Assembly: GCF_020880695.1 (NCBI RefSeq) | Contig: NZ_JAJIWO010000010.1 | Span: 62,001 to 126,000, forward strand | Origin: Mucilaginibacter sp. UR6-11 | Lineage (GTDB): Bacteria > Bacteroidota > Bacteroidia > Sphingobacteriales > Sphingobacteriaceae | Direction of reading: 5' to 3' | Length of the DNA: 64,000 nt | Shown: positions 1 to 64,000 of the stretch, piece by piece | Layout of the letters: each line of letters begins with the position of its first letter | Numbering within the stretch: the first letter of the stretch is position 1 | Notes under the pieces: model-generated | Seen by the model: only the letters and a program-made list of their open reading frames with translations | Databases searched by the model: none | What the model was told of the DNA's origin: nothing | Made by a program: the position numbers and the translations under genes

Positions 1-1
1 C

Positions 2-1267
2 GACGTGCCTAAAAGCATGGAAGGCTATTACCAGGAAACCGGCCGTGCCGGCCGTGATGGGGGCGAAGGAGTATGTGTGGCTTTTTACTCGCAGAAAGAT
101 ATTGATAAGCTTCAGAAATTTATGAAGGATAAGCCGGTGGCCGAACGCGAAATCGGTACCCAGATCCTGAAAGAAGTTATTGACTATGCCGAATCATCGG
201 TTTGCCGCCGTAAACAGTTATTACATTATTTTGGCGAGAATTTTAACGAAGCCGGCTGTAACAACATGTGCGATAACTGCTGTGCGCCGAAGACGCATTT
301 TGATGCCGAGGAGCAGTTGCATAAAGCACTTAGTATCATTAAGCAGATAGGCGAGAAGTTTGACGATCATCACATCATCAATATTTTAATGGGCGTTGAA
401 ACCCAGCAGATCCATAACTACGAACATCATTTACTGGAGCTTTTTGGCACCGGGAAAAACGACGGCGAAATTTTATGGAACTCATTGCTGCGCCAGGCCT
501 TGCTAAACAATTATCTGTCAAAAGATATCGACCAATATGGCTTGTTGCGTTTAACCAAACTGGGCCATTCGTTTTTAGATAATCCGCATAGTATCCGTTT
601 TATACTGAACCGGGTTATTGAGCCTGCCGATGATGATGACTCGGAAGACGGGCCGAAGCAAAATGGCGGCGCATTGGATACCGAGTTGCTGCAGATGCTG
701 AAAGACCTGCGCAAGAAGATAGCCAAGCAAAAAGGCTTACCTCCGTTTGTATTGTTCCAGGATCCGTCGTTAGAGGAGATGTGTACCCATTATCCGATAA
801 CGCAGGACGAGCTGAAACAGATTTCGGGCGTTGGCGCCGGCAAGGCCATGAAATTTGGCGCGCCATTTATTGATCTGATCAAAAAATATGTAGAGGATAA
901 TGATATCGACCGCCCTATTGATATGGTGATTAAAAGCGCCGCCAATAAATCGGCGCTTAAGGTGTTCATTATTCAGAATATCGACCGTCATTTAAATCTT
1001 GATGACATAGCAGCCTCAAAGGGGCTTACCTATGAAGAGGTTTTAAAAGAGGTAGAAACCATTGTAAACTCAGGCACCAAACTAAACCTTAACTATTATA
1101 TTGACGAGGTTATAGACGAGGATAAGCAGGAAGAAGTATTTGATTATTTCCGTACGGCTGAAATTGACTCGATAGATGACGCGCTGGCCGAACTGGGCAG
1201 CGATGATTATACCCGCGAAGAAGTACAGCTGATGCGGATAAAGTTTATGTCTGAATTAGGAAACTAA
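2..1267 (+). CDS. recQ: ATP-dependent DNA helicase RecQ, 3' part
   Basis: C-terminal 421 codons of a RecQ-family 3'-5' DNA helicase used in recombination and fork repair; the gene enters from the left edge, so start and helicase motifs I-V are missing. Helicase motif VI (QETGRAGRDG) opens the visible part. It is followed by the RecQ zinc-binding cysteines (CRRKQLLHYFGE, then a C-x(3)-C-x(2)-C-type cluster ending CDNC), a winged-helix RQC region, and an HRDC domain (LPPFVLFQD, ISGVGAGKAMKFG). A further C-terminal region of about 110 residues resembles the extra helix-turn-helix tail (HTH_40) common in Bacteroidota RecQ. A perfect palindromic terminator follows the stop. Family assignment is firm. 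Confidence 0.95.
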   Translation, partial: DVPKSMEGYYQETGRAGRDGGEGVCVAFYSQKDIDKLQKFMKDKPVAEREIGTQILKEVIDYAESSVCRRKQLLHYFGENFNEAGCNNMCDNCCAPKTHFDAEEQLHKALSIIKQIGEKFDDHHIINILMGVETQQIHNYEHHLLELFGTGKNDGEILWNSLLRQALLNNYLSKDIDQYGLLRLTKLGHSFLDNPHSIRFILNRVIEPADDDDSEDGPKQNGGALDTELLQMLKDLRKKIAKQKGLPPFVLFQDPSLEEMCTHYPITQDELKQISGVGAGKAMKFGAPFIDLIKKYVEDNDIDRPIDMVIKSAANKSALKVFIIQNIDRHLNLDDIAASKGLTYEEVLKEVETIVNSGTKLNLNYYIDEVIDEDKQEEVFDYFRTAEIDSIDDALAELGSDDYTREEVQLMRIKFMSELGN

Positions 1268-1268
1268 T

Positions 1269-1300
1269 AAAAAAGGGAGGATAATTATCCTCCCTTTTTT
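1269..1300. terminator. Bidirectional terminator between recQ and the OmpA-family gene
   Basis: Perfect palindrome with GGGAGG/CCTCCC stem flanked by A and T runs, lying two bases after the recQ stop and just beyond the 3' end of the convergent OmpA-family gene, so it can end transcription from both sides. Confidence 0.85.
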
Positions 1301-1319
1301 ATTGACCTTATTTCCGCTG

Positions 1320-3218
1320 TTATTTAGCGGTGATCTTAAATTCTGTCCTCCGGTTTTTTGCCCGGTCCTCATCGGTTATATTGGGCGCAATGGGCTGCGT
1401 TTTGCCATAGCCCTTATAAACCAGCCTGGCCGGATCAACTTTGCCGCTCAGCAAATAATTATACACTGATTTTGCCCGGTTCTCTGACAGCTTTTGATTT
1501 AATTCGTCATTACCCACATTATCCGTATGGCCGGATATTTCAATATGTACGGTAGGGTTTAAAGCTAAAAATTCAATAAGCTTCTGCAACTCGGCCCGCG
1601 ACTCGCGCTCAAGGTCATACTTATTGGTGTCAAAAAATATGTTCTTCAAGATTACTTTATTTCCTACTTCGATAGGTTCAAGCAGCACGGTAATGTTAAA
1701 CGGATTGCCCGAAGTATGCCCTACTAACGAAAAGTTCTCGGAGTAAAACAGGTAGCCCGGTTTGGATATATTCAAGCCGTAATTTTTGCCGGCTGCTATA
1801 GTCGCCAGGAAGTCTCCCCGGTCTGCCGAGCTGTAATCCTGATAAACAGCCCGGTTGTCATCCAGCGCCAGTATTTCAACGGCTGATTCCAGCGGCTGCC
1901 GGGTTTTGGCGTCACTTACAAAGCCTTTTACATAGGTAACCATGCGCGGGCGCAATTCCAGCGGCAATTCAAAAGTATAAATGTCAAATCCGCCATAGCC
2001 ATCCAGTTTGTTTGATGAAAAGAATGCGTAGCTGCCGTTAGCGGTAAGGCTCAGCCCGCTTTCATCGCCGTTGGTATTAATAGGGTAGCCCAGGTTTTTG
2101 GGTATCTGCCATTTACCGTCCTTGCTTAAACGGCTCACAAACAGGTCCTGGTTGCCCATGCCCGGCCATCCATTCGAGCAAAAATATAAGGTACTGTCGT
2201 CCGGGTGTATAAACGGCGACTGCTCGTTAAATGAAGTATTGATGTTTGGGCCAAGGTTTTCGGGCTCGCCCCAGCCTTTGGGGCCCAGGGTTGATTTCCA
2301 GATATCATAGCCGCCATACCCGCCTTTGCGGTTACTAACAAAGTAAAGCGTCCTGCCGTCGGCGCTTATAGAGGGCTGCGATTCCCAGCCGCCGGTATTA
2401 ACGGGCGGACTCAAATCAAAGGGCCTGCCCCAGTCGTCGCCTTTTTTTTGCGCAACATAAATATCGCAGCGGCCACGGCCGTCTGGGCGGTTACAGCCCG
2501 TAAAAAAAAGGAACTTCCCGTCCTGTGATACCGATTCAGAGCCTTCATTATAATTAGGCGTATTGATCTTATCGCTTAAGTAAACCGCTTTCTGCCATTC
2601 GTTATTTACTTTGGTGCTCTGGTAAAAATCTTCATTTAAAGCAATCTGCCGGGTATAAATAATGGTTTTATCATCAGCGGTTGATACCGGCGAATATTCA
2701 TCATTGGCCGTATTGATATTGGGCCCCATGTTAATGGGTTTAAAGGCGATAGGATGTTGCAAAGCCTCGGTAGCGAAGATGCAGTCTTTGATCAGTTTCT
2801 GCGCGTAAAACCTGTTCTGATCGGTTATGCCGACATAGGTTAAATATTTTTGCAAATGCTTAATCGCATCCTGGTAAAGCGCCTCTGATATTTCCATATC
2901 GCCGGCTTTAAGGTAAACCGCCCGGCTAAATTCGGGGTTGATGGCTATTACCTTTTTAAATTCTTCAACCGCGCCTTTATTGTTTTTTTGCAGGTGCATC
3001 ATATCACCCAGCTGGGCATGGGCCTCAACAAAATTGGGGTCGGCATTAATGGCTTTTTGCAGTTGCTGAATAGCCTCGGCGTACAAATGCTCGTCAATGC
3101 TCTGGTTAGCCAGCGCGAAGTTTTTTATAGCCTCAGTATTGGTGGTTGAATATTGCTGCTGCGCATAGGCAAAAACAGTTAGAAAAAGCAATAAAGCCAG
3201 AAGTATTACATTTCTCAT
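1320..3218 (-). CDS. OmpA-family protein with TPR and PD40 beta-propeller repeats
   Basis: Predicted secreted/outer-membrane-associated protein of 632 residues. Order of parts: signal peptide (residues 1-19, ending VFAYA), tetratricopeptide repeats (about 30-150), PD40/WD40-like propeller repeats (about 180-430, with repeated D-G-x-x-L/I-Y/F-F-x-S-N blades), a carboxypeptidase-regulatory-like fold (about 430-515), and a C-terminal OmpA peptidoglycan-binding domain (FDTNKYDL, ISGHTDNVG, NRRTEFKI). This architecture is widespread in Bacteroidota, where relatives are linked to envelope anchoring and gliding or type IX secretion (PorE-like). Whether this copy has such a role cannot be told from sequence. 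The upstream gene queE ends 38 bases away on the same strand. Confidence 0.9.
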   Translation of the reverse strand: MRNVILLALLLFLTVFAYAQQQYSTTNTEAIKNFALANQSIDEHLYAEAIQQLQKAINADPNFVEAHAQLGDMMHLQKNNKGAVEEFKKVIAINPEFSRAVYLKAGDMEISEALYQDAIKHLQKYLTYVGITDQNRFYAQKLIKDCIFATEALQHPIAFKPINMGPNINTANDEYSPVSTADDKTIIYTRQIALNEDFYQSTKVNNEWQKAVYLSDKINTPNYNEGSESVSQDGKFLFFTGCNRPDGRGRCDIYVAQKKGDDWGRPFDLSPPVNTGGWESQPSISADGRTLYFVSNRKGGYGGYDIWKSTLGPKGWGEPENLGPNINTSFNEQSPFIHPDDSTLYFCSNGWPGMGNQDLFVSRLSKDGKWQIPKNLGYPINTNGDESGLSLTANGSYAFFSSNKLDGYGGFDIYTFELPLELRPRMVTYVKGFVSDAKTRQPLESAVEILALDDNRAVYQDYSSADRGDFLATIAAGKNYGLNISKPGYLFYSENFSLVGHTSGNPFNITVLLEPIEVGNKVILKNIFFDTNKYDLERESRAELQKLIEFLALNPTVHIEISGHTDNVGNDELNQKLSENRAKSVYNYLLSGKVDPARLVYKGYGKTQPIAPNITDEDRAKNRRTEFKITAK

Positions 3219-3256
3219 CCTTAGGATACAATAGTTTATACTCTAAGTTACAACTA

Positions 3257-3880
3257 TTAAGGGATATTTAAATATTTGTGGGTCTGTAATGATATTTCCC
3301 ATTTAGGGTTATTCATTACATAATCGACAATAAGCGGCGTCATCTCTTTTGATTTTGACCACTCCGGCTGCAAATAAAGTTTGCAACCCTGCGGCACCAG
3401 TTCGGCATGCTGCTCGGCAAATAAGAAGTCGGATTTATTGAAAATAATAACCTTTAACTCATTTGCGTGCCGGGCAACCTCCAGCGTCGGCCCTTTAAAT
3501 TTTTTAGGTGATAAACAGATCCAGTCCCAGTGACCCGAAAGGGGGTAAGCGCCCGACGTTTCAATAAACGTTTTAATGCCCCTGCCCTGTAGTTGCGCGG
3601 TAAGGTAGTCCAGGTTGTAGATCAACGGCTCGCCGCCGGTTACCACAACCGCTTTGCCGGGATAACGCAGCGCGTTTTCAACTATCGTGTCGGCAGCGGT
3701 TAGCGGGTGGAGTTCGGCATCCCAGCTTTCTTTAACATCGCACCAGTGGCAGCCCACATCACAGCCGCCAAGGCGAATAAAATACGCGGCCTTGCCGGTA
3801 TGATACCCTTCGCCCTGTATCGTATAAAACTCTTCCATTAAAGGAAGCAATGTGCCGTCGTCCGGAACCTGGTGTGCCAT
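3257..3880 (-). CDS. queE: 7-carboxy-7-deazaguanine synthase QueE (radical SAM)
   Basis: Radical SAM enzyme of the queuosine/7-deazaguanine pathway, converting 6-carboxy-tetrahydropterin to 7-carboxy-7-deazaguanine. The N-terminus has the QueE signature FYTIQGEGYHTG and the iron-sulfur motif CDVGCHWCDVKESW (C-x(3)-C-x(2)-C), followed by VVVTGGEPL for SAM binding. Length, about 207 residues, fits the family. I chose ATG at 3880 (MAHQVPDDG): the longer frame needs a TTG at 3892 that lies inside a consensus -7 promoter element (3890-3897), so the longer start would not be transcribed from that promoter. No other queuosine gene is visible nearby. Confidence 0.92.
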   Translation of the reverse strand: MAHQVPDDGTLLPLMEEFYTIQGEGYHTGKAAYFIRLGGCDVGCHWCDVKESWDAELHPLTAADTIVENALRYPGKAVVVTGGEPLIYNLDYLTAQLQGRGIKTFIETSGAYPLSGHWDWICLSPKKFKGPTLEVARHANELKVIIFNKSDFLFAEQHAELVPQGCKLYLQPEWSKSKEMTPLIVDYVMNNPKWEISLQTHKYLNIP

Positions 3881-3889
3881 AATAGGGCG

Positions 3890-3897
3890 CAAAGGTA
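3890..3897 (-). promoter_or_regulatory. Bacteroidota -7 element upstream of queE
   Basis: Minus-strand TACCTTTG matches the Bacteroidota TAnnTTTG -7 consensus and ends ten bases before the chosen queE ATG. No convincing -33 TTG was identified, since the upstream DNA is a repeat. Confidence 0.45.
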
Positions 3898-3905
3898 AGG
3901 TTTTA

Positions 3906-3987
3906 AGAGGAAAGGTAAAAGGTTAAAGGGGAAAGGTGAGATTGGGGTGATGCTTAATGGTAAAAAACCTTTTACCTTTTACCTTTC
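3906..3987. repeat. Imperfect inverted repeat of GGTAAAAGG type
   Basis: Arms AAAGGTAAAAGGTTAAAGG (from 3911) and CCTTTTACCTTTTACCTTTC (3968-3987) face each other across about 35 bases between divergent genes. A similar element lies at 31127-31204, so this looks like a dispersed intergenic repeat class and not a gene-specific terminator. Confidence 0.6.
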
Positions 3988-4012
3988 AGCTCAATTACCT
4001 ACATTTGATTTA

Positions 4013-4777
4013 ATGAAGAAACTTTACATGCTATTCATTTTGGTTATTATGCTCAGCTTCACCTCGTGTGTGGATATAGAGGAGCATTATGACTTTAAGC
4101 TGGATGGCTCATGTAACGTTGTCTACGGGTTTGATATGGGCCGGGCAATATCGGTGTTTAAAAATTTGCTGACAGACTCGGCAAAATCAACGCCCCAGTT
4201 TAACCTGGTAAAAGATACTACCATGAGCTTTCTGGCAGCCATGCCCGACAGCCTGGAGAAAAAGCTGACCAAAGACGAGCTGGCCATGGCACATAACAGC
4301 AATTTGTCGATAAAGATGGATCTTCAAAAAAACGTTATGAAGATGAGCATTACCCACTCGGCTAAGGATGCTGCTGATCTGCAATACTATCTGCAGCACC
4401 TTTCAAAAATACCGATGGATGGTAAATTAGGATCGGTGACAAAAAACAACCAGCAGGCGCGCGGGTTTGATGCCCAGCAACTGGTTGCCGGGCAGGACTA
4501 TTACCAATATGAGGTTACGCCCCATAAATTTTACCGTATAGTTGATAAGACGAAGTTTAACGCGTTTTTAAAGAAAACACAAAGTACCCTGGTTATGGCA
4601 AAGGCTATGCTGATAGATATGCCCTACAAAGTGATCCTTAATTTTGCCAAACCGGTAAAGAAGGTCAATAACCCCAAAGCTATCGTGTCTGCCGACCGCA
4701 GGAGGGTTACGCTCATCACCACCATGGATGATGCGATTAAGGACCCGTCTGTCATGAATTTGAAGATCGATTTTTAG
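4013..4777 (+). CDS. Predicted lipoprotein of unknown function
   Basis: A 254-residue protein of unrecognised family. Start chosen at ATG 4013 because it gives a textbook lipoprotein signal: basic MKKLYML, hydrophobic core, then lipobox LSFTSC with the lipidated Cys near residue 17. The longer frame begins inside the upstream inverted repeat. The mature part is polar and probably periplasm- or surface-facing, with no catalytic motif that I recognise. The Rieske gene begins six bases after the stop, so the two are almost certainly cotranscribed. Confidence 0.8.
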   Translation: MKKLYMLFILVIMLSFTSCVDIEEHYDFKLDGSCNVVYGFDMGRAISVFKNLLTDSAKSTPQFNLVKDTTMSFLAAMPDSLEKKLTKDELAMAHNSNLSIKMDLQKNVMKMSITHSAKDAADLQYYLQHLSKIPMDGKLGSVTKNNQQARGFDAQQLVAGQDYYQYEVTPHKFYRIVDKTKFNAFLKKTQSTLVMAKAMLIDMPYKVILNFAKPVKKVNNPKAIVSADRRRVTLITTMDDAIKDPSVMNLKIDF

Positions 4778-4783
4778 TACATT

Positions 4784-5122
4784 ATGGATTGGTACAAAGC
4801 GCCTGATATCCGTTATACTACCCAGCCATTTATAAAAAAAGTAAAAATTAAAGGAAGGGGTATCTGCCTGATAGGTTATGAGGGAGAAGTATATGCGCTC
4901 TCATCAACCTGCCCGCATGCCGGCGGCGAACTGAGCGGCGGCTGGTGCAAAAACGGAAAAATCATCTGTCCCATTCATCGTTACGCCTATGATATCCATA
5001 CCGGTAAGGGCGACCCCGGGCAGAATGACTATGTGGATACTTATCCCGTTGAAATACGCGAAGATGGCATTTACATAGGGATAACCTCTTTTTTTGAGAA
5101 GCTGAAGCAGGCGTTTAAATAA
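4784..5122 (+). CDS. Rieske [2Fe-2S] ferredoxin-like protein
   Basis: Small 112-residue Rieske-fold protein. The two cluster-binding loops are present: CPHAGG (C-x-H, residues about 43-48) and CPIHRYAYD (C-x(2)-H, residues about 63-71), in a stand-alone domain without transmembrane helix or oxygenase partner. Such proteins act as soluble electron carriers for oxygenases or nitrite-reductase-like systems (NirD/BphF type). The partner here is unknown. It directly follows the lipoprotein gene, but that neighbour suggests no pathway. The gene is convergent with the FkbM methyltransferase gene. Confidence 0.9.
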   Translation: MDWYKAPDIRYTTQPFIKKVKIKGRGICLIGYEGEVYALSSTCPHAGGELSGGWCKNGKIICPIHRYAYDIHTGKGDPGQNDYVDTYPVEIREDGIYIGITSFFEKLKQAFK

Positions 5123-5173
5123 ACCTGACGCAATCACCAATGATTTTAAAAAGGACTCCTTTATAAATTATAC

Positions 5174-6049
5174 TTACAGTGATAAAATATGTTTGCTGTT
5201 TATTTTTGGAGATATTGTTTTATGAATCGCCAGGAGATTTTGGGCCGTAAATATTTCGTTTACCGGGTTATAGTCGCCCAGAAGTACAATATTATTTTTA
5301 TTTAGCCTGTAGAAATTAAAGTCAGGCAGGATTTTATAAAAATCCCGCAAAAAAAATCTTGAATAAGCATTGTGGGTATTAAATTCAAACTGGATAATTT
5401 TAATATGATTTTGGGATATTGTTTTCCTGGCGCCTTCCAGTACCGGAAATTCATGACCCTCGACATCTATTTTTAAAAAATCTATATTAATGATGCGGTT
5501 TTTCTCACAAAAATTATCCAGCGTATCTATTTCAAAAGGAATAATTACGGTGTCGCCCTCAATTTGATGTATTTCATCAAACGCATCTTTATAAATCGAA
5601 GCTATTTCGGAGTTATCGCCGTTAACGGTATTATATAGCTCTCCGCTGCCGGTAGTGCTGCCAAATCCAATATTAAATAATTTGATATCTGTATTGTTGG
5701 TATTCCTTACTAAGGCATCAAAGGTTTGCTTAACAGGCTCAAACGAATAAATGACGGCATCTTGAAAGTATTTTTTTAATGATAAAGCATAATTGCCAAC
5801 ATTTGCACCGACATCAAAAAATGTATTATTATCTTTTTTATCCAGTAACTCCGGCAATATTTCTTCAAGAAAAAAATGTTCGCCATTCACCTCAGAGATA
5901 AAGCCGTTCACAGCACCTATCTGCACAAGACCGTGGATGTGTAAATTGACCTTGATTGCTTTCGCGCTATAAATCAATATTTTTTCCAGGTTTTTCCTGC
6001 CGATGATTTTAGCTGTAACATAAATAAAACCTGATAATATTCTTTTCAT
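5174..6049 (-). CDS. FkbM family methyltransferase
   Basis: SAM-dependent methyltransferase of the FkbM type, which usually O-methylates sugars or polyketide hydroxyls. The SAM-binding motif FFDVGANVGNYALSL lies at about residues 77-91, followed by YSFEPV and the family's IDFLKIDVEGHE segment. Length, 291 residues, is normal. Base composition is more AT-rich than the flanking folD and lepA genes, and no glycan cluster surrounds it, so it may be an acquired singleton. The substrate cannot be inferred. Confidence 0.88.
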   Translation of the reverse strand: MKRILSGFIYVTAKIIGRKNLEKILIYSAKAIKVNLHIHGLVQIGAVNGFISEVNGEHFFLEEILPELLDKKDNNTFFDVGANVGNYALSLKKYFQDAVIYSFEPVKQTFDALVRNTNNTDIKLFNIGFGSTTGSGELYNTVNGDNSEIASIYKDAFDEIHQIEGDTVIIPFEIDTLDNFCEKNRIINIDFLKIDVEGHEFPVLEGARKTISQNHIKIIQFEFNTHNAYSRFFLRDFYKILPDFNFYRLNKNNIVLLGDYNPVNEIFTAQNLLAIHKTISPKINSKHILSL

Positions 6050-6073
6050 AATGCAAAGAATTGACTGGCAATG

Positions 6074-6955
6074 TTATATATATACCTCTTTCTTAGCCGA
6101 AGCTAACGTATTTTTTAATAATCCAATAATGGTCATTAAACCAACACCGCCCGGTACGGGAGTTATATAAGATGATTTTGGCGCCACGCCTTCAAAATCA
6201 ACATCGCCATAAAGCTTGAAGCCAGATTTCGTTAGGGTTGATGTTTCGCGGTTCATACCTACGTCAATTACCACTACGCCATCTTTTACCATGTCGGCCG
6301 TAATAAAATTCTTTTTGCCGATGGCAACGATCAGGATGTCGGCATCCAGCGTAAACTTTTTGATATCTGGCGTGCGGCTATGGCAAATGGTTACGGTACA
6401 GTTGCCCGGAGTGGTGTTACGCGCCATCAAAATGCTCATGGGCGAACCAACAATATTGCTGCGGCCAACAACCACGCAATGCTTGCCAACGGTATCAATA
6501 CCGTATTCTTTCAGCATCAAAGTAATACCATAAGGTGTAGCCGGGATAAATGATGGTAAATTACGCTGCATCCGGCCCAGGTTAACGGGGTGGAAACCGT
6601 CGACATCCTTGCGGTAATCAATCCGCTCGGTTACTTTCTCCGGGTCGATATGTTTGGGCAGGGGGAGTTGTACGATGATGCCGTCGATATCCGCATCGGC
6701 ATTCAGCTCTTCTACTTTCTTCAGCAGTTCTTCTTCGGTAACGGTATCCTCATAACGCACCAGGCTCGATTTAAAGCCCACGTTCTCGCAGTTTTTGATC
6801 TTGCTGGCAACATAGGTTTCGCTGCCGCCGTCATGGCCAACTAATACGGCTACCAAATGCGGCTTGCGCCCGGTCTCCGCTAAAATTTGAGCTGCCTCGG
6901 CAGCTATTTCAACCTTTAATTTTTCTGATACGTATTTTCCGTCTAAAAGCTGCAT
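6074..6955 (-). CDS. folD: Methylenetetrahydrofolate dehydrogenase / cyclohydrolase FolD
   Basis: Bifunctional cytosolic enzyme of one-carbon metabolism interconverting 5,10-methylene-, methenyl- and 10-formyl-tetrahydrofolate using NAD(P). Typical features: [13 protein letters not shown] with the catalytic lysine, the [13 protein letters not shown] signature, KDVDGFHP, the dinucleotide-binding [12 protein letters not shown], and the C-terminal [12 protein letters not shown]. Length, 293 residues, matches the family. It lies between the FkbM gene and lepA on the same strand. The folD-lepA gap is filled by a perfect inverted repeat, so an operon with lepA is uncertain. Confidence 0.97.
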
Positions 6956-6968
6956 AATACTAATAAAG

Positions 6969-7103
6969 CGTCATTGCGAGGAACGAAGCAATCTCTAATG
7001 AGATAGGTATCGTACCTGGCTATTTAAATAAGGCTTTCGCCATGAATGTAATTTTCCCAATTGATTAGCATGTGTAGAGATTGCTTCGTTCCTCGCAATG
7101 ACG
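6969..7103. repeat. Long perfect inverted repeat (REP/MITE-like)
   Basis: Two 28-base arms, 6969-6996 and 7076-7103, are perfect reverse complements (core TCATTGCGAGGAACGAAGCA) separated by 79 bases. The same 28-base arm occurs once more at 39703-39730. There is no coding sequence inside. This resembles non-autonomous palindromic repeats scattered in Sphingobacteriaceae genomes; mobilisation is an inference. Confidence 0.85.
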
Positions 7104-7126
7104 GCGGCGAAACAATCCTCAGGGGC

Positions 7127-8914
7127 CTAATCCAGTTTCAACACCGCCATAAACGCACTCTGCGGGATCTCCACATTACCAACCTGGCGCATGCGTTTCT
7201 TGCCTTTTTTCTGTTTCTCTAACAGTTTACGCTTACGCGATATATCACCACCATAACATTTGGCGGTAACGTCTTTACGCAGGGCCTTAACTGTTTCGCG
7301 CGCAATGATCTTGGCGCCGATAGATGCCTGGATAATGATCTCGAATTGTTGGCGCGGTAAAAGTTCTTTCAGCTTCTCGCAGATCTTTTTACCAAAATCG
7401 TATGAGTTACCACGGAAGATCAATGATGATAAGGCATCAACCGGCTCGGCGTTTAATTTGATATCCAAACGTACCAGGTCGCTGGTGCGGTAACCTATCT
7501 GGTGATAATCAAACGACGCGTAGCCTTTTGATATCGTTTTTAGCTTATCATAAAAATCAAATACGATCTCGCCCATTGGCATTTCGAAGACAAGCTCCAC
7601 CCGGTCAGAGGTCAGGTACGACTGGTTCTTAATGAACCCGCGTTTCTGGATACAAAGCGACATTACCGGCCCTACAAATTCAGACTTGGTGATGATGGTA
7701 GCTTTGATATACGGTTCCTCAACCCGGTCAATTTTACTTGGATCGGGCAGGTCGGACGGATTGTTTACTACAATCTCTTCGCCTTTGGTAGAATAGGCCA
7801 GGTATGATACGTTGGGAACGGTTGTAATAACCGTCATATCAAACTCGCGCTCTAAACGTTCCTGGATGATCTCCATGTGCAGCATGCCCAGGAAACCGCA
7901 ACGGAAACCAAAGCCTAAAGCGGCAGACGATTCCGGCTCGAAAACCAGTGAGGCATCGTTTAGCTGCAATTTAGCCATCGACTCGCGCAGCTCTTCGTAA
8001 TCCTCGGTATCTACCGGGTAGATGCCCGCAAATACCATCGGCTTAACCTCTTCAAAACCCTGTATGCCGCTTTCGCAGGGGCGGTTAATGGTAGTTATGG
8101 TATCGCCAACTTTAACCTCGCGCGATTCCTTGATGCCTGATATAATATAACCTACGTCGCCGGTTTTAATGACGTCTTTGGGTAGTTGTTTTAGTTTAAG
8201 CGTGCCAACTTCCTCGGCGATGTATTGCTTTTCGGTAGCGAAGAATTTTACCCGGTCGCCTTTACGGATCTCGCCGTTAACCACCTTGAAATAAGCTACA
8301 ATACCGCGGAACGAGTTGTAAACCGAATCAAAGATCAAGGCCTGTAAAGGCGCTTCAGGATCGCCGACAGGGGCAGGGACACGCTCGACAATGGCGCGTA
8401 AAATATCATGCACGCCTAAACCGGTTTTGCCGGATGCGGCTAAAATTTCTTCGCGTTTGCAGCCTATCAGCTCAACGATCTGATCCTTAACCTCCTCGGG
8501 CATAGCGCCGGGCAGGTCCATTTTATTGAGTACCGGGATGATCTCCAGGTCGTTCTCTAAAGCTAAATAAAGGTTGGATATGGTTTGCGCCTGGATGCCC
8601 TGCGCCGCATCAACGATCAGCAATGCTCCCTCGCAGGCAGCAATAGAGCGGGATACTTCGTACGAGAAATCCACGTGGCCGGGGGTATCAATCAGGTTCA
8701 GAACATATTTCTGCCCGTCAAGCTCATAGTCCATTTGTATGGCATGGCTCTTTATGGTGATCCCGCGCTCGCGCTCCAGGTCCATGTCATCCAGCAATTG
8801 TGCCTGGCTTTCGCGCTGGGTAATGGTGCCGGTATATTCTAATAACCTGTCGGCAAGGGTACTTTTACCGTGGTCAATATGGGCTATTATACAAAAATTA
8901 CGTATGTGCTTCAT
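7127..8914 (-). CDS. lepA: Elongation factor 4 (LepA), ribosome back-translocase GTPase
   Basis: Translational GTPase that binds stalled ribosomes and helps initiation or back-translocation. G-domain motifs: [16 protein letters not shown] (G1), RGITIKSH (G2), DTPGHVDF (G3), NKMDLP (G4). The LepA-specific C-terminal domain ends [20 protein letters not shown]. Length, 595 residues, is typical. The start at 8914 ([18 protein letters not shown]) is standard. A TAnnTTTG promoter element ends seven bases upstream, implying a very short 5' leader. Confidence 0.98.
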
Positions 8915-8921
8915 TCAGCCG

Positions 8922-8929
8922 CAAAAATA
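8922..8929 (-). promoter_or_regulatory. Candidate -7 element for lepA
   Basis: Minus-strand TATTTTTG fits TAnnTTTG and lies directly upstream of the lepA ATG. No clear -33 TTG was found at the usual distance, so this rests on the -7 match alone. Confidence 0.35.
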
Positions 8930-8997
8930 GGTTTTTTGGGTGATAAATTAGTATGGTTTAATGGATTTAGCTATCTTGTTTGCATCAAAGACAAACC

Positions 8998-9516
8998 ATG
9001 AAGAAATTGTTGTTTATTGCCGCGCTGCTCATTCCGATTTTGACCAAAGCGCAAGGCCTTTTCGGTGGTACCTCGGTTACCGAGTATAAAGCATCAAACG
9101 GCGTAACTTATCATGTAGGGGATACTGTAAGATTGGGGCGGGGCACTAAATCCGACGGTACATTCATGTATTTTGAAGATCATGGGTTAATACCTAACCC
9201 GCGCAGTACGCGTAACCTGCCTAAAGATTTTGCCAACGTGGGGGCCACGGTAAAAAGCATCCGCAAAATGAAGATAAATGGTGTGGATAAATATATGTTC
9301 AGTGTTAACCCGGGCGGACCGATGCGCTATACTGTTTTTATTGATGATGCCATTGAAGCTTGCGAAGTTAAACCCTGCAAAGCTGCCAATGACGCCAAAC
9401 CCGCAGCTACAGGCTCCGTTGCCGATGAGATCAGGAAGTTAAAGTCGCTGCTGGACTCGGGAGCAATCACCAAAGAGGAGTATGACGCGCAAAAAAAGAA
9501 GGTATTGAACCAGTAA
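8998..9516 (+). CDS. Secreted protein with C-terminal SHOCT domain
   Basis: A 172-residue exported protein. Start chosen at ATG 8998 (MKKLLFIAALLIPILTKAQG), which gives a clean signal peptide ending near TKAQ; upstream codons lack a signal. The central part (about 20-130) is unrecognised. The last 30 residues form a SHOCT-type short helical domain (ADEIRKLKSLLDSGAITKEE followed by YDAQKKKVLNQ), a module thought to mediate oligomerisation or interaction. Function is unknown. It is divergent from lepA and followed by a repeat element and a strong terminator. Confidence 0.8.
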   Translation: MKKLLFIAALLIPILTKAQGLFGGTSVTEYKASNGVTYHVGDTVRLGRGTKSDGTFMYFEDHGLIPNPRSTRNLPKDFANVGATVKSIRKMKINGVDKYMFSVNPGGPMRYTVFIDDAIEACEVKPCKAANDAKPAATGSVADEIRKLKSLLDSGAITKEEYDAQKKKVLNQ

Positions 9517-9526
9517 TAATTTGCCC

Positions 9527-9750
9527 CGGGGGTGATTCGCTTCAGGTGATCCGCTCAGCAAAAAATGGTAAAAAATGTCCTGTTTTTAATAGATTGATTA
9601 TCAATAAATTAATCAGCAAGTACGCTTAAAAGCCCTGACGAATAAGGCTGATCCGAAGTGATCCGCTCAAAAATATAAATATTTTATTTTCAGCTGGTTA
9701 ACAAAAACAGGTGATCCGGGTGATCCATATTTTTAAGTGGATCACCAACA
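9527..9750. repeat. GTGATCC repeat element, copy A
   Basis: Non-coding stretch with several GTGATCC(G) units. Its right part (about 9649-9746) closely resembles 22385-22483: CTGATCC, AAGTGATCCGCT, an A/T-rich spacer with CAGCT/GGTTA-like bases, then GGTGATCCGGGTGATCCA and a mirror TGGATCACC, forming a terminal hairpin (9719-9727 with 9738-9746). Both copies lie between convergent genes. Confidence 0.75.
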
Positions 9751-9754
9751 AATA

Positions 9755-9788
9755 AAATGCCCTTTCAAAACCAGTTGAAAGGGCATTT
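9755..9788. terminator. Bidirectional terminator
   Basis: Perfect 14-base arms (AAATGCCCTTTCAA and its complement) around a six-base loop, lying 21 bases beyond the 3' end of the convergent DinB-like gene and downstream of the SHOCT gene. Confidence 0.85.
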
Positions 9789-9808
9789 GCATTTAAGGGG
9801 CTGCGGTG

Positions 9809-10330
9809 TTAAAACAACATCTCACCCGGAGGGGTTACGCCTTTTAAACGCAGGTATACGGTGGTTTGGCCGCGGTGGTGGGTTTGATGCTCAAATGCCT
9901 TGGCTAATATCAGGCCTTTGGTGGCTTTCACGCCTTCGGCTGATGCCGGTTGAGACATGTCTGCATCGGTCATGCCTTCGATAGTGCTTATCGCAAAATC
10001 ATAGCCATCCATAACTGCTTTGGTTGTGGCTTCCTTGGTTTGTGCCACGGTTTTCTCTACCGATACTTTGCCAATAGGGCTTGCCTTGCCGCTGGCCGCA
10101 CTGATGAAGTAATAGGTTGCGTCGGTTAGGTGCAGCATTTGTTGCGCAAACGTACGTACCTCGGGCGTAGCTTTAAAGCTATAGCCATCAGCCGGCATGG
10201 CGTCCAGATACGCTTTGGTGTAAGCTTTGGCGCGTTTCCATTCGGCAACGCTTTGTTCGCGGGTTATTTGTGCGAACACCGATGTGCAGGTAATGGTAAA
10301 CATTACCATTAATAAGGTTAATTTTTTCAT
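9809..10330 (-). CDS. Secreted DinB-like family protein
   Basis: A 173-residue protein with a signal peptide (MKKLTLLMVMFTITCTSVFA, cleavage before Q) followed by a four-helix DinB/YfiT-like domain. Candidate metal ligands typical of the fold are His in QQMLHLTDATYY and the AFEHQTHHRGQ segment near the C-terminus. DinB-like proteins are metal-dependent enzymes of mostly unknown reaction, related to mycothiol- and bacillithiol-dependent transferases. Export is a feature of several Bacteroidota members. Terminators lie on both sides, so it is monocistronic. Confidence 0.85.
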   Translation of the reverse strand: MKKLTLLMVMFTITCTSVFAQITREQSVAEWKRAKAYTKAYLDAMPADGYSFKATPEVRTFAQQMLHLTDATYYFISAASGKASPIGKVSVEKTVAQTKEATTKAVMDGYDFAISTIEGMTDADMSQPASAEGVKATKGLILAKAFEHQTHHRGQTTVYLRLKGVTPPGEMLF

Positions 10331-10395
10331 GATGTGGTTTGATTACAGTTTAAATCAGGATACTAAATTAAACTATTGTTTTTTGATTATAACAA

Positions 10396-10436
10396 AAAAA
10401 AGGCTTCCGGAGTTTATTCAATTCCGGAAGCCTTTT
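10396..10436 (-). terminator. Rho-independent terminator for the response regulator gene
   Basis: Stem AAGGCTTCCGGA/TCCGGAAGCCTT with an 11-base loop and a T tract on the minus strand, 25 bases after the response-regulator stop codon. Confidence 0.9.
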
Positions 10437-10460
10437 TGTAAATCAGCGTTATGCGTTAAA

Positions 10461-11837
10461 TTATTCTCCGCGCTTCAAGCTGTATTTCTCTATCTTGCTA
10501 TACAGGTGGCTCCGCTGGATATCGATATCATCCGCGGTTTTTGAGACGTTCCAGTTGTTTTTCTCAAGCTTAAATTTAATGTACTCGCGCTCGGCAAAGT
10601 CCTTATAGTCCTGGAAGTTCTTAAACTGGTTGAAGTCGGTTTGCGGTGCGGCGGCCTGTGCCGTTGCAGCTACCGGAGCCGACGGGTTGGCAAATGCTTT
10701 CACGTCATCTTCGGTAATGGTCTTATCGCTTAAAATAATTAAACGTTCAACCATGTTGCGCAGCTCGCGGATGTTACCCGTCCAGGGAAGAGCCTTCAGG
10801 GCCTCCAGCGCGCCTTCCGAGATCTTTTTAGACGGCATGTTATAGTCGCTGCAGATCTCTTCTAAGAAGCTTTGGGTAAGCAGTGTGATATCATCCTTCC
10901 GCTCGGTTAACGGCGGCACGTGGATCAGGATAACGCTTAAGCGGTGGTAAAGGTCCATGCGGAAGTTGCCGGCTTCAATTTCTTTCAGCAGGTCTTTGTT
11001 GGTTGCCGCCACTACGCGCACATCAACATCGATCTCCTTTTCGCCGCCAACGCGGGTTATTTTGTTCTCTTGTAAGGCACGTAATACTTTTGCTTGCGCA
11101 GACAGGCTCATGTCACCAATCTCGTCCATAAAAAGTGTTCCGCCTGAGGCCGACTCAAACTTGCCGATGCGTTGTTTAATAGCCGAGGTAAACGAGCCCT
11201 TTTCATGCCCGAACAGTTCGCTTTCAATCAGTTCTGAGGGGATAGCCGCGCAGTTAACCTCGATCAACGGAGCGTTTGAGCGGTTTGATTTCTCATGCAG
11301 CCAGCGTGCCACCAGTTCCTTACCGCTACCGTTGGCGCCGGTTATCAATACCCGCGCATCGGTAGGGGCAACCCGTTCAATAGTTTCTTTGATCTTGGCA
11401 ATGGGGGTCGAGTCGCCCAAAATAGGGCGGACCTTTGAAACCTTTCGTTTTAATACTTTGGTTTCAACAACCAGGCTGCCGCGGTCGAGCGCGTTGCGTA
11501 CGGTAATCAGCAGGCGGTTAAGATCAGGCGGTTTTGAAATAAAGTCGAAGGCGCCTTTTTTACTGGCCTCGACAGCGGTCTCGACCGTGCCATGACCCGA
11601 TATCATGATAAAAGGCAGATCGGGTTTAATGGCGAGGCCCTCGCTTAAAACCTCCATGCCATCCATGCGGCTCATTTTTATGTCGCAAAGTACAAGGTCG
11701 TAATCATTTTTGCGGATCAGCTCTAAACCGTCAATTCCGTTGTCTACGTCTTCTACTTCGTAATCTTCATATTCAAGTATCTCTCTCAGCGTACTGCGGA
11801 TCGCCCGCTCATCGTCTATTATTAAAATTTTGGCCAT
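10461..11837 (-). CDS. NtrC-type sigma-54 response regulator with altered GAFTGA loop
   Basis: Cytosolic two-component transcription activator, 458 residues. The receiver domain (1-120) has phospho-acceptor Asp52 in LVLCDIKMS. The AAA+ domain has Walker A GANGSGKE (167-174) and Walker B LFMDEIG (235-241). The C-terminal Fis-like helix-turn-helix ends WNVSKTADDIDIQRSHLYSK. The loop that normally contacts sigma-54, GAFTGA, reads GSFTSA (214-219). No histidine kinase gene is adjacent, so its sensor is an orphan elsewhere. The family is certain; real dependence on sigma-54 needs testing. Confidence 0.95.
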   Translation of the reverse strand: MAKILIIDDERAIRSTLREILEYEDYEVEDVDNGIDGLELIRKNDYDLVLCDIKMSRMDGMEVLSEGLAIKPDLPFIMISGHGTVETAVEASKKGAFDFISKPPDLNRLLITVRNALDRGSLVVETKVLKRKVSKVRPILGDSTPIAKIKETIERVAPTDARVLITGANGSGKELVARWLHEKSNRSNAPLIEVNCAAIPSELIESELFGHEKGSFTSAIKQRIGKFESASGGTLFMDEIGDMSLSAQAKVLRALQENKITRVGGEKEIDVDVRVVAATNKDLLKEIEAGNFRMDLYHRLSVILIHVPPLTERKDDITLLTQSFLEEICSDYNMPSKKISEGALEALKALPWTGNIRELRNMVERLIILSDKTITEDDVKAFANPSAPVAATAQAAAPQTDFNQFKNFQDYKDFAEREYIKFKLEKNNWNVSKTADDIDIQRSHLYSKIEKYSLKRGE

Positions 11838-12058
11838 GCTTTTGGTATAGAATTATTCTGTATAATAACGTTACTAATATAGGATTTGTATAGGAAACTA
11901 AACACTTTTAAAGAGTAGTTGTTTTGGATGGTGTTATTTTTTATTGATTGGGGACAAGTGGTTGGAGATTTGGGATAGCGGAGGTTGCAAATCTTAGCGT
12001 CGACGGTTAATGTTACCTGCCTTATAAGCTGCCGCGTAGCCTCTTAAACGCCTTTTTT

Positions 12059-12841
12059 CTATTTTTGAACGATAATGGTGGTGTCTTTTGGCGTTGTGTT
12101 TTTATTGGCTTGTTGTTGTATGTATTTGATGATGTCGTACTCTGACGCATGGGTGATAAACTCGTAGGTCGGACGGTTATCAATCATAAAATTATCTAAT
12201 TGCTGCCCCTCATAGCCGGTATATTTGGTTACCAGGCTCCTGGTAAAGCGGGTGTCTATGATGTCATCATGATAATCCCTTACCAGTGTTTTTTGAAGCC
12301 GGCGCGCATTTTTGCCTTCTCTGCTGAAATGACTGTACAGCGCATCTATATTTATCGCTATCCCGGCAAAGGCAAAGCCGCCAAGCGCAGAGATGATATG
12401 GCTGTCATCGCCGATGCGGTATATTTGTTTGTAATCCTGCCGGTTCTTCCTGAATTTATCCAGCGCGCTGACCTGGTGATCTCTGATGGTTATTTCGCCT
12501 AAGGTGTTGGGTAAGGGTTTAAGGCTAATCAATAGCGGGCTTTGATTATGGAAGATCAGGGTATCCGTTTTAAGGCCGATATAACTGGTTAAAATTGTGT
12601 CCCCCCTGGTTAATGTTAGTACGAAGTTGCCCTCCATGCCGCTGACGGCAAGCCTCCCCGAACTTAAATTTTTAATTGTCGCTCCGCTTAAAGGTTTCAA
12701 ATTACTGCTGACAATTCCATAGGTACTTTGCCCATACGTAAAAGTGCCGGTGATCGAAGCCAGCACCATCAGAAAACAGCGCAGGCACGCATACGGATTA
12801 AATGATAACAGAAACATCGGTCTTAATTCAAATAGGTTCAT
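12059..12841 (-). CDS. Secreted protein with carboxypeptidase-regulatory-like domain
   Basis: A 260-residue exported protein. After a long N-terminal signal region (hydrophobic core CFLMVLASITGTFTYGQ) comes a CarboxypepD_reg-like beta-sandwich (about 38-110) with the usual pattern GIVSSNLKPLSGATIKNLSS, MEGNFVLT and DTILTSYIGLKTDTL. The C-terminal half is helical, charged and unrecognised. Such Bacteroidota proteins are envelope proteins of unknown role, distinct from TonB receptors because no plug or barrel follows. It may extend the esterase-like operon upstream (gap of 74 bases). The exact start is uncertain; MFLLSFNPY is an alternative. Confidence 0.75.
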   Translation of the reverse strand: MNLFELRPMFLLSFNPYACLRCFLMVLASITGTFTYGQSTYGIVSSNLKPLSGATIKNLSSGRLAVSGMEGNFVLTLTRGDTILTSYIGLKTDTLIFHNQSPLLISLKPLPNTLGEITIRDHQVSALDKFRKNRQDYKQIYRIGDDSHIISALGGFAFAGIAINIDALYSHFSREGKNARRLQKTLVRDYHDDIIDTRFTRSLVTKYTGYEGQQLDNFMIDNRPTYEFITHASEYDIIKYIQQQANKNTTPKDTTIIVQK

Positions 12842-12915
12842 CTTCCCGTAATTGGTCTTTTTGTTTTTTTGGCTTTAAGGGGTACCTGTGGCAGAACATT
12901 AAATTATCTTGTTGT

Positions 12916-13488
12916 TTACCAGGTGCTGTTATCAACTATTTTATCATCAATTAATACCTGAAAATCATCAAACCAGGCTTTGCCCTTGCCGGTCATTATA
13001 AACGCAAAGCTTACTGATTTTACGTCGGCGGTTAAAGGCAGCTCCAGTTCATACTTTGACCAGTCGGTAGTTCCCGACGGGCTTTTATCATGGGTGTCTG
13101 CCTGAAATATGGGTCCTTTTTCCCCATTGAGCATAATCAGTATTCCCGCAGCACCCTCTCTTAAATTTTCCGTTTTAATAAAAGCAGAAACTTTGACCGT
13201 TCTTCTTAATTTAAAGGCCGACGATAAATACATGGTACCGGCGCCGCCCACCCCCCGGTCTTTTACCGTATCAGATTTCGCTTCGACAGAATATGCTCGT
13301 TTGCCGGTGTGGGCAACAGTGGTATCTGTATTGAGGGAGTATTGTTGCCTGGTATTAATAGGATCCCAGCTAATCACATTTCCTTTTGAATCATATTGTT
13401 CAAATCCGAAGTTTCTTACAATTAACTGCCCGTGAGCTTTGAGATTACAGATGAAGCAAACCGCTGCTGCGAAGATTAGTTTATACAT
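12916..13488 (-). CDS. Secreted carbohydrate-binding-like (jelly-roll) protein
   Basis: A 190-residue protein with signal peptide (MYKLIFAAAVCFICNLKAHG) and a predicted galactose-binding-like beta-sandwich: NFGFEQYDSKGNVISWDP near the start, THTGKRAYSVEA-like strand, and the terminal strand KGKAWFDDFQVLID. This resembles the N-terminal module fused to erythromycin-esterase domains in other Bacteroidota proteins. Here it is a separate gene 29 bases after an esterase-like gene, so the three genes look like one split secreted system. No catalytic residues are apparent; sugar binding is only inferred. Confidence 0.7.
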   Translation of the reverse strand: MYKLIFAAAVCFICNLKAHGQLIVRNFGFEQYDSKGNVISWDPINTRQQYSLNTDTTVAHTGKRAYSVEAKSDTVKDRGVGGAGTMYLSSAFKLRRTVKVSAFIKTENLREGAAGILIMLNGEKGPIFQADTHDKSPSGTTDWSKYELELPLTADVKSVSFAFIMTGKGKAWFDDFQVLIDDKIVDNSTW

Positions 13489-13517
13489 GGTTACCTTGTT
13501 TAGGTTTATAAAAACTG

Positions 13518-14732
13518 TTAAAAGTGAACGTTCGTTTCAATTTTTGATAGCTGTGAAAACAAAAATAAAGCATCTGTGGCATAGCTATCCCGGTCAACAA
13601 CGGTATTGGTAATTATTTCTTTTGATGTAGACAGTAATATCGGCTGATATCCTTTTAAAAGATCGCTGTCTTTTTTACGATCAAAATAGTCATTTTTTTT
13701 GTACAAGGTTTTGGCCTGCTCCGGGCCGGATAAAACCTCAACATTAATTTTTTTTGCCGAATAAGAAACCACCGGTATCCGGGCTATATCAGCGAAATCT
13801 GTGATAAAGACATAATAATTTTCTTTTAAATCCTCGCCGAGATATTTCCCTGTTGAAAAAAAAGGATGATTATCGAGAGAAAAACTCCACTTCAGATCAG
13901 CTTTGGCCACTTCGGTGTTTAACGCATAGAAAATGGTTTTTTTGCCGAGCTTTTTTAAGATTTGGTTGGCGACGTACCGTGACCTTTCGTTGAGGTATCT
14001 TGGCGGAATCCGTTGGTCAACAGACACAATTTGAACCACTAACGTGTTATGCAGCAAATCCTCATTACAGCTGCTAACCAGGTCCTGCTGCATCTTTGAA
14101 AGCTTTTTGTTTTTAAGACTTTCTACCCAAATTTTGATGTCCGAATAAGCTATGGAATCCGGTGCGATGCTTTCGCTCCATTTTTCACTCAATTTTTTAC
14201 CGTAAGGTTGGTCGACTGCAAAAACATAGGTTGATAAAAAATACGATGGCGGAATTATTTTATTGGGAGCAACGCCAAAAATATTGACCATGTCTTGCGG
14301 GTGGGCTAAATTGTATTTTTTTATCCAGGTTAAGAGCGACATAAAATCGGTGTTCGCGAATTGTCCCCTGGCGGGAATGGCATTAATGAACAGGGGTATA
14401 AATACGGCACTATCCGCGGGTGCGGAAGAGGTTAGATAAGCATTTAATGGCTGAAGCAACCAATTGTCGGTTTGTAATACGATATTCCTGAATTTCTTTT
14501 TACTGATCAGGTAAGCCGAAAAGGCTGTATTTAACTTTTTTGATTCCTTTACATATTCGCCAACATCGCCTAAACCTACAAGTTTAACTTCGTCTGTATT
14601 TTTAAAGTCCGAAATTTGGTCAAACAACGGGATGGCCTGATCTATATTTTTTGATGCGATTTCCTGGATCTTTTGCGCGTTGACGTTGCCAAAACCAAAT
14701 AACAGGACAGTTGAAATAAGCAGGTTTTTCAT
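13518..14732 (-). CDS. Degenerate erythromycin-esterase-like protein (probable pseudoenzyme)
   Basis: A 404-residue secreted protein (signal peptide ending NVNAQ) that aligns throughout with its upstream neighbour: VKLVGLGDVGEY against VQIVGLGEVSHGGY, LLTWIKKYNLAHPQDMVNIFG against LLKWIKQYNDNHPKDMVQIMG, and NYYVFITDFADIA against RYYVIATDFSKFA. The catalytic positions of the erythromycin esterase fold are lost: Glu-Val-Ser-His becomes Asp-Val-Gly-Glu (56-59), the second Glu becomes Gln87, and WAHNGH becomes YALNTE. The reading frame is intact and full length, so it is probably a folded non-enzymatic paralog, not decay. The gene starts 17 bases after the neighbour. Confidence 0.8.
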   Translation of the reverse strand: MKNLLISTVLLFGFGNVNAQKIQEIASKNIDQAIPLFDQISDFKNTDEVKLVGLGDVGEYVKESKKLNTAFSAYLISKKKFRNIVLQTDNWLLQPLNAYLTSSAPADSAVFIPLFINAIPARGQFANTDFMSLLTWIKKYNLAHPQDMVNIFGVAPNKIIPPSYFLSTYVFAVDQPYGKKLSEKWSESIAPDSIAYSDIKIWVESLKNKKLSKMQQDLVSSCNEDLLHNTLVVQIVSVDQRIPPRYLNERSRYVANQILKKLGKKTIFYALNTEVAKADLKWSFSLDNHPFFSTGKYLGEDLKENYYVFITDFADIARIPVVSYSAKKINVEVLSGPEQAKTLYKKNDYFDRKKDSDLLKGYQPILLSTSKEIITNTVVDRDSYATDALFLFSQLSKIETNVHF

Positions 14733-14749
14733 AAGGCATAGTTTGATTT

Positions 14750-16030
14750 TTATTTAGGAGTTGGGTAAATGATAGAAAATACCACTAGGGCATCAAAAAG
14801 ATTGTGATATTCCGGAACAAAAACATGAAGCCCGCCTACGTCAATTACATTGACATTTTCTTTTATATTCATGTTGATCAAATCCTGACGAAAGAAAATC
14901 CCTTCTGAAATTCCATATTTATCCTGGATGTTATAAGCGGCAGTAGTAGGCCCGGATTTAAAGATCCTGGTTACATATTTTTTGCTGTTATTTTGCGTAG
15001 TGTCCTGATTGGTAACATCAACTGCTGCAAATTTTGAGAAATCGGTTGCAATCACGTAATACCGGCCTTTAAAATATTGATCCAGGTAATTTCCCATATA
15101 CTTTTTTTCGGCCCTGATGATGTGGCCGTTGTGCGCCCAAATTATGCTTTTGGAGTTTGCGTTCAGGTATCTGACATTTTCTGACATTACGCTATCCCGG
15201 AATAAATTTGCAGCGTCAGATTTCTCCGACTTAGATTTTGAATTCCTGATAAGGTAATTTAAACTGTTAACCACATTATGGATATAGAAAGACAGCCAGT
15301 TAAAATCCTCCCCGGCAAGTTTGGCCCTGAGTGCCGGCTGGTTTGACGTGAACCATTTGTTAAGCAGCGCTATTTTATCAGCATCCGGGATCCCCGAATT
15401 TAACTGGTACACATATAGCTGGCTTTCTTTATAATTATCGGGAATGATATATTTATTGAGAACATAATTTATAACCAACTGCTCTGCGCGGATATCAAAG
15501 CCCATAATCTGCACCATATCTTTCGGGTGGTTATCGTTGTATTGTTTTATCCATTTAAGCAAGCCCGGCAAAACAGATGCAAATGCATTAATAAAAGTTC
15601 CGTTTTTAACCCACTTGTTGATATAAGAAGTGTCATTGGTATTTTGATGCGTTAAATAGTTTCTCATTGCTCTGATATCCCCTATATCAGAAAATTCAAA
15701 AAGGACTTTTCGATAGCCTTTGCTTTCGATCAGGTATCTGATCAGATTGGCTTTAAACGCCATGGGTTCATAGCCCCCATGGCTAACTTCGCCCAGGCCA
15801 ACTATCTGAACAGTATCTGATATCTTTTTGTCGAAAATGGAAGCCAGGTAATTTTTTGAATAGGTTGATGTTAAAGCGCTTAAATTAAACCTGGGGAGTT
15901 GATTTTTAACCGCCTGGCCATAAGAAAATGGATTGAAAATAATAACCGCAGAAATATTTAAAATGATATGGACAATACGCCTTGATACACTAAGCTTAGT
16001 TACAGGCCATATTGAAGTATCTGCTGCCAT
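14750..16030 (-). CDS. Erythromycin esterase family protein, secreted
   Basis: A 426-residue member of the erythromycin esterase/EreA-like hydrolase family. Conserved active-site residues are present: GLGEVSHGGYE (Glu81, His84), KVLFEFSD (Glu112) and IIWAHNGHI (His300, His303). An N-terminal hydrophobic stretch ending PFSYGQA suggests export. Most family members in environmental Bacteroidota have unknown substrates, and macrolide hydrolysis should not be assumed. It is the first gene of a minus-strand block with its degenerate paralog and the jelly-roll protein. The start may be further downstream, since the first 20 residues are unusual for a signal peptide. Confidence 0.85.
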   Translation of the reverse strand: MAADTSIWPVTKLSVSRRIVHIILNISAVIIFNPFSYGQAVKNQLPRFNLSALTSTYSKNYLASIFDKKISDTVQIVGLGEVSHGGYEPMAFKANLIRYLIESKGYRKVLFEFSDIGDIRAMRNYLTHQNTNDTSYINKWVKNGTFINAFASVLPGLLKWIKQYNDNHPKDMVQIMGFDIRAEQLVINYVLNKYIIPDNYKESQLYVYQLNSGIPDADKIALLNKWFTSNQPALRAKLAGEDFNWLSFYIHNVVNSLNYLIRNSKSKSEKSDAANLFRDSVMSENVRYLNANSKSIIWAHNGHIIRAEKKYMGNYLDQYFKGRYYVIATDFSKFAAVDVTNQDTTQNNSKKYVTRIFKSGPTTAAYNIQDKYGISEGIFFRQDLINMNIKENVNVIDVGGLHVFVPEYHNLFDALVVFSIIYPTPK

Positions 16031-16101
16031 ATACAGGTTGATAGGTTGATTATCTAAAAGTAGATTTGAATATCCAAAAAAACAAACTAATATTTAAAAG
16101 A

Positions 16102-16162
16102 ACCGGAGGGCGACGATAAGTTAAGTGCATAGGCACTAAATTTCTGATCGCTAACCTCCGGT
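16102..16162. ncRNA. Candidate structured RNA upstream of the sugar dehydrogenase gene
   Basis: A nested set of helices in the divergent intergenic region: ACCGGAGG (16102-16109) with CCTCCGGT (16155-16162), GCGA (16110-16113) with TCGC (16148-16151), and AGTGC/GCACT closing an ATAG loop (16124-16137). The region stands out as GC-rich against AT-rich flanks. If transcribed on the plus strand it would sit about 80 bases before the sugar dehydrogenase start. I cannot match it to a known riboswitch class. Confidence 0.4.
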
Positions 16163-16244
16163 CCGCAACTGTAAAAAACGTGTTGTATTTAAACAAACGG
16201 CTGATAACATTGTAACTTACATAGCATTAACCAAAATTGATTTT

Positions 16245-17456
16245 ATGATAGCAAAATTTTATAAGCCTTTGGCATTAGGTGCCATCCTTATCTCGGTAAC
16301 CGCCCTGACCTGTATGGCCCAAACCGGCGAACCGGTTGAAAAAAACAAAGCCAACAGCGACTACAAGCCCGCCTTCGCCGGCCAAACCCGCATTGGCAGC
16401 GTCAAAACACAAACGCCTTATAAGGACGAGGTGATTGCCACGGATCTTACACTGCCCTGGGGCCTGCACGTGCTGCCTGATGGCCGTTTACTGGTAAGCG
16501 GTAAATCGGGCACGATGCAGATTTTTACTACTGCCGGTAAACTGGATAAGACGATCACGGGTTTCCCGCCGGTGGTGTTTCAGGGGCAGGGTGGTTTGCT
16601 GGATGTGAACATTGACCCGGATTTCGTAAAAAACCGCATGGTATACTGGACCTTTTCTGAACCGACGGAAGAAGGCACCTCGACCCTGGCTGTAGCTAAA
16701 GGCAAGCTATCGGCCGATGAGACTAAACTGGAAAATGTAAAGGTAATTTGGGAGGCTACACCCCACTATAAAAAAAGCGGCGGCCAGTTTGGCTCGCGTA
16801 TTGTGTTTGACAGGCAGGGCAACCTGTTTATCAGCAGCGGCGACCGCCAGGCCGGCGATATCCGCATGAAGGCGCAAGACCTGGGCGCCACCACCGGCAA
16901 GATCATCCATATCACCAGGGAAGGTAAGCCGGTTGCCGGCAACCCGTTCATCGGCACTGCCGGTGCTAAACCGGAAATCTATGCCCTTGGTTTCCGTAAC
17001 CCGGATGGTTTCGCCATAAACCCCGTTACCGGTGACCTTTGGGAGGCCGAGTTTGGTCCCCGTGGCGGCGACGAGATCAACCTAATTAAACCGGGCGGCA
17101 ACTATGGCTGGCCTGTGGTGACCTACGGTATCGAATACAGCGGCCAGAAGGTGGGCGAAGGCATCCAGCAAAAAGAGGGCACCATACAGCCCGTTTATTA
17201 TTGGGACCCCGTTATATCGCCCGGCTGCATGATGTTTTATACCGGCAACATAGCTGAGTGGAAAAATAACCTTTTTGTAGGCGCGCTAAGCGGTTCGCAC
17301 ATCATCCGCCTGGTTATCAAAAACAATAAAGTAGTAGGCGAGGAGCGCCTGTTAGAGAACCGCCATGAACGCTGGCGCTGCATAGCTACCGGTAAAGACG
17401 GCGCCATTTATGCCGGCACAGACAGCGGGAAGTTGTACCGGATAGCTAAACAATAG
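16245..17456 (+). CDS. PQQ-dependent sugar dehydrogenase family protein
   Basis: A 403-residue secreted six-bladed propeller of the soluble aldose sugar dehydrogenase (YliI/GDH-B) family, which oxidises sugars in the periplasm with PQQ and calcium. The signal peptide ends CMAQTG. Family landmarks: LPWGLHVLPDGRLLVSGKSG, GQGGLLDVNIDPDF, FGSRIVFDRQGNLFISSGDR, GFRNPDGFAINP, EFGPRGGDEINLI and GGNYGWPVVTYG. The position where many members have the catalytic base His just before FGSR is Gln here (GGQFGSR). No PQQ biosynthesis gene is in the window. A strong terminator follows. Confidence 0.88.
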   Translation: MIAKFYKPLALGAILISVTALTCMAQTGEPVEKNKANSDYKPAFAGQTRIGSVKTQTPYKDEVIATDLTLPWGLHVLPDGRLLVSGKSGTMQIFTTAGKLDKTITGFPPVVFQGQGGLLDVNIDPDFVKNRMVYWTFSEPTEEGTSTLAVAKGKLSADETKLENVKVIWEATPHYKKSGGQFGSRIVFDRQGNLFISSGDRQAGDIRMKAQDLGATTGKIIHITREGKPVAGNPFIGTAGAKPEIYALGFRNPDGFAINPVTGDLWEAEFGPRGGDEINLIKPGGNYGWPVVTYGIEYSGQKVGEGIQQKEGTIQPVYYWDPVISPGCMMFYTGNIAEWKNNLFVGALSGSHIIRLVIKNNKVVGEERLLENRHERWRCIATGKDGAIYAGTDSGKLYRIAKQ

Positions 17457-17477
17457 TATTTTAATAAGCTAATATTT

Positions 17478-17512
17478 CGTGCCCCGGCCGGTTTTATAAC
17501 CGCCGGGGCACG
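17478..17512. terminator. Strong terminator after the sugar dehydrogenase gene
   Basis: GC-rich stem CGTGCCCCGGCGGTT-like (17478-17493 with 17498-17512, one unpaired base) and a four-base loop, between convergent genes. The T tract is weak. Confidence 0.7.
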
Positions 17513-17570
17513 TTGCTATAAGGTATATCCCAACAGTAGGGGCGCCAGGCCAAACTCATTGCCCCCCTGG

Positions 17571-18041
17571 TTAAAGCGGGTAGGCGGTATCGCTTTTGGT
17601 TTGCGAAAGCACAAAGAAGCTTTCAACGGTTTTTATATTGGGCAGCTTTGCCAGTTTATGCCGGTAAAAATCATGGTAGGCATCCATGTCAGTGGTGGCT
17701 ATGCGTAAAATAAAATCAAACGCGCCCGTCATCTGGAAACACTCCATCACTTCGGGAAACTTTGCCACTTCGCTTTCAAATCCTGCCAGGGTATCAGCGG
17801 CATGATCGTTAAGCAGCACCTGGCTAAAAGCAATCAAACTTCTGTCGATCTTTTTCCGGTCAAGTATAGCCACTATTCCTTTGATATAACCCTGTTCCTT
17901 TAATTTCCGGATCCGTTCGTGAACCGTTGCAATGGATTTTCGAAGTTTGAAAGCAATCTCTTTATTGGTTTGGGAGGCGTCGATCTGTAGCAATTTTAAG
18001 ATCTCAATATCCGTACGGTCAAGTGAGCTGATAACTAGCAT
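17571..18041 (-). CDS. Lrp/AsnC family transcriptional regulator
   Basis: A 156-residue leucine-responsive-type regulator. The N-terminal winged helix (LDRTDIEILKLLQIDASQTN, then KSIATVHERIRKLKEQGYIKG) is followed by the RAM/AsnC ligand-binding domain (VMECFQMTGAFDFILRIAT, NIKTVESFFVLSQTK). These proteins sense amino acids as octamers. It is divergent from the cysteine-synthase-like gene across a very AT-rich 148-base spacer, the usual arrangement for a regulator controlling its neighbour and itself. The ligand, perhaps a sulfur or branched-chain amino acid, is a guess from context. Confidence 0.93.
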   Translation of the reverse strand: MLVISSLDRTDIEILKLLQIDASQTNKEIAFKLRKSIATVHERIRKLKEQGYIKGIVAILDRKKIDRSLIAFSQVLLNDHAADTLAGFESEVAKFPEVMECFQMTGAFDFILRIATTDMDAYHDFYRHKLAKLPNIKTVESFFVLSQTKSDTAYPL

Positions 18042-18189
18042 TTGAAAATAATATCAATTAATTAAAAATATGAAACTCTAAACTGTAAATATATACGTTT
18101 TTTGTTATCAAAACCATAAAATTTTCAGCTTTTTGATGAATTATTGTAATAACCGTTTAGGATATGGATTTTTACCGAAATTAAAATAT

Positions 18190-19248
18190 ATGGATTTGGT
18201 AGCGGAAACAGAGGTGAAATTTAGTAGCGAAGACACCTTTAAAAATTTATGGCACATGGTGGGTAATACCCCTATGATTGCTATAAACTATACCTATAAA
18301 GGTAACGCAGGTACAATCTATGCCAAGTGCGAGCATTACAATCTTACCGGCAGTGTTAAGGACAGGATGGCCCTTTATATCATGTACCAGGCTTATAAAA
18401 ACAAAAACATAAAAAAGGGCGATACCATTGTAGAAACCACATCCGGAAATACAGGTATTGCTTTTGCCGCTATTGGTAAAGCCCTTGGTCACCCGGTAAA
18501 AATTATTATGCCCGACTGGCTGAGCCAGGAACGGGTAGATATCATCAAAAGCATGGGTGCCGAAGTTATTCCTGTAAGCAAAGCGGAGGGTGGTTTTTTA
18601 GGTAGCATCAGCCTGGCAGAGAAAATGGCCAAAGCTGATAAGAATGTTTTTTTGCCGCGCCAGTTTGAAAACGAGTTTAATGCGGAAGCACATCAAAAAA
18701 CAACCGGCAGAGAAATTTGGCGCCAACTGGCATCAAATGGTTTAATGCCCGATGCTTTTGTGGCGGGTGTTGGTACCGGTGGTACGGTTATGGGAGTAGG
18801 CAGGGCGCTACGGATGCTCAATCCGAAGGTAAGGATCCACCCGCTTGAGCCTGCAGAATCGCCGACGCTAACTACGGGCCATAAAGTAGGCAGCCATCGT
18901 ATCCAGGGCATTTCTGATGAATTTATTCCGGCTATCGTAAAGCTGGATGAGTTGGATAGCGTGATCCAGGCTAATGATGGCGACGCTATTATTATGGCGC
19001 AAAAATTAAGTAAACAGCTGGGACTGGCCGTTGGCATATCATCCGGTGCCAATGTAATAGGGGCGATAAAGCTTAAAGAAGAGCTGGGCGCGAAAGCGGT
19101 GGTTGTTACCCTGCTTTGCGACAGTAATAAAAAATACCTGAGCACTGACCTGATCCGCGAGGAACCTGTAAAAGAGGGCTATTACGCTACCGATACCGAG
19201 TTTACCGGTTATCAGCCAATACCCCGTTTAAATGAATCGTTTCAATAA
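18190..19248 (+). CDS. PLP-dependent cysteine synthase-like enzyme
   Basis: Fold-type II PLP enzyme of the cysteine synthase/cystathionine beta-synthase group, about 352 residues. The PLP lysine is in [11 protein letters not shown], the substrate loop is [12 protein letters not shown], the phosphate-binding loop is [12 protein letters not shown], and [12 protein letters not shown] lies near the C-terminus. It probably makes cysteine from O-acetylserine, though Lrp control leaves room for a related beta-replacement reaction. I place the start at ATG 18190 ([11 protein letters not shown]); the frame is open to 18133 but that extension looks non-conserved. The thiol-redox genes dsbD follow in the same direction. 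Confidence 0.88.
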
Positions 19249-19278
19249 AATAAATTCAAACACCAGATACTGACAAAA

Positions 19279-19728
19279 ATGAAAAAGCTATTAATAATAC
19301 CCCTGTTAATGATAACCGGTTTTGTTTTACAAACATCAGCCCAGATTTTAGCCCCTGTAAAATGGAGTTATGGTGCAAAAAAGATCAACGCAAAAGAAGC
19401 GGTGGTCTTTATGAAAGCGTCTATTGACGAAGGCTGGCACCTTTACTCGCAGTTTGTTAAAGATGGCGGCCCGGTTAAAACCACTTTTACGTTTGCTTCC
19501 GGCGCCTATAGTTTAGATGGCGCCACCAAAGAGCCGACGCCTATAACCCGCAACGAAAAAGTATTCAATATGGATGTCGGCTTTTTTGAGCATGAGGTGA
19601 TCTTTCAGCAAAAAATAAAGCTTAAAGCCGGACAGGTTACCGTAAAGGGAAAACTAGAGTATATGACCTGTAACGACAAGCAATGCCTGCCGCCCGAAAC
19701 GGTTGAATTTAGCATACCGGTAAAATAA
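19279..19728 (+). CDS. DsbD N-terminal-domain-like periplasmic protein
   Basis: A 149-residue exported protein (signal peptide MKKLLIIPLLMITGFVLQTS, ending SAQ) matching the immunoglobulin-like N-terminal domain of DsbD: APVKWSYGAKKINAKEAVVF, DEGWHLYSQFV, and the redox pair in MTCNDKQCLPPE. In proteobacterial DsbD this domain takes electrons from the thioredoxin-like end and passes them to periplasmic partners. Here it is encoded separately, one base before the membrane-domain gene, so the two chains likely work as a split DsbD. It is cotranscribed with the cysteine-synthase-like gene (30-base gap). Confidence 0.88.
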   Translation: MKKLLIIPLLMITGFVLQTSAQILAPVKWSYGAKKINAKEAVVFMKASIDEGWHLYSQFVKDGGPVKTTFTFASGAYSLDGATKEPTPITRNEKVFNMDVGFFEHEVIFQQKIKLKAGQVTVKGKLEYMTCNDKQCLPPETVEFSIPVK

Positions 19729-19729
19729 G

Positions 19730-21340
19730 ATGAAAAAGATAATCTTCCTTCTTTTCTTATTCATAACCCCGGTACTGTTTGCTGCCGCGCAAACCCCGGA
19801 TACTGCCGGAGTGGCCTTTAGTTCGGATACTACTGCTACAGTAGTCAAACCGGCTGCAAAGCAAACCGCTGAGACAACTATTGCCAAAGCCGCCCGGCCG
19901 GAGAAACGATCGCTTTGGGCGATATTTCTTGCCGGCGTAGCAGGTGGTTTTGCCGCGCTGTTAATGCCCTGTATCTTCCCGATGCTACCATTAACGGTTA
20001 GCTTTTTTACCAAAGGCGGAGAGAAAAAGGGAGGTGCCGTAGGCAAAGCCTCTTTATATGGGTTATTTATTATCGTGATCTATGTAGTATTGGGACTGAT
20101 TATCACGGTGATCTTTGGCGCAGACGCCCTAAATAGCCTGTCGACCAATGGCGTGTTTAACTTCTTTTTCTTTTTATTATTGGTTGCCTTTGCCGCATCC
20201 TTTTTAGGCGCGTTTGAAATAACGCTGCCCAGCTCATGGGTAAATAAAATGGACGCCAATGCGGACAGGGGTGGTTTTGCCGGTTTGTTTTTTATGGCCG
20301 CGACACTTGCCCTGGTATCCTTTAGCTGTACCGGCCCTATCATCGGGACTTTATTGGTTCAGGCAGCTACCACGGGTGCGCTGTTGGGGCCGGCTATTGG
20401 TATGTTCGGGTTTTCGGTAGCCTTAGCTATTCCGTTTGCCGTTTTTGCGATGTTCCCTTCATTAATGCAGTCTTTGCCAAAATCAGGCGGGTGGTTAAAC
20501 AGTGTGAAAGTAGTTTTAGGGTTTTTAGAGCTGGCCTTATCGCTTAAATTTTTAAGCAATGTAGACCTGGCTTACCATTGGCATTTGTTTGACCGGGAGG
20601 TTTTCCTGGTGTTATGGATCGTGATAGCGGCATTAGGCGGATTTTACCTGTTGGGAAAATTAAAGTTCTCGCATGACAGCGAAATAAAATATGTGTCTGT
20701 TCCGCGCCTGTTTTTGGCCATAATAGTGTTTGCATTTACGGTTTATCTGGTTCCCGGTTTATGGGGAGCGCCGCTAAAGTCGGTTAGTGCATTTTTGCCG
20801 CCAATGTCTACCCAGGATTTTGATCTTTCATCAGGAAACGGCCAGGGTGCGGTTACCGGTTCAGTAAATACAGTTAAACATAAGTATGCCGACCTTTTTG
20901 ATAAACCCAAAGGTTTTGATCCGTATTTTGATTATGATGAAGGTTTGGCCTATGCTAAAAAAGTTCATAAACCGGTGATGATTGATTTTACCGGCCATGC
21001 CTGTGTGAACTGTCGTAAAATGGAGGCAAATGTTTGGCCCGATCCGCAGGTATCGCAAACCATCAACCAGGATTATGTACTGATACAGCTCTACGTTGAT
21101 GATAAAACCGACCTCGCCGCGGCCGAACAAATGACCACACCCGAGGGCCGGGCCATTAAAACTATCGGCAATAAATGGAGCTATTTACAAACCAGCAAGT
21201 TTGCAGCCAACTCACAGCCGTTTTATGTTTTGCTTGATCCGGAAAAACAAGAACCGTTGGTTACCCCCGAAGGCGCCAATTATGACGCTGCCGGTTATGC
21301 CGGGTTTTTACAGAGCGGCTTAAAGGCCTATCATCAATGA
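19730..21340 (+). CDS. dsbD: Thiol:disulfide interchange protein DsbD (membrane and thioredoxin domains)
   Basis: A 536-residue inner-membrane protein that carries reducing power from cytosolic thioredoxin to the periplasm. After a signal-like segment come eight or so membrane helices with the two transport cysteines in ALLMPCIFPMLPLT and LVSFSCTGPIIG, and a C-terminal thioredoxin-fold domain with CVNC in DFTGHACVNCRKMEANVW. The usual N-terminal periplasmic domain is missing and is supplied by the gene immediately upstream. Partners may include cytochrome c maturation or oxidoreductases elsewhere. A hairpin terminator lies about 90 bases downstream. Confidence 0.93.
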   Translation: MKKIIFLLFLFITPVLFAAAQTPDTAGVAFSSDTTATVVKPAAKQTAETTIAKAARPEKRSLWAIFLAGVAGGFAALLMPCIFPMLPLTVSFFTKGGEKKGGAVGKASLYGLFIIVIYVVLGLIITVIFGADALNSLSTNGVFNFFFFLLLVAFAASFLGAFEITLPSSWVNKMDANADRGGFAGLFFMAATLALVSFSCTGPIIGTLLVQAATTGALLGPAIGMFGFSVALAIPFAVFAMFPSLMQSLPKSGGWLNSVKVVLGFLELALSLKFLSNVDLAYHWHLFDREVFLVLWIVIAALGGFYLLGKLKFSHDSEIKYVSVPRLFLAIIVFAFTVYLVPGLWGAPLKSVSAFLPPMSTQDFDLSSGNGQGAVTGSVNTVKHKYADLFDKPKGFDPYFDYDEGLAYAKKVHKPVMIDFTGHACVNCRKMEANVWPDPQVSQTINQDYVLIQLYVDDKTDLAAAEQMTTPEGRAIKTIGNKWSYLQTSKFAANSQPFYVLLDPEKQEPLVTPEGANYDAAGYAGFLQSGLKAYHQ

Positions 21341-21667
21341 CACACTGCAATGAATGAGCTTATATATGATACTATAGTAGAGCAAAAAGTCTTCAATCGT
21401 TCTTTAGTAAGTTAGTTACTAGTTAAAACTGAAAGCATCTTGTGAAGCGGATGCTTTTCTTAAAGTCTGCTAAGCGGCTTATAAAATCCGGCAGGCGAAT
21501 ATTCATTTACATTTGTTTTAAGATAAGCTGATAAAGTGCAAACTTTCCAAATGTTTTGAATCTGCAAGATTTTTTTTCAGGGTGCGCCTTCAATCGTTTG
21601 ATGGGGTACTAAATTGTCGTTTATTTCTTATTTCTTTGCAGGGAGGGCCTATCCTCAAAAAAATAAA
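21341..21667. other. Intergenic region between dsbD and maf
   Basis: About 327 AT-rich bases without a credible gene. It holds the terminator at 21432-21460. Near its end is a purine-rich GGGAGG (about 21642-21647) upstream of the maf start. One 21-codon frame at 21351 has no supporting features. Confidence 0.6.
21432..21460 (+). terminator. Probable terminator after dsbD
   Basis: AAAGCATC (21432-21439) pairs with GATGCTTT (21450-21457), a ten-base loop, followed by TTCTT. A short stem, so confidence is moderate. Confidence 0.6.
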
Positions 21668-22240
21668 ATGAAAAATTTTCCTTCGATCATACTGGCATCC
21701 AAATCGCCGCGCAGGCAGGAATTATTAACGCTGATGGACCTTGATTTTCGCATTGTGCTAAAAGAGGTTGACGAGTCTTATCCTGATCATTTAACGCCCG
21801 AAGAGATCGCCGTTTATATCGCCCAAAAAAAAGCTACCGCGTTTGATGAAACAGTTAGCGAAGAAGTTGTGCTGACTGCCGACACTATTGTGAGTATTGA
21901 CGGCCACATATTAGGCAAGCCGGAGACCGAACAGCATGCCATTGAAATGCTGCAGATGCTATCTGGCAAAGTACACCAGGTTATAACCGGCGTGTGTTTG
22001 TTTTACAAGCAGCAGTATCATAGTTTTTATGATGTATCTGATGTAACGTTCCGCACGCTTACGGACGAGGAAATTATCAACTATGTAATCAAATACAAAC
22101 CGATGGATAAAGCCGGGTCATACGGGATACAGGAATGGGTAGGGGTGACCGCCATTGTTAAAATTGACGGATCATACACCAATGTAGTAGGTTTACCTAC
22201 CGAGAAGCTTTACCAGGCTTTAAAACAGTTGAGCCTATAA
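21668..22240 (+). CDS. maf: Maf family nucleotide pyrophosphatase
   Basis: A house-cleaning nucleoside triphosphate pyrophosphatase of the Maf/YhdE group (dTTP/UTP or modified nucleotides). Start set at ATG 21668, giving MKNFPSIILASKSPRRQELL, the canonical Maf N-terminus; upstream in-frame codons read through unlikely sequence. Other conserved parts: VVLTADTIVSIDGHILGKP, MLQMLSGKVHQVITGV and KAGSYGIQEWVG. Length, 190 residues, is standard. It is convergent with the M1 peptidase gene across a repeat element. Confidence 0.95.
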   Translation: MKNFPSIILASKSPRRQELLTLMDLDFRIVLKEVDESYPDHLTPEEIAVYIAQKKATAFDETVSEEVVLTADTIVSIDGHILGKPETEQHAIEMLQMLSGKVHQVITGVCLFYKQQYHSFYDVSDVTFRTLTDEEIINYVIKYKPMDKAGSYGIQEWVGVTAIVKIDGSYTNVVGLPTEKLYQALKQLSL

Positions 22241-22269
22241 GCGACATGGGTTTTTAAGATCATACCTAA

Positions 22270-22490
22270 TTTGCTTAGGTATGATCCACTTTTTAGTGAT
22301 CCGCTTTATTTTTAAGTTAGCTTCAAAAATTGCATAAGTATCTGAATGTCAACCTTTTATTTAGGTTTTGCTGATGTTTTACTACTGATCCAAAGTGATC
22401 CGCTTGATTTGTTAAAGTGTTTATTTACAGCTTGTTATCCAAAAAAGGTGATCCGGGTGATCCACTTTTTTTGTGGATCACCCGGTAGTT
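22270..22490. repeat. GTGATCC repeat element, copy B
   Basis: Second copy of the element at 9527-9750. It contains GATCCACTTTTTAGTGATCC-type units, then CTGATCCAAAGTGATCCGCT, a spacer, and GGTGATCCGGGTGATCCA, ending in a 13-base perfect hairpin (22453-22465 with 22473-22485, seven-T loop). The hairpin also lies just beyond the M1 peptidase stop, where it could act as a terminator for both convergent genes. Confidence 0.78.
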
Positions 22491-22493
22491 TTA

Positions 22494-24491
22494 TTACTTT
22501 ACTTTCAAAACGTTGTTCTTCCGGTTCACGTCCGGCAACGCATTATCCGGGTCGATGGTAACCGACTCGGCCGGTGTAGTGGTGTTGATCGTAAAGGTGG
22601 TTGCTTTATTTTGCAGCCAGGTTTCAACCGGCAGATACAGGCGTTGTTTGCTGCCATTTTTCAGTTTCACTTCAACCGTAAAAGGCATAGCCATTGGCTC
22701 TTTGTTAACCACCGTTACCTGTATGCCGTTTTTGGGGTCGCCTTCAACATACCTGGCGGTCGCCAGGGCCAGGTCAAGGCTGTAATTATTATAGTACCAG
22801 CCTTTCCAGAACCAGGACAGGTCCTCGCCGGCGCCGTTCTCCATCGACCTGAAGAAATCGGCAGGCTGCGGGTGTTTAAAGGCCCACTTATGAATATAAT
22901 TTCTGAAAGCATAGTCAAACCTGTCTTTGCCCAAAATTTGCTCGCGCAGCAAAATCATACCAAATGCCGGTTTGAAGTAGGTGATGGGGTGCCGGTACTT
23001 TTCTGAGATAGCATCAGGCGCAGTCATGATGGTAGGCGCTTCAGGATCAATGATGGTGGGGATGATCTCATCTGCGGGGTTACCGCCGCCCGGCGCATAT
23101 TCGCCATCGCGTTTGGGTGCGTATTCGCCTTTATTAAATGCATCCGAAGCGTAAACGTCTATAAAGGTATTAAAGCCTTCGTCCATCCAGGCATAGCGCC
23201 GTTCGTTTGAGCCCACGATCATCGGGAACCAGTTGTGGCCAATTTCGTGCGCAGTGACCCAGAACAGCTCCTTGCCTTTATCCGTGATCCCGTCAAACAG
23301 GATACCCGGGTATTCCATGCCGCCTGCAATCCCGGCCTCATTAACCGCACAAGGGTAAGGGTATACAAACCACTTTGCCGAGAAATGCTCGATGGCGCCT
23401 TTCAGGTATTCGGTCGACCGTCCCCAGGCGTCATCGCCTGCGCTCTCTACCGGGTAAACAGACATGGACAGCGACTTTTTACCGCCGGGCAGGTTGATTC
23501 TTGCTGCATCCCATACAAACGCTTTGGAGGCTCCAAAAGCGACGTCACGGGTATTGAACATTTTAAAATGCCAGGTCAGGGTACCCTTGTTTACCGGGCG
23601 TGACGAAGCCTGCGTCACTTCGGCTGGCGTTCTTATCATAATGGTTTTGTCGCTATTGCGGGCCTGGTTATAACGGCTAACCTGAGTAGTGGTTAAAACC
23701 TCAGCGGGGTTAACCAGTTCGCCTGATCCGGCTACGATCATATCCCAGGGCACGGTTACGCTATAGTCGATATCGCCATACTCGCAATAAAACTCGCCGC
23801 TGCCCAAAAACGGCAGCGTATCCCAGCCCTGTGCATCATCATAAACACACATGCGGGGGAACCATTGGGCAATTTCATAGATCTTGCCGTTTTTGGTATC
23901 GGTGTAATCGGTACGGCCGCCAAAGGCGCCCGGGATAGTATAATGATATTTAATTAAAATGTTGATCCTGCCGCCATTTGCCGCAATTACCCTGGGCAAA
24001 CGGATCTGCATACGGGTATCGGTAACCACATAGGGCACCTTTTCTATTTTACCGTTTTGGGATAAACTAACCGATTCTATCTGGTAACCGGTAGTATGTT
24101 GATCAGCTTTTGGTTGGTTGCCGGTTACAAAGTTTGAGCGTGCGTCTTTCTTGTAGGTATTCTGGTCCATCTGCAGCCATAGATATTGCAAAGCATCGGG
24201 GCTGTTATTGGTGTAGGTGATATTTTCATCGCCGGTTAAGGTTTTGGTAACCGTGTCAATAGCAGCTTTGAGGATATAATCCGCCCGGTTTTGCCAGTAC
24301 TTCGGACCGGGATCGCCATTTACAGCATGAAACTCATTGCCTTTTTCGGTATGGAAAGACGGTGAAAACAGGCCTGACGGAATGTAGTTCGAGCTTATGG
24401 TATCATTTGAGGTATTGCGGGGCTTTCTTTGCGCTTGTGTGGTAATAGCAAATAAGGCAGCGGCGCCTAACAAGGTAAATTTTAGATTCAT
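22494..24491 (-). CDS. M1 family zinc metallopeptidase, secreted
   Basis: A 665-residue exported gluzincin aminopeptidase-like enzyme. The signal peptide ([20 protein letters not shown]) is followed by the M1 N-terminal beta-saddle and the catalytic domain with HEIGHNW (zinc ligands and catalytic Glu) and the third ligand Glu in [11 protein letters not shown]. The GAMEN-type exopeptidase motif appears as AGGMEYPG, which supports aminopeptidase action on the free N-terminus. The C-terminal part is beta-rich. It probably degrades peptides in the periplasm. Monocistronic by position. Confidence 0.93.
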
Positions 24492-24587
24492 GCGTATCAG
24501 TTAAGGACAGCAATATACAAAGGGCAGTGCAATAGTTAAAATAAGTTACCAAGAAATGAGTTGTTAATCTGATTGCTTACCACACAA

Positions 24588-25352
24588 ATGCTACCTATAT
24601 TCGTACAAATGTTCCCTTTCAATTTACATATAGGCAGGGCAGTCGTGCCAATCCATTTTATTTGTGAAACCCTGTCCTATATAGTTGGTTATCAATTTTA
24701 TGTTTATCTAAGAAGCAAGACTGTTGATAAAATAAGTGAAAGCAATAGGTTTATTATTTTTATCGGCGCGGCAACGGGCGCTTTAGTTGGATCACATCTT
24801 GTGGGCGTTTTAGAGAACCCACAGTTGCTGTCTGATCTGAATTTAATGTACTTGATGGGAAATAAAACCATCGTAGGAGGTATGTTGGGTGGGCTTATAG
24901 GCGTTGAGTTGGTAAAAAAGAAAATTGGTGTTACTGTTTCGTCAGGTGACCTGATGGTTTATCCTTTAATTTCAGCCATGATCATTGGCAGATTGGGGTG
25001 TTTCTTTGCAGGATTGGAAGATGGTACCTATGGCATAGCCACATCGTTACCATGGGCGATTAATTTTGGCGATGGCGTGCCCAGGCATCCCACCAATTTA
25101 TATGAGATATTGTTCTGGTTGATTTTATGGGTTTCGTTAGCCGCGTTTGAAAAAAGACACGCCTTTTCTGACGGTGCCCGGTTCAAGGTATTTTTATCAA
25201 GCTATCTTCTCTTTAGATTTTTTATTGAGTTTATTAAACCGGATTATTTTTTTAGTTTCGGGATGTCAGTAATACAACTGGTTTGTTTATCTGGTATTGT
25301 ATACTATTATAAAGTTTTTATTTATCCTAAACACTTATTGAAGAATGCCTGA
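24588..25352 (+). CDS. Lgt-like membrane protein (prolipoprotein diacylglyceryl transferase paralog)
   Basis: A polytopic membrane protein of about 254 residues related to Lgt, which moves diacylglycerol from phosphatidylglycerol to a lipoprotein cysteine. Related parts are VGGMLGGLIGVE (Lgt loop HGGLIG), IIGRLGCFFAGLEDGTYG (Lgt GRxGNF signature) and RHPTNLYEILFW. The His before GGLIG, important in E. coli Lgt, is Leu here, and the NFxNxExxG pattern is replaced by CFFAGxxDG, so the acceptor is probably not an ordinary lipoprotein. ATG 24588 or 24609 are possible starts. It overlaps the radical SAM gene by eight bases. Confidence 0.82.
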   Translation: MLPIFVQMFPFNLHIGRAVVPIHFICETLSYIVGYQFYVYLRSKTVDKISESNRFIIFIGAATGALVGSHLVGVLENPQLLSDLNLMYLMGNKTIVGGMLGGLIGVELVKKKIGVTVSSGDLMVYPLISAMIIGRLGCFFAGLEDGTYGIATSLPWAINFGDGVPRHPTNLYEILFWLILWVSLAAFEKRHAFSDGARFKVFLSSYLLFRFFIEFIKPDYFFSFGMSVIQLVCLSGIVYYYKVFIYPKHLLKNA

Positions 25353-26745
25353 ACGCCCGTATATCTATTATGATTTTACCCTGAGCATCTGCTCAACCTG
25401 TTTAAGGCGCGTTGACGCTAAAATAGTATTCCAGGACAATAATGTATACATGCTTAAAAATTGTAAGCATCACGGTTTTGAAAAAGTGCTTATCGCCACT
25501 GATATTGAATATTATAAAAATTGTCGCAACTACGCCAAGCGAAGTGAGATACCGCTTAGGTTTAATACTAAGACGCATTTTGGTTGTCCGTATGATTGTG
25601 GTCTTTGCCAGGATCACGAGCAGCACTCATGCCTTACCGTTGTTGAAGTAACCGATAGATGTAACTTAAGCTGTCCAACATGTTATGCTATGTCATCTCC
25701 CAGTTATGGGCGTCATCGGTCGCTCGGGGAAATAGAGCAGATGTTTGATGTTATTGTTGCTAACGAAGGAGAGCCAGATGTGGTACAGATAAGTGGCGGA
25801 GAGCCAACCGTACACCCCCAATTTTTTGAGATCCTGGACATGGCCAAGACAAAGCCTATCAAACACCTGATGTTAAATACCAACGGTGTAAGAATAGCTA
25901 AAGACGAAAGCTTTGTAAAAAGACTGGCTGGCTACATGCCCGATTTTGAAATCTATCTGCAGTTTGATTCCTTTAAAAAAGAGGCGCTTGAGCAATTGCG
26001 CGGCGAAGATTTGCGCGATATAAGAATCAAAGCTTTAGAGAATTTAAACAAATATTCCTTATCAACGACACTGGTTGTAACTCTGCAAAAAGGATTAAAT
26101 ACTGACGAAATAGGTAAAATTATTGAATATGCGCTTAGGCAACCCTGTGTTCGCGGGGTAACGTTTCAACCCACACAACAAGCCGGAAGGCTTGAAAATT
26201 TTAACCCGGAAACAGACAGATACACGCTAACTGAGGTGCGCTCTGCCATATTAGAGCAAACGTCCATATTTAATGCCAATGATCTGATCCCGGTACCTTG
26301 TAATCCGGATGCGCTTGTAATGGGATACGCGTTAAAAATAGACGGGCGGGTTTTCCCGTTAACGCGAATGATAAATCCCGACGATCTGCTTGATAATTCA
26401 AAAAATACGATAGTTTATGAGCAGGATGAAAAACTGAAAGGGCATTTATTAAATATGTTTAGTACAGGTAATTCGGTAGATAAAGCAAACGATCATTTAA
26501 AATCATTAATGTGCTGCCTGCCTGATATTGATGCACCAAACCTGGGCTACGATAATTTGTTCAGGGTGATTATTATGCAATTTATCGATGCGCAAAATTT
26601 TGATGTACGGGCCATCAAAAAATCATGTGTGCATATTGTTAATAAGGATATGAGTATAATACCTTTTGAAACGATGAATATTTTTTACCGTGATGATAAA
26701 ATTTCATATTTAAACCAGCTAAAAACAGAAATGGATGCCGTATGA
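25345..26745 (+). CDS. Radical SAM protein resembling tetraether lipid synthase (Tes family)
   Basis: A 466-residue multi-cluster radical SAM protein. N-terminal cysteines (Cys16, Cys19, Cys40, Cys60) could form a rubredoxin-like site. Next comes GCPYDCGLCQDHEQHSCL (Cys81, 85, 88, 96) for an auxiliary cluster, then the radical SAM motif DRCNLSCPTCYA (Cys106, 110, 113) and SGGEP (150-154). Further cysteines are at 319, 390, 391 and 428. This layout matches archaeal Tes (MJ0619), which joins lipid tails by carbon-carbon bond formation, and its bacterial relatives. It overlaps both neighbours, an Lgt-like protein and a small membrane protein. A lipid substrate is therefore plausible but inferred. 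Confidence 0.85.
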   Translation: MPERPYIYYDFTLSICSTCLRRVDAKIVFQDNNVYMLKNCKHHGFEKVLIATDIEYYKNCRNYAKRSEIPLRFNTKTHFGCPYDCGLCQDHEQHSCLTVVEVTDRCNLSCPTCYAMSSPSYGRHRSLGEIEQMFDVIVANEGEPDVVQISGGEPTVHPQFFEILDMAKTKPIKHLMLNTNGVRIAKDESFVKRLAGYMPDFEIYLQFDSFKKEALEQLRGEDLRDIRIKALENLNKYSLSTTLVVTLQKGLNTDEIGKIIEYALRQPCVRGVTFQPTQQAGRLENFNPETDRYTLTEVRSAILEQTSIFNANDLIPVPCNPDALVMGYALKIDGRVFPLTRMINPDDLLDNSKNTIVYEQDEKLKGHLLNMFSTGNSVDKANDHLKSLMCCLPDIDAPNLGYDNLFRVIIMQFIDAQNFDVRAIKKSCVHIVNKDMSIIPFETMNIFYRDDKISYLNQLKTEMDAV

Positions 26746-27008
26746 CCGAACAATTGAATAATAACGAGCCATCTCAAACTACCCGTGCAATGCACATCGT
26801 CGGTATCAATCTCGGTCTGTTGGTTGCTTATTTTTTATTGAGCAGGTTTACAGACGGAGGAATTTTACTATATGCCATGCTGATCTTTGTTCATGTAGTG
26901 ACCTGCATATTCACCGCTTTGGTAAAGAGAAATTGGGCTTGGTTTTTTAGTTGTTTGCTGGTGCTGTTAATCGGTTTTTCAACTTGCGTGAATTTTCTGA
27001 AAATGTAA
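26742..27008 (+). CDS. Small membrane protein, third gene of the Tes-like operon
   Basis: An 88-residue protein of no recognised family with three predicted hydrophobic helices (about residues 18-36, 41-62 and 66-84) and a polar N-terminus. Its ATG overlaps the radical SAM stop by four bases, giving translational coupling, and it ends two bases from the convergent ppx-like gene. The context suggests an accessory or anchoring role for the upstream lipid-type enzymes; no independent evidence for function. Confidence 0.75.
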   Translation: MTEQLNNNEPSQTTRAMHIVGINLGLLVAYFLLSRFTDGGILLYAMLIFVHVVTCIFTALVKRNWAWFFSCLLVLLIGFSTCVNFLKM

Positions 27009-27009
27009 A

Positions 27010-27933
27010 TCAATTCATTAACTCTGCCAGCACGCCTTCTTTTAAAGAATAGGTTGACATGCTGACATCGCTGATATCCAGCCGGTGAATAATAAAGCGG
27101 GTGATCAATGATGCCACCACGATCATATCTATCCGGATGGGGATAATGCCTTTTGTATTTTCCCTTTCGGCGTGTGATGAAGCTATCAGATTATTGGTTA
27201 CTGCAATCAATTCGCCAAAATCAAAATCATAGTTTTTTATATCCAGGCTAAAGGTGTTTCCCTTTTGCAATTCTATCACCTCAGCAAAAGTTTCAAATGC
27301 GCCTGACGAACCGATAAGTTTGCTAACCGGATATTTTTTGGTTACTGCTATCAGGCTGATCAGCTGTTCTTCCAGGTAGCTGTTAAGCGCGCCAATTGCG
27401 TCGGCAGGGATAGGGTCAGTGCGGTGGAACTTGTCCATTAGCCTGGCTGCGCCAATTTCAAAACTTTGTTTCCAGAGCATGCTATGGTTATTGCCTACTA
27501 TAAACTCAACACTCCCGCCACCGATATCCATGATCAGTGATGTTTGGTCTGACAGGCCGCCTGCCAGCTTTACGCCCTGGTAGATGTAAGCTGCTTCCTG
27601 TTCGCCATCTATCAGCTCAATGCAGATACCGGTTTTTTCTGCAATCTCGTCAATAAACTGCTGTCCGTTTGATGCGTTGCGTATGGCGGAGGTGGCTACG
27701 GCGATAACGGACTCTACGCCGTTTTTCGTAATATTATCTTTGAACTTTTGCATGGTAGCAATACCCCGTGCATAAGCGGCGGGCTGTATAACGCCTTTAT
27801 TTATACCACCTTCGCCCAGCTTTACCGAATCGTGTTCATGGACAATGGCTTTATAGTCGGTGGCGTTGCCTTCGGCAATCAGTAAGTGAAAGGTATTGGT
27901 GCCGAGGTCCATCACGGCAATGCGTTTGCTCAT
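27010..27933 (-). CDS. Ppx/GppA family phosphatase
   Basis: A 307-residue ASKHA-fold phosphatase acting on inorganic polyphosphate or pppGpp. The phosphate-1 motif is IAVMDLGTNTFHLLIAEG at the N-terminus. The adenosine/phosphate loop is LIMDIGGGSVEFI (about 137-149), with GSSGAFETFAEV further on. It is the short form without the C-terminal HD domain, as in many Bacteroidota exopolyphosphatases, so polyphosphate versus pppGpp specificity cannot be decided. It is convergent with the Tes-like operon. Confidence 0.93.
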   Translation of the reverse strand: MSKRIAVMDLGTNTFHLLIAEGNATDYKAIVHEHDSVKLGEGGINKGVIQPAAYARGIATMQKFKDNITKNGVESVIAVATSAIRNASNGQQFIDEIAEKTGICIELIDGEQEAAYIYQGVKLAGGLSDQTSLIMDIGGGSVEFIVGNNHSMLWKQSFEIGAARLMDKFHRTDPIPADAIGALNSYLEEQLISLIAVTKKYPVSKLIGSSGAFETFAEVIELQKGNTFSLDIKNYDFDFGELIAVTNNLIASSHAERENTKGIIPIRIDMIVVASLITRFIIHRLDISDVSMSTYSLKEGVLAELMN

Positions 27934-28117
27934 AAATCTAAAATAAATAATTCCTTAAATTGTTTAGTAACAAGAAATTATTGTTCTAAAATTAATGAAT
28001 AACAAATTAGCCGGTGTATGTTTAAGGTAATATTTCGGTTAGGTGATTGATAACTTTTGTTAATTTCTATTTTGTTGTCGATATACCTTAATAATTCATC
28101 GTCCCCTTAAAATTAAA

Positions 28118-28152
28118 AAAGCCCAAAATCGTTAAGATTCTGAGCTTTTTAT
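28118..28152 (-). terminator. Probable terminator after dnaJ
   Basis: Imperfect stem AAAAAGCCCAAAATC with GATTCTGAGCTTTTT and a short GTTAA loop; on the minus strand it ends in a T tract, about 33 bases after the dnaJ stop. Confidence 0.6.
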
Positions 28153-28184
28153 TTCCTTTCGGACTTCCGGTTTCCGGGTTTTAC

Positions 28185-29348
28185 TTATTCAAAATATTCC
28201 TTCATCCGTTCAAAGAAACTTTTCTCGTTTTTGCCCGGGTTAGGCTTAAAGTTTGGCGAGTTTTGTAATTTCTCCAACAGTGCACGCTCTTCGTTGCTTA
28301 ACGCTTTTGGTGTCCAGATATTGATATGGATCAGCTGGTCGCCGCGGTGGTACGAATTAACCTCAGGTACGCCTTTGCCTTTTAAACGTAATATCTTACC
28401 ACCCTGCGTTCCTGGATCTATTTTGATCTTGGCTTTGCCATCAATGGTAGGTACTTCAATACTTGTACCCAGGGCCGCATCAATAAAGGTGATGTGCAGA
28501 TCGTAAATAACGTTATTGCCGTCGCGTTTTAAAGTTTCGTGTGGTATCTCTTCAATCAGGATGATCAAATCGCCCGGTACTCCGCCACGCGGGGCCGAAT
28601 TACCTTTACCACTCATGCTTAACTGCATACCTTCGCTAACACCGGCCGGCACGTTCAGGCTGATAGTTTCTTCGCCGCGTACCACGCCGTCACCATGGCA
28701 AACACTACATTTTGAAGTAATTACTGAGCCTTCGCCATTACAGGTAGGGCAGGTGCTGGTAGTTTGCATCTGGCCCAATATGGTGTTGGTTACTCTTCTG
28801 ACAGCGCCCTGGCCACCGCAGGTTTTACAGGTTTGGAAAGATGACTGATCTTTCGCCCCGGTACCATCGCAGGTTTTACAGATTATTTGCTTGTTTACTT
28901 TTATTTTCTTTTCGGTGCCGTTAGCAATTTCCTCTAAGGTCAGCCTTACTTTAATGCGCAGGTTGCTGCCACGGGCCACCCGACGGCCGCCACTTTGCCT
29001 GCCGCCGCCACCGCCAAAAAAGCCTTCGAAACCGCCGCCGCCGCCAAAAATATCACCAAACTGGCTAAATATGTCTTCCATATTCATTCCCTGGCCGCCG
29101 TAACCGCCGCCATTGGCAGATTGTGCGTTGGCAGCATGGCCAAATTGGTTATAGCGCTGGCGCTTTTCAGGATTGCTCAACACTTCGTAAGCTTCGGCAG
29201 CTTCCTTGAATTTCTCTTCGGCTTGTTTATCGCCTTCGTTTTTATCCGGGTGATATTTAATAGCCATTTTACGATAAGCTTTCTTTATCTCATCAGCGTC
29301 GGCACCTTTTGAAACGCCCAGTATATCGTAATAATCTCTTTTTGACAT
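28185..29348 (-). CDS. dnaJ: Molecular chaperone DnaJ
   Basis: Hsp40 co-chaperone that stimulates the DnaK ATPase. The J domain contains the HPD motif ([12 protein letters not shown]). It is followed by a Gly/Phe-rich linker (about 75-125), four CxxCxGxG-type zinc repeats ([32 protein letters not shown]) and the C-terminal substrate-binding domains. Length is 387 residues. It follows grpE on the same strand across a 156-base gap with an inverted repeat; dnaK is not in the window. Confidence 0.98.
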
Positions 29349-29357
29349 CTATTTTTT

Positions 29358-29487
29358 TAATGAGTGAATTAGTGAGTGGTTGAATTAGTGAATATTCCTG
29401 ATCAAGCGCTTACTAATTGCGTTTATATATATGTAAAGAATGAGTGATAACAAATGCTTTTAACATTTACTAATTCACTCATTCCAT
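29358..29487. repeat. Inverted repeat between grpE and dnaJ
   Basis: AATGAGTGAATTAGTGAGT near 29358 faces ACTAATTCACTCATTCC near 29469-29485, with a partial direct repeat of GAATTAGTGA. Low-complexity and AT-rich, with no gene inside. It is similar in style, though not in sequence, to the other intergenic inverted repeats of this window. Confidence 0.6.
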
Positions 29488-29504
29488 AATTCAAATTATT
29501 ATAC

Positions 29505-30077
29505 TTACGCCCCAACTATTACTTTGGCAAAGCGTATAACTTTATCATTCAGATAATAACCTTTTTCCATTTCATCAATTACCTTACCCTTCAGGTCGTC
29601 AGAAGGAGCAGGAATATTGGTTATGGCTTCATGCAGATCGGCATCAAACGGTTGCCCCACTGATTCCATTGGTTTTAAGCCTTTTTGCGTAAGGATACTG
29701 TTTAATTTATTTTGAACCAGCACAACGCCGTCTTTAACAGCATTAATGTCAGTTGCATTTTCCATTGATTTTACTGCCCGTTCAAAATCATCAAGCACAG
29801 GTATCAATGATACTATTACCTCTTTTCCGGCTGTTTGCAATAACTCAACACGTTCCTTGGTAGTACGGCGCCTGAAATTGTCAAATTCTGCATACAGGCG
29901 CAGATATTTATCATTAGCCAATGACAATTCTTCTTTTAACAGATCTTCTGCCGATTTTTCGTCAATAGCAATATTCTCTGACGTTTCTGCATAATCATTG
30001 TCCATAGCGTCATTTAAAACCTCGGGTGTTTCTGGGTTATCAATCTTTTTTTTCTTCAACATATCGTTAAAATTCAT
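29505..30077 (-). CDS. grpE: Nucleotide exchange factor GrpE
   Basis: DnaK nucleotide exchange factor, 190 residues. An acidic disordered N-terminus (about 1-50) leads into the long coiled-coil helix with LRLYAEFDNFRRRTTKERVE, followed by VIPVLDDFERAV-type sequence (SLIPVLDDFERAVKS). The C-terminal beta domain has the family pattern PFDADLHEAI and EKGYYLNDKVIRFAKVIVG. Typical length. It is upstream of dnaJ, consistent with a heat-shock pair. The upstream region has a GACA-N4-GACA repeat and a TGGCA-N6-TTGA sequence that could be regulatory. Confidence 0.96.
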   Translation of the reverse strand: MNFNDMLKKKKIDNPETPEVLNDAMDNDYAETSENIAIDEKSAEDLLKEELSLANDKYLRLYAEFDNFRRRTTKERVELLQTAGKEVIVSLIPVLDDFERAVKSMENATDINAVKDGVVLVQNKLNSILTQKGLKPMESVGQPFDADLHEAITNIPAPSDDLKGKVIDEMEKGYYLNDKVIRFAKVIVGA

Positions 30078-30091
30078 AGCTTATAGTGCCA

Positions 30092-30132
30092 ATCAAGTAC
30101 CTTGCCATTAGTGTAAAACCGACAAGCTGACA
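30092..30132 (-). promoter_or_regulatory. Possible control region of grpE
   Basis: On the minus strand TGGCAAGGTACTTGAT (30092-30107) has the spacing of a sigma-54 -24/-12 element but GA in place of the -12 GC. TGTCAGCTTGTC (30121-30132) is a paired half-site. The predicted transcription start would lie only a few bases before the ATG. Speculative. Confidence 0.25.
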
Positions 30133-30230
30133 GCGAAATTTATTTTTTAGGCAGGAATGACATAGCGATAGCAGCAGCACTGGCAGATGGTTAGTATGTG
30201 CCCGCACCTGCGCCTGCCGCCGTATTAGCT

Positions 30231-30914
30231 TTAAACTATTTGCGCGTCTTCCAAAACTTTACCGTTTTCACATTTAATAATCCGGGACGGGAAGGTGCGG
30301 ATAATGTGGTAATCATGTGTAGCAATAACTACGGCCGTACCAGATTGGCTGATCTGTTTTAACAGTAAAACAATTTCTTCTGATGTGTCCGGGTCAAGGT
30401 TGCCGGTTGGCTCATCAGCTAAAATTATCTCGGGATCATTAAGCAGTGCACGGGCTATTACTACACGCTGCTGCTCGCCTCCTGACAGTTCATGCGGCAT
30501 TTTTTTAAGTTTTGAGCGCAGGCCAACTTTTTCCAATACGTCAAGCGTACGATCGGCTATGAGCTGGGCGTCTTTCCAGCCGGTGGCGCGCATTACAAAT
30601 TGCAGGTTTTGCTCAACGGTCCGGTCAGTTAATAATTGAAAATCCTGGAAAACTATACCCAGCTTGCGGCGCAAAAACGGAATATCTTTTTCGGTGATTT
30701 TATCAAGTTCATAACCGCAGGCGTGGCCGGTGCCGATATTAAGGGCAAGGTCGCCATAAATAACTTTAAGCAAACTACTTTTGCCCGAGCCGGTTTGGCC
30801 TATCAACCACACAAAATCACCCTTATCAATATGCAGGTTAACGTTTGATAATACCAGGTGCTTTTGTTGAAATATATCAACATTATTTAGCTTAATAATG
30901 GAGTTTCCTATCAT
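30231..30914 (-). CDS. ftsE: FtsE-like ABC transporter ATP-binding protein
   Basis: A 227-residue ATPase of the FtsE/LolD class: Walker A GQTGSGKSSLLK, Q-loop FQDFQLL, signature HELSGGEQQRVVIA, Walker B IILADEPTGNLDP and switch His in IATHDYH. In Bacteroidota this gene is annotated as the cell-division ATPase FtsE, acting with a membrane protein FtsX to control peptidoglycan hydrolases. FtsX is not adjacent here, so LolD-like or other roles remain possible. It is probably cotranscribed with the small gene four bases upstream. Confidence 0.85.
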   Translation of the reverse strand: MIGNSIIKLNNVDIFQQKHLVLSNVNLHIDKGDFVWLIGQTGSGKSSLLKVIYGDLALNIGTGHACGYELDKITEKDIPFLRRKLGIVFQDFQLLTDRTVEQNLQFVMRATGWKDAQLIADRTLDVLEKVGLRSKLKKMPHELSGGEQQRVVIARALLNDPEIILADEPTGNLDPDTSEEIVLLLKQISQSGTAVVIATHDYHIIRTFPSRIIKCENGKVLEDAQIV

Positions 30915-30918
30915 TTTT

Positions 30919-31122
30919 TTATAGTTCTAATTTTAAGATCTGTCCAAACGGCAGGTCCTTAACAATGTTCATTATATATTCGGCCTTATCAGTAAGGCCA
31001 ACTTTATCTAATGATTTATCGGGCCTGTCAACCCTGAAGTAAGCCAACAGGGTAAACTGGTCGTCCCTTAGCTGTACATAATCAGGTATTTTGGCAACGC
31101 CTTTAACTTTTATAATATACAT
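30919..31122 (-). CDS. Small conserved-type protein of unknown function
   Basis: A 67-residue soluble protein (MYIIKVKGVAKIPDYVQLRD) with alternating beta and alpha pattern and no signal peptide or membrane helix. It ends four bases before the FtsE-like start, so the two form an operon. Coding nature is supported by this tight spacing and by biased codon use; I do not recognise its family. Confidence 0.65.
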   Translation of the reverse strand: MYIIKVKGVAKIPDYVQLRDDQFTLLAYFRVDRPDKSLDKVGLTDKAEYIMNIVKDLPFGQILKLEL

Positions 31123-31126
31123 TTTT

Positions 31127-31204
31127 TAAAAGGTTAAAGGTTTGAGGCGAAAGGTAAAACGTACTTGGATAGCCAATTTACTTTTACCTTTTACTTTTTA
31201 CCTT
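31127..31204. repeat. Imperfect inverted repeat of GGTAAAAGG type, second copy
   Basis: AAAGGTTAAAGG and GAAAGGTAAAACG on the left face CTTTTACCTTTTAC and TTTTTACCTT on the right. It is the same kind as 3906-3987 and overlaps the last bases of the acyl-CoA reductase gene. Confidence 0.55.
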
Positions 31205-32244
31205 ACAACCTCAAATGTATGAAGATTTGCCAAGAAATCCATCGTATCAATGCGATCTGCATAATCCCATAACCGGGGTTGGTGGCTTTGGCCAAAATCA
31301 ACCACCTGGCTTTTTACATTTAACGGTACCGTGCTAACAACACATTGCAGGTTTTCGTTTTCGGTTGTTATTAATTGTTCAGCCGCATTTAAGTCGTCAT
31401 AATAACTGTAATACAGTACCGCCAGCGGCGACACCATGCTGTCGTCTTCTTTAAGGATGAGAAAATTATTATCCAGATGTTTTTCGCTGCCTACTAAAAA
31501 TATAGAGCGGTTATAACCATAGTTATTATTGTATTTATTATGGTTAATGATGTCTTTATAAGGCTCAATAGCTTCAAAAAAGGTAGCCAGGTTATAATTT
31601 TTTGGTATTAATATTTTAGATATGTTACGGCAGCCCAAACCAAAATAATCAAAAATATCGTGCCCCAGGTTATATAACTGCTCTTTGGTTTCATTACCGG
31701 TTATCACGGCTAAACTGTTACGGTTTTTACGGATGATGTTTGGCACTTTACCAAAGTAATACTCAAAGTAACGCGATGAATTGTTGCTGCCGGTGGCAAT
31801 TACGGCGTCAAAATCAATCAGTCTTTCTACAAAGCTAAATTGGTTTGCAAAGCGGGTGTCTATCGTTGTCAGCATCTCTAACACCTGTTTAATTAATCTT
31901 GCATCCTGCACCGATGCTTTTATTAAAGCATGGTTACCAGTTGCCAAAACACATAAAACATCATGAAAACCAACTAACGGGATATTGCCCGCTAATATCA
32001 GCCCGATTTTTTTAGGGGATGGGTTTTTTGACAGGTCGTATTTATTTAGCCAGGTAGCCAGATCGGCTTCATTTAACATTTTGCCGATGGTTTTTATGGC
32101 TTGTTCAACATTTTCTGGTGTGAACCAGGCATTATAAATATGTTCGGTATTGATTAGTTTTAGCAGTGGTTCGTCCGGGTTAGACAGTTGCCGGCCTAAT
32201 TTAGAAAATGCGGTAATCAGCTCTGTTGTGGTGAATTTTGACAT
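31198..32244 (-). CDS. Acyl-CoA reductase (LuxC-like)
   Basis: A 348-residue protein of the LuxC/acyl-CoA reductase family, which reduces acyl-CoA or acyl-enzyme to aldehyde with NADPH using an aldehyde-dehydrogenase fold. Recognisable parts are GNIPLVGFHDVLCVLATGNH with neighbouring nucleotide-binding segment, IATGSNNSSRYFEYYFG, and LGCRNISKILIPK carrying the likely catalytic Cys. It is divergent from the ferredoxin gene, an arrangement common in Bacteroidota. The physiological substrate is not known. Confidence 0.88.
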   Translation of the reverse strand: MSKFTTTELITAFSKLGRQLSNPDEPLLKLINTEHIYNAWFTPENVEQAIKTIGKMLNEADLATWLNKYDLSKNPSPKKIGLILAGNIPLVGFHDVLCVLATGNHALIKASVQDARLIKQVLEMLTTIDTRFANQFSFVERLIDFDAVIATGSNNSSRYFEYYFGKVPNIIRKNRNSLAVITGNETKEQLYNLGHDIFDYFGLGCRNISKILIPKNYNLATFFEAIEPYKDIINHNKYNNNYGYNRSIFLVGSEKHLDNNFLILKEDDSMVSPLAVLYYSYYDDLNAAEQLITTENENLQCVVSTVPLNVKSQVVDFGQSHQPRLWDYADRIDTMDFLANLHTFEVVR

Positions 32245-32284
32245 ATATATGGTAAGTAATCAAACTCTCGATTTCTTTTTTTGT

Positions 32285-32292
32285 TATATTTG
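32285..32292 (+). promoter_or_regulatory. -7 element for the ferredoxin gene
   Basis: TATATTTG matches TAnnTTTG exactly, 55 bases before the ferredoxin ATG. A TTG at the usual upstream distance was not found. Confidence 0.4.
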
Positions 32293-32346
32293 CAGACTTT
32301 GTTATTTGGACAAAGGTAATTGAGAATATAAGATTATTTTAAAAAT

Positions 32347-32700
32347 ATGGCGATTATAATCACCGATGAATGCATAAACTGCGGGGCTTGTGAACCTGAG
32401 TGCCCTAATAATGCTATTTATGATGCGGGTGCGGCCTGGCGTTTTTCGGACGGAACGGGTTTAAAAGGTGTTATTGATTTTGGCGACGGTGTTACTTTAA
32501 ATGCTGAAGAAACACAGGCAGCCTTATCTGACGATATTTATTACATAGTGCCCGACAAGTGTACCGAATGTGTAGGTTTTCATGACGAGCCTCAATGCGC
32601 CGCAGTTTGCCCTGTTGATTGCTGCGTGGACGATGAAAATGTGCGCGAAACCCGCGAAGAATTACTGGCTAAAAAAGATTGGCTGCACATGAATGAGTAG
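32347..32700 (+). CDS. 2[4Fe-4S] ferredoxin
   Basis: A 117-residue low-potential electron carrier with two cluster motifs: [12 protein letters not shown] (residues about 11-22) and [18 protein letters not shown] (about 77-94). The second has the extended spacing of Allochromatium-type ferredoxins. A 50-residue insertion separates them. It is divergent from the acyl-CoA reductase gene. Partner enzymes such as 2-oxoacid oxidoreductases are not in the window. A hairpin with T tract follows. Confidence 0.95.
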
Positions 32701-32743
32701 TAAAAAAGATATTTAATAATATTAACGATATTTATCATAAACG

Positions 32744-32772
32744 GGGAATACATCATATGTATTCCCTTTTTT
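32744..32772 (+). terminator. Rho-independent terminator after the ferredoxin gene
   Basis: GGGAATACA (32744-32752) pairs with TGTATTCCC (32758-32766), five-base loop, followed by six T residues. Confidence 0.85.
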
Positions 32773-32824
32773 GTGATGAAACCTTTAAAAAATATTAACG
32801 TACAAGCAGGCTCATATTTTAAAA

Positions 32825-33586
32825 ATGGAATACGGAATTTGCAATTTAGCGGTGATACCAATGCGTGCCGAACCTAACGAGCGCAGCGAACAGGTATCGC
32901 AGGTGTTATTTGGCGAAGCTTTTGAAATTTTAGAATGGAAAGAAGGTTGGGCGAAAATTATAACTGCTGCCGATAATTATGAAGGTTGGGTAAACCGTTT
33001 GCAATTTATCATGCTTGGGCACTTAAATTATCAGCAACTGCTGCTAAATCCGCCAAAATTAACCTACAAACCCGTTACCCAGGCCTGGAAAATAAAGGAT
33101 AACAGCATTTTATATCTGCCAGCCGGCAGCTCCCTTGCTTTTTTAAACGGAACAACCTGCTATATAGAACGGGAGAAATTTGAAATTATAGGCCAGATAG
33201 GGCAGAAAGAAAGTATTGACCTTGTTGCCAAATCATTTATTAATGCCCCTTATTTATGGGGCGGCCGTACCCATTTTGGTATAGACTGCTCTGGTTTTAC
33301 GCAATTGGTTTTTAAACTAAAAGGCATCCAGTTAAAACGCGACGCCAGTTTACAGGAAGAGCAGGGCAGAGCCGTTCCATCCCTGAATGACGCTTTAATT
33401 GGTGACCTGGCATTTTTTGAAAATAACGAGGGTATGATTACCCATGTCGGGATCTTACTTAACCGCGAACATATTATTCATGCGTCAGGCAAGGTTAAGA
33501 TAAACGTGATTGATGAGAAGGGTATCTATTCTGAAGAGCAGGGGCGCTACACCCATAAACTGGCATCCATCAAACGGATTTTTTAA
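32825..33586 (+). CDS. NlpC/P60 (C40) cell-wall peptidase with SH3 domain
   Basis: A 253-residue peptidoglycan hydrolase, cutting the D-Glu-diaminopimelate type bond. An N-terminal bacterial SH3-like domain (about 5-60, with SEQVSQVLFGEAFEILEWKE) and a second SH3-like segment precede the C40 domain. Its catalytic Cys is in WGGRTHFGIDCSGFTQLVF, the His is in THVGILL, and a third residue lies in HIIHASGKV. There is no visible signal peptide, as in related Bacteroidota cytosolic murein-peptide recycling enzymes (YkfC-like), so it may act on imported muropeptides. Confidence 0.9.
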   Translation: MEYGICNLAVIPMRAEPNERSEQVSQVLFGEAFEILEWKEGWAKIITAADNYEGWVNRLQFIMLGHLNYQQLLLNPPKLTYKPVTQAWKIKDNSILYLPAGSSLAFLNGTTCYIEREKFEIIGQIGQKESIDLVAKSFINAPYLWGGRTHFGIDCSGFTQLVFKLKGIQLKRDASLQEEQGRAVPSLNDALIGDLAFFENNEGMITHVGILLNREHIIHASGKVKINVIDEKGIYSEEQGRYTHKLASIKRIF

Positions 33587-33631
33587 TTTCCTGCTGATTT
33601 AAAATTTAGTCTGACCGGGCATCGTGCAGTT

Positions 33632-34537
33632 TTAGAAAGCTATGTTCCAGATGATCACCCGCTTATCATCGCCGGTGGATAGTAATTGCCCGTTATGCCA
33701 GGCCAGTTTATTTACCGACAGACGGTGCGTATCATAACCTTTTTCGCGGCTGATGATCTTGTAGAGTTTAAAATCGTCTGATCCCCAGATTTTAATGCTT
33801 TTGTCCATACTTGCCGTGGCAAAATAAGGCTGGACAGGATGGAAGGCGATATGATTTATGGCAAACAGATGCGCCGGGATATTTTCTGTTAATTCAAAGG
33901 TTGTTGTATTCCAAATTTTAAGCTGGGCATCCCGCGAACCTGATACAAGGTAACTGCCATCCGGCGAATATTGTAGCGAAAACACCGGCATGGTATGGCC
34001 CTGTAAGGTGTGGATCAAGGTATAGTCCTCCAGATCATAGATCTTTACCTCATTATTACGGCAGCCAAAAGCCACCTGCTTTTCATCCGGCGAAATACTG
34101 ATGCAACGGATGGTATCACCCGAAACTTTTAAAGTATGGACTAACTGTAACGTATCCAGGCTCCAGATGGAAACTGTGCCGTCTTCTGACGCTACCAGTA
34201 ACTCCTTTTTACCCGAAACTGATTTGATATCAAATACGGGTTTGTTATGATGTTTAAGCGCCGGGAGTAATTGCTGTTTGATAAAATCAAATATCAAAAC
34301 ATCGCCGGTACGAAGCCCGGTCATCATTAACGGATAACCTCCCGGGCAATGAATAGCGTAAACTGACGCCGCCACCGGAAACATTACTTTAATAAATTCA
34401 TTGCTTTTTAAGCTCCACTCAACCACGCCTTTATCATTACCACCGGTAAACAAAATATCCGGTTTTTGCGATAGTGTTAACGCAAATATAGGATTGCTAT
34501 GCCCGGTAAGTTCGGCGGCTTTTTCTACGTTGATCAT
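33632..34537 (-). CDS. WD40 repeat protein
   Basis: A 301-residue protein made of about seven WD40 blades forming a single beta-propeller. Repeated units include HSNPIFALTLS, GHTMPVFSLQYSPDGSYLVS, GSRDAQLKIWN and SMDKSIKIWGS. No other domain or signal peptide, so it is probably a cytosolic interaction scaffold. It lies just downstream of the his operon on the same strand, with 76 bases containing an imperfect inverted repeat between. It is convergent with the C40 peptidase gene. Confidence 0.9.
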   Translation of the reverse strand: MINVEKAAELTGHSNPIFALTLSQKPDILFTGGNDKGVVEWSLKSNEFIKVMFPVAASVYAIHCPGGYPLMMTGLRTGDVLIFDFIKQQLLPALKHHNKPVFDIKSVSGKKELLVASEDGTVSIWSLDTLQLVHTLKVSGDTIRCISISPDEKQVAFGCRNNEVKIYDLEDYTLIHTLQGHTMPVFSLQYSPDGSYLVSGSRDAQLKIWNTTTFELTENIPAHLFAINHIAFHPVQPYFATASMDKSIKIWGSDDFKLYKIISREKGYDTHRLSVNKLAWHNGQLLSTGDDKRVIIWNIAF

Positions 34538-34545
34538 GAGTGTAG

Positions 34546-34611
34546 CGATTAGTGATTGGTGATCAAAGATTAGCGAAGATTCAAATCAATCTCCAATCTC
34601 TAACCTTCAAT
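34546..34611. repeat. Imperfect inverted repeat between hisIE and the WD40 gene
   Basis: GATTAGTGATTGGTGATCAAA on the left (to 34567) is mirrored by CTAACCTTCAATCACTATT on the right. GATTGGTGATCAAAGA recurs at 53830-53845, next to galK. Confidence 0.5.
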
Positions 34612-34613
34612 CA

Positions 34614-35201
34614 CTATTTATGTCTTTCTTCTAAATTTTTGGCGATTGTACCAATTGTCAATCCCTTTTCGCGTAATAGTACAATAAGGTGGAATACAAG
34701 ATCAGAAGCTTCGTTTATCAGATCAGTTTCGGTTTCTGCCAGGGCGGCTATTACGGTCTCCACGGCTTCTTCGCCAACTTTTTGCGTTATCTTATTTAAG
34801 CCTTTTCTATGCAGCTTATTTACGTATGATCCTTCCTGCGGATTTTCATACCGGTCGGCAATTATTTGCTCTAATTGCAATATAAAGTTTTGATTGTATT
34901 CGGTTTTAAAACAGGTTCGGTTGCCAGTATGGCAGGTTGGGCCGTCGGCTTTAACTTTTATTAGCAGCGTGTCATTGTCGCAATCCAAATGGATGCTTTT
35001 AACATGCAGAAAATTGTTACTGGTTTCGCCTTTTGTCCATAAACGCTGTTTTGAACGCGAATAGAAAGTGACGATATTATCCTGTACGGTTTTGTCATAC
35101 GCTTCCTGGTTCATGTAACCCAGCATCAACACTTCGAGTGTTTGCTCGTCCTGAATAACCACCGGCACCAGTCCATCTGTTTTGTTAAAATCTATATTCA
35201 T
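34614..35201 (-). CDS. hisI: Phosphoribosyl-AMP cyclohydrolase / phosphoribosyl-ATP pyrophosphohydrolase HisIE
   Basis: Bifunctional enzyme for the second and third steps of histidine synthesis. The N-terminal cyclohydrolase (about 1-105) shows [30 protein letters not shown] and the zinc residues in LDCDNDTLL and [12 protein letters not shown]. The C-terminal pyrophosphohydrolase (about 106-195) shows [17 protein letters not shown] and [10 protein letters not shown]. Length is normal for the fused HisIE. It is the last gene of the his operon, separated from hisF by 77 bases containing a palindromic repeat. Confidence 0.97.
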
Positions 35202-35217
35202 TTGTTATAATATACTA

Positions 35218-35266
35218 TCATTTCGAACGAGGTACGAGGATTTCTCACTACGTTTCAAAATGACAA
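35218..35266. repeat. Palindromic repeat between hisF and hisIE
   Basis: TCATTTCGAACG faces CGTTTCAAAATGA with GAGGTACGAGGATTTCTCAC between. It belongs to the same TCATT...AATGA style as the elements at 6969, 36040 and 39703. Confidence 0.6.
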
Positions 35267-35278
35267 CTGGTTATTTAT

Positions 35279-36031
35279 TTATCTTACTTCAATATTCCTG
35301 CCCCTTAAAATATCTTTCAGGTCAGGGATTAATATCTCGCCGTAATGAAATACCGATGCAGCTAAAGCAGCGTCAACATTCGTCTGCTCAAATACGTCAA
35401 TAAAATGCTGTACCGAACCGGCGCCTCCCGATGCTATCACCGGGATATTCACCGCGTCATTTACCTTTTTTAATAATCCGTTATCAAAGCCTGCTTTCGT
35501 GCCGTCATGATCCATGGAAGTAAGCAGGATCTCACCTGCGCCACGGCTCTCCGCCTCTAATATCCAGCTTAAAGTTTCTTTTTCTGTTGGGATGCGACCC
35601 CCGTTTAAATGAACAGTGTTAATGCCGTTATTTAAGCGGGTGTCTACAGCTATTACCACGAACTGGACACCAAATGCCTTGGCTAATTCATCAATTAAAG
35701 CCGGATTACGCACCGCCGCAGAATTGATGGAGATTTTGTCGGCACCTGCATTTAAAAGGGCGTCAGCATCAGCTATTTCGTTGATACCGCCACCAATGGT
35801 AAAAGGTATGTTTATTTGACGCGCGACGGATTTTACCAGCTCAACCATCGTTTTACGACGCTCGTGTGTGGCAGTGATATCTAAAAATACCAATTCATCC
35901 GCTCCCTGACGTGAATAGTTCCAGGCCAGTTCAACAGGGTCGCCGGCATCGCGTAAGTCGACGAAGTTTACGCCTTTAACAGTTCTTCCGTCTTTAACAT
36001 CCAGACAGGGGATGATCCTTTTAGCAAGCAT
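35279..36031 (-). CDS. hisF: Imidazole glycerol phosphate synthase cyclase subunit HisF
   Basis: TIM-barrel subunit that, with HisH, makes imidazole glycerol phosphate and AICAR. The N-terminus [20 protein letters not shown] is canonical with catalytic Asp11. Other parts: [31 protein letters not shown], and the catalytic Asp in [14 protein letters not shown], and [11 protein letters not shown]. Length is 250 residues. In the operon it follows hisA after a 108-base gap carrying a repeat. Confidence 0.98.
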
Positions 36032-36039
36032 AGTTTAGT

Positions 36040-36106
36040 TTGTCATGCTGAGGAACGAAGCATCTTGTCAATCGTATAAGATCCTTCGCTATGCTCAGGA
36101 TGACAA
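36040..36106. repeat. Palindromic repeat between hisA and hisF
   Basis: TTGTCATGCTGAGGAACGAA on the left and CTATGCTCAGGATGACAA on the right form an imperfect inverted repeat. It is related to, but distinct from, the 28-base arm family of 6969 and 39703 (shared GAGGAACGAAGCA). Confidence 0.75.
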
Positions 36107-36139
36107 ATAGCCAATAACAATGCTCGCTGCGCTCGCAAT

Positions 36140-36889
36140 TTATATGGAGATGAGTGACTCTAAATTCCAGTTCTTAACTTCTTCGATGCTGATCTTACCC
36201 TCATAAATAGCTTTACCAACTACTACCGATTCTACTTTTAAGCGGTTTAATTGCTCAATATCGGCCATAGAGCTTACACCACCGGAAGCGATCAGTTTGA
36301 TGAAAGGTGAATGGTCGAGGAGCTTTCCATAAAGCTCGACACCGGCACCGCCTAATTTACCATCCTTGCTAATATCGGTACATAAAAAACGAAAGAAGCC
36401 AAGCGATAAACACCTGTCAACATAATCCATCAGCTTAATAGGCGAGCTTTCCATCCAGCCTGAGTATTTAATAACCTCGTCTAAAACGTCTATAGCCACA
36501 ACCACATTGTCCGAGCATTTATCACGGCCACAGATCGCTTTGCTTAATTCATCTAAAAACATGGGATTGGTTAAAGCCTGGGTACCTACAATAACGCGGT
36601 GCACGCCTGCGTCAACCAGTTCTTTAACTTTTTCAATACTGCGGATACCGCCGCCGTATTGTACCTGCATATCGGTTTTTTTAATTACATCAAATAAATA
36701 TTGCTGATTAGAAAAATCGTTTTTTGCGCCGTTAAGGTCTATAATATGGATTAGATTGGTTCCGTTTGACTGGTACTTCTCTATCATTTCTTCTAAAGTA
36801 ACATCGTAGCTGGTTACTTGCTCATAGTCGCCTTCGCGTAAACGGACAACTTTCTTATCTAGAATATCAATAGCGGGGATTATATACAT
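36140..36889 (-). CDS. hisA: Phosphoribosylformimino-AICAR ribotide isomerase HisA
   Basis: TIM-barrel isomerase for the fourth step of histidine synthesis. Conserved elements: YIIPAIDILDKKVVRLREGD with catalytic Asp8, MQVQYGGGIRSIEKVKEL, GVHRVIVGTQA, the second catalytic Asp in FLCTDISKDGKLGGAGVELY and LIASGGVSSMADI. Length is 249 residues. A small Cys-containing insertion (CGRDKCSD) sits before the fifth strand. The gene begins five bases after hisH. Confidence 0.97.
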   Translation of the reverse strand: MYIIPAIDILDKKVVRLREGDYEQVTSYDVTLEEMIEKYQSNGTNLIHIIDLNGAKNDFSNQQYLFDVIKKTDMQVQYGGGIRSIEKVKELVDAGVHRVIVGTQALTNPMFLDELSKAICGRDKCSDNVVVAIDVLDEVIKYSGWMESSPIKLMDYVDRCLSLGFFRFLCTDISKDGKLGGAGVELYGKLLDHSPFIKLIASGGVSSMADIEQLNRLKVESVVVGKAIYEGKISIEEVKNWNLESLISI

Positions 36890-36893
36890 GTCT

Positions 36894-37484
36894 TTAAAAT
36901 TTTGAGAAGTTCGTTAATAATGTCTCACCATAAACGCCTGATTTTTCAGGGTGAAACTGCACCCCATAAAAATTATCACGCCAAATTGATGCCGAAAATT
37001 TTATACTGTAATCTGTAGCAGCCAATGTATAACTATTATCATACTCAATAAAGTATGAATGTACAAAGTAAAAATGTGATCCAAGGGGAATATCTTGAAA
37101 AAGTGGATTTTCCTTTTCAGGATAAACCCGGTTCCAGCCGGTGTGTGGTACTTTATGATCCGGACTGCCGGCAAACTTTAAGGTTTTTATAGGGAAGATA
37201 TCAAGTAGGTCAGAGTCACCCTCTTCAGAATATGAAGTGAGCAATTGCATCCCCACACATATCCCTAAAGTAGGTTTCTGGAGTGCCTTGATAGCCGGCA
37301 CCAAACCAGAGTTTTCCAATTTATCCATGGCTGCGCCTGCATGGCCTACACCGGGGATAATATAACGGTCATACTGCGCTAAATCCGCTTCGGTATTTAC
37401 CATTCCGTAGGCGATGCCCAACCGCTCTAAAGCGGCTGTTAATGAGAATATATTGCCGGCGCCGTATCTTATTATGCCTATCAT
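36894..37484 (-). CDS. hisH: Imidazole glycerol phosphate synthase glutaminase subunit HisH
   Basis: Class I glutamine amidotransferase giving ammonia to HisF. The nucleophile Cys is in PTLGICVGMQLLTSYSEEG, and the His-Glu pair is in YGVQFHPEKSGVYG. The N-terminus IGIIRYGAGNIFSLTAALER is canonical. Length is 196 residues. It lies nine bases after hisB and five before hisA. Confidence 0.97.
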   Translation of the reverse strand: MIGIIRYGAGNIFSLTAALERLGIAYGMVNTEADLAQYDRYIIPGVGHAGAAMDKLENSGLVPAIKALQKPTLGICVGMQLLTSYSEEGDSDLLDIFPIKTLKFAGSPDHKVPHTGWNRVYPEKENPLFQDIPLGSHFYFVHSYFIEYDNSYTLAATDYSIKFSASIWRDNFYGVQFHPEKSGVYGETLLTNFSKF

Positions 37485-37493
37485 GTTTTTACG

Positions 37494-38636
37494 CTATAAT
37501 AACCCTTTTGTTGATGGTAAAACCATATTGTTTATATCACGCTTTACGGCCATTTTTATTGCTTTGGCAAATGCTTTAAATATGGCCTCAATTTTATGGT
37601 GCTCATTTTGGCCCTCGGCCTTGATATTTAAGTTACATTTTGCCGCGTCGGTAAATGATTTAAAAAAGTGATAAAACATCTCGGTCGGTACATCACCTAC
37701 TTTTTCCCTTTTAAAATCAGCTTCCCAAACCAGCCAGGCGCGTCCGCCAAAATCAATAGCGGCCTGTGCCAGGCAATCGTCCATCGGCAAGCAGAAGCCA
37801 TAGCGCTCAATGCCTTTTTTATTGCCTAAAGCAGCAGCAAAAACCTCGCCTAAAGCAATGCCCGTATCTTCAATGGTATGGTGCTCATCAATATGTAAGT
37901 CGCCTTTGGCGATGATTTCCAAATCGATACTGCCATGACGTGCGATCTGATCCAGCATGTGGTCAAAGAAATGCAGGCCGGTAGATACTTTAGCCTCGCC
38001 GGTACCGTCAAGGTTTATTTTTACGTAGATATCGGTTTCCTTAGTGGTGCGCTTGTTTTCAAAGACGCGTTCGCCCAATTTTAAGAACTCGTAGATCTTT
38101 TTCCAGTGGGTTGTTTCTAAAGCCACCACGTCCTTTATATCGGCGTTGTTCTGCGCTTCGCTGCTGCCAAGGTTCGACTGGTTATTTAACCAGATAGCTT
38201 TAGCGCCTAAATTTTTACCCAGCAAAACATCGTTACGGCGGTCGCCGATGGTGAACGAGCTAGCCAGATCGTATTTAGTCGTATCAAAATATTGCGTCAG
38301 CAAAGCTGTACCGGGTTTGCGGGTAGGCGCATTGTCTGCGGGCCAGGTGCGGTCAATATAGACGGCCGAAAACTTTACGCCTTCGTTCTCAAACGTTTTT
38401 AAGATAAAGTTATGTACCGGCCAAAAGGTATCTTCCGGATAGGAAGCGGTACCCAAACCATCCTGGTTGGTGATCATCACCAGTTCATAATCCAGTTCGG
38501 TGGCAATTTTCGACAGGTATTCGATAGCCCCGGGATAAAACTCCAGTTTCTCAAACGAGTCTATCTGCTCATCAACCGGCTCTTTGATCATGGTGCCGTC
38601 GCGGTCAACAAAAAGTAGTTTCTGTAGCTTGCTCAT
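37494..38636 (-). CDS. hisB: Bifunctional histidinol-phosphatase / imidazoleglycerol-phosphate dehydratase HisB
   Basis: Fused enzyme for the sixth and eighth steps of histidine synthesis. The N-terminal HAD phosphatase (about 1-165) has [13 protein letters not shown] with nucleophile Asp, [10 protein letters not shown] and [12 protein letters not shown]. The C-terminal dehydratase (about 185-380) has the manganese-binding [28 protein letters not shown] and [14 protein letters not shown]. Length, 380 residues, fits the fused form. Its start codon overlaps the hisC stop by four bases. Confidence 0.97.
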
Positions 38637-39679
38637 TTAAAATTTTTTAAAGTGTCGATCAATGTTTCATTCTCGGCGGGTGTACCTACCGTGATACGCA
38701 GGCTGCCTTCGCAAAGATCAATTTTTGAACGGTCGCGCACAATAATTCCTTTTTGTACCAGGAAGTTATAAATATCTTTCGGGTCGGTTGTTTTAACAAG
38801 GATAAAGTTAGCGTCTGACGGGTAGATATCCAGCACAAAATCCAGCTCTTTTAAAGCCAGTACCAGTTTATCGCGTTGTAATAATGTTTCTTTGATCCAG
38901 CCGTTTACCTGGTCAACGTTAGCCAAAGCTTTTAAAGCCAATTGCTGTGATGATTCGTTAATATTATACGGCGGTTTAACCTTGTTCATCACTTCGATGA
39001 TCTCTTCGCTGGCGAAGGCCATACCTACACGTAAACCGGCTAATCCCCAGGCTTTTGATAAGGTTTGGAGTACAACCAGGTTTGAATATTCAGTCAGCTC
39101 CTGGATAAAAGTTTTTTGGCGGCTGAAGTTGATATAAGCCTCGTCAACCACCACAATGCCGTCAAAGTTATTCAGCAAGGTTTCCACATCATCACGGTTG
39201 ATGGAATTACCGGTAGGGTTATTTGGCGAGCAGATAAAGATCAGTTTGGTGTTTTGATCGATAGCTTCGGCTATGCCTTCCAGGTTTAACTGAAAATCTT
39301 CGGTAAGCGATACTTTTTTTGCTTGTACATCATTAATGTTGGCTGATACCTCGTACATGCCATAGGTTGGGGGCACTAATATCACATTATCAACACCCGG
39401 GTTGCAAAAGCTGCGGAACAGGATGTCTATAGCCTCATCGCTACCGTTACCCAAAAATATATTACGTACCGGTACGCCTTTGATCTCGCTTAAACGTTTT
39501 TTAACGTTGTATTGCAACGGATCAGGATAACGGTTATATGGCTCATCCAACGGCGAACCAAAAGCATTCTCGTTGGCATCTAAATATACACTTGCCTCAC
39601 CCTGGAACTCATCACGCGCGGACGAGTAGGGGGTTAGGTTTTTTATATTTTCTCTTAATATATTGTTTAAATTAAACAT
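38633..39679 (-). CDS. hisC: Histidinol-phosphate aminotransferase HisC
   Basis: Fold-type I PLP aminotransferase, 348 residues, making histidinol phosphate. Key parts: [44 protein letters not shown], and the PLP lysine in [15 protein letters not shown], followed by the phosphate-binding arginine region. It overlaps hisB by four bases, and the gap to hisD upstream carries a 28-base repeat. Confidence 0.97.
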
Positions 39680-39702
39680 GGTCTTAAATTGTTATTTCCG
39701 TT

Positions 39703-39730
39703 CGTCATTGCGAGGAACGAAGCAATCTCT
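39703..39730. repeat. Single arm of the 28-base repeat, between hisD and hisC
   Basis: Identical over 28 bases to the arm at 6969-6996 (core TCATTGCGAGGAACGAAGCA). The mirror arm is absent here. Confidence 0.85.
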
Positions 39731-39752
39731 ACGTATGCAAATCAGCTTTGCG

Positions 39753-41039
39753 TTATTCTTTCATCCTCACACTTACCGCATTTTTATGCGCGTGCAAGCC
39801 TTCTAAATCTGCCAGTATCTCCACCGATGGCCCGATGTTTTTTATGCCATCTGGCGTGATATGCTGGAACGTAATTTTCTTCACAAACGAATCAACCGAG
39901 ACACCCGAATAAGCTTTTGAATAAGAGCTGGTGGGCAGGGTATGATTGGTGCCCGATGCATAATCGCCCACACTCTCGGGTGTTAAATTACCCAGGAAAA
40001 CTGAGCCTGCGTTGATGATTTTATCAGTAATCTGCTGCCAGTTATCGGTTGCTAAGATCAAATGCTCGGGCGCGTATTCATTACTGAACCGCATGGCTTC
40101 ATCCAAAGTTTTTGTTATGATGATGTATGATTTATCCAGCGCTTGTTTAACAATCTCTGCACGTGGTAATACAGCGGTTTGTTTTTCAACTTCAACCAGG
40201 GTAGCTTCGGCTATTTGTGCCGATGTGGTCACTAAAATAGATTGGCTGTCAATACCGTGCTCGGCCTGCGCTAATAAATCCGCAGCAATAAACTCAGGGT
40301 TAGCTGTTTCATCAGCAATTACCAGTACTTCTGACGGGCCCGCGGGCATATCAATAGCAGTAGTAGTGGTAGACTGGATAATGGTTTTAGCCTTGGTTAC
40401 AAACTGGTTGCCCGGCCCAAAGATCTTGTCAACTTTGCTAATAGTTTCGGTACCATAGGCCATGGCCGCGATAGCCTGCGAACCACCGGCCATGTAGATC
40501 TTATCAATGCCCAGCAACAAAGCCACATACGCAATAAATGCGTTAAGCCTGCCGTTTTTTTGCGGCGGCGAGCATACAATAATTTCATGGCACCCGGCTA
40601 TGCGCGCAGGTATCCCCAGCATTAAAAAGGTGCTTGGTAAAACTGCCGTGCCCCCGGGGATATACAAGCCAACTTTTTCAATCGGCCTTAATTCGCGCCA
40701 GCACGTTACACCGGGCATGGTGGTTACTTTATCCTCGGTTTTAAGCTGGGTTTGATGAAACTTGTAAATATTATTATAGGCAATATCCAGGGCCGCTTTC
40801 TGCTCGGGCAATACAGCCGATGCGATCTCTTCCAGCTCGCCCTTATCAAGATAGAGCTTCGTTAAGGTTACCTTGTCAAACTTAGCCGCATAATCAATCA
40901 GAGCGCTGTCGCCGTTTTGCTGCACGGTGGCCAGTACTTCTTCAACTATTGTACGGATCTCATTAGCCGGATCAACATTGCGCTGAACCAGTTTGGTGAT
41001 ATCGTTTTTACTTAAGTCTGAATAATTATATATCTTCAT
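39753..41039 (-). CDS. hisD: Histidinol dehydrogenase HisD
   Basis: Zinc enzyme that oxidises histidinol to histidine with two NAD, 428 residues. Signature sequences are GLYIPGGTAVLPSTFLM, IDKIYMAGGSQAIAAMAYGT, IFGPGNQFVTKAK, IDMPAGPSEVLVIADE, LLAQAEHGIDSQ, NEYAPEHLIL and GDYASGTNHTLPT. These include the metal and catalytic His/Glu residues. It is second in the operon; the 93-base gap to hisG contains a repeat. Confidence 0.98.
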   Translation of the reverse strand: MKIYNYSDLSKNDITKLVQRNVDPANEIRTIVEEVLATVQQNGDSALIDYAAKFDKVTLTKLYLDKGELEEIASAVLPEQKAALDIAYNNIYKFHQTQLKTEDKVTTMPGVTCWRELRPIEKVGLYIPGGTAVLPSTFLMLGIPARIAGCHEIIVCSPPQKNGRLNAFIAYVALLLGIDKIYMAGGSQAIAAMAYGTETISKVDKIFGPGNQFVTKAKTIIQSTTTTAIDMPAGPSEVLVIADETANPEFIAADLLAQAEHGIDSQSILVTTSAQIAEATLVEVEKQTAVLPRAEIVKQALDKSYIIITKTLDEAMRFSNEYAPEHLILATDNWQQITDKIINAGSVFLGNLTPESVGDYASGTNHTLPTSSYSKAYSGVSVDSFVKKITFQHITPDGIKNIGPSVEILADLEGLHAHKNAVSVRMKE

Positions 41040-41132
41040 AATCCCTCTAAATCTTCCCCGGTAGGGAAGACCCTTAGTTTGGTGTTACCAGCTCTTCTCA
41101 AATCCTCCCTACCGGGGAGGGTCGGGTGGGGC
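41040..41132. repeat. CCCCGGTAGGGA inverted repeat between hisG and hisD
   Basis: CTTCCCCGGTAGGGAAG (41053-41069) and CCTCCCTACCGGGGAGG (41104-41120) are inverted copies sharing a 12-base core, followed by GTCGGGTGGGGC. Each arm is itself partly palindromic. It resembles a dispersed Sphingobacteriaceae intergenic repeat; I cannot check copy number. Confidence 0.75.
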
Positions 41133-41984
41133 TTATAATATTATCTTCTCAATAGGCATTACTACAATGCCTTGCGCGCCTGCTTGTTTCAGCTGGCTTA
41201 TGCGGTCCCAAAAATCACGCTCCGGGATCACCGTATGTACCGCTACCCAACCTTCTTCGGCCAATGGTAATACCGACGGGCTTTTAACCCCCGGCAACAG
41301 GTCCAGCACGCCTTTTAAGTTGTCCTTTTGAACATTTAGTACAACGTACTTGGTTTCTTTGGCACGTAATACCGATTGTATACGTTGCATCAACTCCTGT
41401 ACCAAATCATTGCTTTCGCTGCCTTTTGAACCAATTAAAACCGCCTCTGACGACATGACATCAGCAAATGGTTTTAAGCCGTTACTTTTTAATGTGCCAC
41501 CGGTTGATACTAAATCGCAAATGGCATCGCTTAATCCTAAACCCGGAGAAATCTCAACAGAACCTGAAATGGTGCGGATATCGGCGTGTATGTTTTGTTT
41601 TTGCAAAAACTTACCCAGTATAACAGGGTAGGTAGTTGCTATTGATTTACCTTCAATATCGCTAAGTTTGGTAATATCGCTATTGTTGGTTATAGCTATT
41701 TTTAATGAGCATTTACCAAAACCTAAACGCTGCAGGTAAGTTACACTTACTTCGGTTTCTTCAATTACGTTTTCGCCTACTATGCCCAGATCGGCAATGC
41801 CATCCTGTACATATTCGGGGATATCGTCATCGCGCAGAAAAAGAATTTCAAGCGGAAAATTAGAAACCGGGGAAATAAGCGAGCTTTTGTAATTTTCAAA
41901 ATTTAAGCCGCAATTTTTTAATAATTCAACGGATTTTTCGTTGAGCCGACCCGATTTTTGGATCGCTATTTTAAGTGTTTTCAC
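41133..41984 (-). CDS. hisG: ATP phosphoribosyltransferase HisG (long form)
   Basis: First and feedback-controlled enzyme of histidine synthesis, 283 residues. The catalytic part has LKIAIQKSGRLNEKSVELL, DLGIVGENVIEE and ISPGLGLSDAICDLVSTGGT with the PRPP-binding loop. The C-terminal 75 residues form the ACT-like histidine-binding domain of the long, hexameric type (YVVLNVQKDNLKGVLDLLPG). It is the first structural gene; 67 bases upstream ends a His-rich leader peptide. Confidence 0.97.
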   Translation of the reverse strand: MKTLKIAIQKSGRLNEKSVELLKNCGLNFENYKSSLISPVSNFPLEILFLRDDDIPEYVQDGIADLGIVGENVIEETEVSVTYLQRLGFGKCSLKIAITNNSDITKLSDIEGKSIATTYPVILGKFLQKQNIHADIRTISGSVEISPGLGLSDAICDLVSTGGTLKSNGLKPFADVMSSEAVLIGSKGSESNDLVQELMQRIQSVLRAKETKYVVLNVQKDNLKGVLDLLPGVKSPSVLPLAEEGWVAVHTVIPERDFWDRISQLKQAGAQGIVVMPIEKIIL

Positions 41985-42051
41985 TGATTGAAATTAAGAG
42001 ACTATAATAAAAATTATAAACGGGGGTTGTTATTTCGCGTAGAAACATACA

Positions 42052-42114
42052 TTATCTAATCACCACAGCGTGGTGATGGTGCAGATGAAGATGATGTAGT
42101 TGTGTTAGTCCCAT
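42052..42114 (-). CDS. Histidine operon leader peptide
   Basis: A 20-codon frame MGLTQLHHLHLHHHHAVVIR with seven histidine codons (two CAT, then CAT, then CAC-CAT-CAC-CAC). It starts 25-30 bases after the predicted transcription start and ends 67 bases before hisG, which begins at 41984. The last His codons form a perfect six-base stem with the following codons (CACCAC, GCT, GTGGTG; plus-strand 42061-42075). This is the design of ribosome-mediated his attenuators, known best in Enterobacteria. No obvious GC-rich terminator follows, so the exact mechanism is open. Confidence 0.88.
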   Translation of the reverse strand: MGLTQLHHLHLHHHHAVVIR

Positions 42115-42145
42115 TTTTATATAGTAAAACTATAGATAAGCGCCG

Positions 42146-42174
42146 CAAATATAGGCAGTTGTTTTTAAAATCAA
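42146..42174 (-). promoter_or_regulatory. his operon promoter
   Basis: Minus-strand TTG (42172-42174), 18-base spacer, then TATATTTG (42146-42153), matching the Bacteroidota -33 TTG / -7 TAnnTTTG consensus. It lies about 32 bases upstream of the leader peptide ATG. Confidence 0.75.
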
Positions 42175-42198
42175 AATAAATAGTAATCAGCAGGCTAT

Positions 42199-43710
42199 TT
42201 ATTTGGCCTTTTCGCCGGTATATTCATAGATCGCCCCATCCTTTAAATCATATAACTTTTTTAGTTGATGTACTTTTTCAATGTCATGGATATTGATCAG
42301 TTCGCTATTATCTAAAGTTTTAAACCAAATGTAGTAGTATTGCTTTTTTTCATAAAACCTGTCTACATCAGTTTTATAATAACGATGCGGTACCAGGGTT
42401 GACGACATCCCGGTAAAAAAATAAACGGCCTCATCTGCATTTGTTACAACAGGTATGCCCGGTTTAAAAATATCCTTGTGCGCCCGCAAAAAAGCTATAA
42501 AGGGAGAGGTGTTCCAGCTATCGTCCGAGTAGCCCGGTACACCATAATCCATTTCGTCATCATAGCGTTTCAGGTCTATTTGCAAAGTAAAGTATTCAAA
42601 GGCCAGCATCATGATGATAGCCACGCCGGACAATACATATTTTGCTTTCGATTTCACCAAACCAATAACATCAGGCACCCAGCTGGTACACGATATTAAT
42701 AAGGGTATAAACATGGGCGATAACAACCGGCTGTTTATGCGCTCAAAACGCGAGAAAGTTGCCAGTAAAATAATGAACAGGCCATAAACTATGGTAAAGG
42801 CTATCACTATATTTTCGTAGCTGTTTATTTTTCCTTTAAGGGTTTTAAACAATAAAATGCCGATGAGCGATAGTAACACAACTGCCGCTATCGGGATAGC
42901 ATAATGATCTGCAAAACTACCCAGCGCACCCCAGTCGTTTATAACCGTGCCGGCATAGTACAGGTTTTGACTGAATGGGGTAACAGAGGGTAGCCGTTTC
43001 CCCGTGCTTAAACCCGTATTAAGGCTGTTAAGGAATAAGTTCCCGGCAAGCAATGATATCGATCCGAGGCCCAATATTAACAGGTGTTTTATTTTTCTGC
43101 GGATAGTAAGCTGATCATCCAGCAATAACATTAACCCGCCTGCGCCGGCTAATGTAATACCTGCATAGCGGGTAATACAGGCAACGGCTGCGATAACAAC
43201 CACTATTAACAAAGAGAAGGTGCTATGCAGGCGCATATAATGGTGATAAGCCAATATAAATAACATTACCTCCAGAATAAACAGGGTCTCAGACCATAAA
43301 AAGCTGTAGATCTCCAGCAGGGCAGGGCTTAATATAATGGCGGCCAGGATCAGCAGTTTATAAATATTTGAATGCGCAATAAACCTTGACAGCATCCAAC
43401 CGGTTACAAATATGACCGAAGCAAACAGGCATGAGTTAATAACGGATCCTGCTATAAACGGATTAACCCGGGTAATAAACTGTATCACCCCTAAAAAGAA
43501 AGGGTAAAAAATCGGGAAAAAGGTTAGCGGTGTTCCATTAAATGTCAGGAGCGACCAATGCGCCTGTATGCTGTTAGCTGTACTGGCATACATAATAGAA
43601 TCAGGCGAGATACCAACACCGCTATAGCTGGTAAACAGATGGATAGCATAGAAACCTATTATGGCGGCTATGACCGTATCTATATGTTTCAAAAAACGTG
43701 TTGATTGCAT
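42199..43710 (-). CDS. Polytopic membrane protein, glycosyltransferase-39-like
   Basis: A 503-residue integral membrane protein with about eleven predicted helices and a soluble C-terminal tail of about 110 residues. The first loop has an acidic motif, GISPDSIMY, after helix one, similar to the catalytic Asp loop of GT-C enzymes (ArnT/PMT/GT39), which use polyprenyl-phosphate sugars. No lipid-A or glycan cluster is adjacent. It shares direction and closeness (19 bases) with the GmhB-like phosphatase gene, suggesting a sugar-related job. The family call is tentative. Confidence 0.7.
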   Translation of the reverse strand: MQSTRFLKHIDTVIAAIIGFYAIHLFTSYSGVGISPDSIMYASTANSIQAHWSLLTFNGTPLTFFPIFYPFFLGVIQFITRVNPFIAGSVINSCLFASVIFVTGWMLSRFIAHSNIYKLLILAAIILSPALLEIYSFLWSETLFILEVMLFILAYHHYMRLHSTFSLLIVVVIAAVACITRYAGITLAGAGGLMLLLDDQLTIRRKIKHLLILGLGSISLLAGNLFLNSLNTGLSTGKRLPSVTPFSQNLYYAGTVINDWGALGSFADHYAIPIAAVVLLSLIGILLFKTLKGKINSYENIVIAFTIVYGLFIILLATFSRFERINSRLLSPMFIPLLISCTSWVPDVIGLVKSKAKYVLSGVAIIMMLAFEYFTLQIDLKRYDDEMDYGVPGYSDDSWNTSPFIAFLRAHKDIFKPGIPVVTNADEAVYFFTGMSSTLVPHRYYKTDVDRFYEKKQYYYIWFKTLDNSELINIHDIEKVHQLKKLYDLKDGAIYEYTGEKAK

Positions 43711-43729
43711 ATTGCTGGTCCGTTTACAT

Positions 43730-44221
43730 TTAAACTATCAAATCCAACACCGTACTTATGGGCTGGTCGCTGTCAATTAATATACCCGTTACGCCGGCGG
43801 CAGTGCCCGCTTCAACGTCGCGTTCGCGGTCGCCGATAAAATAGGATCTGGCGGGGTCAAGATTATATTTAGTTATACCTTGTAATAACAGCCCCGGCTT
43901 TGGTTTGCGGCAATCGCAGTCGCCGGTAAAGTTTGGATGATGCGGGCAGTAAAAAAAGTCTGTCAGTTCAACACCGTGGCTCTGATAAGTTTCTTTTAAC
44001 AGCTTGTGCATTTTAGCCAGCTCCTCTTCGGTATACCAGCCCTTGGCCAGTCCGCCCTGGTTGGTAGCCACCAAAAGCAGGTAGCCTTTATCCTGTAAAA
44101 TTTTTAAGGCATCAAAATTATCAAGGATATGAAAATCCTCAACCCTTCGCACATAATCGCCCATTTCACGGTTCAAAACCCCGTCGCGATCTAAAAAAAC
44201 AGCTTTATTTTTTGCAGACAT
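43730..44221 (-). CDS. gmhB: GmhB-like HAD-IIIA phosphatase
   Basis: A 163-residue HAD phosphatase matching D-glycero-D-manno-heptose 1,7-bisphosphate 7-phosphatase. Motif I is AVFLDRDGVLNRE, motif II LLVATNQGGLAKG, the zinc loop CPHHPNFTGDCDCRKP with its Cys/His ligands, and motif IV YFIGDRERDVEAG. GmhB makes ADP-heptose precursors for lipopolysaccharide or glycans. Related proteins act as histidinol phosphatases, but the his operon next door already has this function in hisB. It is probably cotranscribed with the downstream membrane protein gene. Confidence 0.88.
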   Translation of the reverse strand: MSAKNKAVFLDRDGVLNREMGDYVRRVEDFHILDNFDALKILQDKGYLLLVATNQGGLAKGWYTEEELAKMHKLLKETYQSHGVELTDFFYCPHHPNFTGDCDCRKPKPGLLLQGITKYNLDPARSYFIGDRERDVEAGTAAGVTGILIDSDQPISTVLDLIV

Positions 44222-44612
44222 TAATTATTAAATTTCGGCTAAAATACGAAATCAAATTTTAACGTTTTTTAGGAGGCGGGGCGCCGCCTGTCACATCTCA
44301 TTTTTTAGCGGGAAAAATTAAATACGGTGATTCCTGATCTCGTCCTAATTACATTTTGCCCTTAAATTTAAAAGAAAATGCAATTTCGTCTATCAAACCA
44401 ATAGGATTACATATTGCGGATATATATGATATAGGTCATCGATTTTGCGATAATTTAATTGATTTTGGCTTAATTTTATTAAATTCAAAATTAATATACA
44501 AATTATCTGCCAATAATTAAGATAATACCAAAAATTTATAATTATATCGCAAAAATGCTTTGGTTTCTGTATTTTCGTGGTTACGAACACTTATAAACCC
44601 GTTTGTACAGCG
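44222..44612. other. Intergenic region between gmhB-like gene and gltB
   Basis: About 390 bases, divergent, very AT-rich in its right half. It contains a GC-rich hairpin (AGGCGG, GGCG loop, CCGCCT at 44274-44289). A near-consensus -7 element TATTTTCG (one mismatch) is about 40 bases before the gltB ATG. Both divergent promoters must lie here. I see no gene or tRNA. Confidence 0.5.
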
Positions 44613-47600
44613 ATGGATCAGAACGACAGCACAGAACAGGGTCTTTACAGGCCGGAATTTGAACACGACTCTTGCGGAACAGGATTTATAACCAATATTA
44701 ATGGTCATAAATCTAACCAGATAATTGATGACGCGTTGACCATGTTAGAGAACATGGAACACCGCGGCGCCTGCGGATGCGATCCCGACTCGGGTGACGG
44801 CGCGGGTATACTGTTACAATTGCCCCATGAGTTTTTTATGGAAGAATGCTCTAACCTGGAGATCAGCCTGCCTGAGCCGGGAGAGTATGGCGTAGGTATG
44901 ATCTTTTTACCTAAAGATTCTCCGCTTAAAAAAGCCTGCCGCACGGCAATTGATAATGCTATTGAAAAATTAGGGCTACATAAATTAGGCTATCGTAAAT
45001 TAACCGTTAACTCATCTGTAATAGGCGAAACTGCCCGCAGTGCCGAGCCGGATATTGAGCAGCTGTTTATTTCAAGGCCGCACCATATCACCACTGATGA
45101 GGATTTTGAACGTAAGCTGTACGTTTTAAGAAGATACATCAACAAAACCGTTACAGAAACCATACCGGGCGCAAGGGGCGATTTTTATTTCCCTTCATTG
45201 TCTTGTAAAACCATTATTTATAAAGGACAGTTAACTACCTACCAGCTGCGCCAGTACTATGCAGATCTGACAGACCCGCGTATGGCGTCAGGTTTGGCCG
45301 TGGTTCACTCACGTTTTTCAACCAATACATTCCCGTCCTGGAAACTGGCCCAGCCGTTCAGGATGATAGCGCATAATGGCGAGATCAATACTTTAACCGG
45401 TAACTTAAACTGGTTCTATTCGGGCCTGAAATCATACGCGTCTGCTTATTTTACCAATGAGGAGATGGAGATGTTGTTACCGGTGGTGGATAATAATCAG
45501 TCAGACTCGGCTTGTTTGGATAACATCATCGAGATCCTGCAACATACCGGCCGCTCATTACCACATGTAATGATGATGCTGATCCCGGAAGCCTGGGATG
45601 GTAACGAACAGATGGACCCGGTAAAAAAAGCGTTTTACGAGTTCCATGCTACATTAATGGAACCATGGGACGGACCGGCCGCTATCAGCTTTACTGATGG
45701 TAAATTGGTAGGAGCAGTGCTGGACAGAAACGGATTAAGGCCATTACGTTACACCATTACCAGCGACGGACGTGTTATTGCAGCCTCTGAAACCGGTGTA
45801 TTGAAGATCGATGAAAAAAACGTTTTACGCAAGGGCCGCCTGCAGCCGGGTAAAATGTTATTGATTGATACCGAGCAGGGGGTTATCATTACCGACGAAG
45901 AAATTAAACAACAAATAGCCTCGCGCCAGCCATACGGCCGCTGGTTAGAGAATTATAAGATAAAATTAGAGGATTTAACCGAGCCGCGTTTAGCATTTGC
46001 AAACCTGAGCGCCGATTCTGTCTTCCGTTATCAGCAGGTATTTGGTTATAGCCGTGAGGATATTGACACCATTATTAAACCAATGGCCCTTGATGGTAAA
46101 GAGCCGATAGGATCAATGGGTACTGATGTGCCTCTGGCTATCCTGTCAGACAAGCCGCAGCATTTATCAAGCTACTTTAAGCAGTTTTTTGCGCAGGTAA
46201 CCAACCCGCCGATAGATCCGATCCGCGAGCGTTTGGTCATGAGCCTGGCCACCTTTATAGGTAACAACGGTAATTTGCTGGATGAAGATAAAATGCATTG
46301 CCATTGTGTAACGCTTAAACACCCGATATTAAAAAATCACCAGTTGGAGAAACTGCGGAGCATTGATACCGGCATGTTCCATGCTAAAACATTACAAACC
46401 TATTTTAATGCTGACGGGCTTCCTGGTTCGTTACAAAAAGGTATTGAAAGGGTTTGCCGCTACGCGGAGGACGCTGTTGCCGACGGCTTTGAAGTATTGA
46501 TCCTGTCAGACCGTGCAGTGGACTCTGAGCACGCCCCCATACCTTCATTATTGGCGGTATCTGCGGTGCACCACCACCTGATCAAAAAAGGTTTGCGTGG
46601 CGCGGTAGGTATCGTTGTTGAAACCGGCGACGTTTGGGAAGTACATCACTTTGCCTGTTTACTGGCATTTGGTGCTACCGCAATTAACCCGTACCTGGCG
46701 CAGGCGACTATTGAGAATTTAAAAGAAAGCGGCGCTTTGGATACCAGCCTGGATACCAAATATCTGTTGAAGAACTATGTCAAATCTGTTAATGACGGCT
46801 TGTTGAAGATCTTCTCTAAAATGGGAATCTCGACCCTGCAGTCATACCACGGATCGCAGGTGTTTGAAATTTTAGGTTTAAATAAAGACGTTGTCAACAA
46901 ATATTTCTGCGGTGCGGTTACCCGGATAGGTGGTTTAGGTCTGGACGAGATCGCACGCGAATCGCTGTGTAAACACCGCATAGGCTTTGGCGCTAAAAAC
47001 GAGAGCCGTTTATTGCCCGAAGGTGGTATTTACCAGTGGAAACGCCGTGGCGAAGAGCACTTGTTTAACCCAACTACCGTGCACTTATTACAACATGCTA
47101 CACGTAGTAATAACTACGATGTTTATAAAAACTACGCTAAAGCTATCAACGAGCAAAGCGAGAAACATTTTACCATCCGTGGATTGCTTGATTTTGCGCA
47201 TCATCGCGAAGCCATATCCATAGATGAGGTTGAACCGGCCGAAAGCATCATGAAACGTTTTGCTACCGGTGCCATGTCATTTGGCTCTATCTCTCACGAG
47301 GCGCATAGCACCATGGCTATCGCCATGAACCGCATAGGCGGCAAAAGCAATACCGGCGAAGGTGGCGAGGACGAGATGCGCTACGAAGTTTTGCCTAACG
47401 GCGACTCAATGCGCTCGGCTATCAAGCAGGTGGCATCAGGCCGTTTTGGGGTTACCTCAAACTACCTGACCAATGCGGATGAGCTGCAAATTAAAATGGC
47501 GCAGGGTGCAAAACCTGGCGAAGGCGGCCAGTTACCGGGCCATAAGGTTGACGACTGGATCGCGAAAACCCGTCACTCAACTCCGGGTGTTGGCTTAATA

Positions 47601-49136
47601 TCGCCACCGCCACACCATGATATTTATTCGATCGAAGATTTAGCGCAGCTGATATTTGACCTGAAAAATGCTAACCGCGCCGCACGTATCAACGTTAAGC
47701 TGGTATCAAAAGCGGGTGTAGGTACTATTGCAGCAGGTGTTGCCAAAGCACATGCTGATGTTATCCTGATCGCCGGCTACGATGGTGGTACAGGTGCATC
47801 GCCAATAAGCTCGGTAAAACACGCCGGCCTGCCTTGGGAACTGGGTTTAGCCGAAGCACACCAAACCCTGGTACGCAACAAACTGCGCAGCCGGGTGGTA
47901 TTGCAAACAGATGGTCAGTTAAAAACCGGTCGTGATTTGGCCATTGCCGCCCTGATGGGTGCAGAGGAGTGGGGCGTTGCAACTGCCGCTCTTGTTGCCG
48001 GTGGCTGTATCATGATGCGTAAGTGTCACTTAAATACCTGCCCGGTAGGTGTTGCTACGCAGGACGAAGAATTAAGAAAATTATTCTCAGGTAAGCCTGA
48101 GCATATCGTTAACCTGTTCCGCTTTATGACTGAAGAGCTGCGCGAGATCATGGCCGAGTTAGGCTTCCGTACCATCAATGAAATGGTTGGCCGCGTTCAG
48201 TTCCTGAAAGTTAAAGATGGCCTGAAGAGCTGGAAAGCTAAAAAGGTCGATCTTTCAAGCATTCTGCACCCGGTTACCAATCCAAAAGATGTTACGTTGT
48301 ATAACAGCGAGCAGCAGGATCATGGTATGGCCGAGATCATCGACTGGAAATTGTGGGAAGATGCTAAACCTGCTTTGGCGGACAAGACACCTGTTTTTGG
48401 AACGTATGATGTTAAAAATACTGACCGTACCATAGGCGCTTTATTATCAAACGAAATATCAAAAATATACGGCTCAGCCGGATTACCGGATAATACCATC
48501 AACTATAAATTCAAAGGATCTGCCGGGCAAAGTTTTGGTGCTTTTGCAACCAAAGGGGTATCCTTTGAGTTGGAAGGCGAGGCCAATGATTATGTTGGTA
48601 AAGGTTTATCAGGAGCTCAGTTGGCTGTTTATTCATCGCCGGAGGCAAGCTATCCGGCCGAAGAAAATATCATCATCGGCAATGTTGCCCTTTATGGCGC
48701 AACTGCCGGAGAGGCCTTTATAGGCGGTATGGCGGGCGAACGCTTCGCGGTACGTAACTCGGGCGCAACCACGGTGGTTGAAGGTATTGGCGATCACGGT
48801 TGCGAGTACATGACCGGTGGACGTGCTTTGATCCTTGGCAAAACGGGCCGCAACTTTGCGGCAGGTATGAGTGGCGGTATTGCCTGGGTTTATAATCCGG
48901 ACGGTAGCTTTGCCGAAAACTGCAATACAGAGATGGTTGACCTGGATCCGCTGTCTGTTAAGGATGAGGAGCAAATACTGGCCCTGTTACGCAAGCACGT
49001 TAGCCTAACCGGCAGCAAACTGGCGCAGAGCATCATCAAAAACTGGGACAAAGCGTCGACAGATTTTGTGAAGGTTTATCCAAAAGAGTACAAAAAAGTA
49101 ATTGAGAAACTAGAATATCAAACTATCAGCAAATAA
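44613..49136 (+). CDS. gltB: Glutamate synthase large subunit GltB
   Basis: Large NADPH/ferredoxin-type glutamate synthase subunit, 1507 residues, forming glutamate from glutamine and 2-oxoglutarate. I set the start at ATG 44613, giving a 20-residue propeptide before the N-terminal nucleophile Cys in HDSCGTGFITNINGHKS; the frame extends to 44577 without cause. Other parts: class II amidotransferase domain (HRGACGCDPDSGDG), FMN-binding TIM barrel (GEGGQLPGHKV, DGGTGASP) and the 3Fe-4S cysteines in CIMMRKCHLNTCPVGVAT. The GXGXG helix domain is at the C-terminus. gltD follows six bases later. Confidence 0.98.
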   Translation: MDQNDSTEQGLYRPEFEHDSCGTGFITNINGHKSNQIIDDALTMLENMEHRGACGCDPDSGDGAGILLQLPHEFFMEECSNLEISLPEPGEYGVGMIFLPKDSPLKKACRTAIDNAIEKLGLHKLGYRKLTVNSSVIGETARSAEPDIEQLFISRPHHITTDEDFERKLYVLRRYINKTVTETIPGARGDFYFPSLSCKTIIYKGQLTTYQLRQYYADLTDPRMASGLAVVHSRFSTNTFPSWKLAQPFRMIAHNGEINTLTGNLNWFYSGLKSYASAYFTNEEMEMLLPVVDNNQSDSACLDNIIEILQHTGRSLPHVMMMLIPEAWDGNEQMDPVKKAFYEFHATLMEPWDGPAAISFTDGKLVGAVLDRNGLRPLRYTITSDGRVIAASETGVLKIDEKNVLRKGRLQPGKMLLIDTEQGVIITDEEIKQQIASRQPYGRWLENYKIKLEDLTEPRLAFANLSADSVFRYQQVFGYSREDIDTIIKPMALDGKEPIGSMGTDVPLAILSDKPQHLSSYFKQFFAQVTNPPIDPIRERLVMSLATFIGNNGNLLDEDKMHCHCVTLKHPILKNHQLEKLRSIDTGMFHAKTLQTYFNADGLPGSLQKGIERVCRYAEDAVADGFEVLILSDRAVDSEHAPIPSLLAVSAVHHHLIKKGLRGAVGIVVETGDVWEVHHFACLLAFGATAINPYLAQATIENLKESGALDTSLDTKYLLKNYVKSVNDGLLKIFSKMGISTLQSYHGSQVFEILGLNKDVVNKYFCGAVTRIGGLGLDEIARESLCKHRIGFGAKNESRLLPEGGIYQWKRRGEEHLFNPTTVHLLQHATRSNNYDVYKNYAKAINEQSEKHFTIRGLLDFAHHREAISIDEVEPAESIMKRFATGAMSFGSISHEAHSTMAIAMNRIGGKSNTGEGGEDEMRYEVLPNGDSMRSAIKQVASGRFGVTSNYLTNADELQIKMAQGAKPGEGGQLPGHKVDDWIAKTRHSTPGVGLISPPPHHDIYSIEDLAQLIFDLKNANRAARINVKLVSKAGVGTIAAGVAKAHADVILIAGYDGGTGASPISSVKHAGLPWELGLAEAHQTLVRNKLRSRVVLQTDGQLKTGRDLAIAALMGAEEWGVATAALVAGGCIMMRKCHLNTCPVGVATQDEELRKLFSGKPEHIVNLFRFMTEELREIMAELGFRTINEMVGRVQFLKVKDGLKSWKAKKVDLSSILHPVTNPKDVTLYNSEQQDHGMAEIIDWKLWEDAKPALADKTPVFGTYDVKNTDRTIGALLSNEISKIYGSAGLPDNTINYKFKGSAGQSFGAFATKGVSFELEGEANDYVGKGLSGAQLAVYSSPEASYPAEENIIIGNVALYGATAGEAFIGGMAGERFAVRNSGATTVVEGIGDHGCEYMTGGRALILGKTGRNFAAGMSGGIAWVYNPDGSFAENCNTEMVDLDPLSVKDEEQILALLRKHVSLTGSKLAQSIIKNWDKASTDFVKVYPKEYKKVIEKLEYQTISK

Positions 49137-49141
49137 TTTAG

Positions 49142-50623
49142 ATGGGAAAAGTAACAGGATTTCAGGAGTATGACAGGAAGATGCCTGAAAAATTATCGCC
49201 TGCAGAACGTGTAAAAAACTACAATGAATTTGAAAGTTTATATTCAGACGAAGAATTAAATAAACAATCAGCCCGCTGTATGGATTGCGGCATCCCTTTC
49301 TGTCATTCAGGCTGCCCGCTGGGTAACATCATCCCTGAGTTTAATGACGCGGTGTATCACCATAAATGGGAAGAAGCTTACCTGATATTGGCATCGACCA
49401 ATAATTTTCCCGAGTTTACCGGCCGCATCTGCCCGGCTCCTTGCGAATCGGCCTGCGTATTGGGCATTCACAGGCCACCGGTAGCTATTGAAGAGATTGA
49501 GAAACATATTATCGAAATTGCTTATCAGAAAAACCTGGTTAAACCGGTCGCTCCATTAATTAAAACAGGTAAAACAGTTGCGGTAGTTGGTTCGGGCCCT
49601 GCGGGGTTAGCGGCCGCTGCGCAGTTAAGCAAAGCCGGCCATGAAGTAACGGTATATGAGCGTGATGATAAAATTGGTGGCTTGCTGCGTTACGGCATCC
49701 CCGATTTTAAGATGGAAAAATGGGTGATAGACCGCCGTTTGGAAGTAATGGAAAAAGACGGCGTTGTATTTAAAACCAATACCGAAATAGGTAAAGACAT
49801 TGCTGCTGATGAGCTGACGCGTAATTTTGACGCGGTAGTTTTAACCGGTGGCTCTACCATTCCGCGCGACCTGCCTATTCCTGGTCGTGAGTTGAAGGGC
49901 ATCTATTTCGCGATGGACTTTTTGAAACAACAAAATAAACGTGTTGGCAACTCGCCAATTACAGCCGAAGATATTTTAGCTACCGGGAAAGACGTAGTTG
50001 TAATAGGTGGTGGTGATACCGGCTCTGACTGCGTTGGTACCTCAAACCGCCAAAAAGCAAACTCTGTCAAGCAGTTTGAGGTGATGTTCCAGCCGCCAGA
50101 GAAACGTACACCGCACATGCCGTGGCCAACTTACCCGATGGTGCTGAAGACTACCACCTCGCACGAGGAAGGCGTTGAGCGTCATTGGGGTATTAATACC
50201 AAAGAGTTTTTAGGAGATGAGAATGGTAACCTGCGTGCTTTACGCATAGCTGATGTTAGCTGGGAGACTGATTTCCTTGGCCGGCCGGTTAAATTTAGTG
50301 AAGTGGAAGGCTCAGAGCGTGAGATCCCTTGTCAGCGGGTATTCCTGGCGATGGGATTCTTAAATCCGCAATACACAGGCATGTTAGAAAGCCTTGGCGT
50401 TGAGTTGGATGCACGTAAAAATGTAAACGCTAAAGAGGGAATTTACCGCACCAACGTAAGCAAAGTATTTGCAGCCGGCGACATGCGCCGCGGACAATCA
50501 CTGGTTGTTTGGGCCATATCAGAAGGCCGCGAATGTGCCCGCAAGGTTGATGAGTTTTTAATGGGTCATTCTGTACTGGAAAGCAAAGATTCAGTAAATC
50601 AATTTGACCAGGTTTTTAATTAA
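49142..50623 (+). CDS. gltD: Glutamate synthase small subunit GltD
   Basis: NADPH-oxidising small subunit, 493 residues, feeding electrons to GltB. The N-terminal cluster cysteines are in CMDCGIPFCHSGCPLGN and CPAPCESACVLG. The FAD-binding motif is VAVVGSGPAGLAAAAQL, the NADPH motif VVVIGGGDTGSDCVGT, and a C-terminal FAD segment is VFAAGDMRRGQSLVVWAI. It is in an operon with gltB. A bidirectional terminator follows. Confidence 0.98.
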   Translation: MGKVTGFQEYDRKMPEKLSPAERVKNYNEFESLYSDEELNKQSARCMDCGIPFCHSGCPLGNIIPEFNDAVYHHKWEEAYLILASTNNFPEFTGRICPAPCESACVLGIHRPPVAIEEIEKHIIEIAYQKNLVKPVAPLIKTGKTVAVVGSGPAGLAAAAQLSKAGHEVTVYERDDKIGGLLRYGIPDFKMEKWVIDRRLEVMEKDGVVFKTNTEIGKDIAADELTRNFDAVVLTGGSTIPRDLPIPGRELKGIYFAMDFLKQQNKRVGNSPITAEDILATGKDVVVIGGGDTGSDCVGTSNRQKANSVKQFEVMFQPPEKRTPHMPWPTYPMVLKTTTSHEEGVERHWGINTKEFLGDENGNLRALRIADVSWETDFLGRPVKFSEVEGSEREIPCQRVFLAMGFLNPQYTGMLESLGVELDARKNVNAKEGIYRTNVSKVFAAGDMRRGQSLVVWAISEGRECARKVDEFLMGHSVLESKDSVNQFDQVFN

Positions 50624-50650
50624 GCAGCTTACTTAGCTCCGAACTAAATA

Positions 50651-50686
50651 ACAAAGCTCTCTTTCAATTATGAAAGAGGGCTTTGT
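50651..50686. terminator. Bidirectional terminator after gltD
   Basis: ACAAAGCTCTCTTTCA (50651-50666) pairs with TGAAAGAGGGCTTTGT (50671-50686), one mismatch and a four-base loop. Located between convergent gltD and the M56 gene. Confidence 0.85.
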
Positions 50687-50699
50687 CGTGCTTCATATT

Positions 50700-52124
50700 T
50701 TATCTACCGACATTTTTATACGCGATATATTTACGGTCTACAGCAACTATGTCAACCCTTGTTCTGGGTTTTTCTTTTTCATTGATTGCTTTTAATTCAT
50801 TGTATTTGGCTAATGTATAAAGATCAACCTGGTAGGCATACTTACGCCCCTTTTTTGCCGGGCCATTTAGCTTGCTATTGTAGTAAAGCACAAAGTCCTC
50901 TGCTTTGTACTTATTGATCTCTTTATTGTTAACATGTTTCTCATCAATCCAAATGCCGTAATTATCGGCATCTTTCCAGGAGTTTAATTGGCTGGCAGTC
51001 GGGTATTTTTTAGCAACTACGCGGGCTTTTGTATAAAGCATCGATTTAAATGAGTTTTGTAACTCTGGCGAAACTTCATTTAACGTTTTGGTGTATTTTG
51101 TGCCGTCCTGGCGGGTAAAATGTATAAATACACTATCGCGCGATACCTGCCCGGGTTCAGTAGCCGTCGTGGTTTTCAATTTTTCCAGATTTGTTTTATT
51201 CGATTTTCCAGCTTGCTCATCAGGCTGTAATTTTTGTGCTTCTGCCTGTAAGCAAAATATAAGTACTAAAGCTGTCATAACCGGCAACAAGGCAGTACCT
51301 TTTAATGTTGCTGTTAATTTGGAGGTGGTTTTTGTCATCATGATTAAACGTTTTTTGGTTATAGAATGATTGAAGTTACTGGTTAGGCTAAGCGACTGAT
51401 ATATACCAGCTTTCGACAATAGCAGGTATTGATAATCTTTTAAATTAAATGATGCAGACATGGCGCCTTCATCAGCTAAAAACTCGTGGTTAAGTTGTAT
51501 CGCTTTTTTATAGATAATAAACAGTGGGTTGAACCAGAAAATGATTTTTAGCAACTCAATAAATACAATATCCAGCGTATGTCGCTGTTTAACGTGGGTT
51601 ATCTCGTGTAATAAAAGTTGTTGATCAATTAAACCGCCGGTGTATTCGGTTGTGTTTAAAAAGATAAAGTTGAAAAAACTGTACGGAATGATTTTTTTGC
51701 TTAGTAAGACCAATGTGCCATCTTTGGTACTTATGTTCTCATTTTTCTTGATATTGTTATAAAGAGCCCAAAGATTCACGCCAAAACGTACCAGCAAAAT
51801 GGTTACAATAATGTAGTAAGCCATTAAGAGGTAATCAGTTAAAATAAATTGCTTTACAATGGCTGCTTTTTCCAGGGTGGCAGATTCAATAGAGGGCGCT
51901 TCTTGAAGCTTAAGCTCGTTGATAACATAAACGGAAGGGATAATAGCGGGTACTCTTGCAGCAGGCAGTTTGATGGTTGTTGCCGGGATTATCAAACTAA
52001 ACACAACGCTCGCTAACAGAAATATCCTGTTAAAACGGTGCATCTTTTCTTTTTCTAAAAACAGATGATAAACTACCAGCAGTATTATCATACAAATAGC
52101 GGATTTGACGAGATATGATATCAT
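50700..52124 (-). CDS. BlaR1-like M56 family membrane metallopeptidase
   Basis: A 474-residue sensor protease paired with a BlaI-type repressor. Three or four N-terminal helices surround a cytoplasmic zinc protease site HEITHVKQRH (about residues 168-177) with a third ligand in NHEFLADEGA. After a further helix (ALVLIFCLQAEA) comes a C-terminal domain of about 170 residues, probably periplasmic and sensing, with no penicillin-binding signature. So the inducing signal is likely not a beta-lactam. It overlaps the repressor gene by four bases. Confidence 0.9.
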   Translation of the reverse strand: MISYLVKSAICMIILLVVYHLFLEKEKMHRFNRIFLLASVVFSLIIPATTIKLPAARVPAIIPSVYVINELKLQEAPSIESATLEKAAIVKQFILTDYLLMAYYIIVTILLVRFGVNLWALYNNIKKNENISTKDGTLVLLSKKIIPYSFFNFIFLNTTEYTGGLIDQQLLLHEITHVKQRHTLDIVFIELLKIIFWFNPLFIIYKKAIQLNHEFLADEGAMSASFNLKDYQYLLLSKAGIYQSLSLTSNFNHSITKKRLIMMTKTTSKLTATLKGTALLPVMTALVLIFCLQAEAQKLQPDEQAGKSNKTNLEKLKTTTATEPGQVSRDSVFIHFTRQDGTKYTKTLNEVSPELQNSFKSMLYTKARVVAKKYPTASQLNSWKDADNYGIWIDEKHVNNKEINKYKAEDFVLYYNSKLNGPAKKGRKYAYQVDLYTLAKYNELKAINEKEKPRTRVDIVAVDRKYIAYKNVGR

Positions 52125-52492
52125 TTTTTCTTTTTTTGAATTTCCTGATCAATGATTTTCTTAAGATCTTCCAGCTCAGATTCAGAGAGATTGGTTTCGC
52201 GCGTAAAAAATGAAGCAAACTGCGAGGCCGAATTATTAAAAAAGTTCTTAATCAAGCCGTTTACATGGGTAGAAAAGTATTCGGCTTTAGCCTTAAGCGG
52301 ATGATATTGTCTTGAATTTCCATAAGTAGTATAACTAACAAAACCTTTATCTGTCATACGCTTAAGTAAGGTCGCAACTGTGGTAGTGGCAGGTTTAGGA
52401 TCAGGGTAACAGTCAAGAATATCTTTCATAAAGCCTTTTTCTATGGACCATAAATACTCCATCAACTCTTCTTCTTTCTTGGATAACTTCAT
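52121..52492 (-). CDS. BlaI/MecI/CopY family repressor
   Basis: A 123-residue winged-helix repressor (LSKKEEELMEYLW near the start, DPKPATTTVATLLKRMTDKG recognition region) that is cleaved or released when its M56 partner is activated. The cleavage-type region FFNNSASQFASFF is in the dimerising C-terminal half. A perfect dyad overlapping its own promoter is present 20-40 bases upstream, indicating autoregulation. Length matches the family. Confidence 0.95.
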   Translation of the reverse strand: MKLSKKEEELMEYLWSIEKGFMKDILDCYPDPKPATTTVATLLKRMTDKGFVSYTTYGNSRQYHPLKAKAEYFSTHVNGLIKNFFNNSASQFASFFTRETNLSESELEDLKKIIDQEIQKKKK

Positions 52493-52511
52493 TTGCTCTA
52501 CAATTATATAT

Positions 52512-52550
52512 TATATTCTACAAATGTAGAGTATAATATCAATAAAACAA
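52512..52550 (-). promoter_or_regulatory. blaI-M56 promoter with overlapping BlaI-type operator
   Basis: Minus-strand TTG (52548-52550), 19-base spacer and TACATTTG (52521-52528) give a full Bacteroidota promoter. The -7 sits inside dyad TATATTCTACA-AA-TGTAGAGTATA (52512-52535; ten of eleven arm bases pair), containing the TACA/TGTA core of BlaI/MecI operators. Confidence 0.75.
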
Positions 52551-52583
52551 GAGATGACTGAATTATTTTGAAAAAATTTGATA

Positions 52584-53243
52584 TTACTTCTCCGACGGAT
52601 TCTTTTTGCCGGTATTTAATTTCTCCACCATCTTAATCAGTCTATCGTGGCGCGTTTTGTCCTGTTTGGCAGTTAATATCCACAGCACATATTCTTTTTT
52701 GTTGGAGTAGGATAAGCTTTGATAAAAATCCATTGCCGCGGTTTCTTTTTCAAGGGTATCAGCGATGATGGCCGGTAATTTTACCTGTTTATTATCAACA
52801 TCAATATAGGCGCTGTAATCGTTTTGCTTAATGTTATCGTTCCGGCTTTCTGATATTTTTACATCAGTCTGTGGCCTAAACCGCAAAGCTGTCCAGGTGT
52901 CGTCAATAGCTGCTGATGCTACTATCCTTAATCCATATTTCTCTACTTCGGTCCAGCCGCCCATCATTTCCAGGTCGCTTTTAACGCCCGAGCTTTTTTT
53001 GGGATAAATGATCCAGAATATGGTCTGGGGCTGTAAAACAGGCGTCACAATTTTTAGCGATGAGGCCAGTTCGGCCAGTTTTTTTACAAATAACTGTACG
53101 CCGTCAAATTGGCCCTCGGCCCGGTAGGTAATCAGCACGCCATCGGGCAGCGGTTCAAGCATACTGAAATAATTAGCGGGCGCATTGAAGAGTAACCAGT
53201 GCGCCCCCGGTTTGATCAATAATTTTTTTGCCAGCGGGCTCAT
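52584..53243 (-). CDS. YdeI/OmpD-associated-like protein
   Basis: A 219-residue cytosolic protein. The C-terminal 60 residues match the YdeI/OmpD-associated (OmdA) helical domain: AAMDFYQSLSYSNKKEYVLW, then ILTAKQDKTRHDRL and KMVEKLNTGKK. The N-terminal 130 residues resemble a DUF3052-like fold (LLIKPGAHWLLFNAP, LITYRAEGQFDGVQLFV). Members are linked to stress or bacteriocin resistance in some bacteria, but the function here is unknown. Start ATG at 53243 is the only good choice. Confidence 0.75.
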   Translation of the reverse strand: MSPLAKKLLIKPGAHWLLFNAPANYFSMLEPLPDGVLITYRAEGQFDGVQLFVKKLAELASSLKIVTPVLQPQTIFWIIYPKKSSGVKSDLEMMGGWTEVEKYGLRIVASAAIDDTWTALRFRPQTDVKISESRNDNIKQNDYSAYIDVDNKQVKLPAIIADTLEKETAAMDFYQSLSYSNKKEYVLWILTAKQDKTRHDRLIKMVEKLNTGKKNPSEK

Positions 53244-53291
53244 GTTTATAATGAGCGTTACAAAGTTTGAAGAATTAGTAACGCTGTTGGT

Positions 53292-53822
53292 TTATCTAGC
53301 CAATTTAGCAAAGAAATCCCATAATACAATACCTGCCGACACTACAATATTGAATGAGTGCTTAGTGCCAAACTGTGGTATCTCAATACAGGTATCAATA
53401 ATCTGCATTACCTCATCGCTAACGCCGTTTACTTCATTACCGAAGATCAGGGCATATTTAGCATTTTTATCAGGCGTAAATTCATTGAGCATAATGCTGT
53501 TCTCGGCCTGTTCAATAGCGATGATACGATAGCCATCTGCCCGCAGTTGGTTAACAGCATCAACCGCATCTTTATGATAACTCCAGTTTACAGACAGTGT
53601 GGCACCCAGCGCAGTTTTTTCAATCTCGCGATGCGGGGGCTGTGCCGTAATCCCGCATAAACAGATCTGGTTAACCGCAAAGCCGTCAGACGTGCGGAAT
53701 ATCGAGCCAATATTATGCATACTGCGTACGCTGTCCAACACCACTGCTACCGGCAGTTTTTCCTGCACCTTAAATTCGGTTATGCTGGCGCGGTTAAGCT
53801 CGTCTAATTTTAGTTTACGCAA
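53292..53822 (-). CDS. TrmH/SpoU family RNA 2'-O-methyltransferase
   Basis: A 176-residue SPOUT-fold methyltransferase acting on tRNA or rRNA ribose. Conserved motifs: VVLDSVRSMHNIGSIFRTSD (motif 1), LIFGNEVNGVSDEV (motif 2) and CIEIPQFGTKHSFNIVVSAG (motif 3 with knot). The catalytic-domain-only length suggests a TrmL- or TrmH-like enzyme. Without an N-terminal substrate-binding domain the target nucleotide cannot be named. It is followed by the OmdA-like gene 48 bases downstream on the same strand. Confidence 0.93.
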   Translation of the reverse strand: MRKLKLDELNRASITEFKVQEKLPVAVVLDSVRSMHNIGSIFRTSDGFAVNQICLCGITAQPPHREIEKTALGATLSVNWSYHKDAVDAVNQLRADGYRIIAIEQAENSIMLNEFTPDKNAKYALIFGNEVNGVSDEVMQIIDTCIEIPQFGTKHSFNIVVSAGIVLWDFFAKLAR

Positions 53823-53859
53823 TTTTTAGAGATTGGTGATCAAAGAACAGGGATTAGTT

Positions 53860-55029
53860 TTAAACTTCGCTGGTTGCCAATAAGGTACCTACACCGTCAC
53901 CAATCAAAGATTGATATACCGATGGAGCGTAACCTATTTTGTCAGTATAGTAAGCGGCCAGCTCTTTGCTGAAACTGTCAAATTCATCCTTTTTAACAAG
54001 GGCTATGGCACAGCCGCCAAATCCTGCCCCTGTCATACGCGCTCCGGCTACGTTAGGGTTAGTTTTAGCATATTCCACAACAGCGTCCAGTTCTTTACCG
54101 CTAACCTCGTACAGGTCGCGTAATGAGTCGTGCGAGGCATACATCAGTTCGCCAAATCCGGCCAGGTTGTTTGCTGCCAGCGCACCGGCGGCAAGTTTAA
54201 CACGGTCATTCTCTTCCACAACATGCTGCGCGCGTTTGCGTATAGTATCGTCGGCTATTAAATTTTTATGTTGGTTAAACGTAGCGGTATCTATATCACA
54301 CAGGTAATTAATACTTAACGCTTTGTTTAGCTCTTTTAAAGCGGCCTGGCATTCTTCAACACGTTCATTGTATTTTGATTCAACCAGCTTGCGCGATTTA
54401 TTGGTGTTGATGATCGCCAGTACATAATTTCCTAAATTGCTGGGTACGATATCATATTTCAGGGTATCGCAGTTTAATACGATAGCTTTATCTTTTTCGC
54501 CAAAGGCAACGGCAAACTGATCCATGATCCCGCAATTCATGCCGATGAAATTATTTTCGACCGATTTGGCAATCTTTACCAGCTCCAGCTTGGTGTAGCC
54601 GGCGTCAAACAGATCGTTTAGTGCATAGGCCATAACCACCTCGATCGAGGCCGACGATGAAAGACCGGCGCCGATAGGAATATCGCCAAAAAAAAGCATA
54701 TCCAAACCGGTTATTTGATGGCCGTCTTTGGTGAAATGTTCAATAACACCCAGCGGGAAATTATACCAGCCGTCGCCATCTTTCTTATAGCCGGCCTGTA
54801 CCGCAACCTCTGGGTTCTCATCAAAATTTAAACTTCTGAAACGAAAAACATTATCCTCATTTGGGTTTATTAACAAATAAGTACCAAACGTAATAGCACA
54901 AGGCATAACAAGGCCGCCATTGTAATCAATATGTTCGCCGATAAGATTAACCCTGCCCGGCGAAAAGTAGGCGTGACGGGCTTCTTTACTATATATATCG
55001 TTAAATTTTTGTGTCAGCTGGTGTTTCAT
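53860..55029 (-). CDS. galK: Galactokinase
   Basis: GHMP-fold kinase phosphorylating galactose to galactose-1-phosphate, 389 residues. The start at 55029 (MKHQLTQKFNDIYSKEARHAYFSP in two parts) fits the family better than the 39-residue upstream extension, which is AT-rich and unlike GalK. Signature motifs: GRVNLIGEHIDYNGG, PIGAGLSSSASIEV and ARMTGAGFGGCAIAL; a catalytic Asp is in NCGIMDQFAVAFG. No galT or mutarotase gene is adjacent. Confidence 0.96.
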   Translation of the reverse strand: MKHQLTQKFNDIYSKEARHAYFSPGRVNLIGEHIDYNGGLVMPCAITFGTYLLINPNEDNVFRFRSLNFDENPEVAVQAGYKKDGDGWYNFPLGVIEHFTKDGHQITGLDMLFFGDIPIGAGLSSSASIEVVMAYALNDLFDAGYTKLELVKIAKSVENNFIGMNCGIMDQFAVAFGEKDKAIVLNCDTLKYDIVPSNLGNYVLAIINTNKSRKLVESKYNERVEECQAALKELNKALSINYLCDIDTATFNQHKNLIADDTIRKRAQHVVEENDRVKLAAGALAANNLAGFGELMYASHDSLRDLYEVSGKELDAVVEYAKTNPNVAGARMTGAGFGGCAIALVKKDEFDSFSKELAAYYTDKIGYAPSVYQSLIGDGVGTLLATSEV

Positions 55030-55164
55030 TTTCAGACTTTTTATTGATTTGGCAAATATTGTAAATATTACACTATTAGTCTTATTATTGGCATTAATAA
55101 TTGTTAAATAATTAAACAGAATATAAACCTGCTTGTTCAGCATATATCAATTAAACTTTAAATC

Positions 55165-55455
55165 ATGAATCAATACCTGGTAACCGCATACGACTATACT
55201 GATGAGGGCGCATTTGAAAAAAGAATGGGCGTAAGGCCGCACCATTTAGCCGGCGCAAAAGAACTAAAGGACAAGGGCAATTATATACTGGGCGGCGCTA
55301 TGCTTAATGAAGAAGGTAAAATGATAGGTTCAACCATGATCCTTCAGTTTGAAAACGAAGAGGAGCTGGAAGCCTGGAAACAAGGCGAACCCTACATCAC
55401 CCAAAAAATATGGGAATCGGTAGATATAAAACCCTTTAAGGTAGCTGTTGTATAA
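55165..55455 (+). CDS. YciI family protein
   Basis: A 96-residue ferredoxin-like dimeric alpha-beta barrel protein. The YciI pattern is present: YLVTAYDYTDEGAFEKR, RPHHLAGAKELKDKGNYILGG and EAWKQGEPYITQKIWESVDI, with His-Asp residues of the putative active site. Molecular function of the family is mostly unknown, some members being hydrolases of chlorinated lactones. Divergent from galK. Its stop is two bases from the next convergent gene. Confidence 0.92.
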   Translation: MNQYLVTAYDYTDEGAFEKRMGVRPHHLAGAKELKDKGNYILGGAMLNEEGKMIGSTMILQFENEEELEAWKQGEPYITQKIWESVDIKPFKVAVV

Positions 55456-55457
55456 AG

Positions 55458-56207
55458 CTATTTCTTAGCGACCGATCCTGTTGAAAGATTAAGCGAATAG
55501 GTATCCTTGCCCAAAATTAAAATAGCCTCGTTAAAACCGGTAAATGTTATTGTGCCCTCAAACAAAAACGCACCCTTTGACGAATTGCCGGTAATGGTAG
55601 CAGTTCCGCTGCCGCCGGTGATCATTGCGCTTGTGCTTGCGGTGGTTTTAGATATGGTTAAATTTTTAATAGCGATATCAATGGCGATGGTGCCTGCACG
55701 GGTGGTGTCTGATTTTAATTTAAAACTGCCAATGCTCTTGATGGTGCCGTTTATTACGTAAGCAGTAGCTGTCGTTGTTAAACCGGCAACCGTGGTATTG
55801 GCTGTTCCGTTTTGTTTTGCTGATAGCCTGGGTCCGTTATAATTGCCGCTAAAAGTTAAATTAGTGGTAATGTTATCCGGTTGTTTGTTACTGTTGCAGT
55901 TAAGTTTGCAGGTGATTTTATGCTTGAAATTATAGGTGGTAGCTGCGTTGGGCATACTTTGATGCGCGGCAGAGTCAACATGAACAACGCCGCAGCCGTT
56001 ACCAGCACTGAATAACGTTTGTGAGCTTGTTACGATATCGCCGGAGAAGGAAGCAAATCCATTTGAACCTGATGCCAGTGAACCCGCTATCATTGTAGCA
56101 GACTCTTCGTTGGTGATTGCCGAACTTTTTAGGGGGTCTTGCAGTTTTTGGCAGGCTGTAAAGCCAATCAATAAAACAGCAATTATGAATGTAAGGGGGT
56201 GCTTCAT
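55458..56207 (-). CDS. Predicted lipoprotein of unknown function
   Basis: A 249-residue lipoprotein with signal MKHPLTFIIAVLLIGFTACQ (lipobox GFTAC). The mature part is rich in Ser, Thr, Asn and Gly with beta-strand pattern (TTATAYVINGTIKS, GGSGTATITGNSSKG), like small Bacteroidota surface lipoproteins. Cysteines at VGNGCGVVHVD-like and ITCKLNCNSN could form disulfides. I do not recognise a family. Confidence 0.75.
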   Translation of the reverse strand: MKHPLTFIIAVLLIGFTACQKLQDPLKSSAITNEESATMIAGSLASGSNGFASFSGDIVTSSQTLFSAGNGCGVVHVDSAAHQSMPNAATTYNFKHKITCKLNCNSNKQPDNITTNLTFSGNYNGPRLSAKQNGTANTTVAGLTTTATAYVINGTIKSIGSFKLKSDTTRAGTIAIDIAIKNLTISKTTASTSAMITGGSGTATITGNSSKGAFLFEGTITFTGFNEAILILGKDTYSLNLSTGSVAKK

Positions 56208-56325
56208 AAAAACTTGTCTATTACTTCTAACAGTTAATTTCCTAAAAATAGGTATAATATTGTTTTATCACGGCAATGTCATGAAATATTTTTTTTCTTT
56301 AATTAGTATGAACGGTAGGCAGATA

Positions 56326-56362
56326 AAAAGAGGGGATACGCTATACAGCATAACCCCTTTTT
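56326..56362 (-). terminator. Probable terminator after the aldo/keto reductase gene
   Basis: AAAAAGAGGGGATACGCT faces AGCATAACCCCTTTTTT-like sequence with two mismatches; T tract lies at the proper end for the minus strand, 15 bases past the stop. Confidence 0.55.
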
Positions 56363-56377
56363 TAGTGTGATTTTTAA

Positions 56378-57241
56378 CTACGCCGGCGAAATGCTGTCCA
56401 GTTCACTGATATCGTCAGCGGTTAATTTGAGGCCGGTTGTCTTCATGTTTTCTTCCAGGTGCTTAACACTTGATGTTCCCGGTATCAGCAAAATATTATC
56501 AGCGTGGTTTAACAGCCAGCTCAATGCTACCTGGTGTACCGTAACGCTGTATTTATCGGCGATAGATTTCAACTTATCCTGTGCAGCCACATTGCCCGCA
56601 TTGAGTGGGAACCAGGGTATAAAAGCCATGTTTTGCTCTTTGCAGTAATTTAAAACGGTTTCCCATTTGCGGTTATCAACGCTGTACATGTTTTGTACAG
56701 ATACCACTTTAAAAAATTGTTCTGCATTTTTAATATCGGCAACACTAACTTCTGATAAACCAATGTGTTTGATCTTGCCCTGTTGTTGTGCCTCCTGTAA
56801 AAATTTAAAGGTTAACTCTGCAGGCACGTTAGGGTCAATGCGGTGCAGCTGATACAGTTCTATCTGCTCCAGTTTCAGGCGCTTTAAGCTGCCATCCAGT
56901 GCTTCTTTTAAATGATCGGGATGCGCGTTAACCGGCCACTGGTCGGGCCCGGTGCGGGTTAAACCACCTTTGGTGGCAATAACCAGGCCTGCAGGATAGG
57001 GGTGCAGCGCCTCTGCTATCAGCTCTTCCGATACATAGGGCCCGTAACTGTCGGCGGTGTCAATAAAGTTTACGCCAAGCTCAACGGCCCGCTTTAACAC
57101 ACGGATGGCTTCGTCTTTATCCCTGGGCGGGCCCCAGATACCCTGCCCGGTGATCCGCATTGCGCCATATCCCAACCGGTTTACGGTAAGATCGCCACCT
57201 ATGGTGAACGTCTTTTTATAAGAATTGATCAAATCAGTCAT
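56378..57241 (-). CDS. Aldo/keto reductase
   Basis: A 287-residue NADPH-dependent TIM-barrel oxidoreductase. Catalytic tetrad: Asp and Tyr in NFIDTADSYGPYVSE, Lys in LVIATKGG and His in IELYQLHRID. C-terminal cofactor residues are in LIPGTSSVKHLEENM. The closest type is the group annotated as oxidoreductase YdbC/pyridoxal-reductase-like, acting on small aldehydes. The substrate is unknown. It is monocistronic. Confidence 0.93.
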   Translation of the reverse strand: MTDLINSYKKTFTIGGDLTVNRLGYGAMRITGQGIWGPPRDKDEAIRVLKRAVELGVNFIDTADSYGPYVSEELIAEALHPYPAGLVIATKGGLTRTGPDQWPVNAHPDHLKEALDGSLKRLKLEQIELYQLHRIDPNVPAELTFKFLQEAQQQGKIKHIGLSEVSVADIKNAEQFFKVVSVQNMYSVDNRKWETVLNYCKEQNMAFIPWFPLNAGNVAAQDKLKSIADKYSVTVHQVALSWLLNHADNILLIPGTSSVKHLEENMKTTGLKLTADDISELDSISPA

Positions 57242-57343
57242 AATTGTTGATGTTTACGAGATAAAATAGGTAATTAAAACACCCGGTTTCGCCGGATTGT
57301 TCTTGATACTGCGCTATCAGTTTGTCATTTTTTTATAAAACAA

Positions 57344-57367
57344 AAGCCGGCTGTCGGGCCGGCTTTA
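57344..57367 (-). terminator. Terminator after the MG2/plug-like gene
   Basis: AAAGCCGGC and GCCGGCTTT (57344-57352 with 57359-57367) around a six-base loop, 22 bases after the stop on the minus strand. Confidence 0.8.
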
Positions 57368-57388
57368 AAGTATCAATGTACTGCAATG

Positions 57389-60145
57389 TTATTTTACCGT
57401 ATACCGGTATACTGTACGGCCTATATTGCCATAAGCATCAATTCCCTCAATTATAGCGCGGTAGGTGCCGGTACCATCAGCATTAAAAAAATCGAAAGAG
57501 GCTGTGCCGTTTTTATCGGTCATCACCTTGGGGTTCCAGTAAATGGTAGTTCTGAAATCGCCTCCCAATACACCTGTTTTGGTAGCATCATATTTTGGCG
57601 AATAAAATGCGCGGGCCATATTATAACCCTTGGGAGTGAAGTTTACGGCGCTGTATTGTGGCGTCAGCAGTTCATTCAGCAACTCTTTATTAAGTGGTTT
57701 TTTCTCTACTTTCTTACTGCTTATAACCAAAACGCCATTAGTGTTATCCATTTTATTTAATCCGCTTAACCCATCGTTGTTATAAACTTCAATCTGGTCA
57801 ATAGTCGAAGGGTCAACGCTTGCCATCCGGTCAAAATCAACTACAGATCCATCATAATAAATAGCCATTTCAACTTTTTTACCGGTGTTGTAATCCCTTG
57901 TGATATATAACTTATTATCATTATAGGTGACACCCGGAAGGATATACTTGATACAATCATAAACAGAAGGGCAGCCGGTAAGGCGGTTGCCGTCGACAAC
58001 GTGATCAGGAATGCCACCCAGGCCAACCAAAAACGGGAAATCCTGATGACTTGCTTTTTTGGGCCCGCGGGTTTGCGTAATCACAACCTCTTTAATTACG
58101 TGCGAGTTAAGCGATACCTTTTTGTCGTTTTGCAAATAAGGGTTTAACGCGGTATCAATATTAGCCACTTCATCGGGGGCGTTGATGTTAGGCACGGGTA
58201 ATTGCGGCGACACATTGTTCACCATGATCATCAAATTATTACCGTTGTAGTTACCCCGGGCATTAACAACTGCTTTTACAGAATCCGGGAAAAATAATTT
58301 GGGGATCTTAAACTCGCCTTCCTTGTTGGTATTAACGGTTGAAGAAACGCGCATGTTTTTGATGTAAAAATTCACTACCCCGTTTGGTACAGGCATACCG
58401 GATGCCGTCCGTAATGACCCCGAAACCTGGATGCCGTCCTCAGGCTCAAATTTTATTACCGGTTGTTTATTGGCTAAAATGTCTTTATAAATAACGCGCC
58501 GGTACCCCTGGGTAAGCATTAACAGGTCCAGATCGGCAGCGGTTTTGTCATTTACGCTGTTGAAATAGTAGTTTGGTTTTTCAATATATCCTTTTAACTC
58601 TGATGTAAGCAACAGGCTGGTGAGGATAGTGATTTCTGAATTTTCATTAAAGGGCACTTTGGTGTCATCTAAAACGGTGACAGATAAGCTGGCCAGGGCC
58701 GGTTGATTGTCGGCCGTTTTGGCCGTAACATTAAAGTTTACCTGGTCGCGCACACCATAGGTAGTTTTAGGCGTATTCAATCCAATTTTTAACTGGTCAT
58801 TGCGCCTTACAAAGACTATACGTTCGGCCAGTGCATCGCCGGTTGATGAAAAGATGGTAAACTTAACAATGCCCGAAGGAAACTTCGACTTGGGTATTGT
58901 GGCCGAGTAGCTTTTGGTTGTAAGCGCGGTTTGACCGGCATAACAAACAACCTGGCCCGACTGGCCTATTATCGCTATCGGTTTATTTTTATTGATTGCC
59001 AGGAACGCATCGCTCGCAGAAAACGTTATTGCTATTTTTTCAGGATCTGTATTATTTACAGACAGGGTCATTCCGTCGTCTTTAACCGCCGGCAAATCAT
59101 AGGTGGTTTGTGCGCCGTCGGCAAAAACTATAGCTGCTTTATAAGTTTTTCCGGTAGCCGGGGTTAATTCAAAAACGCCCATTCCTAAATGCTCGGTGGC
59201 AATGGTGGCAACTACGGCACCGCTGTTGTCGGTCACCGTTCCTTTTACTTCGGCACCCAGCCCGTCGGGCTTAACCGCCTTAAATGCCACCTTTGTTTTT
59301 ATACCATTTATCAACTCGCCGCCTTCAGGAAAAAACTGGACATCCAGCGGGGCCACAATGTTTTTTAAGCTGTATGAATTGGTGATGGTATTGTTGTTAA
59401 TATCAATACCGGCAACAAGCAGGGCACTGCTTAAAGTACTTATTTTACTGGTAGTGAAGCTAATGTTGATATTCCCTCTGCTGTCGGTGATACCTTTTCC
59501 CTTGCCCAGGGTTTCGTCATCGCTGTTTTGCGCGCGCCAGCTTACTTTCCGGCCGGCATAGTCGCGGCCGTCGGTAGTATAATAATGTATAATGGCGTCT
59601 ACTTTTGCGGTATTGTTTTTTAACTGGCCGGATAAGGATATGGTATTAAAAACATTTTTGTCTACGATGGTGCCTACAGGTATTGTTTTAAAGAAGAAGT
59701 AGGCCGGGTCAAAATTGCGCATCCAGTTGGTGTAGGCCTGCACATGATAATTGCCTTCCCGGTAGTTTTCTTTTAGTAATTTAATATCACCGTAAGCCAT
59801 CCCGTCTATTACGGGCAGCTTTAGCCGTTGTACTACCGAATCTTTACTGCTTAAAATATCTACATAAACAACCTTGCTCAAGGTAGAGGGCAGGTGTTTG
59901 TTCTTAGTCATATCATCATTGATGGTAACATCAGTGGTTAAATAGGCTTTAAACCAGATCGTGTCGCCAACTGCATAATAAGGTTTATCAAAATGCAGAT
60001 AAACTTTTTCAAGCGGGTATTCATTGTTGTATTTTACGGTTTTGGTAACGATGGTCTTTATACTTACCGTATCGTTTTGTGAATAGGCCGACAAGCAAAC
60101 CGCAAGCAGTGAAAATAGTATAGCAGTAAATTTCTTAAAATTCAT
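57389..60145 (-). CDS. Large secreted MG2-like / carboxypeptidase-regulatory / plug-like protein
   Basis: A 918-residue exported protein starting at ATG 60145 (MNFKKFTAILFSLLAVCLSA, signal peptide). The N-terminal region has alpha-2-macroglobulin MG2-like strands (PLEKVYLHFDKPYYAVGDTIWFKAYL). The middle has repeated Ig-like domains and a carboxypeptidase-regulatory-like domain near 600-690. Near 720-850 comes a TonB-receptor plug-like segment (CPSVYDCIKYILPGV, VDPSTIDQIEVYN, NGVLVISSKK), but no beta-barrel follows. This architecture is frequent in Bacteroidota, and its job is unknown. Monocistronic, with a terminator downstream. Confidence 0.85.
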   Translation of the reverse strand: MNFKKFTAILFSLLAVCLSAYSQNDTVSIKTIVTKTVKYNNEYPLEKVYLHFDKPYYAVGDTIWFKAYLTTDVTINDDMTKNKHLPSTLSKVVYVDILSSKDSVVQRLKLPVIDGMAYGDIKLLKENYREGNYHVQAYTNWMRNFDPAYFFFKTIPVGTIVDKNVFNTISLSGQLKNNTAKVDAIIHYYTTDGRDYAGRKVSWRAQNSDDETLGKGKGITDSRGNINISFTTSKISTLSSALLVAGIDINNNTITNSYSLKNIVAPLDVQFFPEGGELINGIKTKVAFKAVKPDGLGAEVKGTVTDNSGAVVATIATEHLGMGVFELTPATGKTYKAAIVFADGAQTTYDLPAVKDDGMTLSVNNTDPEKIAITFSASDAFLAINKNKPIAIIGQSGQVVCYAGQTALTTKSYSATIPKSKFPSGIVKFTIFSSTGDALAERIVFVRRNDQLKIGLNTPKTTYGVRDQVNFNVTAKTADNQPALASLSVTVLDDTKVPFNENSEITILTSLLLTSELKGYIEKPNYYFNSVNDKTAADLDLLMLTQGYRRVIYKDILANKQPVIKFEPEDGIQVSGSLRTASGMPVPNGVVNFYIKNMRVSSTVNTNKEGEFKIPKLFFPDSVKAVVNARGNYNGNNLMIMVNNVSPQLPVPNINAPDEVANIDTALNPYLQNDKKVSLNSHVIKEVVITQTRGPKKASHQDFPFLVGLGGIPDHVVDGNRLTGCPSVYDCIKYILPGVTYNDNKLYITRDYNTGKKVEMAIYYDGSVVDFDRMASVDPSTIDQIEVYNNDGLSGLNKMDNTNGVLVISSKKVEKKPLNKELLNELLTPQYSAVNFTPKGYNMARAFYSPKYDATKTGVLGGDFRTTIYWNPKVMTDKNGTASFDFFNADGTGTYRAIIEGIDAYGNIGRTVYRYTVK

Positions 60146-60316
60146 CGGTATGGTTAAAGGTGCTAAAAAGATGGCTAAATATATCCATTTATGCTGTAGT
60201 ATAACCAAGCATATTGTACTTTAACATTTTTTTACATTTTGTAGTATAACCGGTGTGCAATAATCTTCAACAAAGGCCGGTAAATACTGTTGCAATAATT
60301 AATAAGATGGCTTAAC

Positions 60317-60784
60317 ATGGGTATTGAAATTGAAAGAAAGTTTTTAGTAGATCACGATAAATGGCAGCTGTTACCAAAGCCGCAGGGCTGCATTATGCGA
60401 CAGGGTTATATTGTAAATGAGCCGGACCGTACCATTAGGTTGCGCCTGGCCGGCGATAAGGCTTACCTTACTTTTAAAAGCGGTACATCAGGCATAAGCC
60501 GCAGGGAGTATGAATATGAGATCCCGGTTAATGAAGCCGCCGAACTGTTTGAGCAATTTGTAAAAGCAGGCTTACAGAAAACAAGGTATTGTATTACTTA
60601 TATGGATAAGCTATGGGAGGTGGATGTTTTTGAAGGCGATAATTACGGCCTGATTATAGCCGAGATTGAACTGAAGCGTGAGGATGAGCCATTTGAGCTG
60701 CCGGAATGGGTAACTACCGAAGTAAGTGAGGACGCCCGGTATTATAATGCTAATTTATCATTAAAACCCTATAACACCTGGTAA
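60317..60784 (+). CDS. CYTH domain protein (triphosphate tunnel metalloenzyme)
   Basis: A 155-residue CYTH-fold enzyme. The signature EIERKFLV is at the N-terminus, followed by charged strands lining the tunnel (RTIRLRLAGDKAYLTFKSG, RREYEYEIPV, VDVFEGDNYGLIIAEIEL). Family members act as inorganic triphosphatases or adenylate cyclases. The short stand-alone bacterial type is usually a tripolyphosphatase (YgiF/NeuTTM-like). It is divergent from the MG2-like gene and followed by a bidirectional terminator. Confidence 0.93.
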   Translation: MGIEIERKFLVDHDKWQLLPKPQGCIMRQGYIVNEPDRTIRLRLAGDKAYLTFKSGTSGISRREYEYEIPVNEAAELFEQFVKAGLQKTRYCITYMDKLWEVDVFEGDNYGLIIAEIELKREDEPFELPEWVTTEVSEDARYYNANLSLKPYNTW

Positions 60785-60787
60785 AAC

Positions 60788-60820
60788 AAATAAGGCAGCG
60801 CTTGTAGCCCTGCCTTATTT
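60788..60820. terminator. Bidirectional terminator after the CYTH gene
   Basis: AAATAAGGCAG (60788-60798) pairs exactly with CTGCCTTATTT (60810-60820), 11-base loop, between convergent genes. Confidence 0.85.
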
Positions 60821-60850
60821 ATTTACAATGGCCGTAGCCGATAGTATTAT

Positions 60851-61066
60851 TTACCAGCCACTGCCTTTTTTTGCAGCGCCGCTTGCGATATGACCTTCAG
60901 CCGTAGCTTTGCTCATAATAGCAGCCATTTTGTTGCCTGCGCTGTCTTTACCTGTAGCAATGTACCTGCCCGATTTTACATCAATAGTAGGATCGATCAT
61001 TGGTACATTCTTGGTTTTTGTTTTTACTGAATAAGCGGTAATGCCGCCACTTGTAGGTGTTGCCAT
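60851..61066 (-). CDS. Small hypothetical protein
   Basis: A 71-residue soluble protein (MATPTSGGITAYSVKTKTKN start, ending KKGSGW), rich in Ala, Lys, Gly and Ser, with one predicted beta region (GRYIATGKDSAGNKMAAIM). It has no signal peptide. The convergent terminator and normal codon use support a real gene. Family unknown. Confidence 0.6.
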   Translation of the reverse strand: MATPTSGGITAYSVKTKTKNVPMIDPTIDVKSGRYIATGKDSAGNKMAAIMSKATAEGHIASGAAKKGSGW

Positions 61067-61354
61067 GATAAGTTTTTAATTGTTTAAAAAAGTTAACCTT
61101 TGTTAGGTGTGAATTGTTTTCACAAACATAGTTTATTGTTATTAAGTAGTATATAATTGTGAATATTTTTTATCCCTGAAAATGTGGATAAATGGCCGTT
61201 TTTAAGCTGTTTTGTTGAATTGTGGAAAACTTATTAGGTTTGAAGGTGAACGGACAGAGTTTTTAACACATCAAAAAATGCGTAAAACCCGGCAGAAAGA
61301 TAACCGCATTTTTTTAATTTAGTAACCAAAATAGATTACAACTTTAAACCGGAT

Positions 61355-61552
61355 ATGAAAAAAAGAGATTCCAGCATACTATACCTTCTGTTAGGTATAT
61401 ATGCGTTAATGATAAACTGGTATTATAACCACTCTATTATAATGCTTATACTATGCTATATATTCTGGCCGGTATACCTTATTTACGAATTGCTGACCGG
61501 AGGTTTATCGCATGGCATGTGGAAGCATATTCCCGAGAGCTATTTTAAATAA
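61355..61552 (+). CDS. Small membrane protein
   Basis: A 65-residue protein with a basic N-terminus (MKKRDSS) and two hydrophobic helices (ILYLLLGIYALMINWYY and SIIMLILCYIFWPVYLIYEL). No family recognised. It ends ten bases before the convergent YbjQ-like gene. Start choice is simple since only one ATG fits. Confidence 0.65.
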   Translation: MKKRDSSILYLLLGIYALMINWYYNHSIIMLILCYIFWPVYLIYELLTGGLSHGMWKHIPESYFK

Positions 61553-61561
61553 CGGCTATCG

Positions 61562-61891
61562 TCAAACCTTCTCCACTACCACCGCGGTGCCATAGGCCAG
61601 TACCTCGGTAATGCCCTGCATCACCTCGTTGGCATCATACCGCATGCTGATAATAGCATTAGCGCCTATCGCCTGCGCATGCTGTATCAATAACTGGTAG
61701 GCTTCCTCGCGTGCGTTTTCGCAAAGTTCTACATAAATAGAGAGCCGGCCGCCAAAAAGCGACTGTAAGCCGCCGGCGATATTGCCGCCAATGCTCCGGC
61801 TGCGTACGGTAATGCCGCGTACTATGCCCAAATGTTTAACTATGCGGTAACCTTCAAGGCTAGTGCTGGTGGTTATGAGTGAATGATCCAT
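61562..61891 (-). CDS. YbjQ family protein
   Basis: A 109-residue protein of the YbjQ/heavy-metal-binding-like family (PF01906). Key pattern: GYRIVKHLGIVRGITVRS, a Gly-rich loop GGNIAGGLQSLFGG, and QAIGANAIISMRYD, ending in EVLAYGTAVVVE. It forms pentamers in solved relatives. Its function is unknown despite old heavy-metal annotations. Confidence 0.92.
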   Translation of the reverse strand: MDHSLITTSTSLEGYRIVKHLGIVRGITVRSRSIGGNIAGGLQSLFGGRLSIYVELCENAREEAYQLLIQHAQAIGANAIISMRYDANEVMQGITEVLAYGTAVVVEKV

Positions 61892-61943
61892 ATTTGATAA
61901 GTTAAAGTTTACTTATCAAATATAATACATTCAATACAGTGTA

Positions 61944-62225
61944 TTACCTGTACTTACACAGGTAAGCGCTCTGGCCGGCAGTTTTAACTTTAAACGACGT
62001 GTTAGCCGGTACCTCAAAAGATTGACCGTTTGTAAAAGTTTTCCAATCCTGCGCGCCGGGCAGTAAAGCAACCAGTTCGCCTTCAATAACGGTCATGGTT
62101 TCATGGGTTGATGTGCCAAATTCATATTCACCGGTTTCAATAACGCCGATGGTTGATTTACCATCGGCAGTTGTATAGGCCAGTGATTTTACCGCGCCGT
62201 CAAAATATTCGTTTACGTTTATCAT
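61944..62225 (-). CDS. ppnP: Pyrimidine/purine nucleoside phosphorylase PpnP
   Basis: A 93-residue single-domain cupin (DUF1255) that phosphorolyses nucleosides such as uridine, cytidine and guanosine. Conserved parts: VNEYFDGAVKSLAY, IGVIETGEYEFGTSTHETMT, EGELVALLPG and GQSFEVPANTSFKVK. Length and sequence match the E. coli PpnP (YaiE) family. Confidence 0.95.
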   Translation of the reverse strand: MINVNEYFDGAVKSLAYTTADGKSTIGVIETGEYEFGTSTHETMTVIEGELVALLPGAQDWKTFTNGQSFEVPANTSFKVKTAGQSAYLCKYR

Positions 62226-62298
62226 TTTTTTTATTTGTGGCCGAAGATGAGAAAAAAATAAAAAATATCGAATAAAGATGCCGGATAAATAAGCCGCA

Positions 62299-63021
62299 TT
62301 ACTTTATCCCGCCAAAAGCTGCGAAATAAGAATTTTTATGCAGGATCTCCACATTCGTAAAACCCACCTTTTTTAACAGGTCCATCTGGTAGTTTACTGA
62401 TCGTGGGGTATCCTCATGGTCAACATAGTCCAGCACTTTTTGCCGGTATTCTGCACCGCCAAGCGTGTCCAGGTAATCGCTGTAGCGTTTTTGGAATAGC
62501 CGGTTCAATGGTTCCGAGTCATGCGCGATAAGATCTGAGATCCAGATGCTGCCACCCGGCTTTAAAGCTTTATAAAGTTTGCCGAAAACGTTTTCCCAAT
62601 CGGCATCGCCGCGCAGGTGGTGAAATGTTGCCGCCGCCAATACAATATCAAAATGTTCGTCGGGCAGGTTCAGGTTACGCATATCATCCTGTATAATGGT
62701 TACGTCGCCCCTGGTTTGTGCTGATACCCGCTGCTTCGCCCGTTCAAGCATGGGCAAGCTCAAATCATTTAAGGTACAGTTAAGGTCACTGATCTTGCTC
62801 AACATCTTTAAAGTATAGTTACCGGCACCGCAGCCAATGTCTAACAGGTTTTTAGCATCGGGATTAATGTATTTAGCCGCTTCGGTGCAAAGCTCCATAG
62901 TTAAAGGCGCATCAATGGTGGTTGCCTGCCCGGTATCAAGGTTTGAAAAACGGTCGACATCATTATCAAACCGGTTCCTGATCTCTTCGTTGGTTGCCTT
63001 ACCGGCATAATTTATATTCAT
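62299..63021 (-). CDS. Class I SAM-dependent methyltransferase
   Basis: A 240-residue soluble methyltransferase. The SAM motif I is NLLDIGCGAGNYTLKM, motif II DMRNLNLPDEHFDIVLAA and motif III LYKALKPGGSIWISDLI. The N-terminus (about 1-40) is a short helical cap. The substrate cannot be inferred from sequence. It is divergent from the LysR gene at the right edge, a common regulator-target arrangement. Confidence 0.9.
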   Translation of the reverse strand: MNINYAGKATNEEIRNRFDNDVDRFSNLDTGQATTIDAPLTMELCTEAAKYINPDAKNLLDIGCGAGNYTLKMLSKISDLNCTLNDLSLPMLERAKQRVSAQTRGDVTIIQDDMRNLNLPDEHFDIVLAAATFHHLRGDADWENVFGKLYKALKPGGSIWISDLIAHDSEPLNRLFQKRYSDYLDTLGGAEYRQKVLDYVDHEDTPRSVNYQMDLLKKVGFTNVEILHKNSYFAAFGGIK

Positions 63022-63077
63022 AATTGCTATTTAGTTGATGATTTGTCAAACCTATCTATTTTTACAATATTTGAAAA

Positions 63078-63103
63078 ATATCAATATTATCAATTATTGA
63101 TAT
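63078..63103. promoter_or_regulatory. Candidate LysR-type operator
   Basis: ATATCAAT (63078-63085) and ATTGATAT (63096-63103), perfect inverted arms with a ten-base spacer (T-N11-A type), centred between the divergent methyltransferase and LysR genes. Confidence 0.45.
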
Positions 63104-63121
63104 CTAATAGGTATCGTAAAA

Positions 63122-64000
63122 ATGGAGATCAGGCACCTTTTATATTTTAAAGCCGTTGCGGCTCATTTACATTTCAGAAACGCGGCTGCCAGTTTGTTTA
63201 TTTCGCAGCCGCCGCTAAGCCGGCAGATTAAAGAACTGGAGGAGGAGCTAGGCGTACGGCTGTTTTTACGGAACAACAAGCGCGTTGCGCTTACGGATGC
63301 CGGAAAATATTTTGCAGCTTCAGTTGATTCAATATTGAACCAGTTGGAAGAAAGTAAGAATGTGGCGAAGCAAATTCATTTGGCGGCCGACAGCGGCGAA
63401 TTAAAAATAGGCTATATAAGCTCGGTTTATCAGCCACACCTGGCCGAAGTATTAAAGGCCCTGCGTAGCGTTTTCCCTTACATTAAAACAAGCCTGTATG
63501 AGCGGCCCACCATAAAACAAATTGAGGCGCTTGAACAAGGCAAGCTTGACGTTGGGATATTGCGGGCACCCGTCCAATCGGCCAAATTAACGGTACAGAC
63601 ACTTTTCTTTGACCCGTTTATGGTGGTTATGCCATCAGTCGGAAAAAAATTCAGCAGCAATCAGCAGCTTGCAGAATTTATAAAAAACAAGCCATTTATT
63701 TTTTTCAATAAGGAATATGCGCCCCAATACTTTGATAAACTGGTTGAAATATGCCACCGGCTGGGGTTTGAGCCTGACATTACCCATGAGGTAAATAACG
63801 TTCATTCTATAGTGCAACTGGTTGAGGCCGGACTGGGCGTAACCATATTACCATTATCATTAAAACAGCAATATGCTGGTTTGCAGTTGTCATTTGCCGA
63901 ATTGCGGGATATCCCGGTTAATACCGAGGTGGTTTTAGCCTATAAAAAAGCTAATTTAAATGGCGCGTTAAAATGGTTTATTAAAAATTACAGCGATAAA
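63122..64000 (+). CDS. LysR family transcriptional regulator, 3' end missing
   Basis: Open from ATG 63122 to the window end (293 codons, no stop). The N-terminal helix-turn-helix (MEIRHLLYFKAVAAHLHFRN, then LFISQPPLSRQIKELEEELG) is followed by a linker helix and the periplasmic-binding-like effector domain (ELKIGYISSVYQPHLAEVL, LDVGILRAP, VQLVEAGLGVTILPLS). The normal family length is about 300 residues, so only a short tail is lost. It likely controls the divergent methyltransferase gene and itself through the dyad between them. The effector is unknown. Confidence 0.93.
   Translation, partial: MEIRHLLYFKAVAAHLHFRNAAASLFISQPPLSRQIKELEEELGVRLFLRNNKRVALTDAGKYFAASVDSILNQLEESKNVAKQIHLAADSGELKIGYISSVYQPHLAEVLKALRSVFPYIKTSLYERPTIKQIEALEQGKLDVGILRAPVQSAKLTVQTLFFDPFMVVMPSVGKKFSSNQQLAEFIKNKPFIFFNKEYAPQYFDKLVEICHRLGFEPDITHEVNNVHSIVQLVEAGLGVTILPLSLKQQYAGLQLSFAELRDIPVNTEVVLAYKKANLNGALKWFIKNYSDK

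Follow-up and report, generated by a model that had tools for sequence, protein, structure and literature searches.

The three genes described here belong to a soil bacterium, Mucilaginibacter sp. UR6-11, and lie on the forward strand of the window, the 64,000-nucleotide stretch of DNA that was analyzed. The first gene (24588-25352) encodes a 254-residue Lgt paralog assigned with the Pfam LGT model, one of three LGT-family proteins in the genome. The second (25345-26745) encodes a 466-residue radical SAM enzyme related to TrsS and to Tes, the tetraether lipid synthase with which archaea make membrane-spanning lipids, as judged by profile scores, the fold of its AF2 model and a tree. The third (26742-27008) encodes an 88-residue membrane protein with about three predicted helices, a candidate lipid acceptor or substrate. 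The Lgt paralog and radical SAM genes overlap by 8 bases, and the radical SAM and small-protein genes by 4 bases; the initial annotation had reported both overlaps and the coordinates correctly. The trio is flanked by long reverse-strand open reading frames, divergent from it upstream (22494-24491) and convergent with it downstream (27010-27933). A sigma-70 scan found 13 promoter-like sites (9.5 expected), and a terminator scan found 3 terminator-like sites (2.2 expected). TAnnTTTG, the -7 promoter pattern of Bacteroidota, occurred 61 times in the window against 74 expected matches, with none in 21516-25060. No promoter was assigned from either promoter search.

A search for the same neighborhood in other genomes, proposed in the initial annotation, recovered the arrangement in dozens of genomes, which is more than chance would produce; this tally omits eight loci in which the Lgt-like gene is more distant or the overlap exceeds 60 bases. 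An Lgt-like open reading frame lay within 76 of the 80 named loci. Two of the other four (L024, L046) are at contig edges, and in two (L045, L080) the gene is at a different genomic position, with 50 and 51% identity; a search of the L046 genome for an Lgt-like gene gave no match at all. At L079, the Lgt-like gene appears as two open reading frames. Among 395 genomes, the Lgt paralog and the radical SAM enzyme occurred together in 31, one genome was discordant in each direction, and 362 had neither; counted from either gene, the partner was present in 31 of 32 genomes. This count takes matches above 100 bits as the paralog (32 of 40 genomes, the other eight scoring 49-55 bits) and excludes G066 and G302, whose radical SAM matches are on the Tes branch (L129 and L130, of which only L129 was scored with NCBIfam); with both included, the paralog was present in 31 of 34 enzyme-positive genomes. 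In G096, one of the eight genomes with a weak match, that match adjoins the enzyme. The co-occurrence bears out the initial proposal of a unit of Lgt paralog and Tes-like radical SAM enzyme: the two are genuine partners, and thus homologs consistently without an Lgt-like partner, which had been named as evidence against such a unit, are not what was found.

Among genomes of the same genus, the small protein was present in 22 of 37, a set identical to that of the enzyme, and every match lay within about 1.5 kb of the enzyme. The trio recurs at about 40% radical SAM identity (L126, L127), with small proteins of other sequence and the same C-terminal Cys, and variants in Actinomycetota (L154, L155) likewise keep the Cys in a different small-protein sequence. 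In G034, the enzyme and the Lgt paralog are at separate places, and neither flank showed a small Cys protein. Judged by gene content, the three-gene unit is kept together across distantly related bacteria.

The Lgt paralog passed the cut-off of Pfam LGT (PF01790; 86.2 bits, cut-off 24.9), but fell below the curated cut-offs of the Lgt equivalogs TIGR00544 (40.7 bits, cut-off 118.9) and NF000778 (49 bits, cut-off 334). Its AF2 model (pLDDT 93.2) matched E. coli Lgt (phosphatidylglycerol:prolipoprotein diacylglyceryl transferase; 5azb) with a Z score of 13.4, the next row scoring 5.4. In addition to family and fold, the paralog shares with Lgt the catalytic Arg143 and Arg239 and the glycerol-pocket residues: the alignment has equivalents of E. 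coli R143, E202, Y235 and R239 in 108 of 108 family members, a set that, like the 108 radical SAM enzymes below, includes a few genomes drawn twice, and the catalytic arginines and glycerol-pocket residues are retained in all of them. Within the GRLGC signature (24987-25001), Arg135 corresponds to E. coli Arg143 and Cys138 to Asn146 (each 108/108), and Arg210 (25215-25217) corresponds to the catalytic Arg239 (108/108). In contrast, the place of E. coli His103 is hydrophobic, being taken by Val96 (24873-24875) in the context TIVGGM; across the 108 members this position is V in 64, M in 25, L in 12, I in 4, A in 2, T in 1 and His in none. The accessible part of PMC4728403 gives His103 as an essential residue and the proposed lipobox-peptide site. 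The initial annotation was right that the His is missing, but its placement at the Leu before a later GGLIG was not, as His103 aligns with Val96. Similarly, the change from GRLGN to GRLGC was read correctly but is not distinctive of this paralog: the two other LGT genes of the genome (rows L001, L002), to which the paralog is an addition, read GRIGCQ and have Tyr at the His103 place.

The fold and motifs of the radical SAM enzyme indicate relatedness to Tes, as the initial annotation held; membership in Tes itself was not supported. The enzyme scored 263.5 bits on the Tes model NF045702, below the cut-off of 450, whereas L129, a Tes from the same phylum, scored 493.8, and it forms a clade separate from Tes in the tree. 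The best NCBIfam match was the TrsS radical SAM (seleno)protein model NF045646 (321.7 bits over residues 12-452), yet this too is under its cut-off of 490. The AF2 model (pLDDT 69.5) matched the Tes enzyme GDGT-MAS (MJ0619; 7tol/7tom) with a Z score of 36.3 for 7tom, and the next other protein scored 16.7. TrsS is a selenoprotein family. The single internal stop that we inspected, in L012, is TAA and not TGA, and we therefore dropped the idea of selenocysteine at an in-frame stop.

The enzyme shares with Tes a rubredoxin site, the N-terminal cluster motif and the radical SAM core. CPYDCGLC, DRCNLSCPTCYA and PFE, the motifs listed in the initial annotation, are all present. The rubredoxin site consists of C16, C19, C40 and H43 (Cys 108/108, His 107/108), and the Tes pattern given in the accessible part of PMC9433317 is C-x2-C-x20-C-x2-H. 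CPYDCGLC (25585-25608) would by alignment ligate the N-terminal auxiliary [4Fe-4S] cluster through C81, C85 and C88 (108/108), for which the same source gives C73, C77 and C80; together with H91 (108/108), which aligns with a His of L129, the enzyme has the CxxxCxxC plus His pattern. CNLSCPTC (25660-25683) is the radical SAM CX3CX2C motif (C106, C110 and C113, 108/108). In the C-terminal-cluster region, where the cysteines are putative cluster ligands, the enzyme reads SCVH...PFE (26623-26670) instead of the CC...PFC of Tes: C428 is present, and S427 and E442 replace two Cys. P440-F441-E442 is invariant in 36 aligned members picked from the 80 named loci plus the window, so the PFE reading is not peculiar to this gene. 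The earlier suspicion that one cluster may differ fits the whole clade. Met411 aligns with Tes Met439 and Ile431 with Tyr459; both Tes residues are described as conserved among archaeal homologs in the accessible part of PMC9433317. The clade also has invariant C96, C268, C319, C390 and C391, which are not found in the two aligned Tes rows. Cys390-Cys391 (26512-26517; 108/108) also aligns with Cys-Cys in the haloarchaeal relative L153, and the pair may be replacement cluster ligands.

These enzyme features bear on the view of the initial annotation, in which the enzymes would make an unusual membrane lipid, for example one coupled tail to tail. If so, the small protein would be a structural or lipid-presenting subunit whose Cys serves structure or metal binding. 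The available sections of PMC8941075 and PMC11868695 describe coupling of phospholipid tails by Tes and propose bacterial homologs as makers of branched tetraethers. However, Tes-typical residues are changed here, and synthesis of a free lipid has no need of an Lgt paralog with intact diacylglyceryl-transfer residues. Presence in 22 of 37 genomes of one genus is a patchy distribution, unusual for a bulk lipid trait, and the small protein conserves little except its lipobox-like end. We consider free-lipid synthesis quite unlikely.

The lipobox-like end of the small protein is GFSTC (26973-26987), at what is predicted to be the outer end of the last helix. Its Cys82 lies six residues before the C-terminus of the 88-residue protein and is not part of an N-terminal signal-peptide lipobox. 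The window protein gave nothing over cut-off in Pfam and NCBIfam, nor did nine other small proteins in Pfam. When candidates were selected blind to Cys, a Cys in the last 21 residues was present in 120 of 120 candidates, from 108 of 117 loci among which a few genomes are represented twice (the pairs seen being L010/L135, L061/L142 and L069/L145), against 15 of 50 other small membrane open reading frames nearby. A first background set (43 of 84 with Cys) was contaminated with tandem copies of the small gene, and same-strand open reading frames starting within 1300 bases downstream were then removed. Of 34 such downstream frames, 28 have the C-terminal Cys; the six without it are four Chitinophaga-type second copies and two (L047, L049) with a Cys further in. 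Nine loci gave no rule-based candidate: in L012, L125, L128 and L155 the Cys protein was found by eye (the L155 frame being 368 residues as called), L021 and L117 are at contig edges, L129 and L130 belong to the Tes branch, and L134 has neither partner nearby.

The Cys is among four invariant columns in a 20-row alignment of the small protein. Around it, 75 representatives below 50% identity (duplicate genomes excluded; 28 of the 148 source sequences added because they have the Cys) show Gly at -4 in 80%, Phe at -3 in 56% and Ser or Gly at -2 in 85%. The -1 residue is Thr in the window protein and mostly Thr, Val or Ile overall; Gly, Ala or Ser occupies it in 14 of 75, compared with 25 of 38 N-terminal lipoboxes from a rough rule-based search, which admits false ones as well. 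K/R per residue in the 75 representatives was 0.182 before the helix and 0.055 after the Cys; the helix, K/R and lipobox counts come from simple home-made rules. The nearly invariant C-terminal Cys makes the small protein, which the initial annotation treated as an accessory, the best candidate acceptor for the Lgt paralog.

The small protein could instead act as a membrane tether between the Lgt paralog and the radical SAM enzyme, with the Cys forming a disulfide or acting as a cluster ligand in the complex. Its gene accompanies the enzymes at almost all loci examined, and a near-invariant Cys in the small protein coincides with the absence of the Tes-typical PFC cysteine from the enzyme clade. 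Yet the enzymes of L128, L154 and L155 retain PFC and still have a Cys protein, and the positive-inside pattern places the Cys outside, away from the enzyme clusters. Tandem copies and fast divergence are also unusual for a subunit: across the 26 of 37 Mucilaginibacter-type loci having all three genes, median pairwise identity was 91 for the radical SAM enzyme, 74 for the Lgt-like protein and 39 for the small protein. Such a role in regulation or anchoring is very unlikely.

Beside a radical SAM enzyme, small genes that evolve fast and are often duplicated in tandem typically point to precursor peptides, and the partner genes here have all of these properties. The enzyme may accordingly be suspected of modifying the small protein itself, for example by forming a thioether or C-C bond in the tail or at the C-terminal Cys, with the Lgt paralog supplying a lipid anchor earlier or later; a radical-modified lipopeptide or lipoprotein would result. 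DAG-RiPPs, RiPP-lipoprotein hybrids made with other enzymes, are known in Bacteroidota according to the accessible text of PMC12636315. However, the tail after the GFSTC region varies in sequence and in length (3 to 18 residues in the 75 representatives), so no core peptide is evident, and the nearest structure of the enzyme is a lipid enzyme (Z 36.3 versus 16.7), well above peptide maturases. RiPP-like maturation, and a product of this kind, are possible but unlikely.

The reading that we favor, tentatively and at somewhat less than an even chance, is that the three genes form a self-contained system that attaches a lipid to the C-terminal Cys of a mini-protein and alters this lipid through radical chemistry. 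The sequences themselves show an operon whose genes co-occur, a Cys that is conserved and catalytic residues that have been kept; from these we infer lipidation and its acceptor and, most weakly, radical chemistry on lipid tails. The Lgt paralog would take a diacylglyceryl group from a phospholipid and transfer it to the Cys thiol where the last helix of the small protein ends on the periplasmic side, a site that may be a C-terminal version of the lipoprotein lipobox. With mostly Thr, Val or Ile at -1, cleavage by ordinary signal peptidase II is improbable, and the lipid would probably remain on the intact multi-helix protein. The Tes-like enzyme would act on hydrocarbon tails, which could belong to the donor phospholipid or to the lipid on the protein, and the likeliest chemistry is hydrogen abstraction with formation of a C-C or C-S bond; GDGT-MAS was observed with bound phospholipid tails (accessible part of PMC9433317).

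The lipidation step is likelier than the radical remodeling. Conservation of a Cys alone is no proof of lipidation, and this counts against the mechanism, as does the missing His103, essential in E. coli Lgt, although the other LGT genes of the genome have Tyr at this place. The replaced cysteines in the Tes C-terminal-cluster region also count against it, as do the six downstream frames without a C-terminal Cys, the separated genes of G034 and the L046 genome with no Lgt-like match. In addition, the enzyme should face the cytoplasm and the Cys the periplasm, so action on a bound lipid needs membrane reach or a flip. A bolder form of the mechanism is a cross-phylum system in which the Tes-like enzyme links the acyl tails of the protein-bound lipid, either with one another or with a lipid in the opposite leaflet, leaving the protein stapled to a macrocyclic or membrane-spanning lipid; this form is unlikely.

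The trio differs from the closest known systems. The likely acceptor Cys is C-terminal, whereas that of Lgt substrates follows an N-terminal signal peptide. As described in the accessible text of PMC12636315, DAG-RiPPs also combine a short ribosomal product with the lipoprotein pathway, and they too occur in Bacteroidota, but they depend on MNIO enzymes, on a signal peptide at the N-terminus and on the usual lipoprotein route, in contrast to the dedicated Lgt paralog, Tes-like enzyme and C-terminal Cys of the trio. A literature search for such systems found no description of the trio in titles and abstract openings; a study of TrsS selenoprotein neighborhoods lay outside the comparison, so a related neighborhood may be in print. 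An mSystems 2025 study reportedly covers selenoprotein gene neighborhoods, TrsS among them.

Our analysis partly supports the overall interpretation of the initial annotation. To our knowledge, bacterial diacylglyceryl transfer occurs only at the N-terminal cysteine of exported lipoproteins. If the favored mechanism is true, the trio would represent a second route, one that serves the C-terminal Cys of a mini-protein with several helices and includes a radical lipid enzyme of its own. The function of bacterial Tes-like enzymes is left open in the available sections of PMC8941075, PMC9433317 and PMC11868695. The trio offers these enzymes a concrete partner and a testable substrate, and it cautions that bacterial Tes-like homologs are not to be taken as evidence of tetraether lipids.

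The three reading frames of the initial annotation, the Lgt paralog (24588-25352), the Tes-like radical SAM enzyme (25345-26745), and an 88-aa small membrane protein (26742-27008), were borne out together with their 8- and 4-base overlaps. The neighboring long ORFs are divergent on the upstream side and convergent on the downstream side, suggesting that the unit comprises these three genes. The closest relatives' radical SAM enzymes are 91% identical to that of the window, placing the genome near Mucilaginibacter. The Lgt-like and enzyme genes overlap by 8 bases in 40 of 96 loci and by 11 bases in 17, and the small-protein gene lies within 30 bases of the enzyme in 96 of 107. Gene order is variable, since L116 and L118-L121 read Lgt-small-enzyme.

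The three genes occur together. The Lgt paralog lies inside 76 of 80 named loci; L024 and L046 start at a contig edge, and the paralog is elsewhere in the genome for L045, L080, G034, and G272. A genome-wide search found it in five of six genomes queried, with no match in that of L046. Among 395 genomes of the phylum, 32 carried the enzyme (two Tes-branch matches excluded), 32 the paralog (a match above 100 bits), and 31 both (Fisher p 9e-44, uncorrected for relatedness). The discordant genomes were G096, in which an LGT match adjoins the enzyme but scores 51.8 bits, and G017, whose orphan paralog is nested in the trio clade. The latter gene (G017:C10:163754-164455, L167) sits on a long branch, and its genome yielded no radical SAM match at 1e-20; it may be a remnant or an enzyme put to a new use. 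Of 37 same-genus genomes, the small-protein profile picked out the 22 that carry the enzyme and left the remaining 15 unmatched; every match lay no more than about 1.5 kb from the enzyme. In G012, one more relative that has the enzyme, the small protein belongs to a different sequence family (L120). G034 is a counter-example, as no small Cys protein was found on either flank of its enzyme or paralog.

The radical SAM enzyme scored under the cut-offs for TrsS, a related radical SAM family (321.7 bits, cut-off 490), and tetraether lipid synthase, Tes (263.5 bits, cut-off 450). A phmmer search matched GDGT-MAS 7tol at 5.6e-62, and the AF2 model (modest confidence, 69.5) aligned with 7tom at Z 36.3 (rmsd 3.3, 411 residues), the best other protein reaching Z 16.7. 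The Cys residues of the rubredoxin site, N-terminal cluster, and radical SAM motif were present in 108 of 108 aligned sequences, and His43 in 107. The C-terminal-cluster region reads CC and PFC in two Tes sequences and 7tol, and SC and PFE in the trio clade. C96, C268, C319, C390, and C391 are likewise found in 108 of 108 trio-clade members and are missing from the two Tes sequences, C96 and C319 being common also to other aligned non-Tes relatives. In a 35-row tree with weakly supported deeper order and several long rows, the 25 Bacteroidota trio rows formed one side of a branch (100/99), with the two Tes rows apart. In Mucilaginibacter frigoritolerans, an in-frame TAA breaks the radical SAM gene (L012:6001-7398), while the genes of the Lgt paralog and the small protein appear uninterrupted. 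Beside the likeness to Tes stands a free-lipid reading, a rival to protein lipidation that we consider rather improbable.

The Lgt paralog belongs to the LGT family (Pfam; 86.2 bits, cut-off 24.9) and scored under the cut-offs of those Lgt equivalog models that it matched. The two other LGT genes of the genome, G000:C17:23839-24630 (L001) and G000:C16:43056-43757 (L002), both carry GRIGCQ...GDGDWG with Tyr at the place of E. coli His103 and are presumably the housekeeping copies. In an alignment of 108 family members, the positions matching Arg143, Gly154, Glu202, Tyr235, and Arg239 were invariant, that of Glu243 was Glu or Asp, and the His103 position held Val, Met, Leu, Ile, Ala, or Thr, with His in none. 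For E. coli Lgt, PMC4728403 proposes that Arg143 and Arg239 carry out catalysis and that the lipobox peptide binds at the HGGL motif, which includes His103. The AF2 model (pLDDT 93.2) matched the E. coli structure 5azb at Z 13.4 (rmsd 4.7, 238 residues), the next row reaching only Z 5.4. The invariant residues, the absence of His103, and the 5azb-like model suggest that the chemistry on the donor side is retained and that recognition of the acceptor is altered.

The small protein is the key element of the trio. In nearly every locus such a protein, with two or three helices, adjoins the enzyme, mostly downstream. BLAST at 1e-3 gave no match for the window protein among small proteins outside Sphingobacteriaceae-type loci; the last helix of those divergent proteins also leads into a short lipobox-like end. 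Examples are GFSTC (holding Cys82 of the window protein), GLGICG, SGISCG, and GFSLCS, and apparent exceptions were resolved through reading frames. When candidates were chosen on location, strand, length, and hydrophobicity, each Cys being counted as an Ala, 108 of 117 loci yielded them, and all 120 had a Cys within the last 21 residues; the background was 15 of 50 other small two-helix ORFs of the same loci. Another 34 ORFs lay on the same strand no more than 1300 bases downstream; 28 of them had such a C-terminal Cys and look like tandem copies, and the other six lacked it there. Tandem arrays behind one enzyme include about five ORFs at L028:7407-8851, four matches at G404:C67:360-1634, and six at G401:C7:18783-20200, two of the last being overlapping fragments. 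In Chitinophaga (L052, L054, L056, and L082), the first copy has the C-terminal Cys and a second, downstream copy lacks it.

In 75 representatives below 50% identity, a tail of 3 to 18 residues follows the Cys, which is preceded by Gly at -4 (80%), Phe at -3 (56%), Ser or Gly at -2 (85%), and Thr, Val, Ser, or Ile at -1 (63 of 75). Positive residues are denser before the last helix (177/975) than after the Cys (34/623), which would put the Cys outside, where Lgt works. LspA has a residue preference at lipobox -1. Because Gly, Ala, or Ser occupies this position in just 14 of 75 small proteins, versus 25 of 38 N-terminal lipoboxes picked by a rough rule, signal peptidase II cleavage appears unlikely for most of them. 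Median pairwise identity in 26 of the 37 Mucilaginibacter-type loci was 91 for the radical SAM enzyme, 74 for the Lgt-like protein, and 39 for the small protein, of which only Met1, Asn23, Tyr30, and Cys82 were invariant in 20 chosen rows. For so variable a partner, a RiPP-like reading is another rival to a lipidation system, and we regard it as rather unlikely. For the trio as a whole, the nearest concept found in the literature is the DAG-RiPP (PMC12636315).

More distant versions extend the arrangement. Loci of approximately 40% identity (L125-L127) encode the enzyme, an ICMT-family methyltransferase, DUF4395, the Lgt paralog, and a small Cys protein. Between enzyme and paralog (L126:5883-6951 and L127:4784-5858; also L125), Pfam recognized PF04140, the ICMT family, in both L126 and L127, and PF14340, DUF4395, in L126; the DUF4395 counterparts of L125 and L127 are alike by eye. 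An isoprenylcysteine carboxyl methyltransferase-like enzyme beside a C-terminal-Cys protein recalls CaaX processing. On a Mycobacterium branderi plasmid, the gene of an LGT-family protein comes first, followed by those of two small proteins with the C-termini GGLCTGLNPADYAG and VGVCTGLNPAMYTGA and then by that of the enzyme; a Nonomuraea cluster is alike, its Cys-ended ORF being called at 368 aa, and that of L128 has 140 aa. The Lgt paralogs of these three branch apart from the Bacteroidota paralogs. The enzymes of these three (L128, L154, and L155) form a sub-branch that lacks the N-terminal-cluster (CPYDCGLC) cysteines and keeps the C-terminal CC...PFC, with the trio present. Plasmid-borne relatives from Mycolicibacterium (L151:4989-7357) and a haloarchaeon (L153:4980-7143) adjoin a methyltransferase, not an Lgt paralog. 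In the same GTDB phylum, one bacterium has at L129:4864-6321 (G066) a Tes that passes the curated cut-off, at 493.8 bits. Neither an Lgt nor a small-protein gene lies near it in the 11 kb examined, and this bacterium is a candidate for real tetraether-type lipids.

We propose that the trio would constitute a dedicated lipidation system serving the small protein. Of the two steps, lipidation of the small protein by the Lgt paralog has the stronger support and is, taken alone, reasonably probable; given lipidation, action of the radical enzyme on the lipid tails is the weaker step, with evenly balanced chances. The trio was not found described in the literature searched, one relevant paper lying outside the reach of that search, and the accessible parts of PMC8941075, PMC9433317, and PMC11868695 leave open the role of bacterial Tes-like enzymes. 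The system draws on known kinds of protein, Lgt and Tes-like, and to call it categorically new would be the bold reading.
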